Shown: piece after piece, positions 1-64,000 of the stretch
Position numbering within the stretch: position 1 is the stretch's first letter
Layout: the number at the start of each line of letters is the position of its first letter
Source of the DNA: Thomasclavelia spiroformis DSM 1552
GTDB taxonomy: Bacteria > Bacillota_I > Bacilli_A > Erysipelotrichales > Coprobacillaceae
Length of the DNA stretch: 64,000 bases
Direction of reading: 5' to 3'
Assembly: GCF_025149465.1 (NCBI RefSeq)
Contig: NZ_CP102275.1
Location: forward strand, 1,240,001-1,304,000
The notes under the pieces: model-generated
Seen by the model: only the letters and a program-made list of their open reading frames with translations
What the model was told of the DNA's origin: nothing
The model's database searches: none
Made by a program: the position numbers and the translations under genes

Positions 1-485
1 ATCATGCACCAAGATTTAATACTAGTGAGCCATTAGTATTTACTGAAAGAGAAGGTAATTCAACCCTTCTTAAAGAAAGAATTATTGCAAATGATATAAT
101 CGATGGAGAAATAAATGAATCAATTATAAATACAAGTAACGATATCAACTATTCAGTTGCGGGAACTTATCATAGTGTTTATGAAGTTTCTAATAGTTTT
201 GGTGATACATCAACAATTGAGTTACCTGTTCATATTATTAAAAGCGAAAACAATCAAATTGACATTAAATTAACACAGGGAATTATTTATATAAATCCTG
301 GTGAAACAATCGATGCTGCTGATTATATTGAAAGTGTTACAAGTGCTCAAGGTAGAACACTACATCGTGTTGTTAAAATTGAATCAAATGTTGATAATAC
401 TACACCTGGTATTTATGAAATTCATTATCGTGCTAGTTATTCAGGAACAAGTGGTGAAACATGGTTAACTGTAGTTGTACAATAA
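1..485 (+). CDS. C-terminal part of a surface protein with Ig-like domains (partial)
   Basis: An open frame enters from the window edge (first full codon at base 3) and stops with TAA at 483-485, giving about 160 residues. The sequence is rich in beta-strand-like, Thr/Ser/Asn-containing stretches resembling the bacterial Ig-like (HYR/DUF5011-type) repeats of secreted proteins, for example the segments around 'VAGTYHSVYEVSNSFGDTS' and 'TPGIYEIHYRASYSG'. No sortase motif or membrane anchor follows, so the protein ends with the last Ig-like fold. It lies 27 bases upstream of the polysaccharide operon on the same strand, so a cell-envelope role is plausible. The start and full function lie outside the window. 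Confidence 0.7.
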   Translation, partial: HAPRFNTSEPLVFTEREGNSTLLKERIIANDIIDGEINESIINTSNDINYSVAGTYHSVYEVSNSFGDTSTIELPVHIIKSENNQIDIKLTQGIIYINPGETIDAADYIESVTSAQGRTLHRVVKIESNVDNTTPGIYEIHYRASYSGTSGETWLTVVVQ

Positions 486-512
486 TTTCAAAGAAAGGGG
501 GCAATCATAAAT

Positions 513-1910
513 ATGAATCAAGATGAAATTAATTTAGATTCAATCAACTATCGAGGTATTATTAGGGATTTATTAAAAAATTGGTGGATAATTGTCCTTA
601 TCGTAATTTCTTTGTATCTAGCAGCTACAGGAATTGGAAAATTAGTTTATATCCCTGAATATACAGTTTCTACAACTTTAGTAGTAAATGCTCAAGGAAC
701 TAGTGATACATATACTTCACTAGCAATGGCTAATGAAATGGCTGATATTATTAAAGAAGTTTTTCAAAGTGATGTTTTATTAGAATTAGTGGAAAATGAA
801 ATTGGGAAAACTAATCAAGGAACGATTACATGCAATCAAATTCAAGAAACTAATTTATTAGTATTAAATGTTACTTCTAAAGATCCTCAAAATGCTTACC
901 AATTTATGAATTCAGCATTAAAACATTATGATGAAGTTTCTGATTATGTGTTTACTAATGCTACATTACAAGTATTACAAGAACCTTCAATTCCAACTAC
1001 ACCATCAAATAGTTCAAGATTGATCAATTATCGTAACTATATCGCATTATTAGGTGGAGTAGCTGTCGCTGGAATTATTGTTTGTCTATATTTATTTCGT
1101 CATACACTTAAAAGTAGTGAAAACGCTACAAAATTATTAGATGGTCGAGTTGTTGGTGTGATTCCTTATGAAAAGAAAAAAAGAAATAAACATTTAAAAA
1201 AATCCAAACAATCATTGCTTATCAGTTCTCCTATTGCAAGCATGAATTTTGTTGAAGCAAATGGAAGAATGTCATCAAGAATCGAACATAATTTTGATAA
1301 ACATAATTTTAAAGTACTTTTAGTTACTGGAACTGGCGAAAATGAAGGTAAATCAACAGTTGCAGCTAATATTTGTTTATCATTTGTTGAAAAAAATAAA
1401 AAAGTATTATTGATAGATGGTGATTTTAGAAAACCAGCACAATATAAAATATTTGATAAAGAAGTTTTAGATACTAATCCTTTACAAGATGTTATAACAG
1501 GAAAAGCCACTTTAAAAGAAAGCATATATTTCAATAAAAAAAGCAATATCTACGAATTGTTTCTTTACCATGCTGTTGATGATCCCTCAAAATTAATGGA
1601 CGTTATTACTTTAAAAAAAATAATAGACCAGTTAAAAGAGCAATTTGATTATATTATAATTGACTGTTCACCTATATCTGTTTCCGTAGATGCAGAAGTA
1701 TGGATGGAAGTTGTTGACAGTACAATTTTACTTGTGCGTCAAGATTGGACAGATATTAGAATTATAAATGATACTGTTGATTTAATTTGGCAAAGCGACT
1801 GTGATTTTATAGGGTTTGCTTTAAATATGTTTATAGATGATGAAATTCGTCATAATGACTATGGTTATAGTTATTATGATTATAAAACCCATAGACATGA
1901 AAGTAGGTGA
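513..1910 (+). CDS. Wzz/BY-kinase fusion: polysaccharide chain-length regulator with tyrosine autokinase, copy 1
   Basis: A 465-residue protein expected to control export and chain length of a surface polysaccharide at the membrane. The N-terminal Wzz-like domain is bracketed by two membrane segments (about residues 25-45 and 177-196), with a Pro-rich stretch just before the second. The cytoplasmic bacterial tyrosine kinase domain has Walker A GTGENEGKST (273-282), Walker A' LLIDGDFRK (near 300) and Walker B IIIDCSP (near 381). A Tyr-rich tail (YGYSYYDY) closes the protein, as expected for autophosphorylation. Walker B reads CSP instead of the usual TPP, so this copy is diverged. In most Firmicutes the two halves are separate CpsC and CpsD proteins; here they are fused. 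The RBS AAAGGGGG lies just upstream. Confidence 0.88.
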   Translation: MNQDEINLDSINYRGIIRDLLKNWWIIVLIVISLYLAATGIGKLVYIPEYTVSTTLVVNAQGTSDTYTSLAMANEMADIIKEVFQSDVLLELVENEIGKTNQGTITCNQIQETNLLVLNVTSKDPQNAYQFMNSALKHYDEVSDYVFTNATLQVLQEPSIPTTPSNSSRLINYRNYIALLGGVAVAGIIVCLYLFRHTLKSSENATKLLDGRVVGVIPYEKKKRNKHLKKSKQSLLISSPIASMNFVEANGRMSSRIEHNFDKHNFKVLLVTGTGENEGKSTVAANICLSFVEKNKKVLLIDGDFRKPAQYKIFDKEVLDTNPLQDVITGKATLKESIYFNKKSNIYELFLYHAVDDPSKLMDVITLKKIIDQLKEQFDYIIIDCSPISVSVDAEVWMEVVDSTILLVRQDWTDIRIINDTVDLIWQSDCDFIGFALNMFIDDEIRHNDYGYSYYDYKTHRHESR

Positions 1911-1914
1911 TATC

Positions 1915-3351
1915 ATGGATGAACAAAGATTAAAAGAATCAATGATGGAAGACGATAGCATTGAAATTGATTTAAGTGAACTAATTCATGATTTTTTAAA
2001 AATACTTAAAGACTATTGGGGCGTATTTTTAGGAACTATTGTTATATGTACTATTGCTTTTTCTACTTTCCGTTATCTTACTTATACTCCAATTTATCGT
2101 TGTGAAGCAACTTTTACAGTTGCAACTGATAGTGAAAATACCGGAAGTTACAGTTATTATTATTCACAAAATACTGCTGATCAATTATCTAAAACCTTTC
2201 CATATATTCTTGATAGTAGCTATTTTAGAAGTATTTTACTTGATGAATTAGGTGTTAATAGTTTAAATGGAACTTTAAGTGCCAGTACAGTTAGTGAATC
2301 TAATATCGTAACTATGGGTGTAGAAAGTAACAGTCCTCAAGATGCAATGTCGATTTTAACATCAGCAATTGAAATTTATCCTGATGTTGCACGTTTTGTT
2401 TTAGGGCAAATTCAATTTCATATGATCAATAATCCACAACTTCCAACAGATCCTTACAACAAATTAACTTTTACAAATACTGTTCTTGTAGGTGGTATAA
2501 TTGGTTTGGTATCTGGAACAATAATTTTAGGATGTATGGCGCTTTTTAGAAAAACGGTAAAAAATCCTGAAGACATGAAACGAATTACAAATTTAAACTG
2601 TATGGCAACAATTCCACAAGTGAAATTTAAAGCTCGTAAAATTCACAAACAAACAAGAATATCGATCAATGACCGACGAATTTCTTTTGCTTTCAAAGAA
2701 AATATGCGTTCACTACAAATACGCTTAGAACGAGTTTTTAAAAAAGAAGAACATAAAGTAATAGTAGTAACTAGTACAGCTGCAAACGAAGGTAAAACAA
2801 CCCTTACAATAAACTTAGCAGAAACATTTGCAGCTAATGGTAAACGTGTTTTATTAATTGATGCTGATTTACGTAGACAATCAATTGCCAAAATTCTTAA
2901 ATGTGATAATAATGAAGGATTAGTTGATTTATATTTACAAAAAGGTGATGTATTAAAAAATATTCGTAAATTAGATAATTCAAAATTTTGGTTTATAGGA
3001 AATGATAAACCGATTAATAATCCTGTATCTGTTTTAAGTCATCCGGATTTTAAAAAATTTATTGAAAAAATGAAAAAAGAATTTGATTATGTAATTATTG
3101 ATACTCCACCATGTGGAATCTTTCAAGATGTTACTTTAATCCAAGAATATTCTGATGCTTTGTTATATGTTGTAAAATATGATTTTCTACCATATCAAAA
3201 GATACAAAATGGACTATCTATATTAAAAGAAGATTGTTGTTTTATGGGGTATGTCTTTAATATTTATACTAAAAAATCATCAGAATACGGTCATTATAGT
3301 TATGGATATAATCAATATAGATATAGTAAAGGCGGTGAATATAAGGAGTAA
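1915..3351 (+). CDS. Wzz/BY-kinase fusion: polysaccharide chain-length regulator with tyrosine autokinase, copy 2
   Basis: A 478-residue paralogue of the preceding gene. The start at 1915 is chosen because AGGTGA at 1905-1910, overlapping the upstream stop codon, gives a good RBS; an earlier in-frame ATG would run through the upstream gene. Membrane segments lie at about 36-53 and 189-211. The kinase domain has the canonical set: Walker A with NEGKTT (near 291-296), Walker A' LLIDADLR (313-320) and Walker B VIIDTPP. The tail contains a Tyr cluster (YGHYSYGYNQY). Four bases separate it from copy 1, implying translational coupling. Two non-identical kinases in one operon suggests paired or hetero-oligomeric action, which is inference. 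Confidence 0.88.
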   Translation: MDEQRLKESMMEDDSIEIDLSELIHDFLKILKDYWGVFLGTIVICTIAFSTFRYLTYTPIYRCEATFTVATDSENTGSYSYYYSQNTADQLSKTFPYILDSSYFRSILLDELGVNSLNGTLSASTVSESNIVTMGVESNSPQDAMSILTSAIEIYPDVARFVLGQIQFHMINNPQLPTDPYNKLTFTNTVLVGGIIGLVSGTIILGCMALFRKTVKNPEDMKRITNLNCMATIPQVKFKARKIHKQTRISINDRRISFAFKENMRSLQIRLERVFKKEEHKVIVVTSTAANEGKTTLTINLAETFAANGKRVLLIDADLRRQSIAKILKCDNNEGLVDLYLQKGDVLKNIRKLDNSKFWFIGNDKPINNPVSVLSHPDFKKFIEKMKKEFDYVIIDTPPCGIFQDVTLIQEYSDALLYVVKYDFLPYQKIQNGLSILKEDCCFMGYVFNIYTKKSSEYGHYSYGYNQYRYSKGGEYKE

Positions 3352-3354
3352 GTT

Positions 3355-4095
3355 ATGATTGATACACATATTCATATTTTACCTAATCTAGATGATGGGG
3401 CTAATAGCATGGATGAAGCAATTAATATGGCCAAACTTGCATTCGATAGTGGAGTAAAAGCAATGGTTGTAACGCCTCATAGTAATCAAATCAATGGTTT
3501 TAAAAATTATAATGGAAATAATTTAATTGATACATTTAGTCGTTTTAAAAATGAATTAATTAAACATAAAATTGATTTAAAGATTTATTTAGGAATGGAA
3601 ATTTTAGCAAGTAATGATCTTGTTGAAAAAATAATAAATAATAAAGTTATTGGATTAAATAAGTCAAGATATTATTTGATAGAATTTTATTTTGATGATA
3701 CTGTAAGTGATATTGAAATGATTTTAAAAGAAATATTAAAGATTGGTAAAATACCACTTATTGCTCATCCTGAAAGATATGTAAATGTTCAAAAAGAACC
3801 TTGGATTATTTATCGATGGTTAAAACTTGGCTGTTTAATTCAAATCAATAAAGGCAGTATATTGGGTCATTTTGGTAAAAATACCCAAATAACTGCAAAG
3901 AAATTATTAGATTACCGTTTAGTAACAGTTGTAGCTAGTGATGGTCATAGCAGTATGTATCGTCGTCCTAATATGAATGAAATTCAAGATTATTTGGAAT
4001 TGAATTATGGTATTGAATATGCAGATAAATTATTATATATGCACCCTAAAGCTATTATTGAAAATAAAAAAATTACATTTATTGATCAAAATTAA
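3355..4095 (+). CDS. PHP-family protein-tyrosine phosphatase (CpsB/YwqE type)
   Basis: A 246-residue metal-dependent phosphatase of the PHP family, expected to dephosphorylate the BY-kinases encoded just upstream. Metal-binding motifs are visible in order: DTHIHILPNLDDGA near the N-terminus, VVTPHS (near 40), AHPERY in the middle and ASDGHS near residue 195. Length and motif order agree with B. subtilis YwqE and pneumococcal CpsB. It begins three bases after the kinase stop codon, with AAGGAG overlapping the end of that gene, so the kinase/phosphatase pair is co-translated. The family role is well established; the exact substrate polysaccharide is unknown here. Confidence 0.9.
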   Translation: MIDTHIHILPNLDDGANSMDEAINMAKLAFDSGVKAMVVTPHSNQINGFKNYNGNNLIDTFSRFKNELIKHKIDLKIYLGMEILASNDLVEKIINNKVIGLNKSRYYLIEFYFDDTVSDIEMILKEILKIGKIPLIAHPERYVNVQKEPWIIYRWLKLGCLIQINKGSILGHFGKNTQITAKKLLDYRLVTVVASDGHSSMYRRPNMNEIQDYLELNYGIEYADKLLYMHPKAIIENKKITFIDQN

Positions 4096-4109
4096 AAGTG
4101 GAGGGAACA

Positions 4110-5501
4110 ATGAATAAGATATTTAAAGATATTAGAACATATTTTATGATTGTTTTAATTATTGTTATATTGCGGCTTGGGTATCAGTTAATTAAATATC
4201 CTATTTTATCAACAAAATACATCATTATTTTTATGATTGTTATTATAGCTATCTTGTTTTTATTTATTTTAAGCCAATATAAAGCAAAAAATAAAAAAAT
4301 AAAACTTACAGGTAAAATACTTATTATTATCTTTTGCTTATTACTAATACCTTTAAACTATACTTTTTCTAAAACAATGAATGCTTTAACTAAAACTCAA
4401 ACTCATGTAGAAACAGACAGTGTTTCAATTATTGTAAAAGCAAATAGTACATATCAATACACCCAAGATTTAAAAGGAAAAATATATTCAACTCTTGCTA
4501 CTGATGATGAATCAGTAGATAAAACAATTGAAAAACTTCAAAGAGAAAACAACGAAAACATTCAACCCAAAGTATACAGTGGTGTGTTAACACTAGTAAA
4601 TGCTTTATATAATAATGATGTTGATTGTATAATTATTAACGAATCATATCGAGCCATGATTGAAGAAGATTTTCCTGATTTTTCTAATGATACAAGAGTT
4701 ATCTATTCAAAACAATATATTACTCAAATAGATTCTCCTGAAAATAATGATATTACTAGAAATACTTTTAATGTTTATGTCAGTGGAATAGATACATATG
4801 GCTCAATTACAACTAAATCACGTTCTGATGTTAATATGATAATAACGGTTAACCCAACTACAAAAACGGTTTTATTAACTAGTGTTCCAAGAGATTATTA
4901 TATTCCATTTAATGTTCTTGGTGGTCAAAGAGATAAATTAACTCATTCAGGCTTATATGGAGTTAATGAAACAATGCAAAATGTTGCATCTTATTTTGGT
5001 ATTGATATAGATTATTTTATAAGAGTAAATTTTGATAGTTTAATCGATATTGTTGATAGTTTAGGTGGTATCGAAGTTTATAATCCTCAAGCATTTAAAA
5101 ACTTTGAGGTTGGAAAAATTACTTTAAATGGTGAAGAAGCATTAGTATTTTCACGTGAAAGATATTCTTTTGAAGATGGTGATAAAGAACGTGGTAGAAA
5201 TCAAATGAGAGTAATTACAGGAATTATTAATAAAATTTTATCACCGGCAATAATCAGCAATTATAGTGAATTAATGGATAAATTGCAGGTTTCTTTTCAA
5301 ACTAACATGTCTGATGAACAAATAATTAGTTTAGTAAGAATGCAGTTAGATGATATGAGTCCTTGGACAATTCAACAGCAAAGTGTTAATGGAAATGGAC
5401 AAACGTTATATTCACCAATTTATGGTTCTGATTTATACATGATAGTTCCTGATGATAAGTCAGTTGAAAACGCTAAAGTCAAAATTAATGAATTATATTA
5501 A
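4110..5501 (+). CDS. LytR-CpsA-Psr (LCP) family cell-wall polymer transferase
   Basis: A 463-residue membrane protein; LCP enzymes transfer polysaccharides or teichoic acids from lipid carriers to peptidoglycan. The ATG at 4110 follows GGAGGGA at 4100-4106; a GTG four codons earlier lies in that RBS and is unlikely. Three N-terminal membrane helices (about 11-29, 36-56, 69-86) precede an extracellular accessory region and the LCP domain (about 225-385). The LCP motifs are clear: SRSDVNMI, TSVPRDYY, the conserved Gly-Gly stretch ending VDSLGGIEV, and the ERGRNQMRV Arg-rich site. It ends the polysaccharide operon and probably attaches its product to the wall. Confidence 0.9.
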   Translation: MNKIFKDIRTYFMIVLIIVILRLGYQLIKYPILSTKYIIIFMIVIIAILFLFILSQYKAKNKKIKLTGKILIIIFCLLLIPLNYTFSKTMNALTKTQTHVETDSVSIIVKANSTYQYTQDLKGKIYSTLATDDESVDKTIEKLQRENNENIQPKVYSGVLTLVNALYNNDVDCIIINESYRAMIEEDFPDFSNDTRVIYSKQYITQIDSPENNDITRNTFNVYVSGIDTYGSITTKSRSDVNMIITVNPTTKTVLLTSVPRDYYIPFNVLGGQRDKLTHSGLYGVNETMQNVASYFGIDIDYFIRVNFDSLIDIVDSLGGIEVYNPQAFKNFEVGKITLNGEEALVFSRERYSFEDGDKERGRNQMRVITGIINKILSPAIISNYSELMDKLQVSFQTNMSDEQIISLVRMQLDDMSPWTIQQQSVNGNGQTLYSPIYGSDLYMIVPDDKSVENAKVKINELY

Positions 5502-5562
5502 ATAACTACTTTTTATTAGATTAATAAAAAAATATAAATTAATAGGGAAAATCATAGTAATT

Positions 5563-5612
5563 TGATATAATTGAAAAGCAAATAAATGTTTTAAAAACAA
5601 AACATTTATTTG
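5563..5612 (+). promoter_or_regulatory. Extended -10 promoter followed by a 14-bp inverted repeat at the predicted mRNA 5' end
   Basis: TGATATAAT at 5563-5571 is an extended -10 element. Starting about seven bases later is a perfect 14-bp inverted repeat (5579-5592 and 5599-5612, CAAATAAATGTTTT arms, six-base loop). It would either form a hairpin at the very 5' end of the transporter mRNA or serve as an operator. No clear -35 box is seen. No T-run follows the repeat, so it is not a typical terminator. Confidence 0.6.
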
Positions 5613-5634
5613 TAATATTAGATGGAGGTTATTT

Positions 5635-7053
5635 ATGTCAAATTCGAAAAAAATCGTTTGGTATAACTTAGCCTTTATGGCGTTTTCTACAGTTTGGGGA
5701 TTTGGAAACGTAGTAAATGGATTTGTATACTTTAACGGTATTCAGGTAATTTTTAGCTGGATCATGATGTTTGCATTGTATTTTGTACCTTATGCATTAA
5801 TGGTTGGAGAATTAGGTTCAGCATTTAAAAATGCCGGTGGTGGAGTTAGTTCATGGATTCATGAAACAATGGGTTCGAAACTAGCTTATTATGCTGGATG
5901 GACATATTGGGTTGTACATATGCCTTATATTGCATCTAAAGCATCAGGAGGATTAAAAGCGTTAAGTTGGGTTCTTTTCCAAAATTCATCTTTTTATGAT
6001 TCTTTGGATATTAGATTAGTTCAAATTATTACGCTGATTGTTTTCTTATTTTTTGCATGGGTAGCATCTCGAGGATTAAACCCATTGAAATCACTTGCGA
6101 CATTAGCAGGATCTTCGATGTTTGTTATGTCAATTCTATTTATTATCTTAATGATGGCAGCACCTGTACTTAATCCAAATGGTGGGTATCAAACAATTGA
6201 CTGGAGTTTTAAAAACTTAATTCCATCATTTAGATTAGAGTATTTTACATCTTTATCTATTTTAGTTTTTGCAGTTGGGGGTTGTGAAAAGATTTCACCT
6301 TATGTAAATAAAGTTGAAAATCCATCTAAGGGATTCCCTAAAGGAATGATTACTCTTGCAATCATGGTTATTGTTTGTGCAATACTGGGAACAATTTCAA
6401 TGGGAATGATGTTTAATGTTGCAGATATCAATGCAAACTTTGATTCGTATATTGCAAATGGTGCTTATTGGTCATTCCAAAAATTAGGCGAGTATTATGG
6501 CATTGGAAATACATTTATGATTATTTATGCCATCTGTAATATGATTGGTCAATTATCAACATTAGTTATTTCTATTGATGCACCACTTAGAATGTTATTA
6601 GATAATGAAGATGCAAGACAATATATTCCTACTAAGTTGTTGAAGAAAAATGATAAAGGTGCATATGTAAACGGTATATGGTTAGTAGTGGCTATTGTAA
6701 CACCATTAATTTTAGTACCAGCTTTAGGAATCAACAGTGTTACTTCGTTTTTAAAATTCTTAACACAATTAAATTCGGTATGTATGCCACTTCGTTATTT
6801 ATGGGTGTTTATTGCTTATATTGCTTTACGCAAGGCAATTGATAAATTCCCTGCTGAATATCGTTTTACTAAAAATCAAGTACTTGCGAAATTTTTTGGT
6901 TGGTGGTGTTTTGCAATTACAGCTATTTGCTGTGGACTAGGAATGCTTAAGGGAAGTCCATTTGAAATTGCAATGAACATTATTACACCTATAATTTTAG
7001 TTGGATTAGGAGCAATTATGCCTGCTCTTGCTAAAAAAAATAAAACAAAATAA
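5635..7053 (+). CDS. APC-superfamily amino-acid transporter (YjeM-like)
   Basis: A 472-residue polytopic membrane protein with about twelve hydrophobic segments. The first helix carries the Gly-rich segment of amino acid-polyamine-organocation transporters (FSTVWGFGNVVNGF), and helix 2-3 includes VGELGSAFKNAGGGVSSWI, matching the glutamate/GABA-antiporter and YjeM-like branch. Substrate cannot be told from sequence alone; an amino acid is likely. The RBS ATGGAGG lies just upstream of the ATG. The gene has its own extended -10 promoter and a strong inverted repeat in its leader, so it is probably expressed separately from the polysaccharide operon. Confidence 0.85.
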   Translation: MSNSKKIVWYNLAFMAFSTVWGFGNVVNGFVYFNGIQVIFSWIMMFALYFVPYALMVGELGSAFKNAGGGVSSWIHETMGSKLAYYAGWTYWVVHMPYIASKASGGLKALSWVLFQNSSFYDSLDIRLVQIITLIVFLFFAWVASRGLNPLKSLATLAGSSMFVMSILFIILMMAAPVLNPNGGYQTIDWSFKNLIPSFRLEYFTSLSILVFAVGGCEKISPYVNKVENPSKGFPKGMITLAIMVIVCAILGTISMGMMFNVADINANFDSYIANGAYWSFQKLGEYYGIGNTFMIIYAICNMIGQLSTLVISIDAPLRMLLDNEDARQYIPTKLLKKNDKGAYVNGIWLVVAIVTPLILVPALGINSVTSFLKFLTQLNSVCMPLRYLWVFIAYIALRKAIDKFPAEYRFTKNQVLAKFFGWWCFAITAICCGLGMLKGSPFEIAMNIITPIILVGLGAIMPALAKKNKTK

Positions 7054-7059
7054 TTTTTA

Positions 7060-7099
7060 AACATATCCTTTAACGTTTAGTTAAAGGATATGTTATACT
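7060..7099 (+). promoter_or_regulatory. 14-bp hairpin overlapped by an extended -10 promoter
   Basis: A perfect 14-bp inverted repeat (7060-7073 and 7081-7094, seven-base loop) follows the transporter gene. Its right arm runs into TGTTATACT (7091-7099), an extended -10 element for the next gene. The hairpin has no good T-tract on the plus strand, so terminator strength is doubtful. The predicted start point (about 7106) falls right at the CGGAGG ribosome binding site, which would give a very short leader. Confidence 0.5.
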
Positions 7100-7119
7100 T
7101 ATATACGGAGGTTTTGTTT

Positions 7120-8439
7120 ATGGATAAAAAAATATCGCAGGAATTAATGTTATTTATAAAAAAAAGTCCTACTGCTTTTCATGCCATTGATAACATAAAA
7201 AAAACATTATTAGAAAATGGCTTTGAAGAATTATTAGAAGGACAAGTATGGCAGATTGAAACAGGTAAACGTTATTTTGTTTCTAGAAATAATTCTAGTA
7301 TCATTGCTTTAAATTTAGGTACTGATTTAAGTAACTATAGCTTTAATGTTGCTGCTTCACATAGTGATTCACCAACTTTTAAAATCAAAGAAAATGCTGA
7401 AATTGAAATTAGAGGGAAATATACGCAACTAAATACCGAAGGTTATGGCGGAATGCTGTGTTCAACTTGGTTTGATCGGCCTTTATCAATTGCTGGACGT
7501 GTTTTAGTACGTGATGGCGATCGTTATCTTACTAAATTAATTAATTTTGATCGTGATTTAGTATTAATTCCTAACGTTGCAATTCATATGAATCGTGCTG
7601 TAAACGATGGTTATGCATATAATAAACAAGTAGACATGTTGCCATTATTTGGTGGTAGTGATAGCAAAGTAGGAGATTTAAATAAATTAATAGCTGAAAA
7701 ATTAAATATTGATGTTGAAAATATTTATGGTAGTGACTTATATTTATATAACCGTATGGAGCCATCTATATGGGGGATAAATGAAGAGTTTATTTCTTGT
7801 CCACAATTAGATGATTTACAATGTGCTTATAGTAGTTTACAAGGATTTTTAAAAGGATATAATGCTAAATCAATTAATGTATATGCATGTTTTGATAATG
7901 AAGAAGTTGGTTCGGGAACAAAACAAGGAGCAGGTTCTACGTTTTTACAAGATGTTTTAAAACGTGTAAACAATGCGTTAGGTAAAAGTGATGAAGAATA
8001 TTATCGTGCTTTAGCTTCAAGTTTTATGTTAAGTGCTGATAATGCTCATGCAGTTCATCCAAATCATCCAAGTAAAACAGATGTCAATAATTGTGTATAT
8101 ATAAACGAAGGTGTTGTTGTTAAATCACACGCTGGGCAAAAGTATACAAGTGATGCTGTAAGTATTGCTGTTTTTAAAGGGTTATGTAAAAATGCTAATG
8201 TGCCAGTACAATTTTTTGCAAATCGATCTGACGTAGTAGGTGGCAGTACTTTAGGAAATATTGCAATGGCTCAAGTTTCAATGAATGGGGTTGATATTGG
8301 TTTACCACAACTTGCAATGCATTCATCTTATGAAACGGCAGGAATTAAAGATACATATTATATGATCAAAGTAATGGAAGAATTTTTTAATAGTCATATT
8401 GAAGAAACAACTGCACATGAATTAAAGGTTACTAAGTAA
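7120..8439 (+). CDS. M18-family metalloaminopeptidase
   Basis: A 439-residue cytosolic zinc aminopeptidase of the M18 (aspartyl aminopeptidase) family, removing N-terminal residues from peptides. The start at 7120 follows CGGAGG; ten upstream in-frame codons lack an RBS. Family motifs visible in order are AASHSDSPTFK (metal-binding His and Asp), PQLDDLQCAY, DNEEVGSGTKQGAG (catalytic Glu and metal ligand), ADNAHAVHPNH and the C-terminal MHSSYETAG with the last metal-binding His. Length agrees with the family. It is followed with a one-base overlap by a small membrane protein gene. Confidence 0.93.
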   Translation: MDKKISQELMLFIKKSPTAFHAIDNIKKTLLENGFEELLEGQVWQIETGKRYFVSRNNSSIIALNLGTDLSNYSFNVAASHSDSPTFKIKENAEIEIRGKYTQLNTEGYGGMLCSTWFDRPLSIAGRVLVRDGDRYLTKLINFDRDLVLIPNVAIHMNRAVNDGYAYNKQVDMLPLFGGSDSKVGDLNKLIAEKLNIDVENIYGSDLYLYNRMEPSIWGINEEFISCPQLDDLQCAYSSLQGFLKGYNAKSINVYACFDNEEVGSGTKQGAGSTFLQDVLKRVNNALGKSDEEYYRALASSFMLSADNAHAVHPNHPSKTDVNNCVYINEGVVVKSHAGQKYTSDAVSIAVFKGLCKNANVPVQFFANRSDVVGGSTLGNIAMAQVSMNGVDIGLPQLAMHSSYETAGIKDTYYMIKVMEEFFNSHIEETTAHELKVTK

Positions 8440-8852
8440 TGAAAAAAGAGAAGTTAACAAAAAAACAAGTTGCTAAAATAAAAAAAGAGATATTAGAAAA
8501 ATATACAATCTCTGGGTTATGGCAAACAATGTGTGGTTATATAGTTTTATTATTTGTAAAAGAATTATTGACAGATAATTATTTAATTAATTTTTCTGTA
8601 GATGTGTTAGTAGCAATTGTGGCATTTTATATTACATTGCATAATTTAGTCAATCAGTATAAATTAATTAGTGAACATGGTATTTCTAAAAAGCCATTTG
8701 TTTTTCAAATTTTTGGATATGTAATTGGATTGTTTATTGTAATTATTACGCTAAAGAGTCCTTTCGATATTTCATTTGCTATTTTAGTTATTGCCTTTTT
8801 AACAAATAAGAAACTATTTGAAAAAGAACTTAATTCTATTAAAATGAAATAA
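8439..8852 (+). CDS. Hypothetical four-helix membrane protein
   Basis: I do not recognise this 137-residue protein. It starts with a Lys-rich cytoplasmic segment (residues 1-20) followed by four hydrophobic stretches, at about 28-45, 50-70, 87-103 and 107-122. The start ATG shares one base with the stop codon of the M18 peptidase gene (TAATG), which indicates translational coupling. A terminator hairpin follows at once, so it is the last gene of the short operon. No enzyme motif is visible. Confidence 0.6.
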   Translation: MKKEKLTKKQVAKIKKEILEKYTISGLWQTMCGYIVLLFVKELLTDNYLINFSVDVLVAIVAFYITLHNLVNQYKLISEHGISKKPFVFQIFGYVIGLFIVIITLKSPFDISFAILVIAFLTNKKLFEKELNSIKMK

Positions 8853-8858
8853 TTTTTT

Positions 8859-8892
8859 AAGTATGGTTAAATAAATACCATACTTTTTTATT
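8859..8892 (+). terminator. Rho-independent terminator
   Basis: Nine-base-pair stem AAGTATGGT / ACCATACTT (8859-8867 and 8877-8885) with a nine-base loop, followed by a T-rich tail to 8892. It closes the M18 peptidase operon. Confidence 0.85.
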
Positions 8893-8955
8893 TAATAACA
8901 GATAATCAGTAAACAATTTTACCACTGTTAATATTCTATATTAAGAGGGAAAATT

Positions 8956-9294
8956 ATGGACGATATAAATTCAAATGATAGATTAGATGGATTAAGAGAG
9001 GATCAAGATAATAACTATTAGGTAAGTATAGATGAAGTTAAATTATTAGAGCTGATGAATTTAACACGGCAAGAAAATACTATGTGAACACGATTACTTT
9101 TAATAAGTATTGCAGAAGCATTTAGTAGTATCAACCCATTTTTTCCTAAAGAAAAGGTGCAAAATATGTTATATGAACACTTAAGACTTACAACAATCGA
9201 AGTAACTGCTAGATTACAAGGAGATTATATTGCTGATATAAATGCTTATGATATGGTTCAAAATGAGATTTTAAAAATGTCTAGTTTTTTGTAA
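8956..9294 (+). pseudogene. Decayed small gene with two in-frame stop codons
   Basis: One reading frame runs from ATG at 8956 to TAA at 9292-9294 (112 codons) but is interrupted by TAG at 9019-9021 and TGA at 9085-9087. A ribosome binding site (AAGAGGG) precedes the ATG. The segments on either side of the stops read as plausible helical protein, for example VSIDEVKLLELMNLTRQENTM before the second stop and LLLISIAEAFSSINPFF after it. Both stops are one G-to-A change away from TGG (Trp). I do not recognise the family. Most of the gap between the upstream terminator and the downstream convergent gene is accounted for by this relic. A nonfunctional gene is most likely; recoding is a remote alternative. 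Confidence 0.65.
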
Positions 9295-9330
9295 ATGGAA
9301 TTATAGAACAATTCCCCGATTTATTTTAAA

Positions 9331-9384
9331 TAAAAATAATCTAATATAAAAAGCTTATATCGGTAAGCTTTTTATATTAGATTA
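9331..9384 (-). terminator. Long 21-bp hairpin terminator of the minus-strand PHP gene
   Basis: Perfect 21-bp inverted repeat (9337-9357 and 9364-9384) with a six-base loop. On the minus strand it is followed by a T-rich tail (complement of 9331-9336). The stop codon of the PHP gene (9372-9374) lies inside one arm, so translation through the end of that gene would touch the stem. It also separates the gene from the convergent relic. Confidence 0.85.
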
Positions 9385-10265
9385 TAGCTTTTTAGTTGTT
9401 CTTCAATTTCTTTTTCATCGATTATACATCGACATTCACCTAATTCAATCGCTGGTTTAGTTTTACCATGATAATCACTACCGCAAGTAATTAACATATT
9501 ATGTTTTAAGCCCGCTTGATAAAAATATTGAACAGTTTCTTTATCATGATAATTGCTAAATGCTTCAACACCATCTAGACCTAATTTTACCATTTCATCA
9601 AATATTTCAAATTTTCCTTTTAAGTTATTACCAGGATGTGCTAATACAGTAACACCCCCATGTTCTTTTATTAATTCAATTGTTTCTTTTAAAGTTGGAT
9701 AAATCATTTTTGTATAACAAGGTTTACCTTGAGCATAATAATCCCAATAAAAATTTACATATGGATTATCACTGCGGTTACCATCTTTTCGATATGGTTT
9801 TAATAAAGGATGATCTAAATAACGTTGATCATTTAATAAAATTTCACCAAACATTTCACCGGTATATACACCACTAGCGCTTAATTTCTTTAATGCTTCT
9901 TTGTCAACATCAAATCCTAAATTATTAGTTAATTCAATCTTTTCTTTAGAGTTTTTAAGTTCTTGATTTAAAATATTTTTTTCTAAAGATTCAAAATCTT
10001 CATGATGATAATCAATTCCATAACCTAAAACATGTAAATCAATACCTTTATAAGTACAATCTATTTCAATTGCAGGAATATATGTAATATTTAATTTATT
10101 AGCAACTTTTTTAGATTCCTCTATTGCTTTCACGCTATTGTGATCAGCAATTGCCATAATTTTAATATTTTTTTTATGGCATTTTTCAACTAGTTCAGCT
10201 GGTTTGAATTCACCATCATCACTATATTTAGAATGCATATGTAAATCAATATATTTTTCCATCAT
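9372..10265 (-). CDS. PHP-domain phosphoesterase (TrpH/YciV-like)
   Basis: A 297-residue metal-dependent phosphoesterase of the PHP superfamily. Motifs: DLHMHSKYSDDGEF at the N-terminus, AIADHNS (near 40), the conserved Glu-Ile-Asp of PAIEIDC, LAHPGN (near 210) and CGSDYHG near the C-terminus. Relatives include RNase AM (YciV), which degrades short oligonucleotides and 3',5'-nucleoside bisphosphates; that activity here is inference from family. AAAGGGAG lies upstream of the first of two adjacent ATG codons. It follows the flavodiiron gene on the same strand but is separated from it by a terminator-like hairpin. Confidence 0.85.
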   Translation of the reverse strand: MMEKYIDLHMHSKYSDDGEFKPAELVEKCHKKNIKIMAIADHNSVKAIEESKKVANKLNITYIPAIEIDCTYKGIDLHVLGYGIDYHHEDFESLEKNILNQELKNSKEKIELTNNLGFDVDKEALKKLSASGVYTGEMFGEILLNDQRYLDHPLLKPYRKDGNRSDNPYVNFYWDYYAQGKPCYTKMIYPTLKETIELIKEHGGVTVLAHPGNNLKGKFEIFDEMVKLGLDGVEAFSNYHDKETVQYFYQAGLKHNMLITCGSDYHGKTKPAIELGECRCIIDEKEIEEQLKSYNLI

Positions 10266-10296
10266 TTAGCTCCCTTTAATTTCTTTATATAATTAT

Positions 10297-10328
10297 AAAA
10301 ATATCCGCAATTAATGTACGGATATTTT
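10297..10328 (-). terminator. Terminator-like hairpin after the flavodiiron gene
   Basis: Ten-base-pair stem (10298-10307 and 10319-10328, CGGATATTTT arm) with an eleven-base loop. On the minus strand the stem ends in a T-rich stretch. It lies between the flavodiiron gene and the PHP gene downstream of it. Confidence 0.7.
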
Positions 10329-10335
10329 GTTTTAA

Positions 10336-12129
10336 CTAATTTTCAATTGGTTCAAAATCAATTGCACCATGTTTACATAATGGACAAATATAATCATCAG
10401 GTAATGTATCACCTTCATAAATATATCCACAAATCTTACATACAAAACCTTTTTTTCCTTCTGTATTTGGTTTAGGTTTAACATGATCTTGATAATAATT
10501 ATAACTCATTGTTTCTTTATCAGACATTACACGAGCTTCACTAACTTTACAAATGAACATTCCATGTGTATCTAAATCAACGTAATTTTCTACTTCTAAA
10601 GACATAAAAGCATTAATATATCGTGGTAAAAATGCCAATCCATTATCTGAATAAAGTGGTTTGAAATCAGCAAATTTATCAACTGTTCTACCACTTTGGA
10701 AACCAAAACGTTCAAAAACACTAAATGGTGCTTCGACAGACAAACAGTTAACATTAAGTTTTCCAGTTTGTTTAATTACGTGATGTGAATAGTTTTGTTT
10801 ATTAATATTTACTGCAACACGATTTGGTGAATCGCTTACTTGAGTAACAGTGTTTACAATCAAACCATTGTCTTTTTTACCATCATTACTTGTAACAACA
10901 TATAAACCATAACCAATTTTAAATAGGGCGCTCATATCATGTTTATTAGCTTTATCATCTGATTGAGCGATATAATTTTGGCATAATTCATCAGATAATT
11001 TATCAATAGCTTCAATTGTATCATTTTTAACTGCAGATTTAATTGTTACTGAGTTGTTTGCAAATGTAATATTTTTACATCCTGAAAGCATTTCTTTCAT
11101 TGTTTTATTAGCAAGTGGTGACCAAGATCCATTTTCAATTAAAGCAACTGTACGATTTTGGAAATTTCTTTCAGTTAAATGATTAATAAACTCTTTCATA
11201 AATGGGAAAACATCTGCATTATAGGTAGTCGTTGCTAAAACTAACTTACCGTAACGGAAAGCATCTTCAACCGCTTCAGCAATATCATCGCGTGCTAAAT
11301 CATGAATTGCAACTTTTGGACAACCTTTTTCTTTTAATTTTTCAGCAAGTAATTCAACGGCTTTTTTAGTGTTTCCATAAACTGACGTATAGGCAATAAC
11401 AATACCTTCACTTTCAACACCATATGATGACCAAATATTATATAAATTTAAATAATATCCTAAATTTTCTGTTAAAACTGGTCCATGCAATGGACAAATT
11501 GTCTGTATATCTAAAGTTGCCGCTTTTTTTAATAAAGCTTGTACTTGAGCACCATATTTTCCAACAATACCAATATAATAACGACGTGCTTCACATGCCC
11601 AATCTTCTTCTACATCATTAGCTCCAAATTTTCCAAAACCATCTGCAGAAAATAATACTTTGTCTTTACTATCATATGTAACCATAACTTCTGGCCAATG
11701 TACCATTGGTGCAAATACAAAAGTTAAATTATGTTGACCTAAAGATAATGTTTCACCATTTTTTACTTCCAGTCTTTTTACTGATGAATCTAAATCAAAA
11801 AATTGATCCATCATTACAAATGTCTTTGTATTTGCAACAATAGTTGCATCTGGATACGTTTTGATAAAATTTAAAATATTTGCTGAATGATCAGGTTCCA
11901 TGTGTTGTACAATCAAATAATCCGGAGTTTTTCCATTTAATGCATCATCCAAATTATCTAACCATTCATGGGTAAAATTAATATCAACAGTATCCATTAC
12001 TGCAATTTTTTCATCCATGATTACATAAGAATTGTATGCCATTCCATTTGGCACAACATATTGTCCTTCAAATAAATCAACTTGGTGATCATTTACACCA
12101 ATATAATGAATATCTTGTGAAATTTTCAT
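10336..12129 (-). CDS. Multidomain flavodiiron protein with flavin-reductase and rubredoxin-like domains
   Basis: A 597-residue cytosolic enzyme expected to reduce O2 and/or NO, protecting an anaerobe. Domains in order are: a diiron metallo-beta-lactamase-like domain (about 1-250) with the HxExDH ligand set at residues 76-81 and later His/Asp ligands in VHWPEV, SADGFG and PLHGP; an FMN-binding flavodoxin domain (about 253-395, AYTSVYGNT); a flavin reductase-like domain (about 405-545); and a C-terminal rubredoxin-like domain (about 560-597). The two rubredoxin Cys pairs (CKIC, CPLC) are only 14 residues apart, the short spacing seen in rubrerythrin-type centres. A strong promoter (TTGATT, 17-base spacer, TATAAT) precedes it. 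Confidence 0.93.
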   Translation of the reverse strand: MKISQDIHYIGVNDHQVDLFEGQYVVPNGMAYNSYVIMDEKIAVMDTVDINFTHEWLDNLDDALNGKTPDYLIVQHMEPDHSANILNFIKTYPDATIVANTKTFVMMDQFFDLDSSVKRLEVKNGETLSLGQHNLTFVFAPMVHWPEVMVTYDSKDKVLFSADGFGKFGANDVEEDWACEARRYYIGIVGKYGAQVQALLKKAATLDIQTICPLHGPVLTENLGYYLNLYNIWSSYGVESEGIVIAYTSVYGNTKKAVELLAEKLKEKGCPKVAIHDLARDDIAEAVEDAFRYGKLVLATTTYNADVFPFMKEFINHLTERNFQNRTVALIENGSWSPLANKTMKEMLSGCKNITFANNSVTIKSAVKNDTIEAIDKLSDELCQNYIAQSDDKANKHDMSALFKIGYGLYVVTSNDGKKDNGLIVNTVTQVSDSPNRVAVNINKQNYSHHVIKQTGKLNVNCLSVEAPFSVFERFGFQSGRTVDKFADFKPLYSDNGLAFLPRYINAFMSLEVENYVDLDTHGMFICKVSEARVMSDKETMSYNYYQDHVKPKPNTEGKKGFVCKICGYIYEGDTLPDDYICPLCKHGAIDFEPIEN

Positions 12130-12164
12130 AACCTTCTCCTTATCTTATTTAAATGTCCAATAAA

Positions 12165-12193
12165 ATTATAGTACATTGTATTTTCAAAATCAA
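12165..12193 (-). promoter_or_regulatory. Sigma-A type promoter of the flavodiiron gene
   Basis: On the minus strand, TTGATT (12188-12193) and TATAAT (12165-12170) are separated by 17 bases. The RBS AAGGAGAAGG and the ATG at 12129 lie downstream. No obvious repressor operator was seen. Confidence 0.7.
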
Positions 12194-12313
12194 TCGATAA
12201 GACATATATTGATATGCTATTTTATGACATTAATATAATAAAAAATATAATATTTTTTTAAATCAAAAGTAATTTGAAATCTAAAAATGTATATGGTAAT
12301 AGGAGGGAAAAAT

Positions 12314-13300
12314 ATGAACGACTTATTTGAAAAAATAATAAATCATGCCATTTCATATAAAACATCAGATATTCATTTTTTATTAAAACAACAATGTATT
12401 ATATCATTTAGACAAAATGGTCGTTTAACTCAATATGATGTACTCGATTATAATGTAGGAATAAAATTAATTAATTATATTCGATTTAAATCTAATATTG
12501 ATATTAATTACCAGTTAATGCCACAAACCGGACATATAAACTATACATATGAAAACAAAATATATTATCTGCGGGTTTCTAGTTTACCTGGAAAAGATAT
12601 CGATAGTATTGTTGTTCGTATATTAAATAATCATCGTAATTTGTCATTAGATGAACTTACTGTTTTTAAAGATGTAAAAGATTTTTTAAATCAAATCGTA
12701 AAACTAAATGCTGGTTTATTTATTGTAAGTGGTGCAACTGGTTCAGGAAAATCAACAACATTATATACATTATTAGATACAATAAATAAGTTTGAACAAA
12801 AAAATATTGTAACATTAGAAGATCCAATTGAAATAAAAAAATCATATTGTCTACAAATTCAAATCAACGATAAATTAGGAATTACATACAATAACTCATT
12901 AAAACAAATTCTTCGTCATGATCCTGATGTCATTATGATTGGTGAAATTCGTGATGAACAAACAGCTAGATTAGCAATAACTTGTGCTTTAACTGGTCAT
13001 TTAGTTTTAACTACGATTCATTCTAGTAATTGCCTTACAACAATTCGTAGATTGTTAAATTTAGGGATCTTAAAAATTGATGTCGAAGATGTATTAATTG
13101 GGGTAATGGCACAAAAAATACTTTATCAAAAAAGCTCACATGAACCAATTATTTTAGTTGAATATTTAAATCGAACAATGATCAAACATTTTTTTAAAGA
13201 AGGATATGTTGAATATACTACTTTTAAAGACAATGCTAAATATTTATTAGACAATGATTTGGTTGATCAAAAACAGTTAACAGGAGTTTTGTATGAATGA
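12314..13300 (+). CDS. comGA: ComGA-type pseudopilus assembly ATPase
   Basis: A 328-residue cytosolic secretion ATPase that powers the DNA-uptake pseudopilus. The start at 12314 is fixed by AGGAGGG at 12301-12307; the nine in-frame codons before it overlap that RBS. Walker A is SGATGSGKSTT (near 140), the Asp-box segment is TLEDPIE, and the Walker B/His-box region reads HDPDVIMIGEIRDEQTARLA. The protein is short, lacking the large N-terminal domain of type II secretion GspE, as is typical for ComGA. It is the first of seven overlapping genes. The 184 bases upstream are very AT-rich and I could not define a competence-specific promoter there. Confidence 0.92.
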   Translation: MNDLFEKIINHAISYKTSDIHFLLKQQCIISFRQNGRLTQYDVLDYNVGIKLINYIRFKSNIDINYQLMPQTGHINYTYENKIYYLRVSSLPGKDIDSIVVRILNNHRNLSLDELTVFKDVKDFLNQIVKLNAGLFIVSGATGSGKSTTLYTLLDTINKFEQKNIVTLEDPIEIKKSYCLQIQINDKLGITYNNSLKQILRHDPDVIMIGEIRDEQTARLAITCALTGHLVLTTIHSSNCLTTIRRLLNLGILKIDVEDVLIGVMAQKILYQKSSHEPIILVEYLNRTMIKHFFKEGYVEYTTFKDNAKYLLDNDLVDQKQLTGVLYE

Positions 13301-14294
13301 AGAATATCGTTTTTTAGAGACTATTGCTATTTTTTTAGAGCAGGGATATTTGATTCAAGATGTCTTAAATATATGTAAGTATATTTATAACAATGATCGA
13401 ATTGAACAATTAAAATTAAAGTTAAATGAGGGCAAAAGTTTGGATGAAGCGATTCTAGAGTGTGATTTTAATAAAACTTTTAAAGAATATTTTAATTTTT
13501 TTAGAATTAAAAATAATTTATCTAAAGCAATTATACAAAGTGTTAATATTTGTAAATCAAAAGACAATACCTTTATGAAATTAAAAAAAGAGCTAACATA
13601 TCCTTCATTATTAATTGTTTTTTTAATGATGTTTTCACTATTTATTGTATATGCACTTTTACCATCAATTATGCAATTATTTAATGAATTTTCAATTGAA
13701 CCTAGTTTAATAACTAGATTTATGTTTATGTTATTTAAAATAATTCCTATTTTGATTTTAGGATTGCTTATCAGTTTTATTGGACTTTGTTTTGTCGCAA
13801 TATATGCGATAAATAAACAGTATTTTCAATTAATTGATTTTTTTGTTAGTCATATTTTTATAATTAAAAATATCATTCAAAAATATTATTCAATTAAATT
13901 CGCCCTTTATTATAATGAGTTATTAGTTAATGGTTATGATACTACTGATATAGTTATTATGCTTTATCAACAAATCGATGATAGTGATATTAAAATGTTG
14001 ATCTATGAAATATATACACAGATTTTAAAAGGGGAGTCATTAGAAAAAATCATCATTAATTTTAATTATTTTGAACCATTATTTATTGCCAGTTTTAAAT
14101 TATTGATTCATGATAATCGTGCTAATAAATCACTTGATAATTATTTAAAAATATCACTTGATATACTGCATTTTAAAATTAGTAAAGTAATTAAAATAAT
14201 TGTACCAACAATTTATTGTTTTACCGCAACTTTTGTTGTTTTAGTTTATGTATCAATAGTTATTCCCATGATGTCAGTTATTAGTAATTTATAG
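13293..14294 (+). CDS. comGB: ComGB-type inner-membrane platform protein
   Basis: A 333-residue type II secretion system F-family protein that forms the membrane platform on which pseudopilins assemble. Three strong hydrophobic segments are present (about 105-125, 145-175 and the C-terminal 305-330), matching the usual T2SSF topology with two cytoplasmic domains. The ATG overlaps the last eight bases of comGA, so the two are coupled. Conservation is weak at the sequence level, and the assignment rests on topology, length and position between the ATPase and the pilin genes. Confidence 0.85.
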   Translation: MNEEYRFLETIAIFLEQGYLIQDVLNICKYIYNNDRIEQLKLKLNEGKSLDEAILECDFNKTFKEYFNFFRIKNNLSKAIIQSVNICKSKDNTFMKLKKELTYPSLLIVFLMMFSLFIVYALLPSIMQLFNEFSIEPSLITRFMFMLFKIIPILILGLLISFIGLCFVAIYAINKQYFQLIDFFVSHIFIIKNIIQKYYSIKFALYYNELLVNGYDTTDIVIMLYQQIDDSDIKMLIYEIYTQILKGESLEKIIINFNYFEPLFIASFKLLIHDNRANKSLDNYLKISLDILHFKISKVIKIIVPTIYCFTATFVVLVYVSIVIPMMSVISNL

Positions 14295-14303
14295 GAGGTT
14301 ACA

Positions 14304-14606
14304 ATGAAAAGAAAAGGATTTACGTTAATCGAAATGATCTTTTGTATTTCAGTCATTTTAATTATTTTATTACTTGTTATTCCTAACGTGACAAGTAAAA
14401 ATCGGGTTGTTAAAGAAAAAAGCTGTGAAGCTCAAGTTGAAGTAGTCAACTCCCAAATAGTATTATACGAGATCGAGCATGGTCACTTGCCAACTAGTAT
14501 TTCTGATTTAACATCGGGTGAACATCCGTATTTGACAGAAAAACAAATAACCTGCCCTAGTGGTTTAAAAATCTCTATTGTCGATGGTCAAGCTTATGCT
14601 AATTAA
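14304..14606 (+). CDS. comGC: ComGC-type major pseudopilin
   Basis: A 100-residue class III pilin-like protein. The prepilin peptidase site is RKGFTLIEM, with cleavage expected after the Gly and methylation of the Phe, followed by a 20-residue hydrophobic helix. Two Cys residues (in KSCEAQ and ITCPSG) could form a disulfide in the head domain, as in ComGC of other Firmicutes. The RBS AGGAGG is strong, unlike those of the minor pilins that follow, consistent with this being the major subunit. No prepilin peptidase gene is visible in the window. Confidence 0.92.
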   Translation: MKRKGFTLIEMIFCISVILIILLLVIPNVTSKNRVVKEKSCEAQVEVVNSQIVLYEIEHGHLPTSISDLTSGEHPYLTEKQITCPSGLKISIVDGQAYAN

Positions 14607-15003
14607 TCGTGGTTTTACACTAATTGAAGTTATTTTTTCAATTAGTGTAATTATTATTCTTAGTTTATTTACATTAAGGTATGCACGCTTATCACCTGTA
14701 CATTTATCAATTAAACAACAGTGTAATCAGGTTATTTCTTTATTGCAGGATGCTAAAACTCAAGCACTGTTAAATCATCAAAAAATAGATATCATCATTG
14801 AAAATAATCAAATAAGCTATAATGATGGCAATCAGCATGTTCTAAAATTAGATGAGAATTATTATTTTGAAAATAGCTTTGAGCTCTATTTTAATAAAAA
14901 TGGTAATATCAATTCTGGAAATACTTTAAAATTATGCGATAAAAATACTTGTAAAAGTATTATATTTAATGTTGGAAGTGGGGTTTTTTATGTTAAAGAG
15001 TAA
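14596..15003 (+). CDS. comGD: ComGD-type minor pseudopilin
   Basis: A 135-residue pilin-like protein with the prepilin motif NRGFTLIEV and a hydrophobic helix right after it. I chose the ATG at 14596 because it gives a short positively charged leader; earlier ATGs lengthen the leader without a better RBS. It overlaps the end of comGC by 11 bases, so translation probably depends on coupling. A Cys pair (LCDKNTCKS) lies near the C-terminus. The family name is assigned from position in the comG operon and the pilin motif. Confidence 0.82.
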   Translation: MLINRGFTLIEVIFSISVIIILSLFTLRYARLSPVHLSIKQQCNQVISLLQDAKTQALLNHQKIDIIIENNQISYNDGNQHVLKLDENYYFENSFELYFNKNGNINSGNTLKLCDKNTCKSIIFNVGSGVFYVKE

Positions 15004-15211
15004 AGGAATGACATTAATTGAAACATTATTAGCTTTTAGTATCTTTGTAGGCTCAGTAGTGATGATTTTTAGTAGCTATGTTAGTGCCTTGAAACATTAT
15101 CAATCTAATAATCACGAATATTATGAATATTTAAAATTACAAAATAATAAGGAATTAGAATTATGGAAAACAAATCAATTAGATTCATCAATAGAAGAGG
15201 TTTTACATTAA
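14990..15211 (+). CDS. ComGE-type minor pseudopilin (short)
   Basis: A 73-residue protein with a type IV prepilin-like N-terminus (SKGMTLIETLLAFSIF), where Met replaces the usual Phe at the +1 position of the mature protein. The ATG at 14990 follows GGAAGTGGGG and overlaps the end of the preceding gene by 14 bases. The head domain is very short. Position between the ComGD-like and ComGF-like genes supports a ComGE role, but sequence similarity cannot be judged by eye. Confidence 0.7.
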   Translation: MLKSKGMTLIETLLAFSIFVGSVVMIFSSYVSALKHYQSNNHEYYEYLKLQNNKELELWKTNQLDSSIEEVLH

Positions 15212-15633
15212 TTGAGGTATTATTTTCTTTAGCTATTTGCTTATTGATTGTAATCAATGTATTGCCAATCGTTAAAATAGTTACTAGTAAAAATAACATT
15301 AATGTTAATACTAGTTTTTATGCAATGGGAGCAAAACAAGTTGCTAAAATTTTATATACTGCAAGAGATATTAAAGTAGGCGGAAATTTATTATATTTAG
15401 ATAGTGATGATAAAACATATACATTATCATTGAATAAAAATCGTGTTGTTAAAGAACCAGGGTTTGATATTATTATTAGAAATGTTGAAGAGTTAAGTTT
15501 TTATAGATATGATAAAAATATTTATATGTGTTTAAATGATGGTGAAAATGAATATCATTATTTAATTGCAACTGATTATCAGTTAAAAAATGAAGAGATT
15601 ATTGAGGATAGTAGTGATGAAACAGTTGAATAA
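15163..15633 (+). CDS. comGF: ComGF-type minor pseudopilin
   Basis: A 156-residue pilin-like protein with prepilin motif NRRGFTLIEVLFSLAI and one N-terminal helix. The head has the beta-rich pattern of ComGF, including a segment with the YTLSLNKNRVV stretch and an acidic C-terminus. It overlaps the upstream gene by 49 bases, the largest overlap in the operon. Assignment is by motif, length and operon position. Confidence 0.78.
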   Translation: MENKSIRFINRRGFTLIEVLFSLAICLLIVINVLPIVKIVTSKNNINVNTSFYAMGAKQVAKILYTARDIKVGGNLLYLDSDDKTYTLSLNKNRVVKEPGFDIIIRNVEELSFYRYDKNIYMCLNDGENEYHYLIATDYQLKNEEIIEDSSDETVE

Positions 15634-15991
15634 ATCAAAAGGCTCGATTTTACAAGTGGTTTTAATTGTTTTTATGGTTTTAGTTTTAAATATTAGTGTG
15701 TTTTATCTTAATATTATTGAAAATAGTCGAGCGATTAAAAGAACAAAAAGGTTAAATAACGAACGATTAATTGAGCTTAGTATTATAAGATACTATAAAG
15801 AGATGATTTTAAATGATATTTTATTAAGTAATGTAATTGAGATTGAAAATTATGTAATTAATTATACTGTAGATGATTTTGGAAATTATTATTATATTGA
15901 AACTATAGTAAAGAAATATGATAATGAATTTGGTTTTAATTTAGAAATTGAACTTGATTCATTAGTGATATTATCTTTTGAATATCGATAA
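15617..15991 (+). CDS. ComGG-like last gene of the pseudopilus operon
   Basis: A 124-residue protein with one N-terminal hydrophobic helix (about 10-29) preceded by KSKGS, a degenerate prepilin-like site lacking the FTLIE signature. The ATG at 15617 is preceded by GAGG and lies within the end of comGF. ComGG proteins are similarly poorly conserved and lack a standard motif, so the assignment is by position as the seventh gene. The following gene, efp, has its own promoter. Confidence 0.65.
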   Translation: MKQLNKSKGSILQVVLIVFMVLVLNISVFYLNIIENSRAIKRTKRLNNERLIELSIIRYYKEMILNDILLSNVIEIENYVINYTVDDFGNYYYIETIVKKYDNEFGFNLEIELDSLVILSFEYR

Positions 15992-16005
15992 TTAAAGAAA
16001 AGCAC

Positions 16006-16034
16006 TTCACTTTATCACTATTTTTTGGTATAAT
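16006..16034 (+). promoter_or_regulatory. Sigma-A type promoter of efp
   Basis: TTCACT (16006-16011) and TATAAT (16029-16034) are separated by 17 bases. The start codon of efp lies 36 bases downstream with RBS AAGGAGA. Confidence 0.75.
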
Positions 16035-16069
16035 CACAAAGTAAATTACAAATAAGGAGATTTTTTTTA

Positions 16070-16627
16070 ATGATTAGTGTAGGAGATTTAAGACCAGGAA
16101 CTACTTTTGAATATGAAGGTAACTTATATGTTGTATTAGATTATTCACATAATAAAACAGCTCGTGCAGCTGCAAATATTAGAATCAAAATGAAGAATTT
16201 AAGATCTGGTTCAACTACTGAAGTTACATTTGGTGGAAATGATAAAGTAAAAAAAGCACACGTTGATAAAAATAAAATGCAATATCTTTATAATTCTGGA
16301 GAAGCATTAGTTTTTATGGATAATGAAACTTATGAACAAATTGAAATTCCTGCTGATAATTTAAAATGGGAAATCAATTTCTTAAAAGAAAGTGATGAAG
16401 TTGAAGTAACTAGTTATGAAGGAGAAGTATTAGGAGTTTCTTTACCTATCAATGTTCCTTTCAAAGTTATTGAAACTGAACCAGCTGTAAGAGGTGATAC
16501 AGCTACAGGAGCTACTAAAAATGCTATTATTGAAACAGGATATCAAATTAAAGTACCTTTATTTATTTCTGAAGGTGAAATTGTTATCGTAAATACAGTT
16601 GATGGTAAATATCAAGGTAGAGCATAA
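16070..16627 (+). CDS. efp: Translation elongation factor P
   Basis: A 185-residue protein that relieves ribosome stalling at polyproline stretches. The N-terminal KOW-like domain includes DLRPGTTFEYEGNLYVVLDYSHNK, where the conserved loop normally carries the modified Lys/Arg; here it reads SHNKTARAA rather than HVKPGKG, so the usual tip Lys is shifted or replaced. Two OB-fold domains follow, with the EFP signature GYQIKVPLFISEGE near the C-terminus. Length is normal. It is a single-gene unit with a promoter and a terminator. Confidence 0.95.
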   Translation: MISVGDLRPGTTFEYEGNLYVVLDYSHNKTARAAANIRIKMKNLRSGSTTEVTFGGNDKVKKAHVDKNKMQYLYNSGEALVFMDNETYEQIEIPADNLKWEINFLKESDEVEVTSYEGEVLGVSLPINVPFKVIETEPAVRGDTATGATKNAIIETGYQIKVPLFISEGEIVIVNTVDGKYQGRA

Positions 16628-16637
16628 TTAACTAATC

Positions 16638-16669
16638 AGTGATGATTAAAATTTAATCATCACTTTTTA
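16638..16669 (+). terminator. Rho-independent terminator of efp
   Basis: Ten-base-pair stem AGTGATGATT / AATCATCACT (16638-16647 and 16655-16664) with a seven-base loop and a T tail. Confidence 0.88.
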
Positions 16670-16687
16670 TATATATTATTGTTTATT

Positions 16688-16716
16688 TTCATATTTTTAT
16701 CTTTTTAACATATACT
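16688..16716 (+). promoter_or_regulatory. Sigma-E-like promoter upstream of spoIIIAH
   Basis: TTCATATT (16688-16695), a 13-base spacer and CATATACT (16709-16716). Compared with the B. subtilis sigma-E consensus (GKMATATT, 13-14 bases, CATACAMT) each box differs at one position. No good sigma-A promoter lies in this gap. The match sits 26 bases before the spoIIIAH start codon, with RBS AAAGGAG between them. Confidence 0.65.
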
Positions 16717-16742
16717 AGAGTAGTTGATAAAGGAGAAAAAAT

Positions 16743-17213
16743 ATGAATAGACAAGCAATTACTTTTTTAACCTTATTTAGTCTAATTTTAGTACTTTCAA
16801 TTTATTATATTCTTTTGCCTCCAGAAAATACTGCTAATCAAGTTTCTTTAAATGATCAGGAAGTTTCACAAATTGAAATGATGCAAAAAAATTTAGATAA
16901 AGAACGAGAAGATTTAATTAGTAAAAATAATGCAATTATTGCTTCTGGTAAAAGCAATAGTGATGAAATTGCTTCAGCCTTAGCTTCAATTAGTGAAGCT
17001 AAAGAAACGGCAGCTTTAGAAAAAAAGATTACTGATATTATTAATAATGCAGGATTTAAAAATGCCTTTGTAGAAGTGGAAAATAAAACAATTAAAGTAG
17101 TTGTAGATAAAAAAAATGGTAAGGAAACTGATGCTAACAATATTATTAAAGCAGTAATGGAAAAAACAAACAACGAATATCAAGTGGAAGTTAAGTTTAT
17201 TAGTGAGACTTGA
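16743..17213 (+). CDS. spoIIIAH: SpoIIIAH-like sporulation protein
   Basis: A 156-residue protein with one N-terminal membrane helix (about 8-26), a Glu/Lys/Ala-rich coiled linker (about 40-90) and a C-terminal YscJ/FliF-like ring-building domain (about 92-155, including NAGFKNAFVEVENKTIKVVV). In B. subtilis, SpoIIIAH sits in the mother-cell membrane and joins SpoIIQ across the intermembrane space in the feeding-tube channel. Here it directly follows efp and precedes asp23 and nusB, the place of the spoIIIA operon, but spoIIIAA-AG are absent from this locus. A sigma-E-like promoter precedes it. Confidence 0.85.
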   Translation: MNRQAITFLTLFSLILVLSIYYILLPPENTANQVSLNDQEVSQIEMMQKNLDKEREDLISKNNAIIASGKSNSDEIASALASISEAKETAALEKKITDIINNAGFKNAFVEVENKTIKVVVDKKNGKETDANNIIKAVMEKTNNEYQVEVKFISET

Positions 17214-17227
17214 ATTTTATCTTGATT

Positions 17228-17250
17228 TTATATACAATAAGTGTATATAA
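17228..17250 (+). repeat. Nine-bp inverted repeat before asp23
   Basis: TTATATACA / TGTATATAA (17228-17236 and 17242-17250) with a five-base spacer. It lies directly before the AAAGGAG of asp23 and has no T-run, so an operator or leader hairpin is more likely than a terminator. Confidence 0.5.
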
Positions 17251-17263
17251 AGGAGCAGTTAAT

Positions 17264-17602
17264 ATGAGTCAAGAATATTATTCAGTCGAAAAAGAAACAA
17301 ATTTAGGTACTTTAAATATTGGTTTAAATGTATTTCAGTCAATAATCATTGAAACTGTAAAAGCAATGAATGGTATATGCTTTGAAGGGAATATGATCAA
17401 CATGCCTGGAAATTCCCCAATAAACGTGCGTCTTAACAAAAATAATCAAGTTATTGTTGATGTAGCAATACTAATTGATTATGGATTAAACGTTACAACC
17501 ACAACTACTGCATTACAAAATAAAATTATTCAAAGTTGTTTTGAAATGACAGGAATTAAAAATATTAAAGTTAATATTGAAATTAAAGGTATAAATTTTT
17601 AA
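17264..17602 (+). CDS. Asp23/Gls24 family protein (YqhY-like)
   Basis: A 112-residue Asp23-family protein. The start at 17264 follows AAAGGAG; upstream in-frame codons run back over the promoter region without an RBS. Family features include the N-terminal NLGTLNIGLNVFQSII segment and the central VNVRL-like and VDVAILIDYGLNV beta-strands, ending in VNIEIKGI. In Firmicutes this gene between the accBC or spoIIIA region and nusB is yqhY, which in B. subtilis is linked to acetyl-CoA carboxylase regulation. The acc genes are not beside it here. A terminator follows at once. Confidence 0.85.
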   Translation: MSQEYYSVEKETNLGTLNIGLNVFQSIIIETVKAMNGICFEGNMINMPGNSPINVRLNKNNQVIVDVAILIDYGLNVTTTTTALQNKIIQSCFEMTGIKNIKVNIEIKGINF

Positions 17603-17628
17603 AGATTATCTTTCGATAATCTTTTTAT
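17601..17628 (+). terminator. Rho-independent terminator of asp23
   Basis: Ten-base-pair stem AAAGATTATC / GATAATCTTT (17601-17610 and 17615-17624), TTTC loop and a short T-rich tail. The stem begins inside the stop codon. Confidence 0.85.
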
Positions 17629-17693
17629 TATTCATTTATTTTAATATACAAATATGATAAAATCATTATAGATATTTTGGAAGGACGGTTTGA

Positions 17694-18098
17694 ATGAAGA
17701 AATATAGAAAAAAATTAATTAGAGAAAAAGCAGTTATTGCAATTTACCAAAAATTACTTATAGATATAACAACAGAAGAAGTTTATAATTACTTAGATAG
17801 TGATAAAGAACTAGCAAATGATAAAGATGATTATGATTATTGTGTTATGTTAATTAGTAGCATTGCTAATAATCTTGAAAAGTATAAAGCTGAAGTTGCA
17901 AAACATTTAAAAAAAGGATGGTCACTTGAACGATTATCAAAAATGGAACTTGCAATTCTTTTAGTTGGATGTTATGAATTATTAGAAACGGACCAAAGTA
18001 AAGAAGTTATTATTAATGAAGCAGTTGAATTATCTAAAAAATATTGTGATGATGATGTTTATAAATTTGTAAATGGAGTATTAAATAAAATTAAGTAA
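17694..18098 (+). CDS. nusB: Transcription antitermination factor NusB
   Basis: A 134-residue all-helical RNA-binding protein that works with NusE in rRNA antitermination. NusB features include the N-terminal LIREKAVIAIYQKLL helix, the WSLERLSKMELAILLVGCYELL segment and the C-terminal INEAVELSKKYCDDDVYKFVNGVLNKI signature. The RBS GGAAGGACGG precedes the ATG, with a possible extended -10 (TGATAAAAT, 17655-17663). It begins an operon of tightly overlapping genes (nusB-xseA-xseB-ispA-dxs-tlyA-recN) and shares one base with the xseA start. Confidence 0.94.
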   Translation: MKKYRKKLIREKAVIAIYQKLLIDITTEEVYNYLDSDKELANDKDDYDYCVMLISSIANNLEKYKAEVAKHLKKGWSLERLSKMELAILLVGCYELLETDQSKEVIINEAVELSKKYCDDDVYKFVNGVLNKIK

Positions 18099-19414
18099 TG
18101 GAAAAACGATATTTAACGGTTAGCGCACTAAATCGTTATTTAAAAGCTAAAATAGATAGCGATGAACAGTTACAAAAGATTTTAATTAAAGGTGAAGTTT
18201 CAAATTTTAAACACCATAGTTCTGGGCATCTTTATTTCACATTAAAAGATGAAACGTCTAGAATCAATGCAGTTATGTTTGCTTCAAAAGCACGAAAATT
18301 GCCATTTGAATTAGAAAATGGTATGAAAGTTTTGATTCAAGCAAGTGTTTCTGTATATGATGTAGCTGGAACATATCAATTATATGTTGATAATATTGAA
18401 CAAGATGGTTTAGGTAATTTATATTTACGATATGAACAACTAAAAAAAACATTAGCTTTAGAAGGTCTATTTGATCAAGAACATAAACAGGAAATTCCTA
18501 AATTTCCTAGCAAAATTGCTGTTTTATCAGCTTATCCAAGTGCAGCGTTAGCAGATATTGTAAGAACGATTAAATTAAGATTTCCAGTTGTTCGAGTTAT
18601 TGTTTTTCCCATTCCAGTTCAAGGAAAAGGAGCATATTTACATATAATTAAAACCTTGAATTACGTTGATAGTTTAGGTTTCAATACTATTATTATAGCC
18701 CGCGGTGGAGGCTCTTTAGAAGATTTATGGAATTTTAATGAGGAAGCTTTAGCTAGAGCTATTTATAATTGTAAAACACCAATTATTAGTGGCGTTGGTC
18801 ATGAAATTGATTATACGATTTGTGATTTTGTTGCTGATTATCGTTGTGCAACACCAACTGCTGCTGGAATTAAAGCAACACCTGATTTAGTTGAATTAAA
18901 ACAGAATGTAAATAATATTAATTATACATTGAATACATTAATGAAACAAAAAATAACTTTAAATAAACAGATGTTGAATAAATTAAATTCATTTTATTTA
19001 TTTAAAAATCCAAATAAGTTATTTGAAGATAAAAAAGTTAAAATAGATTATTTGTCTGAACGATTAAAAGATATTTTTACTTATAATTTGAATTTTCAAA
19101 GCAATAATGCTAAAAATTTGATTCAAACTTTTAATCATCAAGCAAATTTATTTACGCTTGAACAAAAAAATCATTTAAATTTAATTAATCAGACAATGGA
19201 ACAATTAATGAAACAAAAAATAAAATACGAAAAAGAAAAACTATATTATACATTATCTAAATTAAATACACTTTCACCATTAAAAGTATTAGAACGCGGA
19301 TTTGCAATTGTCTTAAAAGAAGATAATGTTGTTTTAACTGCAAATGAATTAAAAACAGGTGATAAAATTAAAATAAAAATGAAAGATGGTAGTAAAAACG
19401 CCATTATTGAATAG
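18098..19414 (+). CDS. xseA: Exodeoxyribonuclease VII large subunit
   Basis: A 438-residue subunit of exonuclease VII, which degrades single-stranded DNA to oligonucleotides. The N-terminal OB-fold domain (about 1-100, containing VSNFKHHSSGHLYFTLKD) is followed by the catalytic domain with ARGGGSLEDLWNFNEE and GVGHEIDYTICDFVADYRCATPTAA. A long helical C-terminal region binds XseB. The start codon overlaps the nusB stop (TAATG). Confidence 0.95.
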   Translation: MEKRYLTVSALNRYLKAKIDSDEQLQKILIKGEVSNFKHHSSGHLYFTLKDETSRINAVMFASKARKLPFELENGMKVLIQASVSVYDVAGTYQLYVDNIEQDGLGNLYLRYEQLKKTLALEGLFDQEHKQEIPKFPSKIAVLSAYPSAALADIVRTIKLRFPVVRVIVFPIPVQGKGAYLHIIKTLNYVDSLGFNTIIIARGGGSLEDLWNFNEEALARAIYNCKTPIISGVGHEIDYTICDFVADYRCATPTAAGIKATPDLVELKQNVNNINYTLNTLMKQKITLNKQMLNKLNSFYLFKNPNKLFEDKKVKIDYLSERLKDIFTYNLNFQSNNAKNLIQTFNHQANLFTLEQKNHLNLINQTMEQLMKQKIKYEKEKLYYTLSKLNTLSPLKVLERGFAIVLKEDNVVLTANELKTGDKIKIKMKDGSKNAIIE

Positions 19415-19423
19415 AGGTAAATT

Positions 19424-19639
19424 ATGGAAAATATTACTTTTGAACAGGCGATGAATCGCCTTGAAGAAATTGTAAGTGCATTAGAAAACAATCAAATATC
19501 ATTAGAAAAAAGCGTTGAATTATTTCAAGAAGGCATTCAATTAACTAAACTTTGCAATGATAAATTAGAAGGAATCGAAAACAAAGTGGCAAAAATATTA
19601 GTCGATGGTAAATTAGAAGACTTAAATCTTGAGGAATAA
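19424..19639 (+). CDS. xseB: Exodeoxyribonuclease VII small subunit
   Basis: A 71-residue helical hairpin protein that coats the XseA helices. The family signature FEQAMNRLEEIVSALENNQISLEKSVELFQEG covers most of the first half (shown here only as the segments FEQAMNRLEEIV and SLEKSVELFQEG). It starts nine bases after xseA, with GAGG upstream, and one base separates it from ispA. Confidence 0.95.
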   Translation: MENITFEQAMNRLEEIVSALENNQISLEKSVELFQEGIQLTKLCNDKLEGIENKVAKILVDGKLEDLNLEE

Positions 19640-19640
19640 C

Positions 19641-20489
19641 ATGAAACAGATAATTCAGGAGATAAATACCAGATTAATTAAAATTACTGATTGTTTTCAA
19701 GATTCCAAAGTCAAAGATGCAATGAAGTATTCATTACTCGCTGGAGGAAAAAGAATTCGCCCATTATTAATGCTTAGAATCATTCAAAGTTATGGTTTAA
19801 ATTATCATGATTATTTAGATGCTGCCTGTGCAATTGAAATGATTCATACTTATTCATTAATTCATGATGATTTACCAGGTATGGATAATGATGATTTAAG
19901 ACGGGGGAAACCTACTTGTCATAGACAATTTGATGAAGCCACTGCAATTTTAGCAGGTGATGGTTTATTAAACGAAGCAGCCAATGTTATTTTAAAAGCA
20001 AACTACAATAGTGAGTTAAAAATTGCATTATTAAGTATTTTATATCAGGCCAGTGGTGTAAATGGGATGATTTTAGGTCAAGCTTTGGATATTAAATTTG
20101 AAAATAAAAAAGCTAATCGTAAAGAATTGGACTTAATTCATCATCATAAAACTGGTGATTTAATTAGTGCTTCAATGCAAATGGGGGCCTTAGTTGCTAA
20201 TGTTAACGATTTAGAAACATTTAAAGAAATTGGTTATAAAATCGGTTTAGCATTTCAAATTCAAGATGATATTTTGGATGTAGTTGGTAATAGTGAATTA
20301 TTAGGAAAGAATGTTGGTAGCGATATTGAAAATAACAAATCAACTTATGTTACATTAATGGGTGTTGAAAAATCACAAGAGATAGCTGATTGTTATTTTA
20401 ATGAAGCCACTGCGTTGATAAATAAATTAAAAATTAATCACGAATTAATTTTAGAAGTATTGGAAAAATTAAAGAGAAGAGTGAAATAA
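19641..20489 (+). CDS. ispA: Polyprenyl (farnesyl/geranyl) diphosphate synthase
   Basis: A 282-residue short-chain trans-prenyl transferase that condenses IPP with allylic diphosphates. The first Asp-rich motif is DDLPGMDNDDLRRGKP and the second is DDILDVVG. The ATG at 19641 follows GAGGAA; an in-frame TTG 12 bases earlier overlaps that RBS and is unlikely. Next to dxs, it suggests that this cell makes isoprenoids through the MEP pathway. Product chain length (C15 or shorter) is inferred from the family and neighbour genes. Confidence 0.93.
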   Translation: MKQIIQEINTRLIKITDCFQDSKVKDAMKYSLLAGGKRIRPLLMLRIIQSYGLNYHDYLDAACAIEMIHTYSLIHDDLPGMDNDDLRRGKPTCHRQFDEATAILAGDGLLNEAANVILKANYNSELKIALLSILYQASGVNGMILGQALDIKFENKKANRKELDLIHHHKTGDLISASMQMGALVANVNDLETFKEIGYKIGLAFQIQDDILDVVGNSELLGKNVGSDIENNKSTYVTLMGVEKSQEIADCYFNEATALINKLKINHELILEVLEKLKRRVK

Positions 20490-22363
20490 TGGATCTAAAC
20501 AATATAAAAGATCCCTCTTTTTTAAAAGAGTTGGATATCAGACAATTAAATCAATTATCTAGTAATATTCGTGAGTTTTTAATTACGAATATTTCAAAAA
20601 CTGGTGGACATCTTTCTAGTAATTTAGGGGTTGTAGAATTAACTATTGCTTTGCATTATGTTTTCAATTCTCCTAAAGATAAAATATTTTTTGATGTCGG
20701 TCATCAATCATATGTTCATAAAATATTAACTGGTAGAGCGAATCGCTTTGATACTTTACGCAAGTATAATGGTTTATCTGGTTTTCAAAAACAGGCAGAA
20801 AGCAAACATGATGTTTGGGAAGCAGGACATTCATCAACGGCTCTAAGCTCTGCGGTTGCAATGGCTATTGCTCGTGATTTAGATCATCAAGATTATGAAG
20901 TGATTCCTGTTATCGGTGATGCTGCTATGGTTGGTGGTGAATCTTTGGAAGCTTTAAATCATTTGGGGTCAATTAAAAATAAAGTAATAATTATTTTAAA
21001 TGATAATCAAATGTCAATTGGCAAAAGCGTTGGTGGTTTTGGTGAATTTCTATCTTCTATAAGATTAAGTGGCACGTATAATAATCTAAAACAAGATTAT
21101 CGTAACATCACTTCAAAAAATAAATTTGGTCAAATGATTTTTAATATTTCTAAACGAGTTAAAGACTTTGTGAAACATGGTTTAATTGATGATACGATTT
21201 TCGAAGATTTTGGTGTTGATTATTTAGGACCCGTTAATGGCCATGATTTTGAGGATTTGATAAGAGTTCTAAATTTGGCCAAAAAGTCTAAATCAAGTGT
21301 AGTTATTCATGTCGTAACGAAAAAAGGTCGCGGGTATAAATATGCTGAAAACGATTTTAAAGGTAATTGGCATGGTATCGCACCTTTTAATATTGTTGAT
21401 GGTACAATTAAAACTCCACCACCTAAAGATAAAATTAGCTGGTCAAAAATGGTTGCTGATCATATTGAATTAAATATGTCTAAAGATAAAGATATTGTTG
21501 CAATAACTCCCGCTATGATTCATGGTTCTTGTATGGATGATATATTTGAACATTTCCCAAATCGTAGTTTTGATGTTGGAATTGCTGAAGAACATGCATT
21601 AACATTTACAGCAGGTCTTGCAATAGCCAAGAAAAAACCATTTATTTCTGTATATTCATCTTTTTTACAGCGGGCTTATGATCAAATCAATCATGATATT
21701 GCAAGAATGGATTTAGGATGTTTGATTTGTGTTGATCGCTGCGGTTTTGTTGGAGCTGACGGACCAACTCACCATGGTGTATTTGATTTAGGAATTTTAA
21801 ACCCATTGCCTAATGTTATTATTTGTACACCAAGTAATAGTAAAGATGCCAAAAAATTTATTAATACATATATAAAAAATAATGATCATCCTTATATTTT
21901 AAGAATTCCTCGAGGAGATATTAAAGATGAAATTGTCAAAGATGATGATTTTTTAACAATTGGTAAATGGTTTATCGAAAATGATCATGACTATGACTGT
22001 ACAGTTATTTGTTATGGACAAAACGTTAATAGAGTTCGTAGTTATTTTGAAGATAAAGATATTAAAATTAGATTAGTAGATGCTTTATTTATTAAACCGA
22101 TGGATTTTGAAATGTTGAATCATATAGTTGATGATAAACCATTGGTTATCTATGAAACTGAATTAAAAATTAATTCTCTAGCAAGTAATATTGCATATTA
22201 TTATAGTCAAAATGGTATTTTAAAAAGAATTTATAGTTTTGGGGTTGATGATCATTTTTCAGTTCAAGGAAGTATTGATGAAATTTTAAAAGATGAAAGA
22301 TTAGATATGGAATCATTTTATCAAAAAGTTAAGGAGATAATTGATGAAAAAAGAGAGAATTGA
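20489..22363 (+). CDS. dxs: 1-deoxy-D-xylulose-5-phosphate synthase
   Basis: A 624-residue thiamine diphosphate enzyme that joins pyruvate and glyceraldehyde 3-phosphate in the first step of the MEP pathway. Visible motifs include HLSSNLGVVELTIALHYVF, FDVGHQSYVHK, the TPP-binding IGDAAMVGGESLEALNH to LNDNQMSIG, and the catalytic Glu in GIAEEHALTFTAG. The usual GDG of the TPP motif reads GDA here. The start shares one base with the ispA stop, and the 3' end overlaps tlyA by 20 bases. Confidence 0.95.
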   Translation: MDLNNIKDPSFLKELDIRQLNQLSSNIREFLITNISKTGGHLSSNLGVVELTIALHYVFNSPKDKIFFDVGHQSYVHKILTGRANRFDTLRKYNGLSGFQKQAESKHDVWEAGHSSTALSSAVAMAIARDLDHQDYEVIPVIGDAAMVGGESLEALNHLGSIKNKVIIILNDNQMSIGKSVGGFGEFLSSIRLSGTYNNLKQDYRNITSKNKFGQMIFNISKRVKDFVKHGLIDDTIFEDFGVDYLGPVNGHDFEDLIRVLNLAKKSKSSVVIHVVTKKGRGYKYAENDFKGNWHGIAPFNIVDGTIKTPPPKDKISWSKMVADHIELNMSKDKDIVAITPAMIHGSCMDDIFEHFPNRSFDVGIAEEHALTFTAGLAIAKKKPFISVYSSFLQRAYDQINHDIARMDLGCLICVDRCGFVGADGPTHHGVFDLGILNPLPNVIICTPSNSKDAKKFINTYIKNNDHPYILRIPRGDIKDEIVKDDDFLTIGKWFIENDHDYDCTVICYGQNVNRVRSYFEDKDIKIRLVDALFIKPMDFEMLNHIVDDKPLVIYETELKINSLASNIAYYYSQNGILKRIYSFGVDDHFSVQGSIDEILKDERLDMESFYQKVKEIIDEKREN

Positions 22364-23144
22364 TGTTTTATTAGTTGAACAAGGTTTTTTTGATTCCCGC
22401 GAAAAAGCAAAGCGAGCAATTATGGCCGGAATTGTTCATGATGATTATGATATTATTGATAAACCAGGAACAAAAATACCAATTAATTCTAATTTGCATG
22501 TTAAAGGAAATATTATGCCATATGTATCTCGTGGCGGTTTAAAGTTAGAAAAAGCTTTAAAAGATTTTTCTTTAGATATCAAAGATAAAATCATGGTAGA
22601 TATTGGTAGTTCAACAGGTGGATTTACTGATTGCGCTTTACAAAATGGTGCAAAATTAGTATATGCTGTTGATGTAGGTACAAATCAATTGGTTTGGAAA
22701 CTTAGAAATGATCCCCGCGTAATTGTTAAAGAACAAACAAATTTTCGTTATGCAACAATCGATTTATTTCAAGAAGGAATCCCAACGCTAGCATCAATTG
22801 ATGTTTCGTTTATTTCATTAAAACATATTTTTAATGCTCTAAAAAATATTTTAAAAGCAAATAACCAAGTTGTTGCTTTAATCAAACCACAATTTGAAGC
22901 AGGTAAAGAAGATGTGGGAAAAAAAGGAATTGTTAAAGACAAAAAGATTCATTGTCGTGTAATTAAAGATGTTATTAAGTACGCTAAAGAAGATGGTTTT
23001 ACTTTAACTAATCTCACTTATTCTCCAATTACCGGTGGTGAAGGAAATATTGAATTTTTAGGTTTATTTATAAAAGATGGTAAGGATGTTGAAATTAATA
23101 TTGAAGATGTAGTAAATGCAGCTCATAATTGCTTTGAAAGGTAG
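22344..23144 (+). CDS. tlyA: TlyA-family rRNA 2'-O-methyltransferase (hemolysin A family)
   Basis: A 266-residue protein with an N-terminal S4 RNA-binding domain (RIDVLLVEQGFFDSREKAKR) and a FtsJ-like Rossmann methyltransferase domain (VSRGGLKLEKAL, then DIGSSTGGFTDCAL for SAM binding). TlyA methylates ribose in 16S and/or 23S rRNA in some bacteria; the site here is not known. The ATG at 22344 follows AAGGAG at 22331-22336, inside the end of dxs. Position between dxs and recN matches other Firmicutes, except that argR, often between tlyA and recN, is absent. Confidence 0.92.
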   Translation: MKKERIDVLLVEQGFFDSREKAKRAIMAGIVHDDYDIIDKPGTKIPINSNLHVKGNIMPYVSRGGLKLEKALKDFSLDIKDKIMVDIGSSTGGFTDCALQNGAKLVYAVDVGTNQLVWKLRNDPRVIVKEQTNFRYATIDLFQEGIPTLASIDVSFISLKHIFNALKNILKANNQVVALIKPQFEAGKEDVGKKGIVKDKKIHCRVIKDVIKYAKEDGFTLTNLTYSPITGGEGNIEFLGLFIKDGKDVEINIEDVVNAAHNCFER

Positions 23145-23152
23145 GTGAAATA

Positions 23153-24808
23153 ATGTTAGAGAGTATTTATATAGAAAATTTTGCGATTATTGATCAATTA
23201 CAAATTGATTTTCATGATCAAATGACTGTATTAACTGGTGAAACTGGTGCTGGTAAATCAATCATTATTGATGCAATTGGTCAATTATGCGGAAATCGTA
23301 GTCAAACTACTTTTATTAAAAGTGATGCTAATGAATCTTTTATTGAAGGTGTTTTTTCAATTAAAGATAATTCTTCTGTTTTAGATAAATTAAAGGAATA
23401 TCGCATCGAATATGATGATAAACTAATTGTGTCTAAATCATTTAATCGTAATAATAAAACAACAATTAAAATTAATTATCGCAATGTTTCTACCATGGCT
23501 CTTAAATCAATCATGAAAGAATTAATTGATATCCATTCTCAATTTGAAACACATACATTATTCGATAGCAATAACCACATTAATATTTTAGATGATTATA
23601 TTGGTAAACCACTTGTATCACTGAAACAAAAATACAAAGAAGTATATCAAAAATACATCGACATAAAAAAAACTTATCAAAAAGCAGTTGAAGAAGAATT
23701 AAGCGATGAACAACTAGAATATTACCAAAATCAATTATCTGAAATAAATAGTTTGAATCTTACAGAGATTGATGAAGAAAAATTAGAATCCGAGAAAAAA
23801 AGATTACTTGATTTTGAAAAAACTAATGAAAAAATTAGTAATTATCGTCAATATATGGAAGGTAATCAAGGCACACTCTCATCACTAAATAGTGCATTAA
23901 ATGAATTAGAAACATTAAATCAACATGTTAACTATCAGCAAATCTATGAACAAATGTATGATTTATATTATAATTTAATTGATTTAAATGATGCTATTTT
24001 AGATGAATATAATCGAAATGATTTTGATGAATTTCGTTTAAATGAAATCCAAGAAACATTATTTAAATTAAATCGTTTAAAAAGAAAATATGGTCAATCA
24101 ATCAATGCTATTTTAAATGCAAAAAAAGAAATCGAAGATAAAATTCTTTCATTTACAAATCGTGAAACATATATTAACGATTTAAAATCAAAATTAGATT
24201 CAATTTTAATTCAAGTTAATCAAAGTGCAAAAGAAATAACAACTTTACGCAAACAAAAAGCATTAGAGTTTACAAATAAAGTAATGGAACAATTAAAATC
24301 ATTGTATCTAGAAAAAGTTGTATTTGAAATAAATTTTCAAAAAACCTCTCTACAAAAAAATGGTCAAGATATTATTACCTTTCTAGTTTCAACAAATTCT
24401 GGTCAAACATTACAACCGCTAAATAAAATTGCTTCAGGTGGTGAAATGTCTCGAATCATGCTAGCAATAAAAACATTATCATTATCTTCTGGTTCACTTG
24501 AAACAATCATCTTTGATGAAGCTGACAGTGGTGTCAGTGGTAAAGTAGCTGAAAGTATTGGTGCTAAAATGAAATATATTGCTAAAAAATATCAAGTATT
24601 ATGCATTAGTCATTTAGCTCAAGTTGCTAGTTTTGCTAATCATCATTATTTAATCAAAAAAACAAGTTATGATGATAATACAAGTGTTAAAGTTAGTGAA
24701 TTAAGTGAAGAAAAAAGTATTTTAGAAATTGCTAAATTAATTTCTGGAAAAGATATATCTAAAGAATCAATCGATCATGCTAAAAAATTAAAATTAAGTA
24801 ATGAATAA
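23153..24808 (+). CDS. recN: DNA repair protein RecN
   Basis: A 551-residue SMC-like ATPase recruited to double-strand breaks. The Walker A is TGETGAGKSIIIDAI (near 30), the long middle is coiled coil, and the C-terminal head has the signature NKIASGGEMSRIMLAIK followed by Walker B TIIFDEADSGVSG. Length is normal for the family. It ends the nusB-xseA operon in translational terms; a sigma-G-like promoter for spoIVB overlaps its last codons. Confidence 0.95.
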   Translation: MLESIYIENFAIIDQLQIDFHDQMTVLTGETGAGKSIIIDAIGQLCGNRSQTTFIKSDANESFIEGVFSIKDNSSVLDKLKEYRIEYDDKLIVSKSFNRNNKTTIKINYRNVSTMALKSIMKELIDIHSQFETHTLFDSNNHINILDDYIGKPLVSLKQKYKEVYQKYIDIKKTYQKAVEEELSDEQLEYYQNQLSEINSLNLTEIDEEKLESEKKRLLDFEKTNEKISNYRQYMEGNQGTLSSLNSALNELETLNQHVNYQQIYEQMYDLYYNLIDLNDAILDEYNRNDFDEFRLNEIQETLFKLNRLKRKYGQSINAILNAKKEIEDKILSFTNRETYINDLKSKLDSILIQVNQSAKEITTLRKQKALEFTNKVMEQLKSLYLEKVVFEINFQKTSLQKNGQDIITFLVSTNSGQTLQPLNKIASGGEMSRIMLAIKTLSLSSGSLETIIFDEADSGVSGKVAESIGAKMKYIAKKYQVLCISHLAQVASFANHHYLIKKTSYDDNTSVKVSELSEEKSILEIAKLISGKDISKESIDHAKKLKLSNE

Positions 24809-24831
24809 TTATGAGCATAGAAGCCAAACTA
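24802..24831 (+). promoter_or_regulatory. Sigma-G/sigma-F-like promoter upstream of spoIVB
   Basis: TGAATA (24802-24807), a 17-base spacer and CAAACTA (24825-24831). Against the forespore sigma-G consensus TGAATA-N17/18-CATACTA this is a full -35 match with one mismatch in the -10. It overlaps the recN stop codon and lies about 30 bases before the spoIVB start. Confidence 0.6.
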
Positions 24832-24861
24832 AGATGTAACGTTAGTTACAAGGAGGTTTCT

Positions 24862-25848
24862 ATGCTTTTTAAAAAGCTAATTCTTTCTCTAGTTGTAGCT
24901 TTATCCATTATTAATCCAATTGCAGCATATGCGATTACATTAATCCCTGGTGGCGATTCAATTGGAATTGAATTAGATTATCAAGGAGTAGTGATAACTG
25001 GCGGCTATGAAGTAAAAACAACCGATGACATTTATAATCCTTTAGAAAATGAATTCAAAATTGGTGATAAGATTATTGAAATCGAAAGTAAAAAAGTAAC
25101 TACTATTAATGAATTGAGTGAAATAATTAAAAATAGTGGGAATTTAAAAGAAAACTTTGATGTTACAATAATCAGAAATAACAAAGAAATTCATAAAACA
25201 CTAAAAGTTATTTATGAAAACAACCAATTTACTACTGGTTTATATGTCAAAGATGCAATTAATGGTGTTGGAACCATTACTTTTTATAATCCTGATAAGC
25301 AAAGTTTTGGAGCATTAGGTCATGCTATGGAAGATACTACATTAAACAGTGATTTACTACAATCTGGTAAAATTTTTGAAAGTACTGTTACAAGTATAAA
25401 AAAAGCTACACCTAATCATTCTGGAAACAAAATTGCTGATATTTCAAATGTTGAAATAGGTAGTATAAACAGCCATAATCAATTCGGTATTTATGGAACT
25501 TATAATTACGATATTTCTAAAAAAAAATCTATGGAAACAGCAAATATTGATGAGATTGAATTAGGAAAAGCATACTTTCTAACAGTATTAGATGGTCAAA
25601 AAATCCAAAAGTGTGAAATTGAAATCACTAAATTGAATAATCAGGATTCAATCAAAGAAAAAGGTATTGAATTTAAAGTTACCGATCAAGCAGTAACAAA
25701 ACAAGCAAATGGTATTGTTCAAGGAATGAGTGGTTCTCCAATCATTCAAAATGATAAAATTATTGGCTGTGTTACTCATGTATCTGGTAATAACCCAATG
25801 CTTGGATATGGATTATATATTGAATGGATGTTAGAAATGGATAAGTAG
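24862..25848 (+). CDS. spoIVB: SpoIVB sporulation signalling serine peptidase
   Basis: A 328-residue S55-family protease, secreted by the forespore to trigger sigma-K activation. An N-terminal signal/anchor helix is followed by the conserved LIPGGDSIGIEL stretch, a PDZ-like domain (about 65-125) and the peptidase domain with catalytic His in LGHAMED and catalytic Ser in GMSGSPII. The ATG at 24862 follows AAGGAGG, itself preceded by a small hairpin (TGTAAC/GTTACA, 24835-24850). Earlier in-frame codons overlap the sigma-G-like promoter. In Bacillus and Clostridium spo0A usually follows; here a terminator and azlC follow instead. Confidence 0.95.
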   Translation: MLFKKLILSLVVALSIINPIAAYAITLIPGGDSIGIELDYQGVVITGGYEVKTTDDIYNPLENEFKIGDKIIEIESKKVTTINELSEIIKNSGNLKENFDVTIIRNNKEIHKTLKVIYENNQFTTGLYVKDAINGVGTITFYNPDKQSFGALGHAMEDTTLNSDLLQSGKIFESTVTSIKKATPNHSGNKIADISNVEIGSINSHNQFGIYGTYNYDISKKKSMETANIDEIELGKAYFLTVLDGQKIQKCEIEITKLNNQDSIKEKGIEFKVTDQAVTKQANGIVQGMSGSPIIQNDKIIGCVTHVSGNNPMLGYGLYIEWMLEMDK

Positions 25849-25851
25849 TTC

Positions 25852-25874
25852 AAAAGGTGCCTGGAGCACCTTTT
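25852..25874 (+). terminator. Terminator hairpin of spoIVB
   Basis: Nine-base-pair stem AAAAGGTGC / GCACCTTTT (25852-25860 and 25866-25874) with a five-base loop. The T-run is part of the stem; no further T-tract follows. Confidence 0.75.
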
Positions 25875-25933
25875 AAAATAAAATAAACTTCCATGTTTAA
25901 AAATTTTTAGTATAATAGTTAAGGGGGAAAATA

Positions 25934-26606
25934 ATGATGAATATTGTAATTATAAAGAAAGCTTTTAAACAAACAATTCCTGTTTTAATGGGCTATTTTG
26001 TTTTAGGATGTGCTTTTGGTATGTTGTTAATTGATAGTGGTTATCCAATTTACTATGCTTTAATTATGAGTGTTTTTATTTATGCTGGAAGTATGCAATT
26101 TTTGACTATATCACTATTAATGGCGCATTATAGTTTATTTAGTACTTTTATTATGACTTTGATGGTAAATGCTCGTCATCTCGTTTATGGTATTTCAATG
26201 TTAAAAAAATTTGAAAAGACAAAATATTTGAAACCATATATGATTTTTTCACTATCTGATGAAACTTTTTCACTTTTAGTAAATAATCATTCAAAAAATA
26301 AATATGAGCTTTTTTTAATATGTTTATTTGATCATATTTATTGGCTCATTGGTTGGAGCATGTATTTCAAATTTTATTACATTCAATAGTAGTGGCTTGG
26401 ATTTTTCTATGACAGCATTATTTATTGTTATTGTAATTAATCAAATAAAAAGCAATAAAAATCACGAAGCAACTATTGTTGGTTTTTTAGTTAGTATAGT
26501 TGCATTAATTATATTTGGTCGTGATAATTTTGTAATTATATCTTTAGTTACAATTATTTTAATATTAGTTATTGAAAAAAAGAGGTTAGATAATAAATAT
26601 GAGTAA
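25934..26606 (+). pseudogene. azlC: azlC branched-chain amino-acid exporter subunit, frameshifted
   Basis: Two overlapping frames together make one AzlC-family membrane protein. The first frame (25934-26389) covers the N-terminal two thirds and breaks after HIYWLIG; the second (visible from about 26328, ending TAA at 26604-26606) continues with SLVGACISNF and the last helices. The family motif at the junction is expected to read YWLIGSLVGA. Adding one more copy of the 8-bp unit GGCTCATT at 26343-26350 restores that reading and gives about 226 residues, the normal length. AzlC works with AzlD, which is intact downstream. TATAAT at 25911-25916 and RBS GGGGGA precede it. Assembly error or a reversible slippage switch are alternatives to true loss. 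Confidence 0.8.
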
Positions 26607-26922
26607 TGATATTATGATAATTACGGTAGTTTCTATAACAACCTTTTTAACCAGGGTTCTACCGTTTATTATTTTTAAAGATCCTAAAAAAACACCTGAT
26701 TTAATAATGTATTTAAGTAAAATATTGCCATATTCCATTATGACAATGTTAGTTGTATATTGTTTAAAGGATATGAATTTCTTTAATAAAAATCATGCTT
26801 TACCAGAATTGATTGCTGTTATAATTACTATTTTAATTCATTTGTATAAAAACAATACACTACTATCTATCATTACTGGGACAATTATTTATATGGTTTG
26901 TATACAATTAATTTTTGTTTAA
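26599..26922 (+). CDS. azlD: AzlD-family branched-chain amino-acid transport subunit
   Basis: A 107-residue membrane protein with about four helices. The family segment TTFLTRVLPFIIFKD near the N-terminus and YLSKILPYSIMTMLVVYCL in the middle identify AzlD. It overlaps the end of the azlC frame by eight bases, implying coupled translation, which the frameshift in azlC may disturb. AzlCD pairs export branched-chain amino acids or their analogues. Confidence 0.9.
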   Translation: MSNDIMIITVVSITTFLTRVLPFIIFKDPKKTPDLIMYLSKILPYSIMTMLVVYCLKDMNFFNKNHALPELIAVIITILIHLYKNNTLLSIITGTIIYMVCIQLIFV

Positions 26923-26932
26923 AAGGGTAGTT

Positions 26933-28138
26933 ATGCAAGTTATTTTTCATATTGATCTAAATGCATTTTATGCAAGTGCAGAAATAGCCCGTAATCCTAA
27001 ATTAAAAAACAAACCATTAGTTATTTCAGGACAATCACGTCGTAGTATTATTACAACAGCATCATACGAAGCTAGAAAATTTGGTATCCATTCAGCTATG
27101 CCATTGTTTCAAGCATATCAAAAATGTAAAGATTTAATTGTATTACCTGTTGATTTTGAATATTATCATCAATTATCTAATGATTTTTTTAATATTATTG
27201 CCTCATATAGTGATGTTTTAGAAGTAGCCAGTATTGATGAATGCTATGTAGATGTAACTAAAATCATACAAGAAAGAAACTTTCATCCTATTAAATTAGC
27301 TAAAGAGATTCAACAAGATGTTTATAGACAATTACATTTAAAATGTTCAATCGGTATTTCACCAAATAAATTTTTAGCAAAAATGGCTAGTGATATGAAA
27401 AAACCGATGGGCATTACAATTTTAACAAGATCAAATTTAAAAGAATTGATGTGGCCCTTAGATATTCAAAATATGTTTGGCGTTGGAAAAAAGACAACAA
27501 TTAAATTAAAAGAAGCCGGTATAAATACGATTAAAGATATTGCTGATTATTCAAACTATGATATTTTAAGACAAATAGTGGGAAAAAATGCTTTATTATT
27601 GTATCGAAAAGCTAATGGAATTGATTCAAGAATGGTTGATCCCCAACAAAACGAATTAAAATCAGTTGGTAACTCGACAACTTTACCATATGATACTTCT
27701 GACGAAGTGATTTTATATGATACATTAAAAAAACTCGCAAAAAAAGTTTCATCAAGAGCTAAAAATAGAAATCTTATCTCAAATTCTATTTCCATAACAA
27801 TTAAATACACAAGATTTGAAAGCATTTCTCGTCAAACAACCATTAATTCTTATATTAATGATTATGAAATTATTTTATCTACCGCAAAAATGCTTTTTGA
27901 TGCTAATTACAATGGAAGAGCAGTAAGATTACTAGGAGTAAGTTTAAACAATACAATTGATAAAAAAGATTATAAAGAACAATTATCTATTTTTGATTCT
28001 AGTAACGATAAAACTAATAATAACGATGATGATTTAGATATTATTCTAGATGACATAAATAAAAAATTTAAAAAACCAATCATTACAAAAGCATCAAAAA
28101 TTAAAAATAAAAATATTCAAAAAAAATATTTAAAATAG
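26933..28138 (+). CDS. dinB: DNA polymerase IV (Y-family translesion polymerase)
   Basis: A 401-residue error-prone polymerase for lesion bypass. The N-terminal catalytic motif is FHIDLNAFYASAE and the second acidic motif is ASIDECYVDVT. The helix-hairpin-helix/little-finger regions follow (GISPNKFLAKMASDMKKP, FGVGKKTTIKLKEAG). The ATG at 26933 follows AAGGG; an in-frame TTG six codons earlier has no RBS. A Lys/Asn-rich C-terminal tail may carry the clamp-binding site, with QLSIFD (near residue 345) fitting the beta-clamp motif QLxLF. Confidence 0.95.
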   Translation: MQVIFHIDLNAFYASAEIARNPKLKNKPLVISGQSRRSIITTASYEARKFGIHSAMPLFQAYQKCKDLIVLPVDFEYYHQLSNDFFNIIASYSDVLEVASIDECYVDVTKIIQERNFHPIKLAKEIQQDVYRQLHLKCSIGISPNKFLAKMASDMKKPMGITILTRSNLKELMWPLDIQNMFGVGKKTTIKLKEAGINTIKDIADYSNYDILRQIVGKNALLLYRKANGIDSRMVDPQQNELKSVGNSTTLPYDTSDEVILYDTLKKLAKKVSSRAKNRNLISNSISITIKYTRFESISRQTTINSYINDYEIILSTAKMLFDANYNGRAVRLLGVSLNNTIDKKDYKEQLSIFDSSNDKTNNNDDDLDIILDDINKKFKKPIITKASKIKNKNIQKKYLK

Positions 28139-28188
28139 ATGAATAAATAATAACTTTACTCATAAGGTGTATAAACGGAGGACTACTT

Positions 28189-28752
28189 ATGAGTATTTTA
28201 AATAAGGTATTTAAAAACGAAAAACTATTGTTCAATGTATTTACTTTAGTATTATTAGTTTGTGGAATGTTATTTGGTATTATTTACAACTTTTATGGAA
28301 ATGATAATTTAATTGAATTTTGTAAGTATTTATTTTTTTGTAAAGGTAACAGTACAACAAATAACTATGATTTATATCTGATAATAACTGGAATATACAT
28401 ATTTTTATCATTATTGATGTCTACTAGTTTTTTAGGTCTATTTTTTAATAGTTTTATTATATTTTCAAAAGGAATGCAATTTACGTTGGCATCAATTTTT
28501 TATTTTACATTAAATAATTTTGATATTAATATGTTTTTACTTGGCTATGTACCACAATTAATTATTGAACTTATTTTAATGTATGTTATTTCAATAATTT
28601 CTCTTAGATTATCTTTAAATACATTTACAACTAGTTTTGTTACTAAAGAAGTATTTAATAGTCGTAAAATAATTAATTATATCTTAGATTATTTAATCGT
28701 AATTTTAATTATTGTTACAATTTCAATGGCATTTAAAGTATATGTACTTTAA
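28189..28752 (+). CDS. spoIIM: SpoIIM-like sporulation membrane protein
   Basis: A 187-residue protein with about five membrane helices (near 15-35, 60-80, 85-105, 112-140 and 165-185). In B. subtilis SpoIIM acts with SpoIID and SpoIIP in engulfment peptidoglycan remodelling. The assignment rests on topology, length and strong gene-order evidence: spoIIM-xerD(ripX)-deoB(drm) is the B. subtilis order and is repeated here. The RBS CGGAGG precedes the ATG. I found no convincing sigma-E promoter in the 50-base gap. Confidence 0.75.
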   Translation: MSILNKVFKNEKLLFNVFTLVLLVCGMLFGIIYNFYGNDNLIEFCKYLFFCKGNSTTNNYDLYLIITGIYIFLSLLMSTSFLGLFFNSFIIFSKGMQFTLASIFYFTLNNFDINMFLLGYVPQLIIELILMYVISIISLRLSLNTFTTSFVTKEVFNSRKIINYILDYLIVILIIVTISMAFKVYVL

Positions 28753-28785
28753 TTTGCATAATACTAGCAAGTTTATTTTTAAACA

Positions 28786-28794
28786 TGCTATAAT
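28786..28794 (+). promoter_or_regulatory. Extended -10 promoter of xerD
   Basis: TGCTATAAT, an extended -10 element, lies 24 bases before the xerD start. No clear -35 box is visible, as is common with extended -10 promoters. Confidence 0.6.
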
Positions 28795-28817
28795 GAGGAA
28801 GTAAAAGAGGTAAAAAT

Positions 28818-29726
28818 ATGTTATTAAAAGATGAAATAGAAGAATATAAGCAATATTTAATAGTTGAAAAGGGGCTTAGTAAAAATACAATCAATGCCTA
28901 TATCAAAGATTTAAATCAATTTGAAAGCTATTTAGATCATAACTTTCAAATTACTAAAATAAATGATATAGCTAAAGAACATGTTAGATTATATATTAAA
29001 GAACTTTCAAAAAAGATATCTGCTACTTCTATAAACAGAAAGCTTGTTTCACTTAGAATGTTTTTTACATTTGCAACTAAAGAAACAGTTATTGATACAA
29101 ACATTATGAGTGACTTTGATTTACCTAAAATAGATAAAAAACTTCCAATTGTATTAAGCAAAGAAGAGATGCAAGAATTATTAGACAGTATCGAAATCAA
29201 CGATCATATAAGTAGTAGAAATCGTTGTATGTTTGAACTTATGTATGCAACTGGACTAAGGGTATCTGAATTAACTAATTTAACAATAAGCTCACTTAAT
29301 ATAAATATGGGTTATCTTAAAATTATTGGAAAAGGGGATAAAGAACGCATTGTCCCATTAAGTAATATGGCAAGAAATATATTAAATGATTATTTAAAAC
29401 ACTATCGCAATGAATTTATAAAAAAAGACTCACCGTTGCTATTTTTTAATAATCATGGTAATAAATTAAGTAGAGAAGAGTGTTATATTATTTTAAAACA
29501 AATTATCGAACGTACAACAATAAATAAAAAGATTTCACCCCATACAATCCGACATAGTTTTGCAACTCATTTACTAGAAAATGGTGCTGATTTACGCTCA
29601 ATTCAAGAATTACTGGGTCATAGCAACATTTCAACAACAACGATATATACCCACATATCAAATCAAAAAATCAAAAAAGAATATCAACTATTTCATCCGC
29701 GGGTAAAAAAGAAAAATAAAATTTAA
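28818..29726 (+). CDS. xerD: Tyrosine recombinase XerD
   Basis: A 302-residue site-specific recombinase that resolves chromosome dimers at dif. It has the N-terminal SAM-like core-binding domain (YLIVEKGLSKNTINAYIKDL) and a catalytic domain with ATGLRVSEL (first Arg), HTIRHSFATH (His and second Arg), LGHSNISTTTIYTH (His and nucleophilic Tyr). Length and gene order upstream of deoB match XerD rather than an integron or phage integrase. The RBS AGAGG precedes it. Confidence 0.92.
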   Translation: MLLKDEIEEYKQYLIVEKGLSKNTINAYIKDLNQFESYLDHNFQITKINDIAKEHVRLYIKELSKKISATSINRKLVSLRMFFTFATKETVIDTNIMSDFDLPKIDKKLPIVLSKEEMQELLDSIEINDHISSRNRCMFELMYATGLRVSELTNLTISSLNINMGYLKIIGKGDKERIVPLSNMARNILNDYLKHYRNEFIKKDSPLLFFNNHGNKLSREECYIILKQIIERTTINKKISPHTIRHSFATHLLENGADLRSIQELLGHSNISTTTIYTHISNQKIKKEYQLFHPRVKKKNKI

Positions 29727-29735
29727 GGAGGACAC

Positions 29736-30917
29736 ATGAAATATAAACGAATATTTTTACTAATATGTGACTCATTAGGAATTGGAAACGGTCAAGATGC
29801 AAGCAGTTATGATGATGAAGGTGCAAATACTTTAAAACATATCTGTGATGCATGTAATGGACTAGACATTCCTAATTTAGAAGGATTAGGTTTAGGAAAT
29901 TTAGGAGATTTTGAAGGTATTTATCCATTAAGATCTCAATTAGGCTATACATTAAAACTCAATGAACTTTCAAGTGGCAAAGATACAATAACCGGCCATT
30001 TTGAAATGATGGGAATACATACTAAAAAACCACTTATAACATTTACAAAAACAGGTTTTCCTGATGAATTTATTAAATTATTTGAAGCTAAAACTGGTCG
30101 TAAATGCGTGGGTAATAAAGCTGCTAGTGGAACAAAAATTATTGAAGAGTATGCTGAACATCAAGCAAAAACTGGCGATTGGATTGTTTATACATCAGCT
30201 GATTCTGTATTTCAAATTGCAGCTAATGAAAATATAATTCCTCTACAAGAATTATACGATGCCTGTAAGATTGCAAGAGAATTAACAATGGATCCTCGTT
30301 GGAAAATAGGAAGAGTAATTGCAAGACCATTTATCAAAAATAAAGATGGATCGTATACACGAACTTCTTCACGACATGATTTTGCATTAAAACCTCCAGC
30401 AATTACAGTACTAGATAATTTAAAAAATAATAATTATGATGTAATTGGAATTGGAAAAATCGCTGATATCTTTGCAAATCAAGGAATTACTAAAGATATT
30501 AAAACAATAAATAATATTGACACTATAAATAGAGTTATTGAGATTGCAAAAACAGATTTCAACGGTTTGTGTTTTGTTAATCTTGTTGATTTTGATTCAA
30601 TTTATGGACACCGTCGCGATCCAATTGGATATGGCAAAGCCATTAAAGAATTTGATTTACAATTAGAAGAACTAATGAGATATTTAAAACCAGATGATTT
30701 ATTAATGATTAGTAGTGATCATGGAAATGATCCGACTTTCAAAGGTACTGATCATACTCGTGAGCAAGTTCCTTTAATTATTTATTCAAAAGAATTGATT
30801 AAACCAAAACAGTTACCAGAAATGGATTCATTTGCTGTTATTGGTGCAACAATCGCAGATAATTTTGAAGTTGAGTTGCCAAAAATTGGAAATTCAATTT
30901 TAGATAAAATAATTTAA
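29736..30917 (+). CDS. deoB: Phosphopentomutase
   Basis: A 393-residue alkaline phosphatase-superfamily enzyme interconverting (deoxy)ribose 1- and 5-phosphates in nucleoside salvage. The N-terminal CDSLGIGNGQDA carries metal-binding Asp, KDTITGHFEMMG holds the phospho-acceptor Thr, and SSDHGNDPTFKGTDHTRE near the C-terminus provides the remaining metal ligands. AAGGAGG precedes the ATG, nine bases after xerD. No purine nucleoside phosphorylase gene follows here, unlike in B. subtilis. Confidence 0.95.
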   Translation: MKYKRIFLLICDSLGIGNGQDASSYDDEGANTLKHICDACNGLDIPNLEGLGLGNLGDFEGIYPLRSQLGYTLKLNELSSGKDTITGHFEMMGIHTKKPLITFTKTGFPDEFIKLFEAKTGRKCVGNKAASGTKIIEEYAEHQAKTGDWIVYTSADSVFQIAANENIIPLQELYDACKIARELTMDPRWKIGRVIARPFIKNKDGSYTRTSSRHDFALKPPAITVLDNLKNNNYDVIGIGKIADIFANQGITKDIKTINNIDTINRVIEIAKTDFNGLCFVNLVDFDSIYGHRRDPIGYGKAIKEFDLQLEELMRYLKPDDLLMISSDHGNDPTFKGTDHTREQVPLIIYSKELIKPKQLPEMDSFAVIGATIADNFEVELPKIGNSILDKII

Positions 30918-30929
30918 TGAGAGGTATTT

Positions 30930-31199
30930 ATGGAAGAAAATAACAAACGCTTAATCGTATTTTCAATATTGGCTTATGCAGTTGGTACATTTATTTTTGG
31001 TGCTGGTTTATTAACTAAAACACCAATAAGTATAGTTACATTTTTTATCATTGCGATATGCTTGATAGTATGTTCAATGCTTGCATTATATAATAATTAT
31101 AAAAAAGATAAAATTAACTTATACATATTTTTGATTTTTATAGGTGTGATCTTTTTAATTATTAATTGTACTGCATTTATTAACAATCTATTTTTATAA
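30930..31199 (+). CDS. Small hypothetical membrane protein
   Basis: An 89-residue protein with three hydrophobic segments (about 8-28, 32-50 and 62-86) and short charged loops; I do not recognise it. It starts 12 bases after deoB, with GAGAGG upstream, so it is the last gene of that unit. A terminator follows immediately. Confidence 0.6.
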   Translation: MEENNKRLIVFSILAYAVGTFIFGAGLLTKTPISIVTFFIIAICLIVCSMLALYNNYKKDKINLYIFLIFIGVIFLIINCTAFINNLFL

Positions 31200-31230
31200 A
31201 AGCTAAGATGCATTATTTCTTAGTTTTTAT
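31200..31230 (+). terminator. Rho-independent terminator after the deoB unit
   Basis: Nine-base-pair stem with one G-U pair (31200-31208 and 31218-31226), a nine-base loop and a T-rich tail. Confidence 0.7.
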
Positions 31231-31293
31231 TTTATATAAAATTTACATAATATACATTATGCGAAGTTATATATATCATAAAAATTTATTGAT

Positions 31294-31344
31294 AACTAAA
31301 AAATAAGAACTGCATTTGTAATAAAACAATTCTTATTTTTAGTT
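31294..31344 (-). terminator. Long hairpin after the minus-strand HTH gene
   Basis: A 15-bp inverted repeat with one bulged base (31294-31309 and 31330-31344), AACTAAAAATAAGAA type arms. It lies just past the stop codon of the HTH-membrane gene on the minus strand. The T-run lies inside the stem. The rest of the 31200-31352 gap shows nothing else. Confidence 0.6.
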
Positions 31345-31352
31345 AAAACTAT

Positions 31353-31706
31353 TTACATTTGACTATAGATAAATAATCCAATCAATGCAACAGCTACAAA
31401 GATTAAATATAAAATAACTATAATCCCAAATACTTTCAAGATTTTTATAATCATACCGGCTAGTCTTTCTGTATTAGATACTTTATTAATTAAAATTGCT
31501 TTTGATTTATATTCATTATCTAATAATTCATCGACACTTATATCAAATACTTTTGATAAGCGTTTTAATTGCTCAGGATTTGGTGCTGTATCTTCTGATT
31601 CCCAATTTGAAATAGTTTGTCTTGTCACATCAATTTGATATCCTAATTGTTCTTGCGAAAGTCCTTGTTTCTTTCTTAATTTCAAAATATTTTCTCCTAA
31701 TGTCAT
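31353..31706 (-). CDS. XRE-family regulator with a C-terminal membrane helix
   Basis: A 117-residue protein. The start codon at 31706 follows AAGGAG; a TTG seven codons upstream overlaps that RBS. An XRE-type helix-turn-helix (about 5-60) includes LRKKQGLSQEQLGYQ and the recognition-helix region VTRQTISNWES, and a C-terminal helix (about 90-114) would anchor it in the membrane. The organisation is like other membrane-tethered XRE regulators of Firmicutes. Its target is unknown; the CmpB-like membrane gene upstream on the same strand (31807-32553) is the nearest candidate. Confidence 0.82.
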   Translation of the reverse strand: MTLGENILKLRKKQGLSQEQLGYQIDVTRQTISNWESEDTAPNPEQLKRLSKVFDISVDELLDNEYKSKAILINKVSNTERLAGMIIKILKVFGIIVILYLIFVAVALIGLFIYSQM

Positions 31707-31806
31707 TTTATTTATCTCCTTTCGCAATTAATTATAGAAAATACTGAGTTAACAAATCTATCAAATGTCTTTTGAACTTTGTCAAAGAGTTTTAACATTA
31801 TTATAT

Positions 31807-32553
31807 TTATTTATTTTTTTTATGCTTTGAATATCTTATTTCAAAAATTTCTTGCATATTTTTCAAATGTTTTGCTAAAGGAGTATCTGTTTTAAATGGT
31901 TTAAAAAAATGATATTTCATTTCATTATCATCATGCCATTTTCGAATATTTGTCTTTATCATTTCATATTTTATAATAACATCATTTTCTTCAGCATATG
32001 CTTTTAATTTTACAACCAATTGCGCAGAATTTACGACATCAATTATAAATATTCCAAAAAACATTCCAATCACAAAAGAAAATGCCAAATTATTAGATAA
32101 CCATAAAAGAGCATTTAAAATATAAGGATGAATCAAAAAATAATATACCGCTCCTAAACATGCCCATATTATAGAAAACTTTGGACAAATAATTCCTTGA
32201 ATATTTCCTGGTTCATTACGATAATCCCATAAACGTACTTTGGAAATTTTTAAAATAAATATCCCAGCAATATATTCAATAACAGTCATAAAAATTGCCA
32301 TCATGAGAAAAAGTATTGCTTTATTCCAAAAATAATCTTTGATAATATTATATTGTTCCAAAGATGCAATCAAATAAAGCATACATAACCCTACTCCATA
32401 TAATGGAAGATATGGCCCAGTACAAAATCCTGGATTAATCCATTTACGTTCTGGATTTGCTGAAGATAAAAATCTTCTAAATAAAACTTCAATTACCCAT
32501 CCGGTAATAGCTCCAATAAAAAACAAAAATGCTAACGTCAAAAATAAATTCAT
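31807..32553 (-). CDS. Putative ABC-transporter type IV (CmpB-like) membrane protein
   Basis: A 248-residue membrane protein with about six helices. The N-terminus (FIGAITGWVIEVLFRRF, then NPGFCTGPYLPLYGVG) and the central LWDYRNEPGNIQGIICPKFSIIW segment are the hallmarks of the PF06541 family, often annotated as 'ABC transporter permease type IV'. Molecular function is not established for most members. A charged cytoplasmic tail (about 195-248) ends the protein. It has no transporter ATPase gene nearby. Confidence 0.82.
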   Translation of the reverse strand: MNLFLTLAFLFFIGAITGWVIEVLFRRFLSSANPERKWINPGFCTGPYLPLYGVGLCMLYLIASLEQYNIIKDYFWNKAILFLMMAIFMTVIEYIAGIFILKISKVRLWDYRNEPGNIQGIICPKFSIIWACLGAVYYFLIHPYILNALLWLSNNLAFSFVIGMFFGIFIIDVVNSAQLVVKLKAYAEENDVIIKYEMIKTNIRKWHDDNEMKYHFFKPFKTDTPLAKHLKNMQEIFEIRYSKHKKNK

Positions 32554-32648
32554 CTTTTCAACCTCTTCTTTATAAATATAAATGATATTTAACTTTTAGA
32601 CATAAATTTTCTACATAGCAGTATTTTTATTGCTATATTCTTTTAAAG

Positions 32649-34382
32649 TTATAAGCATTCATTAATATATAAATCATCACTAGAACAATCATTGAAAGAA
32701 AAATTAGTTAGCATGGTACATATTTGTTTACTTTCACCATGTAAATTTGCACGCATATCTGTTTCAATAAATAATACTTTATTGCTTTTTGTAAAATATT
32801 CAATTATCTTATCTAAACAATTTTGATCAAGATAAATTATTTCTGATATTTTAATTTCTTCTTTCGTTTTACTATATATCGCATAACCTATTGCTAAAGT
32901 ATCTTCATAAAATAGTTCTATTTTTTCATTATAAGCATTACAACGAGGAATTAGATATTCTTTATAATATTCAACATCTCTTTTACGATACCCATTAAAT
33001 TTATTACAATAACAATTATATAATTCTACTAATTTAGCATAATCAGATTTATCAATTATTTTTATGCTATTAACTTTGCTGGTTTTATATAAATTATTAT
33101 CTATTTTTGTTATTTTATGAAAATATTTTTCTGTAAAACCAAATAAATAATAAATTTCTGGATGATATGCTTGAAGCATGATTTTGCTATCTGCAAATTT
33201 TGGTAATGATAAAACATAATTCATTAGTTTTTTCATCATTCCTTGTTTTTGATAATTTTTATTAGTAGCTACTCCTAAAATAAAATATGCTAATGTTTCT
33301 TGATGATTAATAATAATTGTATATGGTACAATTTGTAACATTGATACTAATGTATCATTATTTTTTAAAATGTATGCATTTTTCAAATCATATCGATTCA
33401 TAAAATAAAAATTAGTTGATATTTCATTTTCATCACTAAAACTATCACGCCACAAATCAATAATATCATATAAATCTTGATCATTTGCTTTACGTATTTT
33501 TTGATTATTAATTACAATAGAATATTTTTCAATCATTTTAACTGGATGTAAATTCCTTTTTGCTTTACGCAATGACTCTAATCCCATGTCCTCTTCCCTA
33601 TTTACAAATTCATAATCTGGAAAATTATTTTCTAAGAAAAATTTACAAATTGCTACATATAAACCTCTAATTTCTTTATTAGCTTTTTCAACATGAATTT
33701 GAATAGTATTATGTTTTAATGGTGATCCAATAATAAATGCTTCTAATTTCCCATCGATGTAAATACAGCCAGTTTTAATATTTAATTCATGACGATGAAT
33801 TAGTAAATAAACAATTCCTACATATTCTGATATTACACTTTCCTCTATCTGTCTAGAAAAATCCCATTTTTTTAAACATTGTAAAACATTATCGATATCA
33901 TCATCTTCGATCTCTTTATAAATATAATTAGGGTTTTCTTTTATAAATGCATTAAAATGATTACGTCTTTTTTGCATTTTTTTACCTGATAAAGTTTCCA
34001 ATGAACTTTTAGTATATATATAATCATCATTAGCATCATTATGTAAATATAAAAACTTATCTCCATACAATTTTTTAATTATTTCTACAGATGACTGTAC
34101 TGCTAATTCAATTCTAAAAGGAAAGTTATTTAATTTTGCATATTCCATCATATATTCAATTGCTTCATGATAGTATTCTTCTTTACAAAATGGCATTGCA
34201 AAGAATTTTTCATTCATATATGTATGTAACATAATCATGAAATTATCTTTTATTTCATAATAGATCTTGTATTCATGATCCCACATCATCATAGTTACAA
34301 AATTAGAATTGTATCCTTCATAATTAGCATCATCTAAATATTTTTTAATTTTGTCATAATCTTTTAATAATAATTTTTGCAT
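32649..34382 (-). CDS. DUF2156-GNAT acyltransferase fusion
   Basis: A 577-residue two-part protein. The first half (about 1-290) belongs to the DUF2156/LPG_synthase_C group: the tail of that domain reads VNREEDMGLESLRKAKRNLHPV, as in enzymes related to aminoacyl-phosphatidylglycerol synthases and Fem transferases, which also use a GNAT-like fold. The second half (about 295-440) is a GNAT N-acyltransferase, with the acyl-CoA-binding segment NYQKQGMMKKLM, and a further 130-residue C-terminal domain resembling Eis-type proteins. Substrates are unknown. RBS AGGAGA precedes the ATG. It lies seven bases after the AAA+ gene, so they are one operon. Confidence 0.78.
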   Translation of the reverse strand: MQKLLLKDYDKIKKYLDDANYEGYNSNFVTMMMWDHEYKIYYEIKDNFMIMLHTYMNEKFFAMPFCKEEYYHEAIEYMMEYAKLNNFPFRIELAVQSSVEIIKKLYGDKFLYLHNDANDDYIYTKSSLETLSGKKMQKRRNHFNAFIKENPNYIYKEIEDDDIDNVLQCLKKWDFSRQIEESVISEYVGIVYLLIHRHELNIKTGCIYIDGKLEAFIIGSPLKHNTIQIHVEKANKEIRGLYVAICKFFLENNFPDYEFVNREEDMGLESLRKAKRNLHPVKMIEKYSIVINNQKIRKANDQDLYDIIDLWRDSFSDENEISTNFYFMNRYDLKNAYILKNNDTLVSMLQIVPYTIIINHQETLAYFILGVATNKNYQKQGMMKKLMNYVLSLPKFADSKIMLQAYHPEIYYLFGFTEKYFHKITKIDNNLYKTSKVNSIKIIDKSDYAKLVELYNCYCNKFNGYRKRDVEYYKEYLIPRCNAYNEKIELFYEDTLAIGYAIYSKTKEEIKISEIIYLDQNCLDKIIEYFTKSNKVLFIETDMRANLHGESKQICTMLTNFSFNDCSSDDLYINECL

Positions 34383-34389
34383 ATTTCTC

Positions 34390-35619
34390 CTATTTACCTA
34401 ACATCGCATTAATAAATTGTTTTGCAGTTCTTCCAGAAAATCCACCATGACGAATTTCCCATGTTAAGGCTTTTTGATGCAATTCTTCTTGATTTATCTT
34501 TAAATCATATTGTTTAGCAAGTCCATCAACGATATCTAAATAATTTTGACGATTGGGATGTGTATATAATATTTTAACTCCAAATCTTGAACTTAATGAT
34601 GTTTTTTCTTGTTTGGCATCATTAATATTTATTTCATCTTGGTCTTGTCGATCACTCCATGTTTGTTTTACTAAATGGCGACGATTACTTGTTGCATATA
34701 TTAAAATATTATCCGGTTTTTTTTCTAGTCCACCTTCAATAACTGCTTTTAAATATTTATACTCTATTTCAAATTCTTCAAATGACAAATCATCCATAAA
34801 TAAAATAAATTTATAATTTCTCGATTGTAATTCTTGAATGATCCGTGGCAAATATTTAAATTGGTGTTTATAAACTTCAATCATTCTTAAACCATCTTTA
34901 TAATATTCATTTAACAAAGCTTTGATACTACTAGATTTACCAGTACCGCTATCACCATATAAAAGAACATTATTTGCCTTTTTCCCTGCTAAAAATGCTT
35001 CAGTATTTTGTTTAAGTTGTTGTTTTTGAGTTTCATATCCGATTAATTGATCTAATCGACCGTTACCTATATGTATTATAGGACAAATTTGTTCATTTTC
35101 ATAACGAAATGCTTTATTTAATCCATATTTTCCTACACCATATACTGAAAAAAATGCATTTAAAACATCATAGAATTCTTCGACATTTTTACACTCAGTT
35201 AAATTATTTTGTAATGTGTTTGAAACTTCAAATAATTCTTGATTAATAATTGGTTTAGAAGGTATAAAATTATTAATCAAATCCTGATGAAGTAATGTTA
35301 AAGAACTAAAATCACTATTAAACATTTCATAAATAATTTTAAAATCATTCATTACAACATTTTTCAAATTTGGTGCGATGTCTTTTTTTCTTTCTAGAGC
35401 CAATGTAAATGAATTTTCATTATTAATCAATAAATTAGTTAATAAACTATTAAACAAATTACCTGATAAACTATATTTTTCTGCTAATTTAATTAATACT
35501 GAAACAAATTGATTTACATTTGTTGTTATCTTCTTTCTGACAATTTCATCATATAAAACAAAACATTTTTCAACTTCATGATCACTATAAAATGGAGAAA
35601 AAACAATTAATTCATCCAT
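34390..35619 (-). CDS. DUF815-family AAA+ ATPase
   Basis: A 409-residue protein. The N-terminal half (1-190) is helical with no known motif; the C-terminal half is an AAA+ ATPase with Walker A LLYGDSGTGKSSSIKALL (near 220), Walker B FILFMDDLSFE (near 270) and sensor-like ATSNRRHLVKQ. This is the DUF815 layout; the family's physiological role is not known. RBS GGGGGA precedes the ATG and the DUF2156-GNAT gene follows after seven bases. Confidence 0.85.
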   Translation of the reverse strand: MDELIVFSPFYSDHEVEKCFVLYDEIVRKKITTNVNQFVSVLIKLAEKYSLSGNLFNSLLTNLLINNENSFTLALERKKDIAPNLKNVVMNDFKIIYEMFNSDFSSLTLLHQDLINNFIPSKPIINQELFEVSNTLQNNLTECKNVEEFYDVLNAFFSVYGVGKYGLNKAFRYENEQICPIIHIGNGRLDQLIGYETQKQQLKQNTEAFLAGKKANNVLLYGDSGTGKSSSIKALLNEYYKDGLRMIEVYKHQFKYLPRIIQELQSRNYKFILFMDDLSFEEFEIEYKYLKAVIEGGLEKKPDNILIYATSNRRHLVKQTWSDRQDQDEININDAKQEKTSLSSRFGVKILYTHPNRQNYLDIVDGLAKQYDLKINQEELHQKALTWEIRHGGFSGRTAKQFINAMLGK

Positions 35620-35634
35620 AAAAATCCCCCTTCA

Positions 35635-35661
35635 AATTAAAAAGACGAGAAATCGTCTTTT
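35635..35661 (-). terminator. Terminator of the UPF0237-UPF0210 operon
   Basis: Nine-base-pair stem AAAAGACGA / TCGTCTTTT (35640-35648 and 35653-35661), four-base loop, with a T-tail on the minus strand. The stem reaches into the stop codon of the UPF0210 gene. Confidence 0.85.
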
Positions 35662-37024
35662 AGTTTTTAAAACTATGAATTGGCGCAGGAATTCTTCCAC
35701 CGCGATTAATAAATTCACTGCATTCAAATTTATTTACTGGCATGATTGGAGCATAACCTAACAGCCCTCCAAATTCAACTACTTCACCTATTTTTTTCCC
35801 AATAACTGGGATAATTCTAACTGCAGTAGTTTTTTGATTAATCATACCAATTGCCATTTCATCAGCAATAATACCAGAAATAGTTGTCGCACTAACATCA
35901 CCAGGAATTGCAATCATATCTAAGCCAACTGAACAAACGCATGTCATTGCTTCTAATTTTTCAAGTGTTAATGCACCTCTATTTACAGCATCAATCATTC
36001 CTTGATCTTCGCTTACAGGAATAAATGCTCCACTAAGTCCTCCAACATACGAAGATGCCATAACGCCACCTTTTTTTACCTGGTCATTTAAAATCGCAAG
36101 CGCTGCAGTTGTTCCTGGAGCGCCAACACTTTCTAACCCCATCCCTTCTAAACAATCAGCAATACTGTCGCCGATAGCTGGAGTAGGAGCTAATGATAAA
36201 TCAATGATTCCAAATGGAATCCCTAATTTTTTAGATGCTTCCTTAGCAACTAATTGACCAACACGTGTAATTTTAAAAGCGGTTTTTTTAATGATTTCAC
36301 ATAATTCACCAAAGTCTTTACCTTTAGCATTATTAATAGCATTTTTTACTACACCAGGACCACTTACACCAACATTAATAACTGCATCAGCTTCACTTAC
36401 ACCGTGAAACGCTCCAGCCATAAATGGATTATCATCAGGAGCATTACATAATACAACCAATTTTGCACAACCGATTGAATCATTTTCTTTAGTCAAATCA
36501 GCAGTCTCCTTAATGATTTCCCCCATCAATTTTACAGCATCCATATTAATTCCAGTTTTAGTTGAACCAACATTTACGGAACTACAAACATTACTAGTTA
36601 CTCTCATTGCTTCAGGAATTGATTTAATTAATAATTCTTCCGCTTTTGTCATTCCTTTAGAAACAATTGCACTATATCCACCTATAAAATTCACACCAAT
36701 TTCTTTTGCACATTTATCTAACACTTTAGCGATTTTAACAAAATCATCAGTACTTTTACAAGCATTGCTACCTACAAAACCAATAGGTGTAACTGAAATA
36801 CGTTTATTAACAATTGGAATACCATATTTCATTTCAATTTCCTTACCAACTGGTACTAAATTCTTAGCAACGGTAGTGATTTTTTTATAAATATTATCAC
36901 ATACAACATCAATATCATGATCTATGCAATCTAATAAACTAATCCCTAATGTTATCGTTCTAACATCAAGATTTTCTTGTTCAACCATCTTATTAGTTTC
37001 TGTAACTTCAAATAAATTAATCAT
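35660..37024 (-). CDS. UPF0210 (PFL/DUF711) family protein
   Basis: A 454-residue protein of the UPF0210 family (DUF711), which is related to glycyl-radical (PFL-like) folds but lacks clear evidence of radical chemistry. Family stretches include [12 protein letters not shown] near the N-terminus, [30 protein letters not shown] and [20 protein letters not shown]. It is co-transcribed with the small ACT-domain gene 14 bases upstream, a pairing conserved in many Firmicutes. The biochemical function is unknown. Confidence 0.9.
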
Positions 37025-37038
37025 TTTATAATTTCTCC

Positions 37039-37311
37039 TTAAATACGATGCATTTTATTAAAAATATCTTCATGTTGTAATTTAATATTGACACCGATTT
37101 CAACACCTAATTTATCTAATTCTTCACAAATAACAGCAAACTCTTCACTAATATGTGATAACTCAACAATCATCATCATATTAAAATACCCTTGAATAAT
37201 TGTTTGAGAAATATCCAAAATATTAACTTGCTTAGTAGCTAAATAACTACATACTTTAGCAATAATTCCTACTTGATCTTTACCAACTACTGTAATAATT
37301 CCCTTTTGCAT
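37039..37311 (-). CDS. UPF0237 ACT-domain protein
   Basis: A 90-residue protein made of one ACT domain, with two beta-alpha-beta halves ([21 protein letters not shown], then [11 protein letters not shown]). ACT domains bind amino acids and regulate partner enzymes. The ATG at 37311 follows AGGAGG; an upstream in-frame ATG nine codons earlier has no RBS. It is the first gene of the UPF0237-UPF0210 pair and may be a ligand sensor for the partner, which is inference. Confidence 0.88.
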
Positions 37312-37408
37312 AAAATTTCCTCCTAATATTTTAAACATTATAGCATATTTAATTACAACAAAAAAGTCTAAATTATTAATTTATACTTATCTGTTTTTAG
37401 CAAATAAC

Positions 37409-37440
37409 AAAAAAATCCATATATGCTTAACATATATAGA
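37409..37440 (-). terminator. Terminator of PTS IIB gene 2
   Basis: Stem of 10 bp with one mismatch (37416-37425 and 37431-37440, TCTATATATG arm on the minus strand), five-base loop and a run of seven T on the minus strand. Confidence 0.75.
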
Positions 37441-37448
37441 TATTTTAA

Positions 37449-37766
37449 TTATTTGCTCATTAATTTCATTGCTTTAGCAAAAACAGTTTTTCCATCCATT
37501 AAACCATAATCTTTCATATCAATAATTGCATAAGGGATTTTTTTACCACTTTCTTCAATAATTGACTCAATTTCAGTTTTTGCATATCTAACTTGTGGTC
37601 CTAATAAAACACAATCAACATTTGTAATTTCTTTTTTTCCAGCATTTAAAGGTAATGCAAAAATTTCTACATATTCACCTAATTCATGTGCCGCTTTTTG
37701 CATCTTTGTCACTAATAGACTAGTCGACATACCCGCTGCACAAATCAACATAATTCTTTTTTTCAT
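37449..37766 (-). CDS. Orphan PTS IIB component, lactose/cellobiose type (copy 2)
   Basis: A 105-residue phosphotransfer protein. The phosphorylatable Cys is in ICAAGMSTSLLVTKM at residues 8-22, typical of the lactose/cellobiose (Lac) IIB family, with VLLGPQVRYAK in the middle. IIB passes phosphate from IIA to the sugar held by IIC. Neither IIA nor IIC is encoded in the window. A terminator lies between this gene and the upstream paralogue, so some independent expression is possible. Confidence 0.9.
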   Translation of the reverse strand: MKKRIMLICAAGMSTSLLVTKMQKAAHELGEYVEIFALPLNAGKKEITNVDCVLLGPQVRYAKTEIESIIEESGKKIPYAIIDMKDYGLMDGKTVFAKAMKLMSK

Positions 37767-37807
37767 GCTTAAATCACCTCATATATAATTTTAAAATACC
37801 ATCATAC

Positions 37808-37834
37808 AAAACGGGCATCTACCACGCCCGTTTT
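37808..37834 (-). terminator. Hairpin between the two PTS IIB genes
   Basis: Nine-base-pair stem AAAACGGGC / GCCCGTTTT (37808-37816 and 37826-37834) with a nine-base loop. It may attenuate transcription between the IIB genes; the plus-strand side has the better T-tract. Confidence 0.75.
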
Positions 37835-37855
37835 TATTATAAATCAAGCTTATTA

Positions 37856-38170
37856 TTAACCAATCATCTTCATTGCTGCATCAAAAACAGCTTTTCCATT
37901 CATTGTTCCATAATCTCTCATGTCAATAATATCAACAGGAACAGGTCCAGCTTTACGTCCAGCAGCTAATTTTTCAATTGCAGCTTTTTGAAAACGAACT
38001 TGAGGTCCTAATAAAATACAATCTACTTCTTCTAATACTCTAGGGGCATCAGAAAAAGGCAATGCAAAAATTTTACAATCAACTCCTGCTTCTTTAGCTG
38101 CACTCTCCATCTTTGTTACCAACAAGCTAGTTGACATACCAGCTGAGCACACTAATAAAATAGTCTTCAT
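37856..38170 (-). CDS. Orphan PTS IIB component, lactose/cellobiose type (copy 1)
   Basis: A 104-residue paralogue of the adjacent IIB gene. The active-site Cys is in VCSAGMSTSLLVTKM, and ILLGPQVRFQK matches its neighbour. The two proteins share most of the N-terminal half, indicating a tandem duplication followed by divergence. RBS AAGGAG and a sigma-A promoter lie upstream (38201-38229). Without IIA or IIC nearby, it may serve a transporter encoded elsewhere or have a regulatory role. Confidence 0.9.
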   Translation of the reverse strand: MKTILLVCSAGMSTSLLVTKMESAAKEAGVDCKIFALPFSDAPRVLEEVDCILLGPQVRFQKAAIEKLAAGRKAGPVPVDIIDMRDYGTMNGKAVFDAAMKMIG

Positions 38171-38200
38171 TTATCTACACTCCTTTTTTTATTTATAATA

Positions 38201-38229
38201 ATTTTACAACGAATATTATTAGATGTAAA
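38201..38229 (-). promoter_or_regulatory. Sigma-A type promoter of the PTS IIB genes
   Basis: On the minus strand TTTACA (38224-38229), 17-base spacer, TAAAAT (38201-38206). Each box differs from consensus at one position. Confidence 0.65.
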
Positions 38230-38276
38230 CCCATTCTTATATCTTTTTGACATATATCCCATAATTTATACAATCT

Positions 38277-38312
38277 AAAATAGAACAAAGTATATTTGCT
38301 TTGTTCTATTTT
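38277..38312 (-). terminator. Terminator hairpin of the XRE gene
   Basis: Perfect 14-bp stem AAAATAGAACAAAG / CTTTGTTCTATTTT (38277-38290 and 38299-38312), eight-base loop. It overlaps the XRE stop codon at 38306-38308. Confidence 0.8.
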
Positions 38313-38635
38313 TCTCTTTCTTCATTTCGTTTACGCTTATATTCAATTATAAACATAACTTCCTTCAAATCCTCATCTGGTAATTCTGTTAAAAGTCGAG
38401 CAATATTAGCAATATTATAATAATCATACTTTTTTCCGCTCATAATCTCTTCAACACTGCGCCCGTATAAATTAGAAAATATTTTAAGCTCCCCTACTGT
38501 GATATCACGTTTACCATTTTCGATATCTGAGATAGCAGAATGTGGTACTTTTAAATATTTTGCTACTTCTTTTTGCGTAAGATGTTTAAAATTTCGATAG
38601 GATTTTAATCTTGCTGCCAAATCTTTATCTATCAT
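38306..38635 (-). CDS. XRE-family transcriptional regulator
   Basis: A 109-residue protein with an N-terminal helix-turn-helix (about 8-64; LTQKEVAKYLKVPHSAISDIENGKR) and a short charged C-terminal helical region. It lacks a membrane helix, unlike the XRE protein at 31353-31706. RBS GGAGGGA precedes the ATG. It has its own promoter and terminator and sits just upstream of the PTS IIB genes on the same strand, so regulation of them is possible but unproven. Confidence 0.85.
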   Translation of the reverse strand: MIDKDLAARLKSYRNFKHLTQKEVAKYLKVPHSAISDIENGKRDITVGELKIFSNLYGRSVEEIMSGKKYDYYNIANIARLLTELPDEDLKEVMFIIEYKRKRNEEREK

Positions 38636-38656
38636 AACGATCCCTCCGATAAATAA

Positions 38657-38685
38657 ATTTTAGCATTTTACTTACTTTTCTTCAA
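38657..38685 (-). promoter_or_regulatory. Sigma-A type promoter of the XRE gene
   Basis: On the minus strand TTGAAG (38680-38685), 17-base spacer, TAAAAT (38657-38662), with TGC directly before the -10, making an extended -10. Confidence 0.65.
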
Positions 38686-38750
38686 TAAAATTTTGATTTT
38701 TTAAAATTTTTTTTGCTAAAATACAATATTTTTTTGACAATAAATGATAA

Positions 38751-41084
38751 TTAATCATAAAAATAACCATTTGTATGTTTAATAAAAGTCGGAATTTGAC
38801 AATTATTTCCTGATACAATCTTTTTATACTCGTCATAAATCAACTTAACAGTATCACTATCTTCATCACTAAATGACAATAATACATAATCAACTTCCAA
38901 ATCATTTAATTTATTTATATATAAATGATGACTATTAAAAATTAAATTATTACAATTATCATCTGTTAAAATCATAAAAGATTCTCCTTTTCGATCAAGT
39001 AAACTATACTTTCCATTTTTACACATATTACATCCAATTCTTTTTTCATTAAAATAATGATTACTAATAATACAATGTTTTAAATGCATATTAACTGTCT
39101 TGCCATATACAACCATTGTAATATCTTGTTTTATATCAGTTAAATTATTAACTTGCTTTTTACTCATTTCTAAAGATAAAATTGCATCATATTTTAAATA
39201 TGAAAGTGCATAGCTATTATAAAGATTAAAAGTTGTATCTAAACTACATTTTTTATCTTTAAATATTTCTAATGCTCCGTAATTTCCAACTAAAATCTCA
39301 TCAATTCCTTGATATAAATCACTATTTTTAAATTCATATAGTTGCTTTGTATTACTTAAAAAGCCTGTAAAAGGAATGATTTTTTTATGCTGTTTATCTG
39401 CTAAAAGTATAGCATCTTTTAATTCATTAGTAAGTGGAAAATATATTTTGGCTATATCTTGATCAATTATTGCTTCTAATTGTGATAATGTATATACGCG
39501 AATACATATTCCTTTGATTTTTTTATTTAGATGTTCTTTTCTTTCTTTATCAATATTTATACTAATATCATTTGTATCGGTAAGCAATAGTTCTAATTTT
39601 TCAATTGCACTGCGGCGCATTTGATTTATTTCTTTTAAACTGAAAAAACCATTATCAGGAAAATCAACAATAATACTTTCAGCTTTAAAAACTGTATTTC
39701 CCAGTTTTCCAAGCTGTTCTTTAATCCGCTCACTAGAAAGTGGCGTTCTACTTGCTGGTTCAATGATTAAATTTGATGTAACATCAACAACTTTATCTTG
39801 ATAAATAATTGTTAGATTTGGACAGATATTAATTTGTCCGGTAAAATACATCTCTATTTCATTTTTAATATTTTCTTTTTGATAGCTTGCTTGAGCTCTT
39901 TCAATTAAATCAAAATCAATAATTTTATAAACTAGTGTGCCTTTTTTTACCGGTGTGTTTAATTCAATTTCAATAATCTCATTAGCATTTGCAAAATTAA
40001 CTAATTTATTATTTAAAAATAACTTAGTAATCGTTCTAGTATAATCAATTCCCTGAAAATCAATTCGATCCCCTTGCTTTAATTTAGTTTCAAGCTTAAT
40101 TTTTACAAGCTTCTTTTGATAATCATAATTAATAACTTTACCTAAATTAATCCCGCGATTCCCTGGATAGTCGCTTGCCATAAAATCTTTATCTTGCAAT
40201 AAAAAACCACCTGTAAAACCACGATTGAACATTTGTTTCATTTTGCTTAATCGTTCTTTATAATCAACTATTTTTTGATTATTAAAATATGCATCAATAG
40301 CTTTACGATATTGGCCTACAATTATTGCTACATATTCAGGACGTTTCATTCTTCCTTCGATTTTAAATGAAGTTATCCCAGCTTCAATTAGCTTATCCAC
40401 ATTTTCTAATGTACACAAATCTTTTGGTGATAATAAATAACTTGGAATCTGATCGATACTTTTACCATCTTTTTGTAATTTATAAGCTAAACGGCATGGT
40501 TGACCGCACGCTCCTTTATTACCACTTCTTTTAGCTACCATACTAGACATTAAACATTGTCCTGAATAAGACATACATAATGCCCCATGAACAAACACTT
40601 CAATATCTAAATTTGTATGGCTACAAATATTTTTAATTTCTTGTAGACTATTTTCACGAGCCAAAACTACCCGCTCTACTCCTATTTTTTCAAAATATTT
40701 CACTGCTTCTAAACTATAAATACTAGTTTGCGTAGACATATGTATTTCAAAATTAGGAAAGTATTTTTTTACATAAGCCATCAATCCAATATCTTGAATA
40801 ATTAAGGCATCAACATTTATTGATGATAAAAACAAAAGATAATCTCTTAATTTAACAAACTGATTATCTTCATACAAAGTATTTACAGTAACATAGACTT
40901 TAACATTTCTTAAATGACAATATCTTAGGGCCTTTTTTAATTCATCATGATCAAAGTTAGTTGCAAAAGCTCTGGCACTAAATTCATTACCACCTAAGTA
41001 AATAGCATTAGCACCATTTTGAACAGCAGCTACTAATGCTTCATAACTTCCTGCCGGTGCTAATAATTCAATATTATTTATCAT
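38751..41084 (-). CDS. Peptidase U32 family protein with DUF3656-type insert
   Basis: A 777-residue member of the U32 'collagenase-like' family. The N-terminal barrel begins LLAPAGSYEALVAAVQNGANAIYLG. The Cys-rich family signature reads GQCLMSSMVAKRSGNKGACGQPCRLAYK, and two more Cys (GCNMCKNGKY) near residue 730 may complete an iron-sulfur site. E. coli RlhA, of this family and similar length, acts in 23S rRNA hydroxylation; other members modify prenylated quinones. Which reaction applies here is unknown. It starts three bases after mtnN and belongs to that operon's end. Confidence 0.88.
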   Translation of the reverse strand: MINNIELLAPAGSYEALVAAVQNGANAIYLGGNEFSARAFATNFDHDELKKALRYCHLRNVKVYVTVNTLYEDNQFVKLRDYLLFLSSINVDALIIQDIGLMAYVKKYFPNFEIHMSTQTSIYSLEAVKYFEKIGVERVVLARENSLQEIKNICSHTNLDIEVFVHGALCMSYSGQCLMSSMVAKRSGNKGACGQPCRLAYKLQKDGKSIDQIPSYLLSPKDLCTLENVDKLIEAGITSFKIEGRMKRPEYVAIIVGQYRKAIDAYFNNQKIVDYKERLSKMKQMFNRGFTGGFLLQDKDFMASDYPGNRGINLGKVINYDYQKKLVKIKLETKLKQGDRIDFQGIDYTRTITKLFLNNKLVNFANANEIIEIELNTPVKKGTLVYKIIDFDLIERAQASYQKENIKNEIEMYFTGQINICPNLTIIYQDKVVDVTSNLIIEPASRTPLSSERIKEQLGKLGNTVFKAESIIVDFPDNGFFSLKEINQMRRSAIEKLELLLTDTNDISINIDKERKEHLNKKIKGICIRVYTLSQLEAIIDQDIAKIYFPLTNELKDAILLADKQHKKIIPFTGFLSNTKQLYEFKNSDLYQGIDEILVGNYGALEIFKDKKCSLDTTFNLYNSYALSYLKYDAILSLEMSKKQVNNLTDIKQDITMVVYGKTVNMHLKHCIISNHYFNEKRIGCNMCKNGKYSLLDRKGESFMILTDDNCNNLIFNSHHLYINKLNDLEVDYVLLSFSDEDSDTVKLIYDEYKKIVSGNNCQIPTFIKHTNGYFYD

Positions 41085-41087
41085 ATT

Positions 41088-41777
41088 TTAATCCTTAATC
41101 AAAGCCACACACATTTTAGCTGATGCTTTGGCTGCTTTTTTTAAATATTCGTCAAATTGAATCGTTGAATCACCCTTACCAAAAATATCACTTAATGAAC
41201 GAGTAATGATAAATTTAGTATTGAATTTATAACATGTCTGTCCTACTGCTGCCGCTTCCATTTCACAACATTTTGCATCCTCAAAATTATTTTTAATATA
41301 TGATGCAACTTCTTTGTTAGCAACAAACTTATCACCAGAAACAATTAACCCTGTTTCATAATTCAAATCTAAACTTTTTAACACATTAATAGCTTTATTA
41401 ACCAAAGCATCGTCAGCTTTAATTCGTGGTGGTAATCCTGGTACTTCACCTAATACTCTATTTTTAAAGGCAGTAATATCAAAATCATATTGACACACTT
41501 CATTTGAAATAACAACATCTCCAACATTTTGACTTAAACATAATCCTCCAGCTGAACCTACATTAATTACATAGTCAATATCATAATTTGTAAGCAACAA
41601 AGTAGTACAAATAGCGGCATTTACTTTTCCAATTCCACCTTGTAATAAAACTACTTCTTTATCTTCAATTGTTCCATGATAAAAAGTACAATCTAAAATA
41701 ATTTTACTATCACTTACATCCATATATTCCTTAATCTCAGCTACTTCTTCTTCCATAGCGCCAATTATTCCAATCAT
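41088..41777 (-). CDS. mtnN: 5'-methylthioadenosine/S-adenosylhomocysteine nucleosidase
   Basis: A 229-residue enzyme that hydrolyses MTA and SAH to adenine and the thiosugar, in methyl-cycle and AI-2 metabolism. Motifs: GIIGAMEEEVAEI at the N-terminus, LLQGGIGKVNAAI, VNVGSAGG, GDKFV, CCEMEAAAVGQ and the catalytic Asp in TRSLSDIFGKG. The start shares one base with the stop of the upstream methyltransferase gene, and this enzyme removes the by-product of SAM-dependent methylation. Confidence 0.94.
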   Translation of the reverse strand: MIGIIGAMEEEVAEIKEYMDVSDSKIILDCTFYHGTIEDKEVVLLQGGIGKVNAAICTTLLLTNYDIDYVINVGSAGGLCLSQNVGDVVISNEVCQYDFDITAFKNRVLGEVPGLPPRIKADDALVNKAINVLKSLDLNYETGLIVSGDKFVANKEVASYIKNNFEDAKCCEMEAAAVGQTCYKFNTKFIITRSLSDIFGKGDSTIQFDEYLKKAAKASAKMCVALIKD

Positions 41778-42499
41778 TACATTCTTTCCCTTCTTTTATG
41801 ACATACAAAAATAATTCGTTGTGATTTATCATAATACTCTTCAAACTCACCATAATATTCAACTTCATTAAACCCAGCTTTTTTTAATAACTCCAAATAA
41901 GTGTCAATGCTATAAGTCTGCTGATGATGAATTTCATTAATATGCTCATTATTTTCCTTATCAATTATTTCAACTAAATGTTCTACTTTTCCTTCACCAG
42001 TCTTTTTAACAGCCCATTTAAAATAAAACTCTTCATCATCCTCTTCTTCAAAATAGCCATCAAGTACATAGTCCATTTTATAAAGACTATCAACATCAAA
42101 TATAAATGTCCCATTATATTTCAATGATTCATAAACATTTTTAAACGTTTGTAATACTTTTTTCTTACTTAAAACATAATTAATCGAATCACATAAACAC
42201 AAAATCAAATCCACAGCTCGATTACTTTTAAAATCAGTCATATCTACTCGACCAAGCATTAAATTAACATCTGAATCTAGTGCCTTCATTCTTGCCACTT
42301 CCAACATATCTTTAGACAAATCAGTAGCATAAATTTCTTTATTATCCTTAGCTAAACGAATTGCAATTTCGCCAGTCCCACAACCAAGTTCTAAAACACT
42401 TTTAAAACTTGCATGTTCGTTAATAAATTGATAATAATCATCATAAAATTGCTCATCCATTAAACTATCGTAATAGTATGCAAAGTTTTCATATGACAT
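41777..42499 (-). CDS. yqeM: Class I SAM-dependent methyltransferase (YqeM-like)
   Basis: A 240-residue methyltransferase. The SAM-binding motif I is VLELGCGTGEIAIRLA (near 40) with the acidic residue in YATDLSKDMLEVAR. The position after rsfS in the yqeH-yqeI-nadD-yqeK-yqeL-yqeM order of B. subtilis makes it YqeM. The substrate is not known. It overlaps both neighbours by one base (rsfS stop and mtnN start). Confidence 0.88.
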   Translation of the reverse strand: MSYENFAYYYDSLMDEQFYDDYYQFINEHASFKSVLELGCGTGEIAIRLAKDNKEIYATDLSKDMLEVARMKALDSDVNLMLGRVDMTDFKSNRAVDLILCLCDSINYVLSKKKVLQTFKNVYESLKYNGTFIFDVDSLYKMDYVLDGYFEEEDDEEFYFKWAVKKTGEGKVEHLVEIIDKENNEHINEIHHQQTYSIDTYLELLKKAGFNEVEYYGEFEEYYDKSQRIIFVCHKRRERM

Positions 42500-42843
42500 T
42501 ATTTTAAATATCCTGAAATATCAATTCTTGGCATATCAGACCATAATTTCTCTAGATTATAGCTATCACGTTCATCTTGATCAAAAATATGAACAATAAT
42601 ATCTCCATAATCCATTAATAACCATTTACTATTACGACGACCTTCGATTGATCTTACTTCATATCCATTTTCAGCCATACTATCTTCAACACTATCTTTA
42701 AGAGCATTCATCAAACGTTCATTATCTGCTGAGCAAACAACAAAAGTATCAAAAACAGGACTTGCAAGTTGCATATCAATAACAACAATATCTTTTGCAA
42801 GTTTATCATCCAAAGCTTTTACAATAATTTCTAATTTATCCAT
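42499..42843 (-). CDS. rsfS: Ribosomal silencing factor RsfS
   Basis: A 114-residue factor that binds uL14 and blocks subunit joining in slow growth. It has the family motifs DKLAKDIVVIDM, FDTFVVCSADNERLMNAL, and the C-terminal WLLMDYGDIIVHIFDQDERDSYNLEKLW pattern (seen in the segments WLLMDYGDIIVHIF and YNLEKLW). It overlaps nadD/yqeK by eight bases upstream and shares one base with yqeM downstream. Confidence 0.95.
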   Translation of the reverse strand: MDKLEIIVKALDDKLAKDIVVIDMQLASPVFDTFVVCSADNERLMNALKDSVEDSMAENGYEVRSIEGRRNSKWLLMDYGDIIVHIFDQDERDSYNLEKLWSDMPRIDISGYLK

Positions 42844-43936
42844 TTGTTTCTCCTTTTACATATTTATCATATATCCCATAAAAACATTCATCGATTTTTC
42901 TTCCTTTTTTTGTCGAAAAATCATAAAAATCTTGTAAACATGACTTGAATCCTGCTATCACATCTTGCTTACATAGTTCAATTTCTTTAGACGAATCATA
43001 ATCACGACTTGGATCATATTTATCCGCTTCATAAATACACATATCTAATTTAGACATATTAATTGATGCCGTTGTATGATGTCTAATTGCTTGTAGAATT
43101 TCTTGATCATCAACTAAAAATTCAATTTGTGCTACATATTGTGACAACCATTGATGCCATATCGCTTCAGGCTTATTTAGATAATCAGGAAAATATTTTT
43201 TCATTAATGCTAAAGCCTTGTCATGTGGCATTTCTTTAGCAATATCATGCAACATTCCTGCTACATATGCTTTGGTTTCATCAATTCCATTGCTTTTAGC
43301 AATTTCTTTAGCTAACTTTGCCATACTTACAGTATGTTTATATCTTTTAGCTGACATTCTAGTTTTAATGATTGTATCTAAATATATACCATTAGATACA
43401 ATGTATTTTAACACTTCTGGTTCTAGTGAATGTAAATTTCCATTACGAATGTCACTACTAGCGTCATCGGTTGCAACAAAATCTAATTTTAAAAAATTAT
43501 ATTTTTTTAAATTATTATTTGTTTGATAACCAATTCGATCAAAAACCACCAAAGATACTAATTCACTAATTTTATCAGCATCTTTCCATTTATGAAACAA
43601 ACTAGCCTGATCCATTCCCATAATAAAATATAATTGATCATCATGATATTTAGATTTTAAATACTTGATTGTATCAATCGTATAATTTTTGGCATCACCT
43701 TTTTGATTAATTTCATAATAACAAATTTCAACTTTTTGATAACGCCTAGTTGCAATTTCTAACATCTCTAAGCGCTGTTTATTAGTTGCTTTACTAGAAT
43801 CTTTCCAAGGATTATTAGCAGTTGGAACAACTAATAATTTATCTAAAGCTAGTTGTTTTAATGACTCTTCAATTACACTTATATGCGAGCGATGAATTGG
43901 ATCAAAGCTTCCACCAAATATTCCAATTTTCATCAT
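42836..43936 (-). CDS. nadD: NadD-YqeK fusion: nicotinate-nucleotide adenylyltransferase plus HD-domain hydrolase
   Basis: A 366-residue fusion. Residues 1-190 are NadD, with the nucleotidyltransferase motif GIFGGSFDPIHRSHI and the SSDIRNG motif (161-167). Residues 195-366 are YqeK, an HD-domain protein: YKHTVSMAKLA, GMLHDIAKE with HD at 230-231, and IRHHTTASINM. YqeK of B. subtilis hydrolyses diadenosine tetraphosphate. In B. subtilis nadD and yqeK are neighbouring separate genes. The first ATG overlaps the yhbY stop codon (ATGA), fixing the start. Confidence 0.93.
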   Translation of the reverse strand: MMKIGIFGGSFDPIHRSHISVIEESLKQLALDKLLVVPTANNPWKDSSKATNKQRLEMLEIATRRYQKVEICYYEINQKGDAKNYTIDTIKYLKSKYHDDQLYFIMGMDQASLFHKWKDADKISELVSLVVFDRIGYQTNNNLKKYNFLKLDFVATDDASSDIRNGNLHSLEPEVLKYIVSNGIYLDTIIKTRMSAKRYKHTVSMAKLAKEIAKSNGIDETKAYVAGMLHDIAKEMPHDKALALMKKYFPDYLNKPEAIWHQWLSQYVAQIEFLVDDQEILQAIRHHTTASINMSKLDMCIYEADKYDPSRDYDSSKEIELCKQDVIAGFKSCLQDFYDFSTKKGRKIDECFYGIYDKYVKGETNG

Positions 43937-44220
43937 GGTAATTTATATAAACCTTTTTCACTAGGGCGATATAAAAGAATAGTTCTTCCTAGTATTTGTA
44001 CAACATCAGCTTTAGTTTTCATACTTATTTCAATTGCAACTTCATTTTTAGATTCACCGCAAGATTCTAAAATTTTAATTTTAATTAATTCATGGGCTTC
44101 TAATGCTGCATCAATTCCTTCAATTTGTGTTTGATGAACACCATCTTTACCAATTTGAAAAATAGCACTTAAATTATGACCTATTCCTCTTAAATATCTT
44201 TTTTGTTTTCCAGTTAACAT
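43933..44220 (-). CDS. yhbY: RNA-binding protein of the CRS1-YhbY family
   Basis: A 95-residue protein (YqeI in B. subtilis, YhbY in E. coli) that binds pre-50S ribosome particles. The conserved start LTGKQKRYLRGIGHNLSAIFQIGKDGV and the later HELIKIKILE and GRTILLYRPSE are the CRM domain landmarks (shown as LTGKQKRYLRG, IGKDGV, HELIKIKILE). It sits between yqeH and nadD, though aroE, found in the B. subtilis operon, is missing. Confidence 0.94.
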   Translation of the reverse strand: MLTGKQKRYLRGIGHNLSAIFQIGKDGVHQTQIEGIDAALEAHELIKIKILESCGESKNEVAIEISMKTKADVVQILGRTILLYRPSEKGLYKLP

Positions 44221-44234
44221 ATCATTTATCCTTT

Positions 44235-45332
44235 CTATATTAATGCTTCTCTTATAAATACTCCAACGCCTTTAGGAACATGTATTTTCACCTTTGCATT
44301 AGCACAATTCACGCTAACAAAACCTAAACCTGAAATTACCAGATCAACTTTATAATTAGGTAATTTAAAATCATAAGCTACCATATCTTTAATATCTTTA
44401 ATTTCCTCAATTTCTGGTTTTAAAGTTAAATGACGATTATACAACCCATCACTATTTTCTAATTTAGTACGATGAATCTTTAACGACTTAGGAAAATAAC
44501 ATGTAAAAGAACTATGATTTCCTTTAATAAAATCAAATCGAGCTAAACCACCAAAATATAAGCTTTGATTTGAATCTAATTGATAATTAATTGGTTTTAA
44601 TTCATTTTTAGGAATAATTGTTTTTAAATCTTCATCTTTAACAAGATGTGCCATTTGATGAGGATTAATAATTCCTGGCGAATCATATAAATAGCTATGA
44701 TCATCTAAAGCAATTTCTATTAAATCGAGAGTTGTTCCTGGGAATTCACTAGTAGTAATCAAGTTATTATCACCTGTTCCATAATGCTTTAATAAAGCAT
44801 TAATCAATGAAGACTTCCCTACATTTGTAACTCCTACAATATAAACATCACGTCCATGGCGATATTCGTTTATTTTATTAATCAATAAGTCTAAATTATA
44901 ATTTTTTACACCACTAGATAAAATTACATCAACCGGTTTAATTCCTGTTTCTTTTAATTGACGGCGCAACCAGTGAATAATTTTTATGTCTTTTAATGAC
45001 TTAGGTAAAATATCTCTTTTATTCCCTACTACCAAGATATCATTATTATTTAAATGACGTGGCAACCCATTAATCAAGCTACCATTATAATCAAATAAAT
45101 CAATTAAATAAACAACTAAACAATCATGATTACCTATTTCTTGAAGAATATTCAAAAAATCATCACTTGTAAGATTTGTTTTTTGTAATTCATGATAATT
45201 TTTTAAACGGAAACATCGTTTACATAATACCTTATCATTATTTAATGCTTTTTTTGGCACAAAGCCAATTTCATTTTCATCTTCACTTTGAATTACTGCT
45301 CCACAGCCAAAACATCTAATTTCTTCGCTCAT
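44235..45332 (-). CDS. yqeH: Circularly permuted ribosome biogenesis GTPase YqeH
   Basis: A 365-residue GTPase needed for 30S subunit assembly. It has an N-terminal zinc finger (CFGCGAVIQ and LCKRCFRLKNY), then the permuted G-motif order: G4 VVGNKRDILP precedes G1 VGVTNVGKSSLINALLK, and G3 is YDSPGI. RBS AAGGAGA and a promoter with TTTAAA-N17-TACAAT (45358-45386) precede it. It heads the minus-strand operon yqeH-yhbY-nadD/yqeK-rsfS-yqeM-mtnN-U32. Confidence 0.95.
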   Translation of the reverse strand: MSEEIRCFGCGAVIQSEDENEIGFVPKKALNNDKVLCKRCFRLKNYHELQKTNLTSDDFLNILQEIGNHDCLVVYLIDLFDYNGSLINGLPRHLNNNDILVVGNKRDILPKSLKDIKIIHWLRRQLKETGIKPVDVILSSGVKNYNLDLLINKINEYRHGRDVYIVGVTNVGKSSLINALLKHYGTGDNNLITTSEFPGTTLDLIEIALDDHSYLYDSPGIINPHQMAHLVKDEDLKTIIPKNELKPINYQLDSNQSLYFGGLARFDFIKGNHSSFTCYFPKSLKIHRTKLENSDGLYNRHLTLKPEIEEIKDIKDMVAYDFKLPNYKVDLVISGLGFVSVNCANAKVKIHVPKGVGVFIREALI

Positions 45333-45357
45333 ATACTCTCCTTTTCAAACTACACCT

Positions 45358-45386
45358 ATTGTACCTTATTTCAAATAACTTTTAAA
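45358..45386 (-). promoter_or_regulatory. Sigma-A type promoter of the yqeH operon
   Basis: On the minus strand TTTAAA (45381-45386), 17-base spacer, TACAAT (45358-45363), 25 bases before the yqeH ATG. Confidence 0.6.
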
Positions 45387-45465
45387 GTAAATAAAATCAA
45401 CAAATAACAAATATTTTGTCCTAAAACAAAAGATTTTCAATATATATGTACTAGAGGTGAAAAAC

Positions 45466-46152
45466 ATGTTTTCAACATTATTGTCATTACTTACTAATGG
45501 CTTTTTTCTTTCCTATATCAAATCAAAATCTTTTGAAATACCATTGACTCCCAAAGAAGAAGCCAAATATCTTGAACGTTTTTTCAATGGTGATCAAGAA
45601 GCTAGAAATGTTTTAATTGAAAGAAACTTGCGCTTAGTTGCCCATATTGCTAAAAAATACGAAAATAACAAAGATTTACAAGAAGATCTTATTTCAATTG
45701 GAACAATTGGACTAATCAAAGCAGTAGATAGTTATAAACAAAATCACAAAACTAAATTAGCCACATATGCCTCTAGATGCATCGAAAATGAAATTTTAAT
45801 GCATCTAAGAGCCAATAAAAAAACCAATTTAGATGTCTCATTAAACGAAACAATCGGTATTGATAAAGATGGCAGCGAAATCGTTTTAGGTGATACAATT
45901 GCCATAAAACAAGATGAATTTATCGATATCATCGACAAAAAAGACACTCTAAACAGACTAACCACTTATTTTAATATCCTTGATCCTCGAGAAAAAGAAA
46001 CTTTAATCATGCATTATGGTCTAAATAACACCAAAAAATACAGTCAAAAAGAAATTGCTAAAAAACTTAATATTTCTCGATCTTATGTTTCTAGATTAGA
46101 AAAACGCGCTTTGATAAAATTATTAAAAAAACATATGGAAGAAAAACCGTAA
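45466..46152 (+). CDS. sigK: Sporulation sigma factor sigma-K (pro-form)
   Basis: A 228-residue sigma-70-family factor for late mother-cell genes. The start at 45466 follows AGAGGTG; a GTG nine bases earlier is part of that RBS. The first 20 residues are hydrophobic (MFSTLLSLLTNGFFLSYI), matching the removable pro-sequence of pro-sigma-K. Region 2 contains ERNLRLVAHIAKKYE and DLISIGTIGLIKAVDSY; LATYASRCIENEILMHLRA follows; region 4.2 includes ISRSYVSRLEKRAL. The gene is continuous, without the skin-type prophage that splits sigK in some Bacillus and Clostridium strains. I saw no clear sigma-E or sigma-K promoter upstream. Confidence 0.95.
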   Translation: MFSTLLSLLTNGFFLSYIKSKSFEIPLTPKEEAKYLERFFNGDQEARNVLIERNLRLVAHIAKKYENNKDLQEDLISIGTIGLIKAVDSYKQNHKTKLATYASRCIENEILMHLRANKKTNLDVSLNETIGIDKDGSEIVLGDTIAIKQDEFIDIIDKKDTLNRLTTYFNILDPREKETLIMHYGLNNTKKYSQKEIAKKLNISRSYVSRLEKRALIKLLKKHMEEKP

Positions 46153-46166
46153 ATATTTACGGTTTT
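46143..46166. terminator. Shared bidirectional terminator between sigK and parC
   Basis: A perfect 12-bp palindrome (46143-46154 and 46155-46166; AAAACCGTAAAT arm) spans the gap between convergent genes and includes both stop codons (46150-46152 for sigK, 46165-46167 for parC). The minus-strand side has a T-tract. Confidence 0.8.
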
Positions 46167-48714
46167 AAAATTCTCCATCACTTAAAATATCTTCTAAACT
46201 AATCTTTTCATATTTCAATGATTTATTCTTTTTTGTAATCAAACTTTGATCATCACTTACTTTTTTAACATTTAATGTTGTTTTTAAAGTAGTGTAATCA
46301 TTTGTTGAAATACATTTATCAATATAAATATCATCAATATATTGATCTTTATTAAGTTTAACTAATGAACTAAATTTTTGTTCTAATGACATGTTATGAT
46401 AATCATTGACTTTAAATTCAACTACTGTTTGATTATTTAAAGTTATCATTATTTGCTGATTATTATCAACGATTAAGGCTTTTTTTACATATGTTGTTTT
46501 AGTTTTAAGATTCTTAAACAACATTACTCCTTTTGTAGCACGATTACATGGTTTAATATCACTGATTTTAATTCTTTTTATTCCACCACTATCACTAATC
46601 AATACTAAAGAATGATCAACCATAGGATCAAATGTATCTAAACTTACTAGCTCATCATCTTTTAAATTAATTGCTTTAATTCCTAAAGCTTTTATCCCAA
46701 CTATCGAAACTTCTTGTTCACTATATAAAGCACCATAACCTTTTTTTGTTGTTAAAATAATTCCTTGATCATTATTAGTTAATTTAACATCAACAACTTT
46801 ATCACCATTTTTTAATCCAATACATTTTAATGGTTTAGAATATCGTGTCACTTCAAAATCTTTTAATAAAGTACGTTTAATTTGACCATTTTTAGTAGCA
46901 ATCATCACATATAATGGCAAATTAAAATCTTTAACTAGAATACTTGCAATAATTTTTTCACTAGAATCCATCTTAACTAAATAACTTACATGTTTACCAG
47001 GATCTTTCCATTTAAACTCTTCAATTTTATGAACCGGAATAAATAAATAATTACCAGCATCACTAAATAACAATAGATGATCTAATGTATTGGCCTTATA
47101 CATTGATACTAAATAATCATTTTCTTTTTTACCAAATGGCGTTTTTTCACTTGCTTTGATCGAACGATTACTAATTCTTTTAATATAACCATCTCTAGTA
47201 ATCGAAATATTGACATCTTCAGATAAAATCATCGCTTTTTCATCAATTTTAACTTCTTGGATCTTATCTCTAATCATTGATAAACGTGGCATTGGATATT
47301 TTTTCTTAATGTTTTTTAATTGATCAATGATTACTTTTCTTAATACTTCATCACTATCTAAAATAGTATTTAGATATTTGATTTTTTCATTCAATTCTTC
47401 ATTTTCATTTTCTAATGTTTTAATATCGGTATTAGTTAAACGATATAATTGTAACATTACAATCGCTTCAGCTTGTTTTTCACTAAATTCGTATTTAGCC
47501 ATTAAATTTTTTTTAGCATCACTTTTATCTTTAGATTCTCTAATTGTTTTAACAACATCATCTAAAATAGAAATAGCTTTGATTAATCCCTCAACAATAT
47601 GTTTACGATCTTTAGCTTTATTTAAATCATAAATTGAACTACGAGTAACAACATCAATTTGATGATCAATATAACCATCTAAAATATCTAAAATACCCAT
47701 TAATACTGGTCGCTTATCTTTAATTGCTACCATATTATAATTATAATTTTTTTGCAAATCAGTATTTTTATATAGATAATTTAAAGTATTTTGTACAGAA
47801 ATATCTTTTTTTAAATCAATTACGATTCTAAGACCATTACGATCTGATTCATCACGAACTTCAATTATTCCTTCAAGATTACGATTGAAATGGATTTCAT
47901 CAATTTTACGAACTAACTCAGCTTTATTAACTTCATAAGGAATTTCGCTAATTACGATTTTATTCATATTTTTTTCTTCAATAATTTCAGTTTTACTGCG
48001 AACAATTACTTTCCCTTTACCATGTTTAAAAGCATTTAAGATTCCTTCTTTACCCTCTACAATCGCTCCAGTAGGAAAATCAGGTCCTTTAATAAATTCC
48101 ATAATTTTTTCAAGTGAACAATTTGAATGTTTAATTCGATAAATTGTTGCATCAATAACTTCTTCTAAATTATGCGGTGGTATATCTGTTGCATATCCGG
48201 CCGATATTCCCGTTGCGCCATTAACTAATAAATTTGGATACGCCGCCGGTAAAACAGTTGGTTCATATTCAGTATCATCAAAGTTTAAAGACATTAAAAC
48301 CGTATCTTTATCTAAATCTTTCAACAATTCCACAGCAATTGGTGAAAGTCTTGCTTCAGTATAACGCATTGCTGCTGCAGGATCATTATCGATTGAACCA
48401 TTATTACCTTGCATATCAATTAATGGAGCTCTCATTTTCCAATCTTGAGATAGACGAACCATTGCATCATAAACAGAGGTATCACCATGAGGATGATAAT
48501 TACCAATTACATTTCCAATAGTTTTAGCCGATTTACGATATGGTTTAGTGGCTAGATTACCCTCTTTATACATTGAATACAAAATTCTTCGTTGAACTGG
48601 CTTTAACCCATCACGAACATCCGGTAAAGCACGATCTTGAATAATATATTTAGAATACTTACCAAAGCGATCACCCATGATCGTTTCAAGTGACATGACT
48701 ATTTTTTTATCCAT
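46165..48714 (-). CDS. parC: DNA topoisomerase IV subunit A
   Basis: An 849-residue subunit that cleaves DNA and unlinks daughter chromosomes. The DNA-gate region contains DGLKPVQRRILYSMY, HPHGDTSVYDAMVRLSQ and GNNGSIDNDPAAAMRYTEARLS with the catalytic Tyr near 120. The quinolone-resistance region keeps Ser in GDTSVYDA. The C-terminal half is a beta-pinwheel without the GyrA box. It lies 12 bases after parE on the same strand. Confidence 0.94.
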   Translation of the reverse strand: MDKKIVMSLETIMGDRFGKYSKYIIQDRALPDVRDGLKPVQRRILYSMYKEGNLATKPYRKSAKTIGNVIGNYHPHGDTSVYDAMVRLSQDWKMRAPLIDMQGNNGSIDNDPAAAMRYTEARLSPIAVELLKDLDKDTVLMSLNFDDTEYEPTVLPAAYPNLLVNGATGISAGYATDIPPHNLEEVIDATIYRIKHSNCSLEKIMEFIKGPDFPTGAIVEGKEGILNAFKHGKGKVIVRSKTEIIEEKNMNKIVISEIPYEVNKAELVRKIDEIHFNRNLEGIIEVRDESDRNGLRIVIDLKKDISVQNTLNYLYKNTDLQKNYNYNMVAIKDKRPVLMGILDILDGYIDHQIDVVTRSSIYDLNKAKDRKHIVEGLIKAISILDDVVKTIRESKDKSDAKKNLMAKYEFSEKQAEAIVMLQLYRLTNTDIKTLENENEELNEKIKYLNTILDSDEVLRKVIIDQLKNIKKKYPMPRLSMIRDKIQEVKIDEKAMILSEDVNISITRDGYIKRISNRSIKASEKTPFGKKENDYLVSMYKANTLDHLLLFSDAGNYLFIPVHKIEEFKWKDPGKHVSYLVKMDSSEKIIASILVKDFNLPLYVMIATKNGQIKRTLLKDFEVTRYSKPLKCIGLKNGDKVVDVKLTNNDQGIILTTKKGYGALYSEQEVSIVGIKALGIKAINLKDDELVSLDTFDPMVDHSLVLISDSGGIKRIKISDIKPCNRATKGVMLFKNLKTKTTYVKKALIVDNNQQIMITLNNQTVVEFKVNDYHNMSLEQKFSSLVKLNKDQYIDDIYIDKCISTNDYTTLKTTLNVKKVSDDQSLITKKNKSLKYEKISLEDILSDGEF

Positions 48715-48726
48715 GCTTTATCCTCC

Positions 48727-50655
48727 TTAATCAATTGTAAAATTATCTTCTAGTGTAAATTGAACATTTTGTTCAATCCATTCACGGCGCGGTTCTACTT
48801 TATCACCCATCAATACCGAAACACGTCTTTCGACAAGAGCGGCATCATCAATTGATACTTGAATCAATGTTCTCGTTTCGGGATTCATTGTTGTTTCCCA
48901 TAATTGACTAGCATTCATTTCCCCTAAACCTTTATAACGCTGTACAACATAACCTTTACCAATTTTCTTTTTTGCATCCTCTAGTTCATCATCTTGCCAT
49001 GCATAAATAGCTTCTTCTTTTTTTCCGTTTTTCTTAGATATTTTATATAATGGCGGCAGAGCAATATATACTTTACCAGCTGTAATTAAGCCTTTCATAT
49101 ACCGATAGAAAAAAGTTAATAATAAAGTTTGAATATGTGCCCCATCAGTATCGGCATCGGTCATAATAATAACTTTATTATAGTTACTGTCTTTTTCATT
49201 AAAATCAGCACCAACACCTGCTCCAATTGTATTAATAATCGTTGCAATTTCTTCATTTTTCAATATATCACTCATCGCTGCTTTTTCCGTATTAATAACT
49301 TTTCCACGTAATGGCAAAATTGCTTGATACTTACGATCACGTCCCTGTTTAGCACTACCACCAGCCGAATCCCCTTCGACTAAATACAATTCTTTACGCT
49401 TTTTATCTTTGGATTGAGCCGGTGCTAATTTACCACTTAAAATTTTTTCTTGCCGTGTTCCTTTTCCCTTTCTAGCAGCTTCACGAGCTTTTCTAGCCGC
49501 ATCACGAACTTGAGCTGCTTTAATCATTTTTTTAATTAAAACATCTGCAATTTGTTTATTTTCTTCTAAATAAAAAGATAGTTTTTCATAGACAATATTA
49601 TCAACCACATTACGAGCCTCAGGAGTCCCTAATTTTGATTTTGTTTGTCCTTCAAACTGTAATAAATGTTCCGGCACTTTAATTGAAATAATTGCTGATA
49701 AACCTTCACGAACATCATTTCCTTCTAGATTCTTATCCTTTTCCTTCAACAAACCATATTTACGAGCATATTCATTAAATGTTCTAGTTAAAGCTGATCT
49801 AAAGCCAGTTTCATGACTTCCCCCATCACTAGTTCTTACTAAATTTACAAATGACAAAGTATTTTCTTGATATCCTGAAGTAAATTGCATTGCTAAATCC
49901 ACTTCAATTTCATTATTGATACCTTCAATACTAATAATTGGATTTAATACATCTTTTTCATAATTTAAATATTCAACAAATGCAATCAATCCATTATCAT
50001 ATTGATAAACAACTTCTTTATCACTACGTTCATCTTTTAAATCAATTCTGATTCCTTTTAATAAAAAGGCACTTTCCATCAATCTTTCACTAATTGTTGA
50101 AAAATTATATTCTGTCGTTGAAAAAATACTTGCATCAGGCAAAAAATGAATTGTCGTTCCCGTTTTATTAGTTTTACCAACAACTTTTAATTTTCCAATT
50201 TTACTACCACCATTTTCAAATCTTTGTTGCCAAATTTTTCCATCACGATAAACTGTTACTTCTAACCAGGTAGACAAAGCATTAACAACAGAGGCTCCAA
50301 CACCATGTAAACCACCTGATGTTTTATAACCGCCATCTTCATTAAATTTACCACCAGCATGTAAAACAGTTAAAATGACTTCTGTCGCTGGTCTACCCGA
50401 TGCATGCATTCCCGTTGGCATCCCACGACCATGATCACTAACTATAATACTATTATCTTTACAAATCGTTACCTGAATGTTATCACCAAATCCACTTAAT
50501 GCTTCATCAATTGCATTGTCGACAATTTCCCAAACAAGGTGATGCAAACCACGGCTATCAGTTGAACCGATATACATTCCAGGTCTTTTTCTAACTGCTT
50601 CTAATCCTTCTAATATTTGAATATTCGATTCATCATAACTATTTTTAGCTGCCAT
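48727..50655 (-). CDS. parE: DNA topoisomerase IV subunit B
   Basis: A 642-residue GHKL ATPase subunit. Motifs are EGLEAVRKRPGMYIGSTD, the ATP-binding EIVDNAIDEAL, SGGLHGVGASVVNALS, and the TOPRIM residues in ELYLVEGDSAGGSAKQGRDRKYQ (shown in part as LVEGDSAGGSAKQGRD) and IIMTDADTDGAHI. It is distinguished from GyrB by its pairing with parC and the divergent plsY next door, an order also seen in B. subtilis. RBS AAAGGAGG precedes the ATG. Confidence 0.93.
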   Translation of the reverse strand: MAAKNSYDESNIQILEGLEAVRKRPGMYIGSTDSRGLHHLVWEIVDNAIDEALSGFGDNIQVTICKDNSIIVSDHGRGMPTGMHASGRPATEVILTVLHAGGKFNEDGGYKTSGGLHGVGASVVNALSTWLEVTVYRDGKIWQQRFENGGSKIGKLKVVGKTNKTGTTIHFLPDASIFSTTEYNFSTISERLMESAFLLKGIRIDLKDERSDKEVVYQYDNGLIAFVEYLNYEKDVLNPIISIEGINNEIEVDLAMQFTSGYQENTLSFVNLVRTSDGGSHETGFRSALTRTFNEYARKYGLLKEKDKNLEGNDVREGLSAIISIKVPEHLLQFEGQTKSKLGTPEARNVVDNIVYEKLSFYLEENKQIADVLIKKMIKAAQVRDAARKAREAARKGKGTRQEKILSGKLAPAQSKDKKRKELYLVEGDSAGGSAKQGRDRKYQAILPLRGKVINTEKAAMSDILKNEEIATIINTIGAGVGADFNEKDSNYNKVIIMTDADTDGAHIQTLLLTFFYRYMKGLITAGKVYIALPPLYKISKKNGKKEEAIYAWQDDELEDAKKKIGKGYVVQRYKGLGEMNASQLWETTMNPETRTLIQVSIDDAALVERRVSVLMGDKVEPRREWIEQNVQFTLEDNFTID

Positions 50656-50775
50656 TTAATCAATTGCCTCCTTTAATCACTTTTGACATTATAACTAAAT
50701 TACATCATTTTTTCAAAGGTTATTGTGTTTTTAAATTGATTAATTTATTAATCTAATTTAAGTTTTATAAAAATA

Positions 50776-50803
50776 TTGCTTTTTTAAACGATTATTATAT
50801 AAT
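50776..50803 (+). promoter_or_regulatory. Probable promoter of plsY
   Basis: TATAAT at 50798-50803 with a weak TTGCTT box (50776-50781) 16 bases upstream. The plsY start lies 19 bases downstream. The remainder of the divergent gap (50656-50775) is AT-rich and shows no other structure. Confidence 0.5.
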
Positions 50804-50821
50804 AAATGTCAGGTGATGTAT

Positions 50822-51421
50822 ATGATTTCAATATTATTAATAATTTTGGCATATCTTTATGGTTCAATTCCATTTGCTTTAGTAATTGGTAAACTATTTT
50901 ATAAAACTGATGTGCGTAATTTTGGTTCTGGAAATTTAGGTGGAACGAATACTGGAAGAGTTTTAGGAAAAAAAGCTGGTGTAGCAGTAATTATTTTAGA
51001 TGCATCAAAAGCACTAATTATTATGCTTTTAACTAAGTATTTATGCTCAATCTTATCTTTACATGCAGATTTACCATATATATGTGCTTTATTTTGTGTA
51101 ATCGGACATTGTTATCCTATTTTTGCAAACTTTAAAGGTGGTAAAGCTGTATCAACTGCAATTGGTTATTTTTTAGCAGTAAATCCAATTGGTGCTATTT
51201 TAGCCTTGGTAGTATTCTTTATTGTCTTAAAGATAAGCAAGTATGTATCTTTATCTTCAGTATTAGCTTCATCATCAGTTTTAGTTTCAATTCCTTTTTT
51301 AGATATATCACTAATCGGTAAACTAACAACTGCTATCATTATTCTTTTATTAGTTTATCGTCATCGTGAAAACCTAAAAAGAGTAAAAAATAAAACTGAA
51401 AGCAAAATAAGCTGGATGTAA
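50822..51421 (+). CDS. plsY: Acyl-phosphate glycerol-3-phosphate acyltransferase PlsY
   Basis: A 199-residue membrane enzyme with about five helices that makes lysophosphatidic acid from acyl-phosphate and glycerol 3-phosphate. The motifs GSIPFALVIGKL, RNFGSGNLGGTNTGRVLG and GHCYPIFANFKGGKAVST are diagnostic. The ATG at 50822 is chosen because AGGTGA (50811-50816) is a good RBS distance; earlier GTG/ATG codons overlap it. Together with the divergent parE gene it keeps a Firmicutes-wide arrangement. Confidence 0.94.
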   Translation: MISILLIILAYLYGSIPFALVIGKLFYKTDVRNFGSGNLGGTNTGRVLGKKAGVAVIILDASKALIIMLLTKYLCSILSLHADLPYICALFCVIGHCYPIFANFKGGKAVSTAIGYFLAVNPIGAILALVVFFIVLKISKYVSLSSVLASSSVLVSIPFLDISLIGKLTTAIIILLLVYRHRENLKRVKNKTESKISWM

Positions 51422-51435
51422 AAAATCTTGTTAGT

Positions 51436-51467
51436 AGTATCAACTTATTAAGTTGATACTTTTTTAT
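51436..51467 (+). terminator. Rho-independent terminator of plsY
   Basis: Eleven-base-pair stem AGTATCAACTT / AAGTTGATACT (51436-51446 and 51450-51460), three-base loop, T-run after 51460. The rest of the gap to 51619 is AT-rich and shows nothing else. Confidence 0.9.
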
Positions 51468-51619
51468 TATATTTAAACATTAGATTTTTAATACAATTAA
51501 AATAGTTTAACACTAGTTAAAAATATAAATCAGAAAAACTAATTTAATAAAAAATGTCAAATTAAAAAACAATTAAATTTCTTAACTTGACACCATAAAC
51601 TAAACATATTTTTAACCTT

Positions 51620-52240
51620 TTATTTATAACTGATTACCTCTTCATCATCTAAATGACTAGCATCACCAATATATTTAATTGTAAAGTTTTTACCATCAAA
51701 ATCCACTTCACTTAACGAACACCCTCTTACAATATGTTGATTGATCTTCACTAGATCTTTTGTTTGATAATTAAGCATTAAACCATGTAAGATTACAAAA
51801 AGCATGCCATGAATCGTAATGAAAATTGTTTTATCATAATATTTTTGATATACATCATTTATAAATGACTTTAATCTTGTTTGAACTTCAAAATACGATT
51901 CTCCACCTGTTAATCTAACATTATCATCAGGATTATTCCATAAATTAAAGTATTCTTCATTATTTAAAAGTTCTTCAATTTTCTTCCCTTCATAAATTCC
52001 AAAATTCATTTCTTTTAAACGCACGTCTTCATTAAACTGATCAAATAAAATTTGGCTCGTACTTTTGGCTCTCCCAATTGGGCTAGAATAACAACAATCA
52101 ATTTTCAAATCTTTAATTCTGTCTTTTAATAACAAAGCATCTTTAATGCCAGTTTCACTAAGGGGTGAATCTTGCCATCCTTGAAGTCTTTTTTCTTGAT
52201 TCCACAATGTTTTAGAATGTCTAGTAATATATATCTTCAT
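51620..52240 (-). CDS. Histidine phosphatase / phosphoglycerate mutase-like protein
   Basis: A 206-residue member of the histidine phosphatase superfamily. The catalytic His is in YITRHSKTLWNQ, with Ser in place of the Gly in the more common RHG; the second Arg/Glu/His set is in YSSPIGRAKSTSQ, LKEMNFGIYEGKK and ITIHGM. Members remove phosphate from small metabolites; the substrate cannot be told. It lies in a minus-strand cluster after YneF and a hypothetical gene. Confidence 0.88.
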   Translation of the reverse strand: MKIYITRHSKTLWNQEKRLQGWQDSPLSETGIKDALLLKDRIKDLKIDCCYSSPIGRAKSTSQILFDQFNEDVRLKEMNFGIYEGKKIEELLNNEEYFNLWNNPDDNVRLTGGESYFEVQTRLKSFINDVYQKYYDKTIFITIHGMLFVILHGLMLNYQTKDLVKINQHIVRGCSLSEVDFDGKNFTIKYIGDASHLDDEEVISYK

Positions 52241-52263
52241 AAAATAAAATAAGGGCTAATCCC

Positions 52264-52467
52264 TTATTTATATTGCGCCATAATAGACGCCATAATTCTT
52301 TTAATTTGGGTTTCACTTGGTTTGCGACCCATTTCCATATACATTGCACGAATCATTTTTTCATTAATTGGTGGGTTTTTTCGTAATTGTTTTTTAAACA
52401 TATATCGCGCCACAAAAAATCCAATAATTATCCCAATAATTACACCAATGATTACATTTAAAACCAT
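52264..52467 (-). CDS. UPF0154 (YneF-like) membrane protein
   Basis: A 67-residue protein with one N-terminal membrane helix (about 3-23) and a conserved cytoplasmic part: FKKQLRKNPPINEKMIRAMYMEMGRKPSE (segments FKKQLRKNPPINE and MIRAMYMEMGRKPSE). It is a UPF0154 protein, found near tkt in B. subtilis (yneF), as here. Function unknown. Confidence 0.92.
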   Translation of the reverse strand: MVLNVIIGVIIGIIIGFFVARYMFKKQLRKNPPINEKMIRAMYMEMGRKPSETQIKRIMASIMAQYK

Positions 52468-52470
52468 TTT

Positions 52471-52851
52471 TTATACCTCCAAACTTCTAACTTGCTCATC
52501 CATTATAACATAACTTTTAGAAATTTGATACAATATATCTAAGAATATATTGGATTTTTTAGATGCTTCTATAATAACATAGTAATCAAACACCTGACAT
52601 TTCATTGTTTCTTTAGTAAGTTCATTTTTAATAATATGGATATTTTTATTACGAAGATAATCTTTCCTTTGTTTTAATTTATATTCAATAAAATCACTAA
52701 CTCCATCATTATTTTCAAAAAGACATTCTAATTGTTTAGTAAAATAAACATTTTTTGGTTGCAATGTAATAATTTTTTCTTTTATCTCTGGATATTGTTC
52801 TAATAAATCTTTTACATTTTGATTTAATTTATATATTTTATATGTATTCAT
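52471..52851 (-). CDS. Hypothetical helical protein
   Basis: A 126-residue soluble protein that I do not recognise. It is rich in Lys, Glu and Ile, with no membrane segment or catalytic motif seen. The ATG at 52851 follows a GTGGTGAT-type RBS; the in-frame GTG codons upstream overlap that site. Four bases separate it from the yneF-like gene, so they are in one operon. Confidence 0.55.
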   Translation of the reverse strand: MNTYKIYKLNQNVKDLLEQYPEIKEKIITLQPKNVYFTKQLECLFENNDGVSDFIEYKLKQRKDYLRNKNIHIIKNELTKETMKCQVFDYYVIIEASKKSNIFLDILYQISKSYVIMDEQVRSLEV

Positions 52852-52916
52852 TTCTATCACCACTTTAATTTTAACAAGTTTATTTAATAGAAATTGTCAA
52901 AAAAAGAAGAAAATAT

Positions 52917-52958
52917 AAAAAGTATCAAAATCTTTAAATTAAGACTTTGATACTTTTT
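52917..52958 (-). terminator. Rho-independent terminator of tkt
   Basis: Long stem of 18 bp with one mismatch (52917-52934 and 52941-52958), six-base loop, T-rich tail on the minus strand. Confidence 0.88.
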
Positions 52959-52962
52959 GCTC

Positions 52963-54939
52963 TTATAAAATATCTTTTATATTTTTAATTACATTTTCAA
53001 CAGTAAAACCATAATTTTCAATTACTACATTAGCTGGAGCACTTGTTCCAAATTTATTAACTGACATTGTTTTACCATCTAAGCCAACATATTTATACCA
53101 ACCAAAATCACTAGCCATTTCAATTGATAAACGTGCTCTCACATTATGTGGAAGAACTGTTTCTTTGTAATCATCATCTTGTTTTTCAAATAATTCCATT
53201 GATGGCATTGAAACTACACGCACATCAATTCCTTGTTCAAATAAAGCTTTTTTAGCTTCCATTGCTAAATTTACTTCACTACCTGTCGCAATAATAATTG
53301 CATCAATATGATCAACTTCATGCCCTACTATATAAGCTCCTTTACTTACACTTTCAACTGAAGTGTTTTCAAGTGTTGTAACATTTTGTCTAGTTAAAAT
53401 GATTGCAGTTGGATTTTTAGTTGATTCTATCGCTATTTTCCATGCAGCAGCAGTTTCAATTGCATCTGCTGGTCTTAAAACTTGAACATTTGGTAAGGAA
53501 CGTAACATTGCTAATTGTTCGATTGGTTGATGAGTTGGTCCATCTTCACCTACTGCAATCGAATCGTGTGATAAAGGAATAATAATTGGTAATTCCATTA
53601 AACACGCCATTCTAAGTGCTGCTTTAAAATAATCTGAGAATACTAAGAAACCACCAGCTGATACTTTGATTCCTGTATGTAAAGTAATTCCATTCATCAT
53701 TGCAACCATTGCAAATTCACGAATTCCAAAAACTAAATTACGTCCACCATAATTTTCAACACTGAAAGCTTCTTCAAAAGCAATCTCCGTTTTAGTTGAA
53801 CAAGCTAAATCTGCAGTCCCTGACATAAATGTTGGATTTTGTTTAGCTGCTTCTTGAATCAACTCATATGATGTATTTCTAGTTGCATCACTAAATCCTG
53901 GTACATATTTTTTAGTAATTTCTTCAACATCTAAAGAATATTTACCATCAATTGCATCTTTTAATTCCTGAGCTAATTCAGGGTAATTTTTTTCATAATC
54001 TTTAAATAAACGATTCCATTTATTATAACGATTTTTACCACGTTTAATACATGTATTGGCAAAATCTTCATAAACTTCATCAGGCACATAAAACTCTTCA
54101 TGATCAAAACCATAAGATAATTTCGCATTTTTTCCATCTTCTTTACCTAATGGATTCCCATGAACTTTATTTGTTCCTTGGTTACTTGAACCATATCCAA
54201 TTATTGTATTAACAATAATCAAAGTTGGTTTATATAATTCTTTTTTACCCTTACGAATTGCTTTTTGAATAGCATTAATATCATTACCATCTGCAACATT
54301 AATAACTTGCCATCCAATTGCTTCATAACGCTTTTTAACATCTTCACTAAACGACATTGATAATGGTCCATCTAAAGTAACTTGGTTAGCATCATATAAA
54401 ACAATCAATTTACCAAGAGAAAGGTGTCCCGCAAGTGATGCTGCTTCATAAGTAACACCCTCTTGCATATCTCCATCACCACATAACACAAATGTGTAAT
54501 GATCAACAATGTTATAATCTTCTTTATTGTATTTAGTCGCTAAAAACTTTTCTGCTAAAGCCATTCCAGCTGCCATCGGAATCCCTTGCCCTAGAGGCCC
54601 CGAAGAAGCATCGACACCATCTGTAATATCACATTCAGGATGCCCTGGAGTATTTGAATTCCATTGTCTGAAGTTTTTCAAATCATCCATTGAAATCTGA
54701 TATCCAGATAAATGTAACATTGTATATAATAGCGCTGATGCATGTCCAGAAGCTAAAACAAAACGATCTCGATTAAACCATTTTGATTGCTTATGATAAA
54801 AATTCATCTCTTTAGTAAATAAAGTATAAATAGCTGGTGCGGACCCTAAAACCATTCCTGGATGTCCCGAATTTGCTTTGTTAATAGTATCAATGCCTAA
54901 TGCACGGATAGCTGCAATTGATAACGTTGATGTTTCCAT
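52963..54939 (-). CDS. tkt: Transketolase
   Basis: A 658-residue thiamine diphosphate enzyme of the pentose phosphate pathway. Motifs include INKANSGHPGMVLGSAP, the TPP-binding VLCGDGDMQEGVTYEAASLAG, and FGIREFAMVAMMNG with the catalytic Glu, followed by DSIAVGEDGPTHQPIEQ. The sequence is full length. A promoter (TTCAAA-N16-TATAAT, 54980-55007) precedes it. Confidence 0.96.
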   Translation of the reverse strand: METSTLSIAAIRALGIDTINKANSGHPGMVLGSAPAIYTLFTKEMNFYHKQSKWFNRDRFVLASGHASALLYTMLHLSGYQISMDDLKNFRQWNSNTPGHPECDITDGVDASSGPLGQGIPMAAGMALAEKFLATKYNKEDYNIVDHYTFVLCGDGDMQEGVTYEAASLAGHLSLGKLIVLYDANQVTLDGPLSMSFSEDVKKRYEAIGWQVINVADGNDINAIQKAIRKGKKELYKPTLIIVNTIIGYGSSNQGTNKVHGNPLGKEDGKNAKLSYGFDHEEFYVPDEVYEDFANTCIKRGKNRYNKWNRLFKDYEKNYPELAQELKDAIDGKYSLDVEEITKKYVPGFSDATRNTSYELIQEAAKQNPTFMSGTADLACSTKTEIAFEEAFSVENYGGRNLVFGIREFAMVAMMNGITLHTGIKVSAGGFLVFSDYFKAALRMACLMELPIIIPLSHDSIAVGEDGPTHQPIEQLAMLRSLPNVQVLRPADAIETAAAWKIAIESTKNPTAIILTRQNVTTLENTSVESVSKGAYIVGHEVDHIDAIIIATGSEVNLAMEAKKALFEQGIDVRVVSMPSMELFEKQDDDYKETVLPHNVRARLSIEMASDFGWYKYVGLDGKTMSVNKFGTSAPANVVIENYGFTVENVIKNIKDIL

Positions 54940-54979
54940 TTATTCTAATCTCCTTTTTGCACATAAAAAACTTATCCTT

Positions 54980-55007
54980 ATTATACACAAAAATGTCTAA
55001 ATTTGAA
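54980..55007 (-). promoter_or_regulatory. Sigma-A type promoter of tkt
   Basis: On the minus strand TTCAAA (55002-55007), 16-base spacer, TATAAT (54980-54985), about 40 bases before the tkt ATG. Confidence 0.65.
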
Positions 55008-55026
55008 TAAGTTTATTTAAATTACT

Positions 55027-55257
55027 TTAATTTTTTAATTTCTCAGCTTTTATTTTTTGAGGAGTTACATCATTTCCATTAACATCTACTACCTTTATGC
55101 CCATTAATTGTTGCTTAAAACCACTTCTAAAAGCTTTTAAATACTCTTGACGTAATTTTTCTTGTTCTTTCAATTCCGCCTTAGTAATAGTACCATCTTT
55201 TTTCTTTTTTGCTAGCTCATTGATTCTTTCAATTAACTTTGGATCTATGCTACTCAT
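55027..55257 (-). CDS. DUF896 family protein (YnzC-like)
   Basis: A 76-residue helical protein. The diagnostic stretch is ERINELAKKKKDGTITKAEL followed by EQEKLRQEYLKAFRSGFKQQL (both within residues 9-50). The family includes B. subtilis YnzC (SOS-linked), near yneE/yneF/tkt, as here. Function is poorly known. Confidence 0.9.
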   Translation of the reverse strand: MSSIDPKLIERINELAKKKKDGTITKAELKEQEKLRQEYLKAFRSGFKQQLMGIKVVDVNGNDVTPQKIKAEKLKN

Positions 55258-55276
55258 TCATCATTCTCCTTAACAT

Positions 55277-55432
55277 AAAAAAGGTAGAGAGCTTTAGATA
55301 TTTCCCTGTTTTGTACAGGTGGGCACCTTTAAATATACTTTAGGATCCCTATTCAAAGATAGGTTTTCAACACCGCAATTTAGATCAGGTTCCCGTATCT
55401 ATGATGTGGAAATTTTTATATACTCTCTAACC
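55277..55432 (-). ncRNA. ssrS: 6S RNA-like small RNA
   Basis: On the minus strand an RNA of about 150-155 nt is bounded by a near-consensus promoter (55439-55466) and a T-run (complement of 55277-55282). The ends pair as GGTTAGAGAG with CTCTCTACC, then ATTTCC with GGAAAT. Next comes a large central bubble with a small hairpin on the 3' side (CCTGT/ACAGG), then an upper stem GGGAACCT/AGGTGCCC and a terminal hairpin CCTAT/ATAGG. This closing stem, bubble with 3'-side hairpin and terminal stem is the layout of 6S RNA, which binds the sigma-A RNA polymerase. It is somewhat short for 6S. No protein frame covers it. A covariance-model search is the decisive test. Confidence 0.7.
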
Positions 55433-55438
55433 AACGTT

Positions 55439-55466
55439 ATTATAACATAAGCAGACAATGTGTCAA
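55439..55466 (-). promoter_or_regulatory. Near-consensus promoter of the 6S-like RNA
   Basis: On the minus strand TTGACA (55461-55466), 16-base spacer ending TGT, TATAAT (55439-55444): full consensus boxes plus an extended -10. This is the strongest promoter seen in the window. Confidence 0.85.
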
Positions 55467-55486
55467 CTATTATTCAATATTGTATT

Positions 55487-56767
55487 TTACTTTTTCTTAA
55501 CAATACATGTACTCGTATAATCTAAATCAAAATATTTAAACATTGAATAGATATCATCAAGACTAATTTTTGCAACTTCATCAATTAAATCAAAGGCAAT
55601 CGTTCCTTCAAAATAATAACGACTAAATATATTGGCAATACTTTCTGGACTATTAAACATATTTATAAACAAGCCAATATTTTTCTTTTTAATTCTTTCA
55701 AAATCACTTTTTTCAATTTTAATGTCTTTAAAATTTTTAATTAAATCTATTAAATTATCTTTTAATGTTTCATAATCATCACAATCGCAACCAATTTGAA
55801 TAAATGCATAATCACGTTCTTGTGTGAAATTTGCACTAAATGAATCATTGATTATTCCTCTATTTAACCAATCGTTATATAATTTTGAACTTTTAGAAAA
55901 TAATAGATCAAATAATAAATTAATTGCTAATTCACGCTTAATTTTTAATTTTGGATCATCAAAAATTTCATTGATCTTAATAGAAACAATAATTTTATTC
56001 ATCTCAACATCCATTGTTAAAACATTTTCTTTAACTTTAATGTTATTTGGCTCAAAGACTTTTTGACAAACAATCTTATTTGCTATTTTAAAATCCTTTT
56101 TAGCTTGATTACTACGAATAATTGAAATTGCTTTATTAGCATCAATATTCCCTACTATAAAAAGCATCATATTACTTGGATGATAAAATGTATTATAACA
56201 AGTTTCTAACATCTCTTTAGTAGTATTATTAACTGTTTCTACACTTCCTGCAATATCAATGGCAACTGGATGAAGATTGTATAAATTTTGAATCGATCCA
56301 AAATAAACTCGCCAATCTGGATCATCATCATACATTTTTATTTCTTGACCAATAATACCTTTTTCTTTTTCTACACTCTCAGGTGTAATTTCTAACTTTT
56401 GAACAAAATCTAATAACAATTCAATACATGGATATTCATTAGAAGTTGTGCTAAATAAATATGCAGTACGACTAGAAGATGTAAAAGCATTTGTACTAGC
56501 TCCTAGTTTAGCAAATTCATCAGATGCATCAGTGCCATTCATATCAAACATTTTATGTTCTAAAAAATGAGCAATTCCATCTTCTACTTTAATCATTTCA
56601 TCTTGACCAAGTGGTACAAATGTTGTATCAATAGCACCAAAATTCGTTGAAAATAAACCATAAGTTTTTTCAAAACCTGGTTTAGGAAGTAAATAAACTT
56701 CTAACCCATTATCCATTTTTTCATGATACAGTGTTTCTTTTAACGTATTAAAATATAGCTTTTCCAT
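55487..56767 (-). CDS. M16-family zinc metallopeptidase (YmfH-like, active)
   Basis: A 426-residue insulinase-family peptidase. The inverted zinc motif HFLEHKMFD (about 67-75) has both His and the catalytic Glu, with a further Glu expected downstream in the KEKGIIGQEI segment. Length and partner match YmfH of Firmicutes. It overlaps the upstream inactive partner gene by one base. It may act on peptides, in the cytosol. Confidence 0.9.
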   Translation of the reverse strand: MEKLYFNTLKETLYHEKMDNGLEVYLLPKPGFEKTYGLFSTNFGAIDTTFVPLGQDEMIKVEDGIAHFLEHKMFDMNGTDASDEFAKLGASTNAFTSSSRTAYLFSTTSNEYPCIELLLDFVQKLEITPESVEKEKGIIGQEIKMYDDDPDWRVYFGSIQNLYNLHPVAIDIAGSVETVNNTTKEMLETCYNTFYHPSNMMLFIVGNIDANKAISIIRSNQAKKDFKIANKIVCQKVFEPNNIKVKENVLTMDVEMNKIIVSIKINEIFDDPKLKIKRELAINLLFDLLFSKSSKLYNDWLNRGIINDSFSANFTQERDYAFIQIGCDCDDYETLKDNLIDLIKNFKDIKIEKSDFERIKKKNIGLFINMFNSPESIANIFSRYYFEGTIAFDLIDEVAKISLDDIYSMFKYFDLDYTSTCIVKKK

Positions 56768-58029
56768 TATTTATCACTCCCTGTAAGTAAGAAAATAGTA
56801 TCTAAATGCACTTTTTTACTTGCTGCAATAATTTCTTCACGACTAACTTTTAAGATTTTTTCAAGATATTCATCATTTGTTTCTTGTTTATTTGTTAAAT
56901 CTCGATTATATGCTAAAGCAATCAAACTCATTGGTTCATCTTTAGTTTTAGTAAGTGAATTTTTTAACATTAATTTCGCTAAATTAATTTCATCATCACT
57001 AAAATCACCATTTTGAATATTAGCAAGTTCTTTTAAAATTAATTCTTTAGCCTTTTGATAGTCACTACCTTCAATTCCGGCATTAACAGTCATAATCCCA
57101 CTAAATGCCCCGTAACTAGATGAGATATAATAACATAAACTATGTTTTTCTCTAACTACTTTAAACAATCTAGATTGTGAAAACCCACCAAATATTGCAT
57201 TAAACACGGTCATTGCATAAGTACCTTCATCTAAAAAATTACAATCAACGACAAATCCCATATTTAATTTTGCTTGAGTAATGTCTTGTTTTTCAATTAC
57301 TTCTAATACTTCTTTTTTTGTTGATTTAAAATTTGTTACAACTTCATTAAACACATTACTTGACTCAAAACTTAAATTTTCTTTAAAAACATCAACGATA
57401 CTTTCATCAACATCTCCAACCACATATAAATGTTTAGCATCATTTTTAATGCACTCTAATAAATATTGATATAATTCTTCATTAGTAATTTTATCAATTT
57501 CTTCAATATATCCATTATTACAAACTGATAAAAAGCTATCTTCACCCATATTTTTAAATAACTGGTTTAATCCATACATAAATTTATCATCATTTTGAAC
57601 AATTAAGCGTTCCTTTAATTCTTTTTTCTTAATATTTAAAGTTTGCTCATCAAACTTACCATTGATTACATTAGGATTATAAAGAACATCATTAAACAGT
57701 TTAATTTGTTGTTTAAGTAAATCTTCTTGATATGGTAAAAACTCTTCATTAATACAAACACTAGAAATATTCAAAACTTGAACTAACCCTTTACTAGCCA
57801 AATTAGTTCCAAAACTCATTCCATATAAATCCTCTAAATGGCTTGATAAAGCTTGCGTTGAGGGATAATCTTTTGTCCCCCCAGTTAACATAAAAGAAAG
57901 TAATGATCGTTTAGTCACATTTTCTTTTATCAATTTATTTTCTAATTTTAATGACATAGTTATATTTTTAAATTTTTTTGTTGGAATTACATGTAATGTA
58001 TATCCAGCTAATTGATAACTTTTTTTCAT
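56767..58029 (-). CDS. M16-family peptidase-like protein (YmfF-like, zinc motif lost)
   Basis: A 420-residue insulinase-like protein that lacks the HxxEH zinc site, reading TGGTKDYPSTQALSSHLEDLYG where the active partner has it. The start at 58029 follows AAAGGAGTG; an in-frame start 14 codons earlier has no RBS. M16 proteins of this type form heterodimers with an active subunit, encoded immediately downstream here. Confidence 0.88.
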   Translation of the reverse strand: MKKSYQLAGYTLHVIPTKKFKNITMSLKLENKLIKENVTKRSLLSFMLTGGTKDYPSTQALSSHLEDLYGMSFGTNLASKGLVQVLNISSVCINEEFLPYQEDLLKQQIKLFNDVLYNPNVINGKFDEQTLNIKKKELKERLIVQNDDKFMYGLNQLFKNMGEDSFLSVCNNGYIEEIDKITNEELYQYLLECIKNDAKHLYVVGDVDESIVDVFKENLSFESSNVFNEVVTNFKSTKKEVLEVIEKQDITQAKLNMGFVVDCNFLDEGTYAMTVFNAIFGGFSQSRLFKVVREKHSLCYYISSSYGAFSGIMTVNAGIEGSDYQKAKELILKELANIQNGDFSDDEINLAKLMLKNSLTKTKDEPMSLIALAYNRDLTNKQETNDEYLEKILKVSREEIIAASKKVHLDTIFLLTGSDK

Positions 58030-58120
58030 AAGACACTCCTTTTTCAATCTAATGTATATATTATACACCAAAAAAATAAAAATAGAATTAAAACTATAGC
58101 TCTAATTTAAAATTAATTGA

Positions 58121-60011
58121 ATAGGGGCTAAGAATTAAAATCTTTCGCCCCTTTCACAACACCGTGCGTAGGGTTCCCTACACGGCGTTTCATAAGTTTA
58201 TAGAGTTGTAATAATCTAGTGCACTTATAAATCCGTATATTTTTAATACTTCATTTGTAAGTGTCCTTTTTAGTATGAAGCTATTGGCGATGTGCCAGTA
58301 GCTTTTTCTTGTGTTTGCCCATTCCCATGCCTTACTTTTATTAATACCTAGTTTTTGTAAATTTCTATACCTTGTTCTTACTAACTTCCATCTTTTCCAA
58401 TATATCATTCGTATTCTTCTTCTCATCCATGAGTCTATTTCCCTTAGATGTTTACTCATATTCGCTATCCTATAGTAATTCACCCAACCTGTAATGTATT
58501 CTTTTAACTCTTTAGCTAATTCCTTACTTGATATTGGTCGGTTCCTTTTGGTGATTTCCTTTATTCTCTTTTTCATCTTTTCTTTAGATTTCTTGTGAAC
58601 AGTGATTCGTACATTACCACTCTTCTCTATATAAAATCCAAAGCCCAAGAATTTTATATCAGTAATATAGGCTACCTTTGTCTTCTCTTGGTTCACTTTT
58701 ACAAATAATTTCTCTTCTAAATATCTTGTCACTGTTTCTTTGACTCTCATTGCACTTCTTTTACTTTTGAATAGTATGACACAGTCATCTGCGTACCTTA
58801 CAAATCGATTTCCTCTTCTTTCCATTTCTTTATCAAATTCATTAAGATATATATTTGATAATAATGGGCTGAGTGGCCCACCTTGGGGTACTCCTTTTGT
58901 AGTTTCTTCAAACTTATGTTTTACTATGACTCCTGCATTGAGATATTTATGTATGAGTGATATAACTCTTCCGTCTTTAATAGTTTGTGACAATATCTGT
59001 ATAAGTCTTGAATGGTTGACTGTATCAAAGTACTTCTCTAAATCTAGGTCTACTGTATATCGATATCCTTCATTGGCGTATTCGACTACTTTTCTTACTG
59101 CTTGATGGGCATTTCTTCTTGGTCGGAACCCATAACTATTGTCACTGAATTGGGGTTCAAATATTGGTGTCAGTACCTGTACTATCGCCTGTTGTATGAC
59201 CCTATCCGTCACTGTTGGAATTCCTAACTCTCTTTTCTTTCCGTTATCTTTTGGTATTTCTACTCTTTTAACGGCTTGTGGACTATAATGTCCCTCCATG
59301 ATAAGTTTCTTTAGATAAGACCAGTGTTGTGCGAAATGCGTACGAACTTCTGCGACTTGCATTTTATCTACACCACCACTTCCCTTATTACTCATAACCC
59401 TTTGGATTGCCTTTTCTATATTGGCATCCTCCATAATTGTTTCAAGTAACTTCTCATGTACTACAAATCTATTGGTGTTCTTCGTATGTGATATCTCTTG
59501 TTTTGATGTAGGATACACTTCTCCACTATTGTCGTATTCCGTACTATCTTCATAGAGTAAGCCTAATGATAGTTGACAGTATCCTATTTTATCTTGAGTA
59601 TCTTTCATTTCCAGTTCACCTCCTTATGTTCGGTCCTTCGCTAGATAACCATTACAGTTATCATCATCACTACTATGACCTCGGCTGACTTCCTAGGACA
59701 AACGTTTCCACCATGATTACATTTTCATCATGTTCCTAGGACCTCCCACGGTAAGACATAACACTTTCATCCTATGTACCCACTATCTTTACACTGCTTA
59801 TTCCGTCGTACTATTGGACTTCGATTTGTTTAGCAATCTCATCCGATAAGCTTCTGCCTAAAATAGTTCGTATTCCTTGGGTCAGGACTTTGCCTCCAAC
59901 TTCCTCCCGTTCACACCTTACGATGGATACCTTGTCTTCGGCTAGTGGTTGGTAGTACGAAACCCCCACAGTGGACTTTCACCACCTAGTCTTATGTCAT
60001 GCGTGGCACAC
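58121..60011 (-). mobile_element. Group II intron, bacterial class C type
   Basis: About 1.89 kb on the minus strand. It begins GTGTGCC at 60011, after the T-run of the lepA terminator plus one base. The 5' domain (59609-60011) has no protein gene; it holds intron-like stretches such as GGTGGTGAAAGTCCAC and a run of stem-forming sequence. The reverse transcriptase gene sits in domain IV. Domain V is visible near 58140-58190 (CGCCGTGTAGGGAACCCTAC core), with CGC as the catalytic triad, which is typical of class C. Domain VI has a GGGGC/GCCCC stem and the 3' end is near 58121. Class C introns insert after rho-independent terminators, as here. Base composition is visibly less AT-rich than its surroundings. 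Confidence 0.88.
58190..59608 (-). CDS. ltrA: Group II intron reverse transcriptase/maturase
   Basis: A 472-residue intron-encoded protein. The RT domain carries GIPTVTDRVIQQA, SYGFRPRRNAHQAV, DLDLEKYFDTVNH, KGVPQGGPLSPLLSNI and the catalytic YADD at 272-275. A maturase (X) domain with ITGWVNYYRIANM follows (about 350-410), and the C-terminus is a short DNA-binding region. No HNH endonuclease is present, as expected for class C introns. RBS AAGGAGGTG lies before the ATG. It appears intact, so the element may be mobile. Confidence 0.95.
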   Translation of the reverse strand: MKDTQDKIGYCQLSLGLLYEDSTEYDNSGEVYPTSKQEISHTKNTNRFVVHEKLLETIMEDANIEKAIQRVMSNKGSGGVDKMQVAEVRTHFAQHWSYLKKLIMEGHYSPQAVKRVEIPKDNGKKRELGIPTVTDRVIQQAIVQVLTPIFEPQFSDNSYGFRPRRNAHQAVRKVVEYANEGYRYTVDLDLEKYFDTVNHSRLIQILSQTIKDGRVISLIHKYLNAGVIVKHKFEETTKGVPQGGPLSPLLSNIYLNEFDKEMERRGNRFVRYADDCVILFKSKRSAMRVKETVTRYLEEKLFVKVNQEKTKVAYITDIKFLGFGFYIEKSGNVRITVHKKSKEKMKKRIKEITKRNRPISSKELAKELKEYITGWVNYYRIANMSKHLREIDSWMRRRIRMIYWKRWKLVRTRYRNLQKLGINKSKAWEWANTRKSYWHIANSFILKRTLTNEVLKIYGFISALDYYNSINL

Positions 60012-60012
60012 T

Positions 60013-60042
60013 AAAAAATAAGTAGTATTAAATACTACTTAT
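60013..60042 (-). terminator. Terminator of lepA and insertion target of the group II intron
   Basis: Ten-base-pair stem ATAAGTAGTA / TACTACTTAT (60018-60027 and 60033-60042), five-base loop, followed by a T-run of six on the minus strand (complement of 60013-60018). The lepA stop codon is inside the stem, and the intron starts at 60011. Confidence 0.88.
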
Positions 60043-61846
60043 CATCATCAACAGATAAAATTGCCATAAAAGCTTCCTGAGGAATTTCCACATTTCCAAC
60101 TGCTTTCATTCTCTTTTTACCCTCTTTTTGTTTTTCTAATAATTTCTTTTTACGGGTAATATCACCACCATAACATTTAGCTAAGACATTTTTTCGCATC
60201 GCTTTAATTGTCGTTCTAGCAATGATTTTCCCCTGAAGCGCCGCTTGAATTGGTACTTCAAACATTTGTTTAGGAATGATTTCTTTTAATTTTTCACAAA
60301 TAATCTTTCCTCGGCTATACGCAAAATCTTTATGAACAATCGTTGAAAGAGCATCAACTGCATCGCCATTTAATAAAATATCCATCTTTTGTAATTTGCT
60401 TGTTCGATAACCAATTAATTCATAATCTAGTGAAGCGTAACCTTTAGTACTAGATTTCAATTTATCAAAAAAATCATAAACAATTTCTGATAAAGGAACT
60501 TCATAAATAACATTTCTACGAGTATCATCAATATATTCAATATCAACATACTCTCCTCTTTTATTTTGACAAAGTTCCATAATTGCACCAACAAACTCAC
60601 TAGGAGTCATAATTGATGCTTTTACATATGGCTCTTCGATATGATCGATAACCTGTGGAGCTGGCATCATTGCAGGATTATCAATAATTAATTCACTTCC
60701 ATCTGTTAGATAACAATGATAAATAACTGATGGTGCTGTAGCAATTAATTCAAGATCAAACTCTCTTTCCAATCTTTCTTGGATAACATCCATATGTAAT
60801 AATCCTAAAAAACCACATCTAAATCCAAACCCTAATGCTTGTGATGTTTCTGGTTCAAACATTAACGCTGAATCACTTAATTTCATCTTTTCTAATGCTT
60901 CACGTAAATCTTTATAACGAGCATTATCGATTGGATAAAGCCCACAATACACCATTGGATTTAATTGACGATATCCTGGTAATTGAACATTTGATTCCTG
61001 TTCAAGAGTAGTAACCGTATCACCAACATGGATGTCTTGAATAGATTTGATTGAGGCACAAAACCAACCAACTTCACCGACAACCAGCTCTTCTTTTTTT
61101 ACTTCACGAGGTGTTCTAACACCTAATTCAGTAACTTCATATATTGCATTAGTAGCTAAAAATTTAACTGTATCGCCAACTTTAATTTTACCTTCTTTAA
61201 TTCGAACAAAAACAATTACACCTCGATAACTATCATAGTAAGAATCAAATATCAAAGCTTGAGTAGGATTATTGATATCTCCAGAAGGTGCTGGGAATTC
61301 ATGAACAACCTTTTCAAGAACTTCTTCAATATTCAATCCAGTTTTTGCAGAAATCAATGGTGCATGATCTGCCGGTAATCCAATCACATCTTCTACTTCT
61401 TTAATAACTCGACTAGGATCTGCACTTGGTAAATCTATTTTATTAATAACTGGTAAAATTTCCAAATTATTATCTAGTGCCAAATATACATTTGCTAAAG
61501 TTTGTGCTTCAACCCCTTGAACTGCATCAACAACTAAAATAGCACCTTCACAAGCCGCCAAAGAGCGAGATACTTCATATGTAAAATCGACATGCCCTGG
61601 TGTATCGATCAAGTGCAGCAAATACGTTTGTCCATCTTTTGCAGTATAATTAAGTTGAACCGCATTTAATTTTATCGTTATTCCTCTTTCACGCTCAAGA
61701 TCCATACTATCAAGTAATTGAGATTTCATATCTCTATCAGCTACTGCTCCAGTTAATTGAAGTATGCGGTCTGCCAGGGTGCTTTTACCATGATCAATAT
61801 GCGCGATAATTGAAAAATTTCTTATTTTACTTTGATCAATCGTCAT
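60035..61846 (-). CDS. lepA: Elongation factor 4 (LepA)
   Basis: A 603-residue translational GTPase with the motifs [37 protein letters not shown] and [10 protein letters not shown]. It also has the LepA-specific C-terminal domain ending after [11 protein letters not shown]. The RBS reads GTGGGTGAT before the ATG. The gene ends inside its terminator hairpin. Confidence 0.97.
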
Positions 61847-61904
61847 TTATTATCACCCACTTTCGTTACAATATTATAACAAATAAGTAGGTCAAACTCA
61901 AATA

Positions 61905-62240
61905 CTATTTATTCCCTCTAAAATATTTATCCAGTAAAGAAACATGTTCAGCAATCACTTCGATTGATGTAATAACTTTAGAATCACTACATTCAAATGT
62001 TCGTGAATGTAATCTACCTTTTATTGCTATCATGCTTCCTGGTAATGCTGTTTCAATAATCATTTCTGCAATCCCACGCCACAAAGAAACTGTTACATAA
62101 TCACTTTCATACGCTCCTAAACCATTTTTAAACCCTTGTTCAATCTCCAATGTTGCATTGGCTACTTTTACACCACCTTTAGTAGTTTTCATTACTGGTA
62201 TATCAACTAATCTTCCAATTAGCATAACTTGATTTAACAT
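61905..62240 (-). CDS. Short single-stranded DNA-binding protein
   Basis: A 111-residue protein consisting of one OB fold: MLNQVMLIGRLVDIP and YVTVSLWRGIAEMI plus GSMIAIKGRLHSRTFE are typical of SSB. It ends without the acidic DDDIPF-type C-terminal tail used for partner binding by the main SSB. It resembles the short SsbB/YwpH-type proteins linked to competence. RBS GGAGGGAG precedes the ATG. Confidence 0.88.
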   Translation of the reverse strand: MLNQVMLIGRLVDIPVMKTTKGGVKVANATLEIEQGFKNGLGAYESDYVTVSLWRGIAEMIIETALPGSMIAIKGRLHSRTFECSDSKVITSIEVIAEHVSLLDKYFRGNK

Positions 62241-62435
62241 TTAATCTCCCTCCTCTTTCAAAATAATTATATGAATATAATTATTGCTTTTCAAGCTAAC
62301 TTAAAAATGTAAAAATTCATAAAAATACAAAAATCAATCAATATTGATCGATTTTATTTTATATATGAAATAAATACTTTTTTATATGTGTTTTTAGACC
62401 GTTAATGTCTACTAAAATTTGGCTAAAATATAAAT

Positions 62436-62460
62436 AAAAAAAGAAGTCATTTAGACTTCT
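62436..62460 (-). terminator. Rho-independent terminator of acpS
   Basis: Seven-base-pair stem AGAAGTC / GACTTCT (62442-62448 and 62454-62460), five-base loop, T-run on the minus strand. The acpS stop codon lies in the loop. The remaining gap up to ssb (62241-62435) is AT-rich with nothing else recognised. Confidence 0.85.
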
Positions 62461-62783
62461 ACAATAACATAAGCAATGGCATAATCATTTTCATGAGCAA
62501 TTGAAATATAAGAATTAACATAATTTAAAAATGGTTTTCCATTAGTATCATTTAAAATTTCAACATCATTAAATGAAACCAATTTTTCTTCTATTCCAAC
62601 AGCTTTAAAAAAAGCTTCTTTACCCGCAAAACGACCACCAAGAAATTCACGTTTTTGTTTATCTGTTTTTTTATTACGATAAATTTCAAACTCCTTAAAC
62701 GTTAAGATTTTACAAGCAAACTCATCCAAACAATCATTCAAGCGATTTAAATCAACAATATCGCAACCAATTCCTTTAATCAT
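62451..62783 (-). CDS. acpS: Holo-[acyl-carrier-protein] synthase
   Basis: A 110-residue phosphopantetheinyl transferase that activates ACP for fatty acid synthesis. It has the signature GIGCDIVDLNRL at the start and FLGGRFAGKEAFFKAVG with the metal-binding Glu, then ISIAHENDYAIAYV. It lies two bases after the upstream hypothetical gene on the minus strand, so they are co-transcribed. Confidence 0.95.
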   Translation of the reverse strand: MIKGIGCDIVDLNRLNDCLDEFACKILTFKEFEIYRNKKTDKQKREFLGGRFAGKEAFFKAVGIEEKLVSFNDVEILNDTNGKPFLNYVNSYISIAHENDYAIAYVIVEV

Positions 62784-62785
62784 AA

Positions 62786-63496
62786 TTAATCCTTAAACTT
62801 CTTTTCATATAAACTCATTAATTCATCTAATGACATATCATCATCAATTTCGTCAATTAAACTATCTTTCTTTTTTTCTTCATCCCCAGAAAAATCCAAC
62901 TTAAACTCTCCAGTTCTTTCTTCAATAATTTTTAATTGGTCTTTTTCTTCTTCAACAATTTTAGCAATATTACGAAGATTATCTTCTACAGTAGGTAGAC
63001 CATCAGTTTCTCTATTTACTCTTTTTTCAACTTTTGGCTTTTCTTCTTTAACATCTGGTTTTTCTTCTTTAATAGCTGTCAACTTAGATTCTGTTTCTAC
63101 CTCAATCTTTTTTTCAAAATTACCAAAATATGGACTTAATACGGGAACTAACTCATCATCAGATAGTTTTCTTTTAGGTCTAGCTTTAGTTTTTTTAGAA
63201 ACCTTTTTTTCTGGTTCTTTACTTTTAGTAATTCCTCGCATTGGCGAAATAATTTCACTCATACGATAAATTTCTTTTGGTTCTTCTTCAACTATTTTCT
63301 TTGATTCACTTACTTTTGGTTTTTCAACAGGTTTAACTTTAACATTTTCTTTTGGTTTTTTAGTCTCTTTATTTTTAAATTCTTCATCATAAATTAATGG
63401 CGTGCTAAATTTTTCTTTACGACGTTGTTCGACAACTGGGTCAACTTCAAAAATATCATCATTTTGTACATGCTTTTTAAATAACCCTTTAAACAT
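62786..63496 (-). CDS. Disordered Lys/Glu-rich protein with two SPxxG motifs
   Basis: A 236-residue protein I cannot assign. It is almost entirely charged and probably disordered (KEEKPDVKEEKPKVEKR and similar stretches). Two copies of a short hydrophobic motif stand out: IISPMRG (82-88) and VLSPYFG (119-125), both of the form hydrophobic-hydrophobic-S-P-x-x-G. The C-terminus has an acidic helix (SLDELMSLYEKKFKD). It sits between ytpR and acpS. A scaffold or cell-division role is possible but is only inference. Confidence 0.6.
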   Translation of the reverse strand: MFKGLFKKHVQNDDIFEVDPVVEQRRKEKFSTPLIYDEEFKNKETKKPKENVKVKPVEKPKVSESKKIVEEEPKEIYRMSEIISPMRGITKSKEPEKKVSKKTKARPKRKLSDDELVPVLSPYFGNFEKKIEVETESKLTAIKEEKPDVKEEKPKVEKRVNRETDGLPTVEDNLRNIAKIVEEEKDQLKIIEERTGEFKLDFSGDEEKKKDSLIDEIDDDMSLDELMSLYEKKFKD

Positions 63497-63516
63497 TCTA
63501 TTATTCCCCCTCTAGT

Positions 63517-64000
63517 CTAAAAAAAAGATTCACCAATATTATATTTTTCTTTATCTAATACCAAAATTCCACGCACTTGAGGTGCATTTGGTAAGCCTAA
63601 TTCTCGAGCCGAACAAATCATCCCATTAGAATCAACCTTACGTAATTTAGATGGTTTAATTACTAAACCACTTGGCATAATTGCTCCAATTGTAGCAACT
63701 ACAACTCTTTGCCCTTGTTCAACATTGGGTGCACCACATACAATTTGAGTTTCTTCGTTTCCTAAATTAACTTGACAAATATGTAAATGATCAGAATCTG
63801 GATGATCACACATTGAAACAACTTCACCAACAATAAAACGTGGTGTTTTATCAACTGTAACTGCTAAAAAACCATATTTTTCTAAAATTTCATTAAAAGC
63901 ATCAACTTGTTCATCACTAAATTTAATCAAACCATTATTAAGACTACCTAAATATTTGCTGGCATTTAATAAATTATAACCAATAACATTTTCCTTTTTA
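63517..64000 (-). CDS. ytpR: YtpR-family tRNA-binding domain protein (partial, N-terminus cut off)
   Basis: The frame stays open to the window edge, with no start codon required inside: the residues before 63930 read VIGYNLLNASKYLG, typical of the YtpR N-terminal domain. The C-terminal EMAP/Arc1p-like tRNA-binding domain includes FIVGEVVSMCDHPDSDHLHI, QIVCGAPNVEQGQRV and DSNGMICSARELGL. YtpR proteins are stand-alone homologues of the tRNA-binding domain of PheT, with unknown cellular role. It is upstream of the disordered-protein gene on the minus strand. Confidence 0.9.
   Translation of the reverse strand, partial: KKENVIGYNLLNASKYLGSLNNGLIKFSDEQVDAFNEILEKYGFLAVTVDKTPRFIVGEVVSMCDHPDSDHLHICQVNLGNEETQIVCGAPNVEQGQRVVVATIGAIMPSGLVIKPSKLRKVDSNGMICSARELGLPNAPQVRGILVLDKEKYNIGESFF

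Follow-up and report, generated by a model that had tools for sequence, protein, structure and literature searches.

The window, a 64-kb stretch (bases 1240001-1304000) of the Thomasclavelia spiroformis DSM 1552 genome, carries spoIIIAH between efp and an asp23/yqhY-nusB pair (Table 1), and the order efp-spoIIIAH-asp23-nusB, first proposed from the letters alone, is borne out by Pfam. In B. subtilis, efp on one side and asp23/yqhY and nusB on the other border the spoIIIA-accBC region, and the earlier description of a lone spoIIIAH at the normal spoIIIA site is correct: no spoIIIAA-AG gene lies between efp and asp23-nusB, and accBC is missing from the efp-nusB locus. The 115 bp gap between efp and spoIIIAH contains a terminator hairpin and a promoter, and nothing else. 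A hairpin is found at the efp terminator position throughout the genus, and because this strong structure ends efp, spoIIIAH constitutes its own transcription unit; in B. subtilis, which has the same efp and yqhY-nusB flanks, spoIIIAH instead closes an operon of eight genes. A comG-type pseudopilus operon encoding an ATPase, a T2SSF protein and small pilin-like proteins (T2SSE 260 bits, T2SSF 43 bits) adjoins efp-spoIIIAH on the upstream side, at window positions 12287-15991.

Table 1. Coordinates of features at the spoIIIAH locus (window positions), and the loci at which gerM follows spoIIIAH.
Feature	Position	Strand	Evidence or remark
efp, bordering the ancestral spoIIIA locus on the left	16070..16627	+	Three EF-P Pfam domains
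efp intrinsic terminator, 12-bp stem and T run	16638..16669	+	Fold -12.8 kcal/mol, z = -6.1; terminator scan
-35 box TTCATATT, sigma-E type	16688..16695	+	Conserved at fixed spacing, 15/17 relatives
-10 box CATATACT, sigma-E type	16709..16716	+	CATATA conserved; similar boxes at spoIID and spoIVA; sigE in genome
Ribosome-binding site AAGGAG	16730..16735	+	Sequence; conserved
spoIIIAH	16743..17213	+	156 aa; sole family member in genome; Pfam, AlphaFold2 model, dN/dS
N-terminal membrane helix, aa 3-24	16749..16814	+	AlphaFold2 helix; most conserved part of SpoIIIAH across the order
Extracytoplasmic ring-building domain, aa 73-153, alpha-beta-beta-alpha-beta; predicted SpoIIQ-binding segment aa 126-152	16959..17201	+	AlphaFold2 model and structure matches
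asp23/yqhY, right flank	17264..17602	+	PF03780, 47.2 bits; next after spoIIIAH in nearly all Erysipelotrichales loci
nusB, right flank	17694..18098	+	PF01029, 94 bits
spoIIIAH-gerM loci			L132, L140, L143-L147, L149-L151, L154-L156, L158-L162, L164, L165, L167-L171, L173, L174, L176-L181, L183

The ORF is a genuine SpoIIIAH, matching the Pfam profile PF12685 with 42.9 bits (E 6.7e-11; cut-off 30.6), and it is the one true match to this profile in the complete 2.53-Mb single-contig genome. Neither PF12685 nor a lineage profile revealed a second SpoIIIAH in the complete genome, nor was a full spoIIIA operon found there, the two findings that would have spoken against the sequence-only reading. 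A PF12685 match of 20.8 bits at C1:2130022 corresponds to a charged, low-complexity membrane protein aligned only to the N-terminal half of the model and was rejected. The window protein is recognized by no NCBIfam model and is about 23% identical to B. subtilis SpoIIIAH (21.6 bits by phmmer); its nearest named relatives among the matches listed are from Thomasclavelia cocleata, T. saccharogumia and related Coprobacillaceae (Erysipelotrichales). In an AlphaFold2 model built from 17 sequences (mean pLDDT 73), a single membrane helix at the N-terminus is followed by a linker and an alpha-beta-beta-alpha-beta domain. Among PDB entries the model comes closest to B. subtilis SpoIIIAH (3tuf_A and 3uz0; TM 0.81-0.87 by target length, E 5e-7 to 5e-6), with the type III secretion ring protein EscJ ranking below these. 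The protein resembles B. subtilis SpoIIIAH (3TUF, 3UZ0) in its Pfam family, in its membrane helix and ring-building domain, and in its SpoIIQ-binding strand, but at 156 aa it has a shorter linker. Within the genus the gene is under purifying selection, with dN/dS of about 0.12.

A sigma-E-like element, TTCATATT-N13-CATATACT, had been placed 26 bases before the ATG, and it is present as described. This single site also fits a weak sigma-70 promoter (9/12) and for that reason proves little by itself, the weight resting instead on conservation across relatives. When the 29-bp element was compared across related genomes, both boxes were seen ahead of spoIIIAH in 15 of 17 relatives with a spacing of 13-14, and the loss of the boxes that would count against the promoter was not found. 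Among nine members of the genus, 13 of 16 positions in the boxes are invariant versus 7 of 28 in the spacer and leader, a difference for which the Fisher p value of 4e-4 is optimistic because the genomes compared are related. The invariant C of CATA speaks against the sigma-70 reading. A promoter motif derived from the family matches once in the 64-kb window, with 0.01 matches expected, and related -10 boxes (CATATAAT / CATATAAAT) are present in the genus at spoIID and spoIVA, which in B. subtilis are mother-cell genes of the sigma-E type. Genome-wide, a strict pattern gave four matches versus one in a reversed control, counts that define no regulon, so that the cross-species comparison was taken instead; the other three matches are without regulatory context, two lying within pflB- and murG-like frames and one having no identified gene nearby. 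The conservation across relatives and the related -10 boxes support a sigma-E promoter for spoIIIAH, of the type seen in B. subtilis.

The sequence-only reading had offered two possibilities for the remainder of the machinery, either that it is encoded elsewhere or that the lineage uses a reduced feeding-tube channel. Family searches for SpoIIIAA, AC/AD, AE and AG were conducted in 40 genomes (the window genome and 39 relatives), with B. subtilis as a positive control that was detected in every component search. SpoIIIAE, SpoIIIAC/AD and SpoIIIAG were each found in 0/40 genomes, and the SpoIIIAA ATPase in 0/40 above the cut-off. Nine sub-threshold SpoIIIAA matches, none in the window genome, cover only a short P-loop segment of ORFs that are about 380-450 aa long; they are non-specific, as E. 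coli and others also score. Unlike B. subtilis, the window genome therefore has no detectable SpoIIIAA, AC/AD, AE or AG, and an encoding elsewhere is excluded for these four in the complete single-contig genome; at the spoIIIAH locus itself SpoIIIAB and SpoIIIAF are absent as well. As SpoIIIAH itself is so weakly similar to its B. subtilis counterpart, the family models could overlook distant forms of the missing proteins, and a full channel built of such diverged components, perhaps with AB and AF among them, would then be encoded elsewhere. We consider this improbable, because the searches for AE, AC/AD, AG and AA that recovered nothing over cut-off in 40 genomes did detect the B. subtilis control, because SpoIIIAH and SpoIIQ are both found, and because no AA-AG-like neighbour was seen at the best 80 of 446 spoIIIAH loci, as judged from gene clusters, scanned representatives and gene lengths rather than from a scan of every neighbour. 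It is also at odds with Davis et al. 2013, who found no spoIIIA homologues in other Erysipelotrichia and reported the spoIIIA operon as missing and SpoIIQ as present (PMC3749518).

With a more sensitive lineage profile, SpoIIIAH is detected in 67 of 315 Erysipelotrichales genomes, representing 26 of 79 genera and both families; the genome-wide tests for AE and the other components apply to the 40 genomes and not to all 67 of these. A candidate in G026 was rejected, as the match is confined to the N-terminal part of a 262-aa protein. In 17 Erysipelotrichaceae regions spoIIIAH has no adjoining spoIIIA genes and is usually followed by asp23; upstream of it there is in most cases a gene that is RelA/SpoT-like in the member sampled, and in some a ribF-type gene. 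The gene in efp's place, directly upstream of spoIIIAH, is about 457 aa long at L087, L089-L092, L094, L096-L101 and others, and the one member scanned has a RelA/SpoT domain (49.6 bits).

A wider collection was scanned for SpoIIIAH relatives and the best 80 of 446 were examined. In 34 of these 80 a gerM gene with two Germane domains (96 bits for a representative) lies downstream of spoIIIAH, and a GerE-like regulator, mostly of 67-90 aa, is situated between the two in 18 of 19 inspected. The 34 genomes are mostly titled Bacilli or Tenericutes bacterium and include Candidatus Aphodocola and Scybalousia; we refer to them as RF39-like because they resemble the gene set published for RF39. No spoIIIAH-gerE-gerM cluster is present at the Erysipelotrichales loci examined.

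These variants also bear on whether SpoIIIAH has been recruited to another machine, such as the type II-like apparatus encoded by the comG-type genes. These genes adjoin efp-spoIIIAH in most Coprobacillaceae loci as well as in the window, but at L107-L109 and L127 the orientation of the cluster relative to spoIIIAH is reversed, and the Erysipelotrichaceae and RF39-like loci lack it; moreover, the spoIIIAH promoter is of the sigma-E type, and a terminator separates the two units. Recruitment of this kind seems highly improbable.

Several members of the class are reported to form spores (PMC3749518, PMC10868615), and the window genome encodes much of the expected programme. It has spoIVA, and a SigE gene that scores 340 bits with NF006158 (cut-off 339) and 321.8 bits with TIGR02835, below the cut-off of 348.6; spoIIGA (PF03419, 36.9 bits) is directly upstream of sigE. 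These two genes and a gene at the sigG position are located after ftsZ. The sigG-position gene (L197:8169-8945, corresponding to G000 C1:917668-918444) scores 260 bits with the SigG model (cut-off 372) and 250 with SigF, a near tie, and sigma-G may have diverged in this channel-less lineage. A spoIVFA-spoIVFB pair is probable from gene order and an M50 peptidase, and spoIVB is in the window at 24811-25848 (Peptidase_S55, 208.5 bits). The interval 23153-25848 comprises an ORF that by appearance is recN, and then spoIVB.

The presence of SpoIIIAH tracks that of the spore-coat gene spoIVA, which is found in 20 of the 40 genomes: SpoIIIAH is in 17 of the 20 spoIVA-positive genomes versus none of the 20 lacking spoIVA, and a small SpoIIQ is present in all 20 of the former (E 6e-22 or better) and in none of the latter. 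The three spoIVA- and SpoIIQ-positive genomes in which SpoIIIAH was undetected even with the lineage profile (G009, which is 69% complete, G013 and G019, with SpoIIQ loci L043, L039 and L038) reflect loss, strong divergence or an assembly gap.

The search of the window genome for spoIIQ located it at C1:2127162-2127803 on the minus strand (L025:1462-2103, minus), beside spoIID and scoring 120 bits against B. subtilis SpoIIQ (3tuf_B; E 7.7e-34); a mreB-type gene follows spoIID-spoIIQ. Similarity to the B. subtilis proteins is 120 bits for SpoIIQ versus 21.6 bits for SpoIIIAH, showing that the partners evolve at very different rates. As in B. subtilis, the LytM zinc site of SpoIIQ is degenerate, the first zinc His being replaced in 20/20, and 18 of the 20 relatives keep Leu109, the other two having Met (G016) and Phe (G029) in its place. 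In SpoIIIAH the strand E149-V150-K151-F152 is among the best-conserved parts of the domain, and E149, V150 and F152, equivalent to B. subtilis positions 211, 212 and 214, are invariant in 17 relatives; in B. subtilis, the strand pairing with SpoIIQ consists of residues 212-214 (PMC12720343). Also retained are the equivalents of A193, I196, I197, V210, V212 and F214, which are contacts in the crystal structure (PMC12720343). With the interface residues kept, we infer that SpoIIIAH and SpoIIQ bind one another.

We also asked how well these data sit with spoIIIAH being a functionless relic, drifting after loss of the operon. The three spoIVA-positive genomes with no detectable copy fit this, but the gene has been kept across the 67 genomes of both families with a low dN/dS and a conserved promoter, its interface residues are among the most conserved, and it is lost together with spoIVA. 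We regard a relic as scarcely credible.

The proposal of a reduced feeding-tube channel divides into two parts. That the system is reduced is supported, but that it is a channel is not, as AE, AA, AC/AD and AG are missing. A passive conduit, formed where a SpoIIIAH ring meets a SpoIIQ ring and having neither motor nor export gate, would be in keeping with the intact ring-building fold, with the weaker EscJ matches, and with SpoIIQ in all spoIVA-positive genomes. However, the family searches detected none of the proteins that build the known membrane core, motor and main ring (AE, AC/AD, AA and AG), and SpoIIIAH has a single membrane helix and no pore. We consider such a conduit unlikely. No known export core is left, and a role of SpoIIQ-SpoIIIAH as a zipper or landmark fits better than a channel.

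We therefore favour, with a probability of roughly 0.6, the interpretation that the export part was lost and that the SpoIIIAH-SpoIIQ pair was kept and works as an engulfment zipper or landmark without a channel. The lineage would have lost the SpoIIIAA ATPase, the AC/AD and AE membrane core and the AG ring, and retained SpoIIIAH and SpoIIQ. The mother cell would make SpoIIIAH from its own sigma-E promoter, and the protein, anchored by its membrane helix, would extend its ring-building domain into the intermembrane septal space, where it would bind SpoIIQ of the forespore through the latter's enzymatically inactive LytM domain. During engulfment the pair could then serve as a zipper or ratchet, and it could also be the landmark by which other proteins are recruited to the septum; neither sigma-G activation nor forespore integrity would depend on a feeding-tube channel in these organisms. 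C. difficile mutants in spoIIQ and spoIIIAH are unable to complete engulfment and yet sigma-G is active (PMC4605598), so the two roles are separable; this is the same logic as that proposed here (PMC4605598, PMC4982068), although C. difficile differs in having a spoIIIA operon and intact SpoIIQ zinc ligands. We also count in favour of a zipper or landmark the gerE and gerM genes after spoIIIAH in the RF39-like genomes, as GerM is required for SpoIIQ localization in B. subtilis (PMC12720343). Sporulation of B. subtilis tolerates the loss of direct SpoIIQ-SpoIIIAH binding, as reported in 2025 (PMC12720343), and binding may accordingly not be the selected function.

These findings correct the published picture, in that the loss of spoIIIA in Erysipelotrichia is not total: whereas Davis et al. 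2013 found no spoIIIA homologue in the same class (PMC3749518), spoIIIAH persists in its ancestral place across the order. Genomes of RF39 have been listed with spoIIQ and a gene printed as 'spoIIAH' (PMC10868615), and these are probably in the same lone-SpoIIIAH state. That survey credits the two genes to RF39 beyond its Erysipelotrichales reference, whereas we find that Erysipelotrichales carry both SpoIIQ and SpoIIIAH, which the annotation-based approach misses; the gerE and gerM genes that follow spoIIIAH in the RF39-like genomes also go beyond its listing. Relative to the literature searched, what is new is spoIIIAH at its ancestral site across Erysipelotrichales, the conserved promoter and interface, the association with spoIVA and SpoIIQ, and the gene order spoIIIAH-gerE-gerM in RF39-like genomes, although a 2022 survey of Firmicutes sporulation genes may already list spoIIIAH in some species.

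The main job of SpoIIIA-SpoIIQ, whether as channel, zipper or landmark, is still argued, and the complex has been called conserved in all spore formers (PMC4605598). The lone SpoIIIAH is a natural separation of function that bears on which part of the machine sporulation needs, and evolution has here made the cut opposite to that of the 2025 B. subtilis result (PMC12720343), in that the channel components have disappeared and dozens of species keep the binding pair together with its interface and promoter. A broader proposal, which we put forward tentatively and rate at somewhat below even odds, is that Erysipelotrichales and RF39-like Bacilli form endospores by means of a motorless SpoIIQ-SpoIIIAH module, with GerM, which forms a bridge between the two cells in place of the eight-protein channel, and that sigma-G is turned on without a channel. 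If this is true, the 'feeding tube' would not be a universal requirement of endosporulation.
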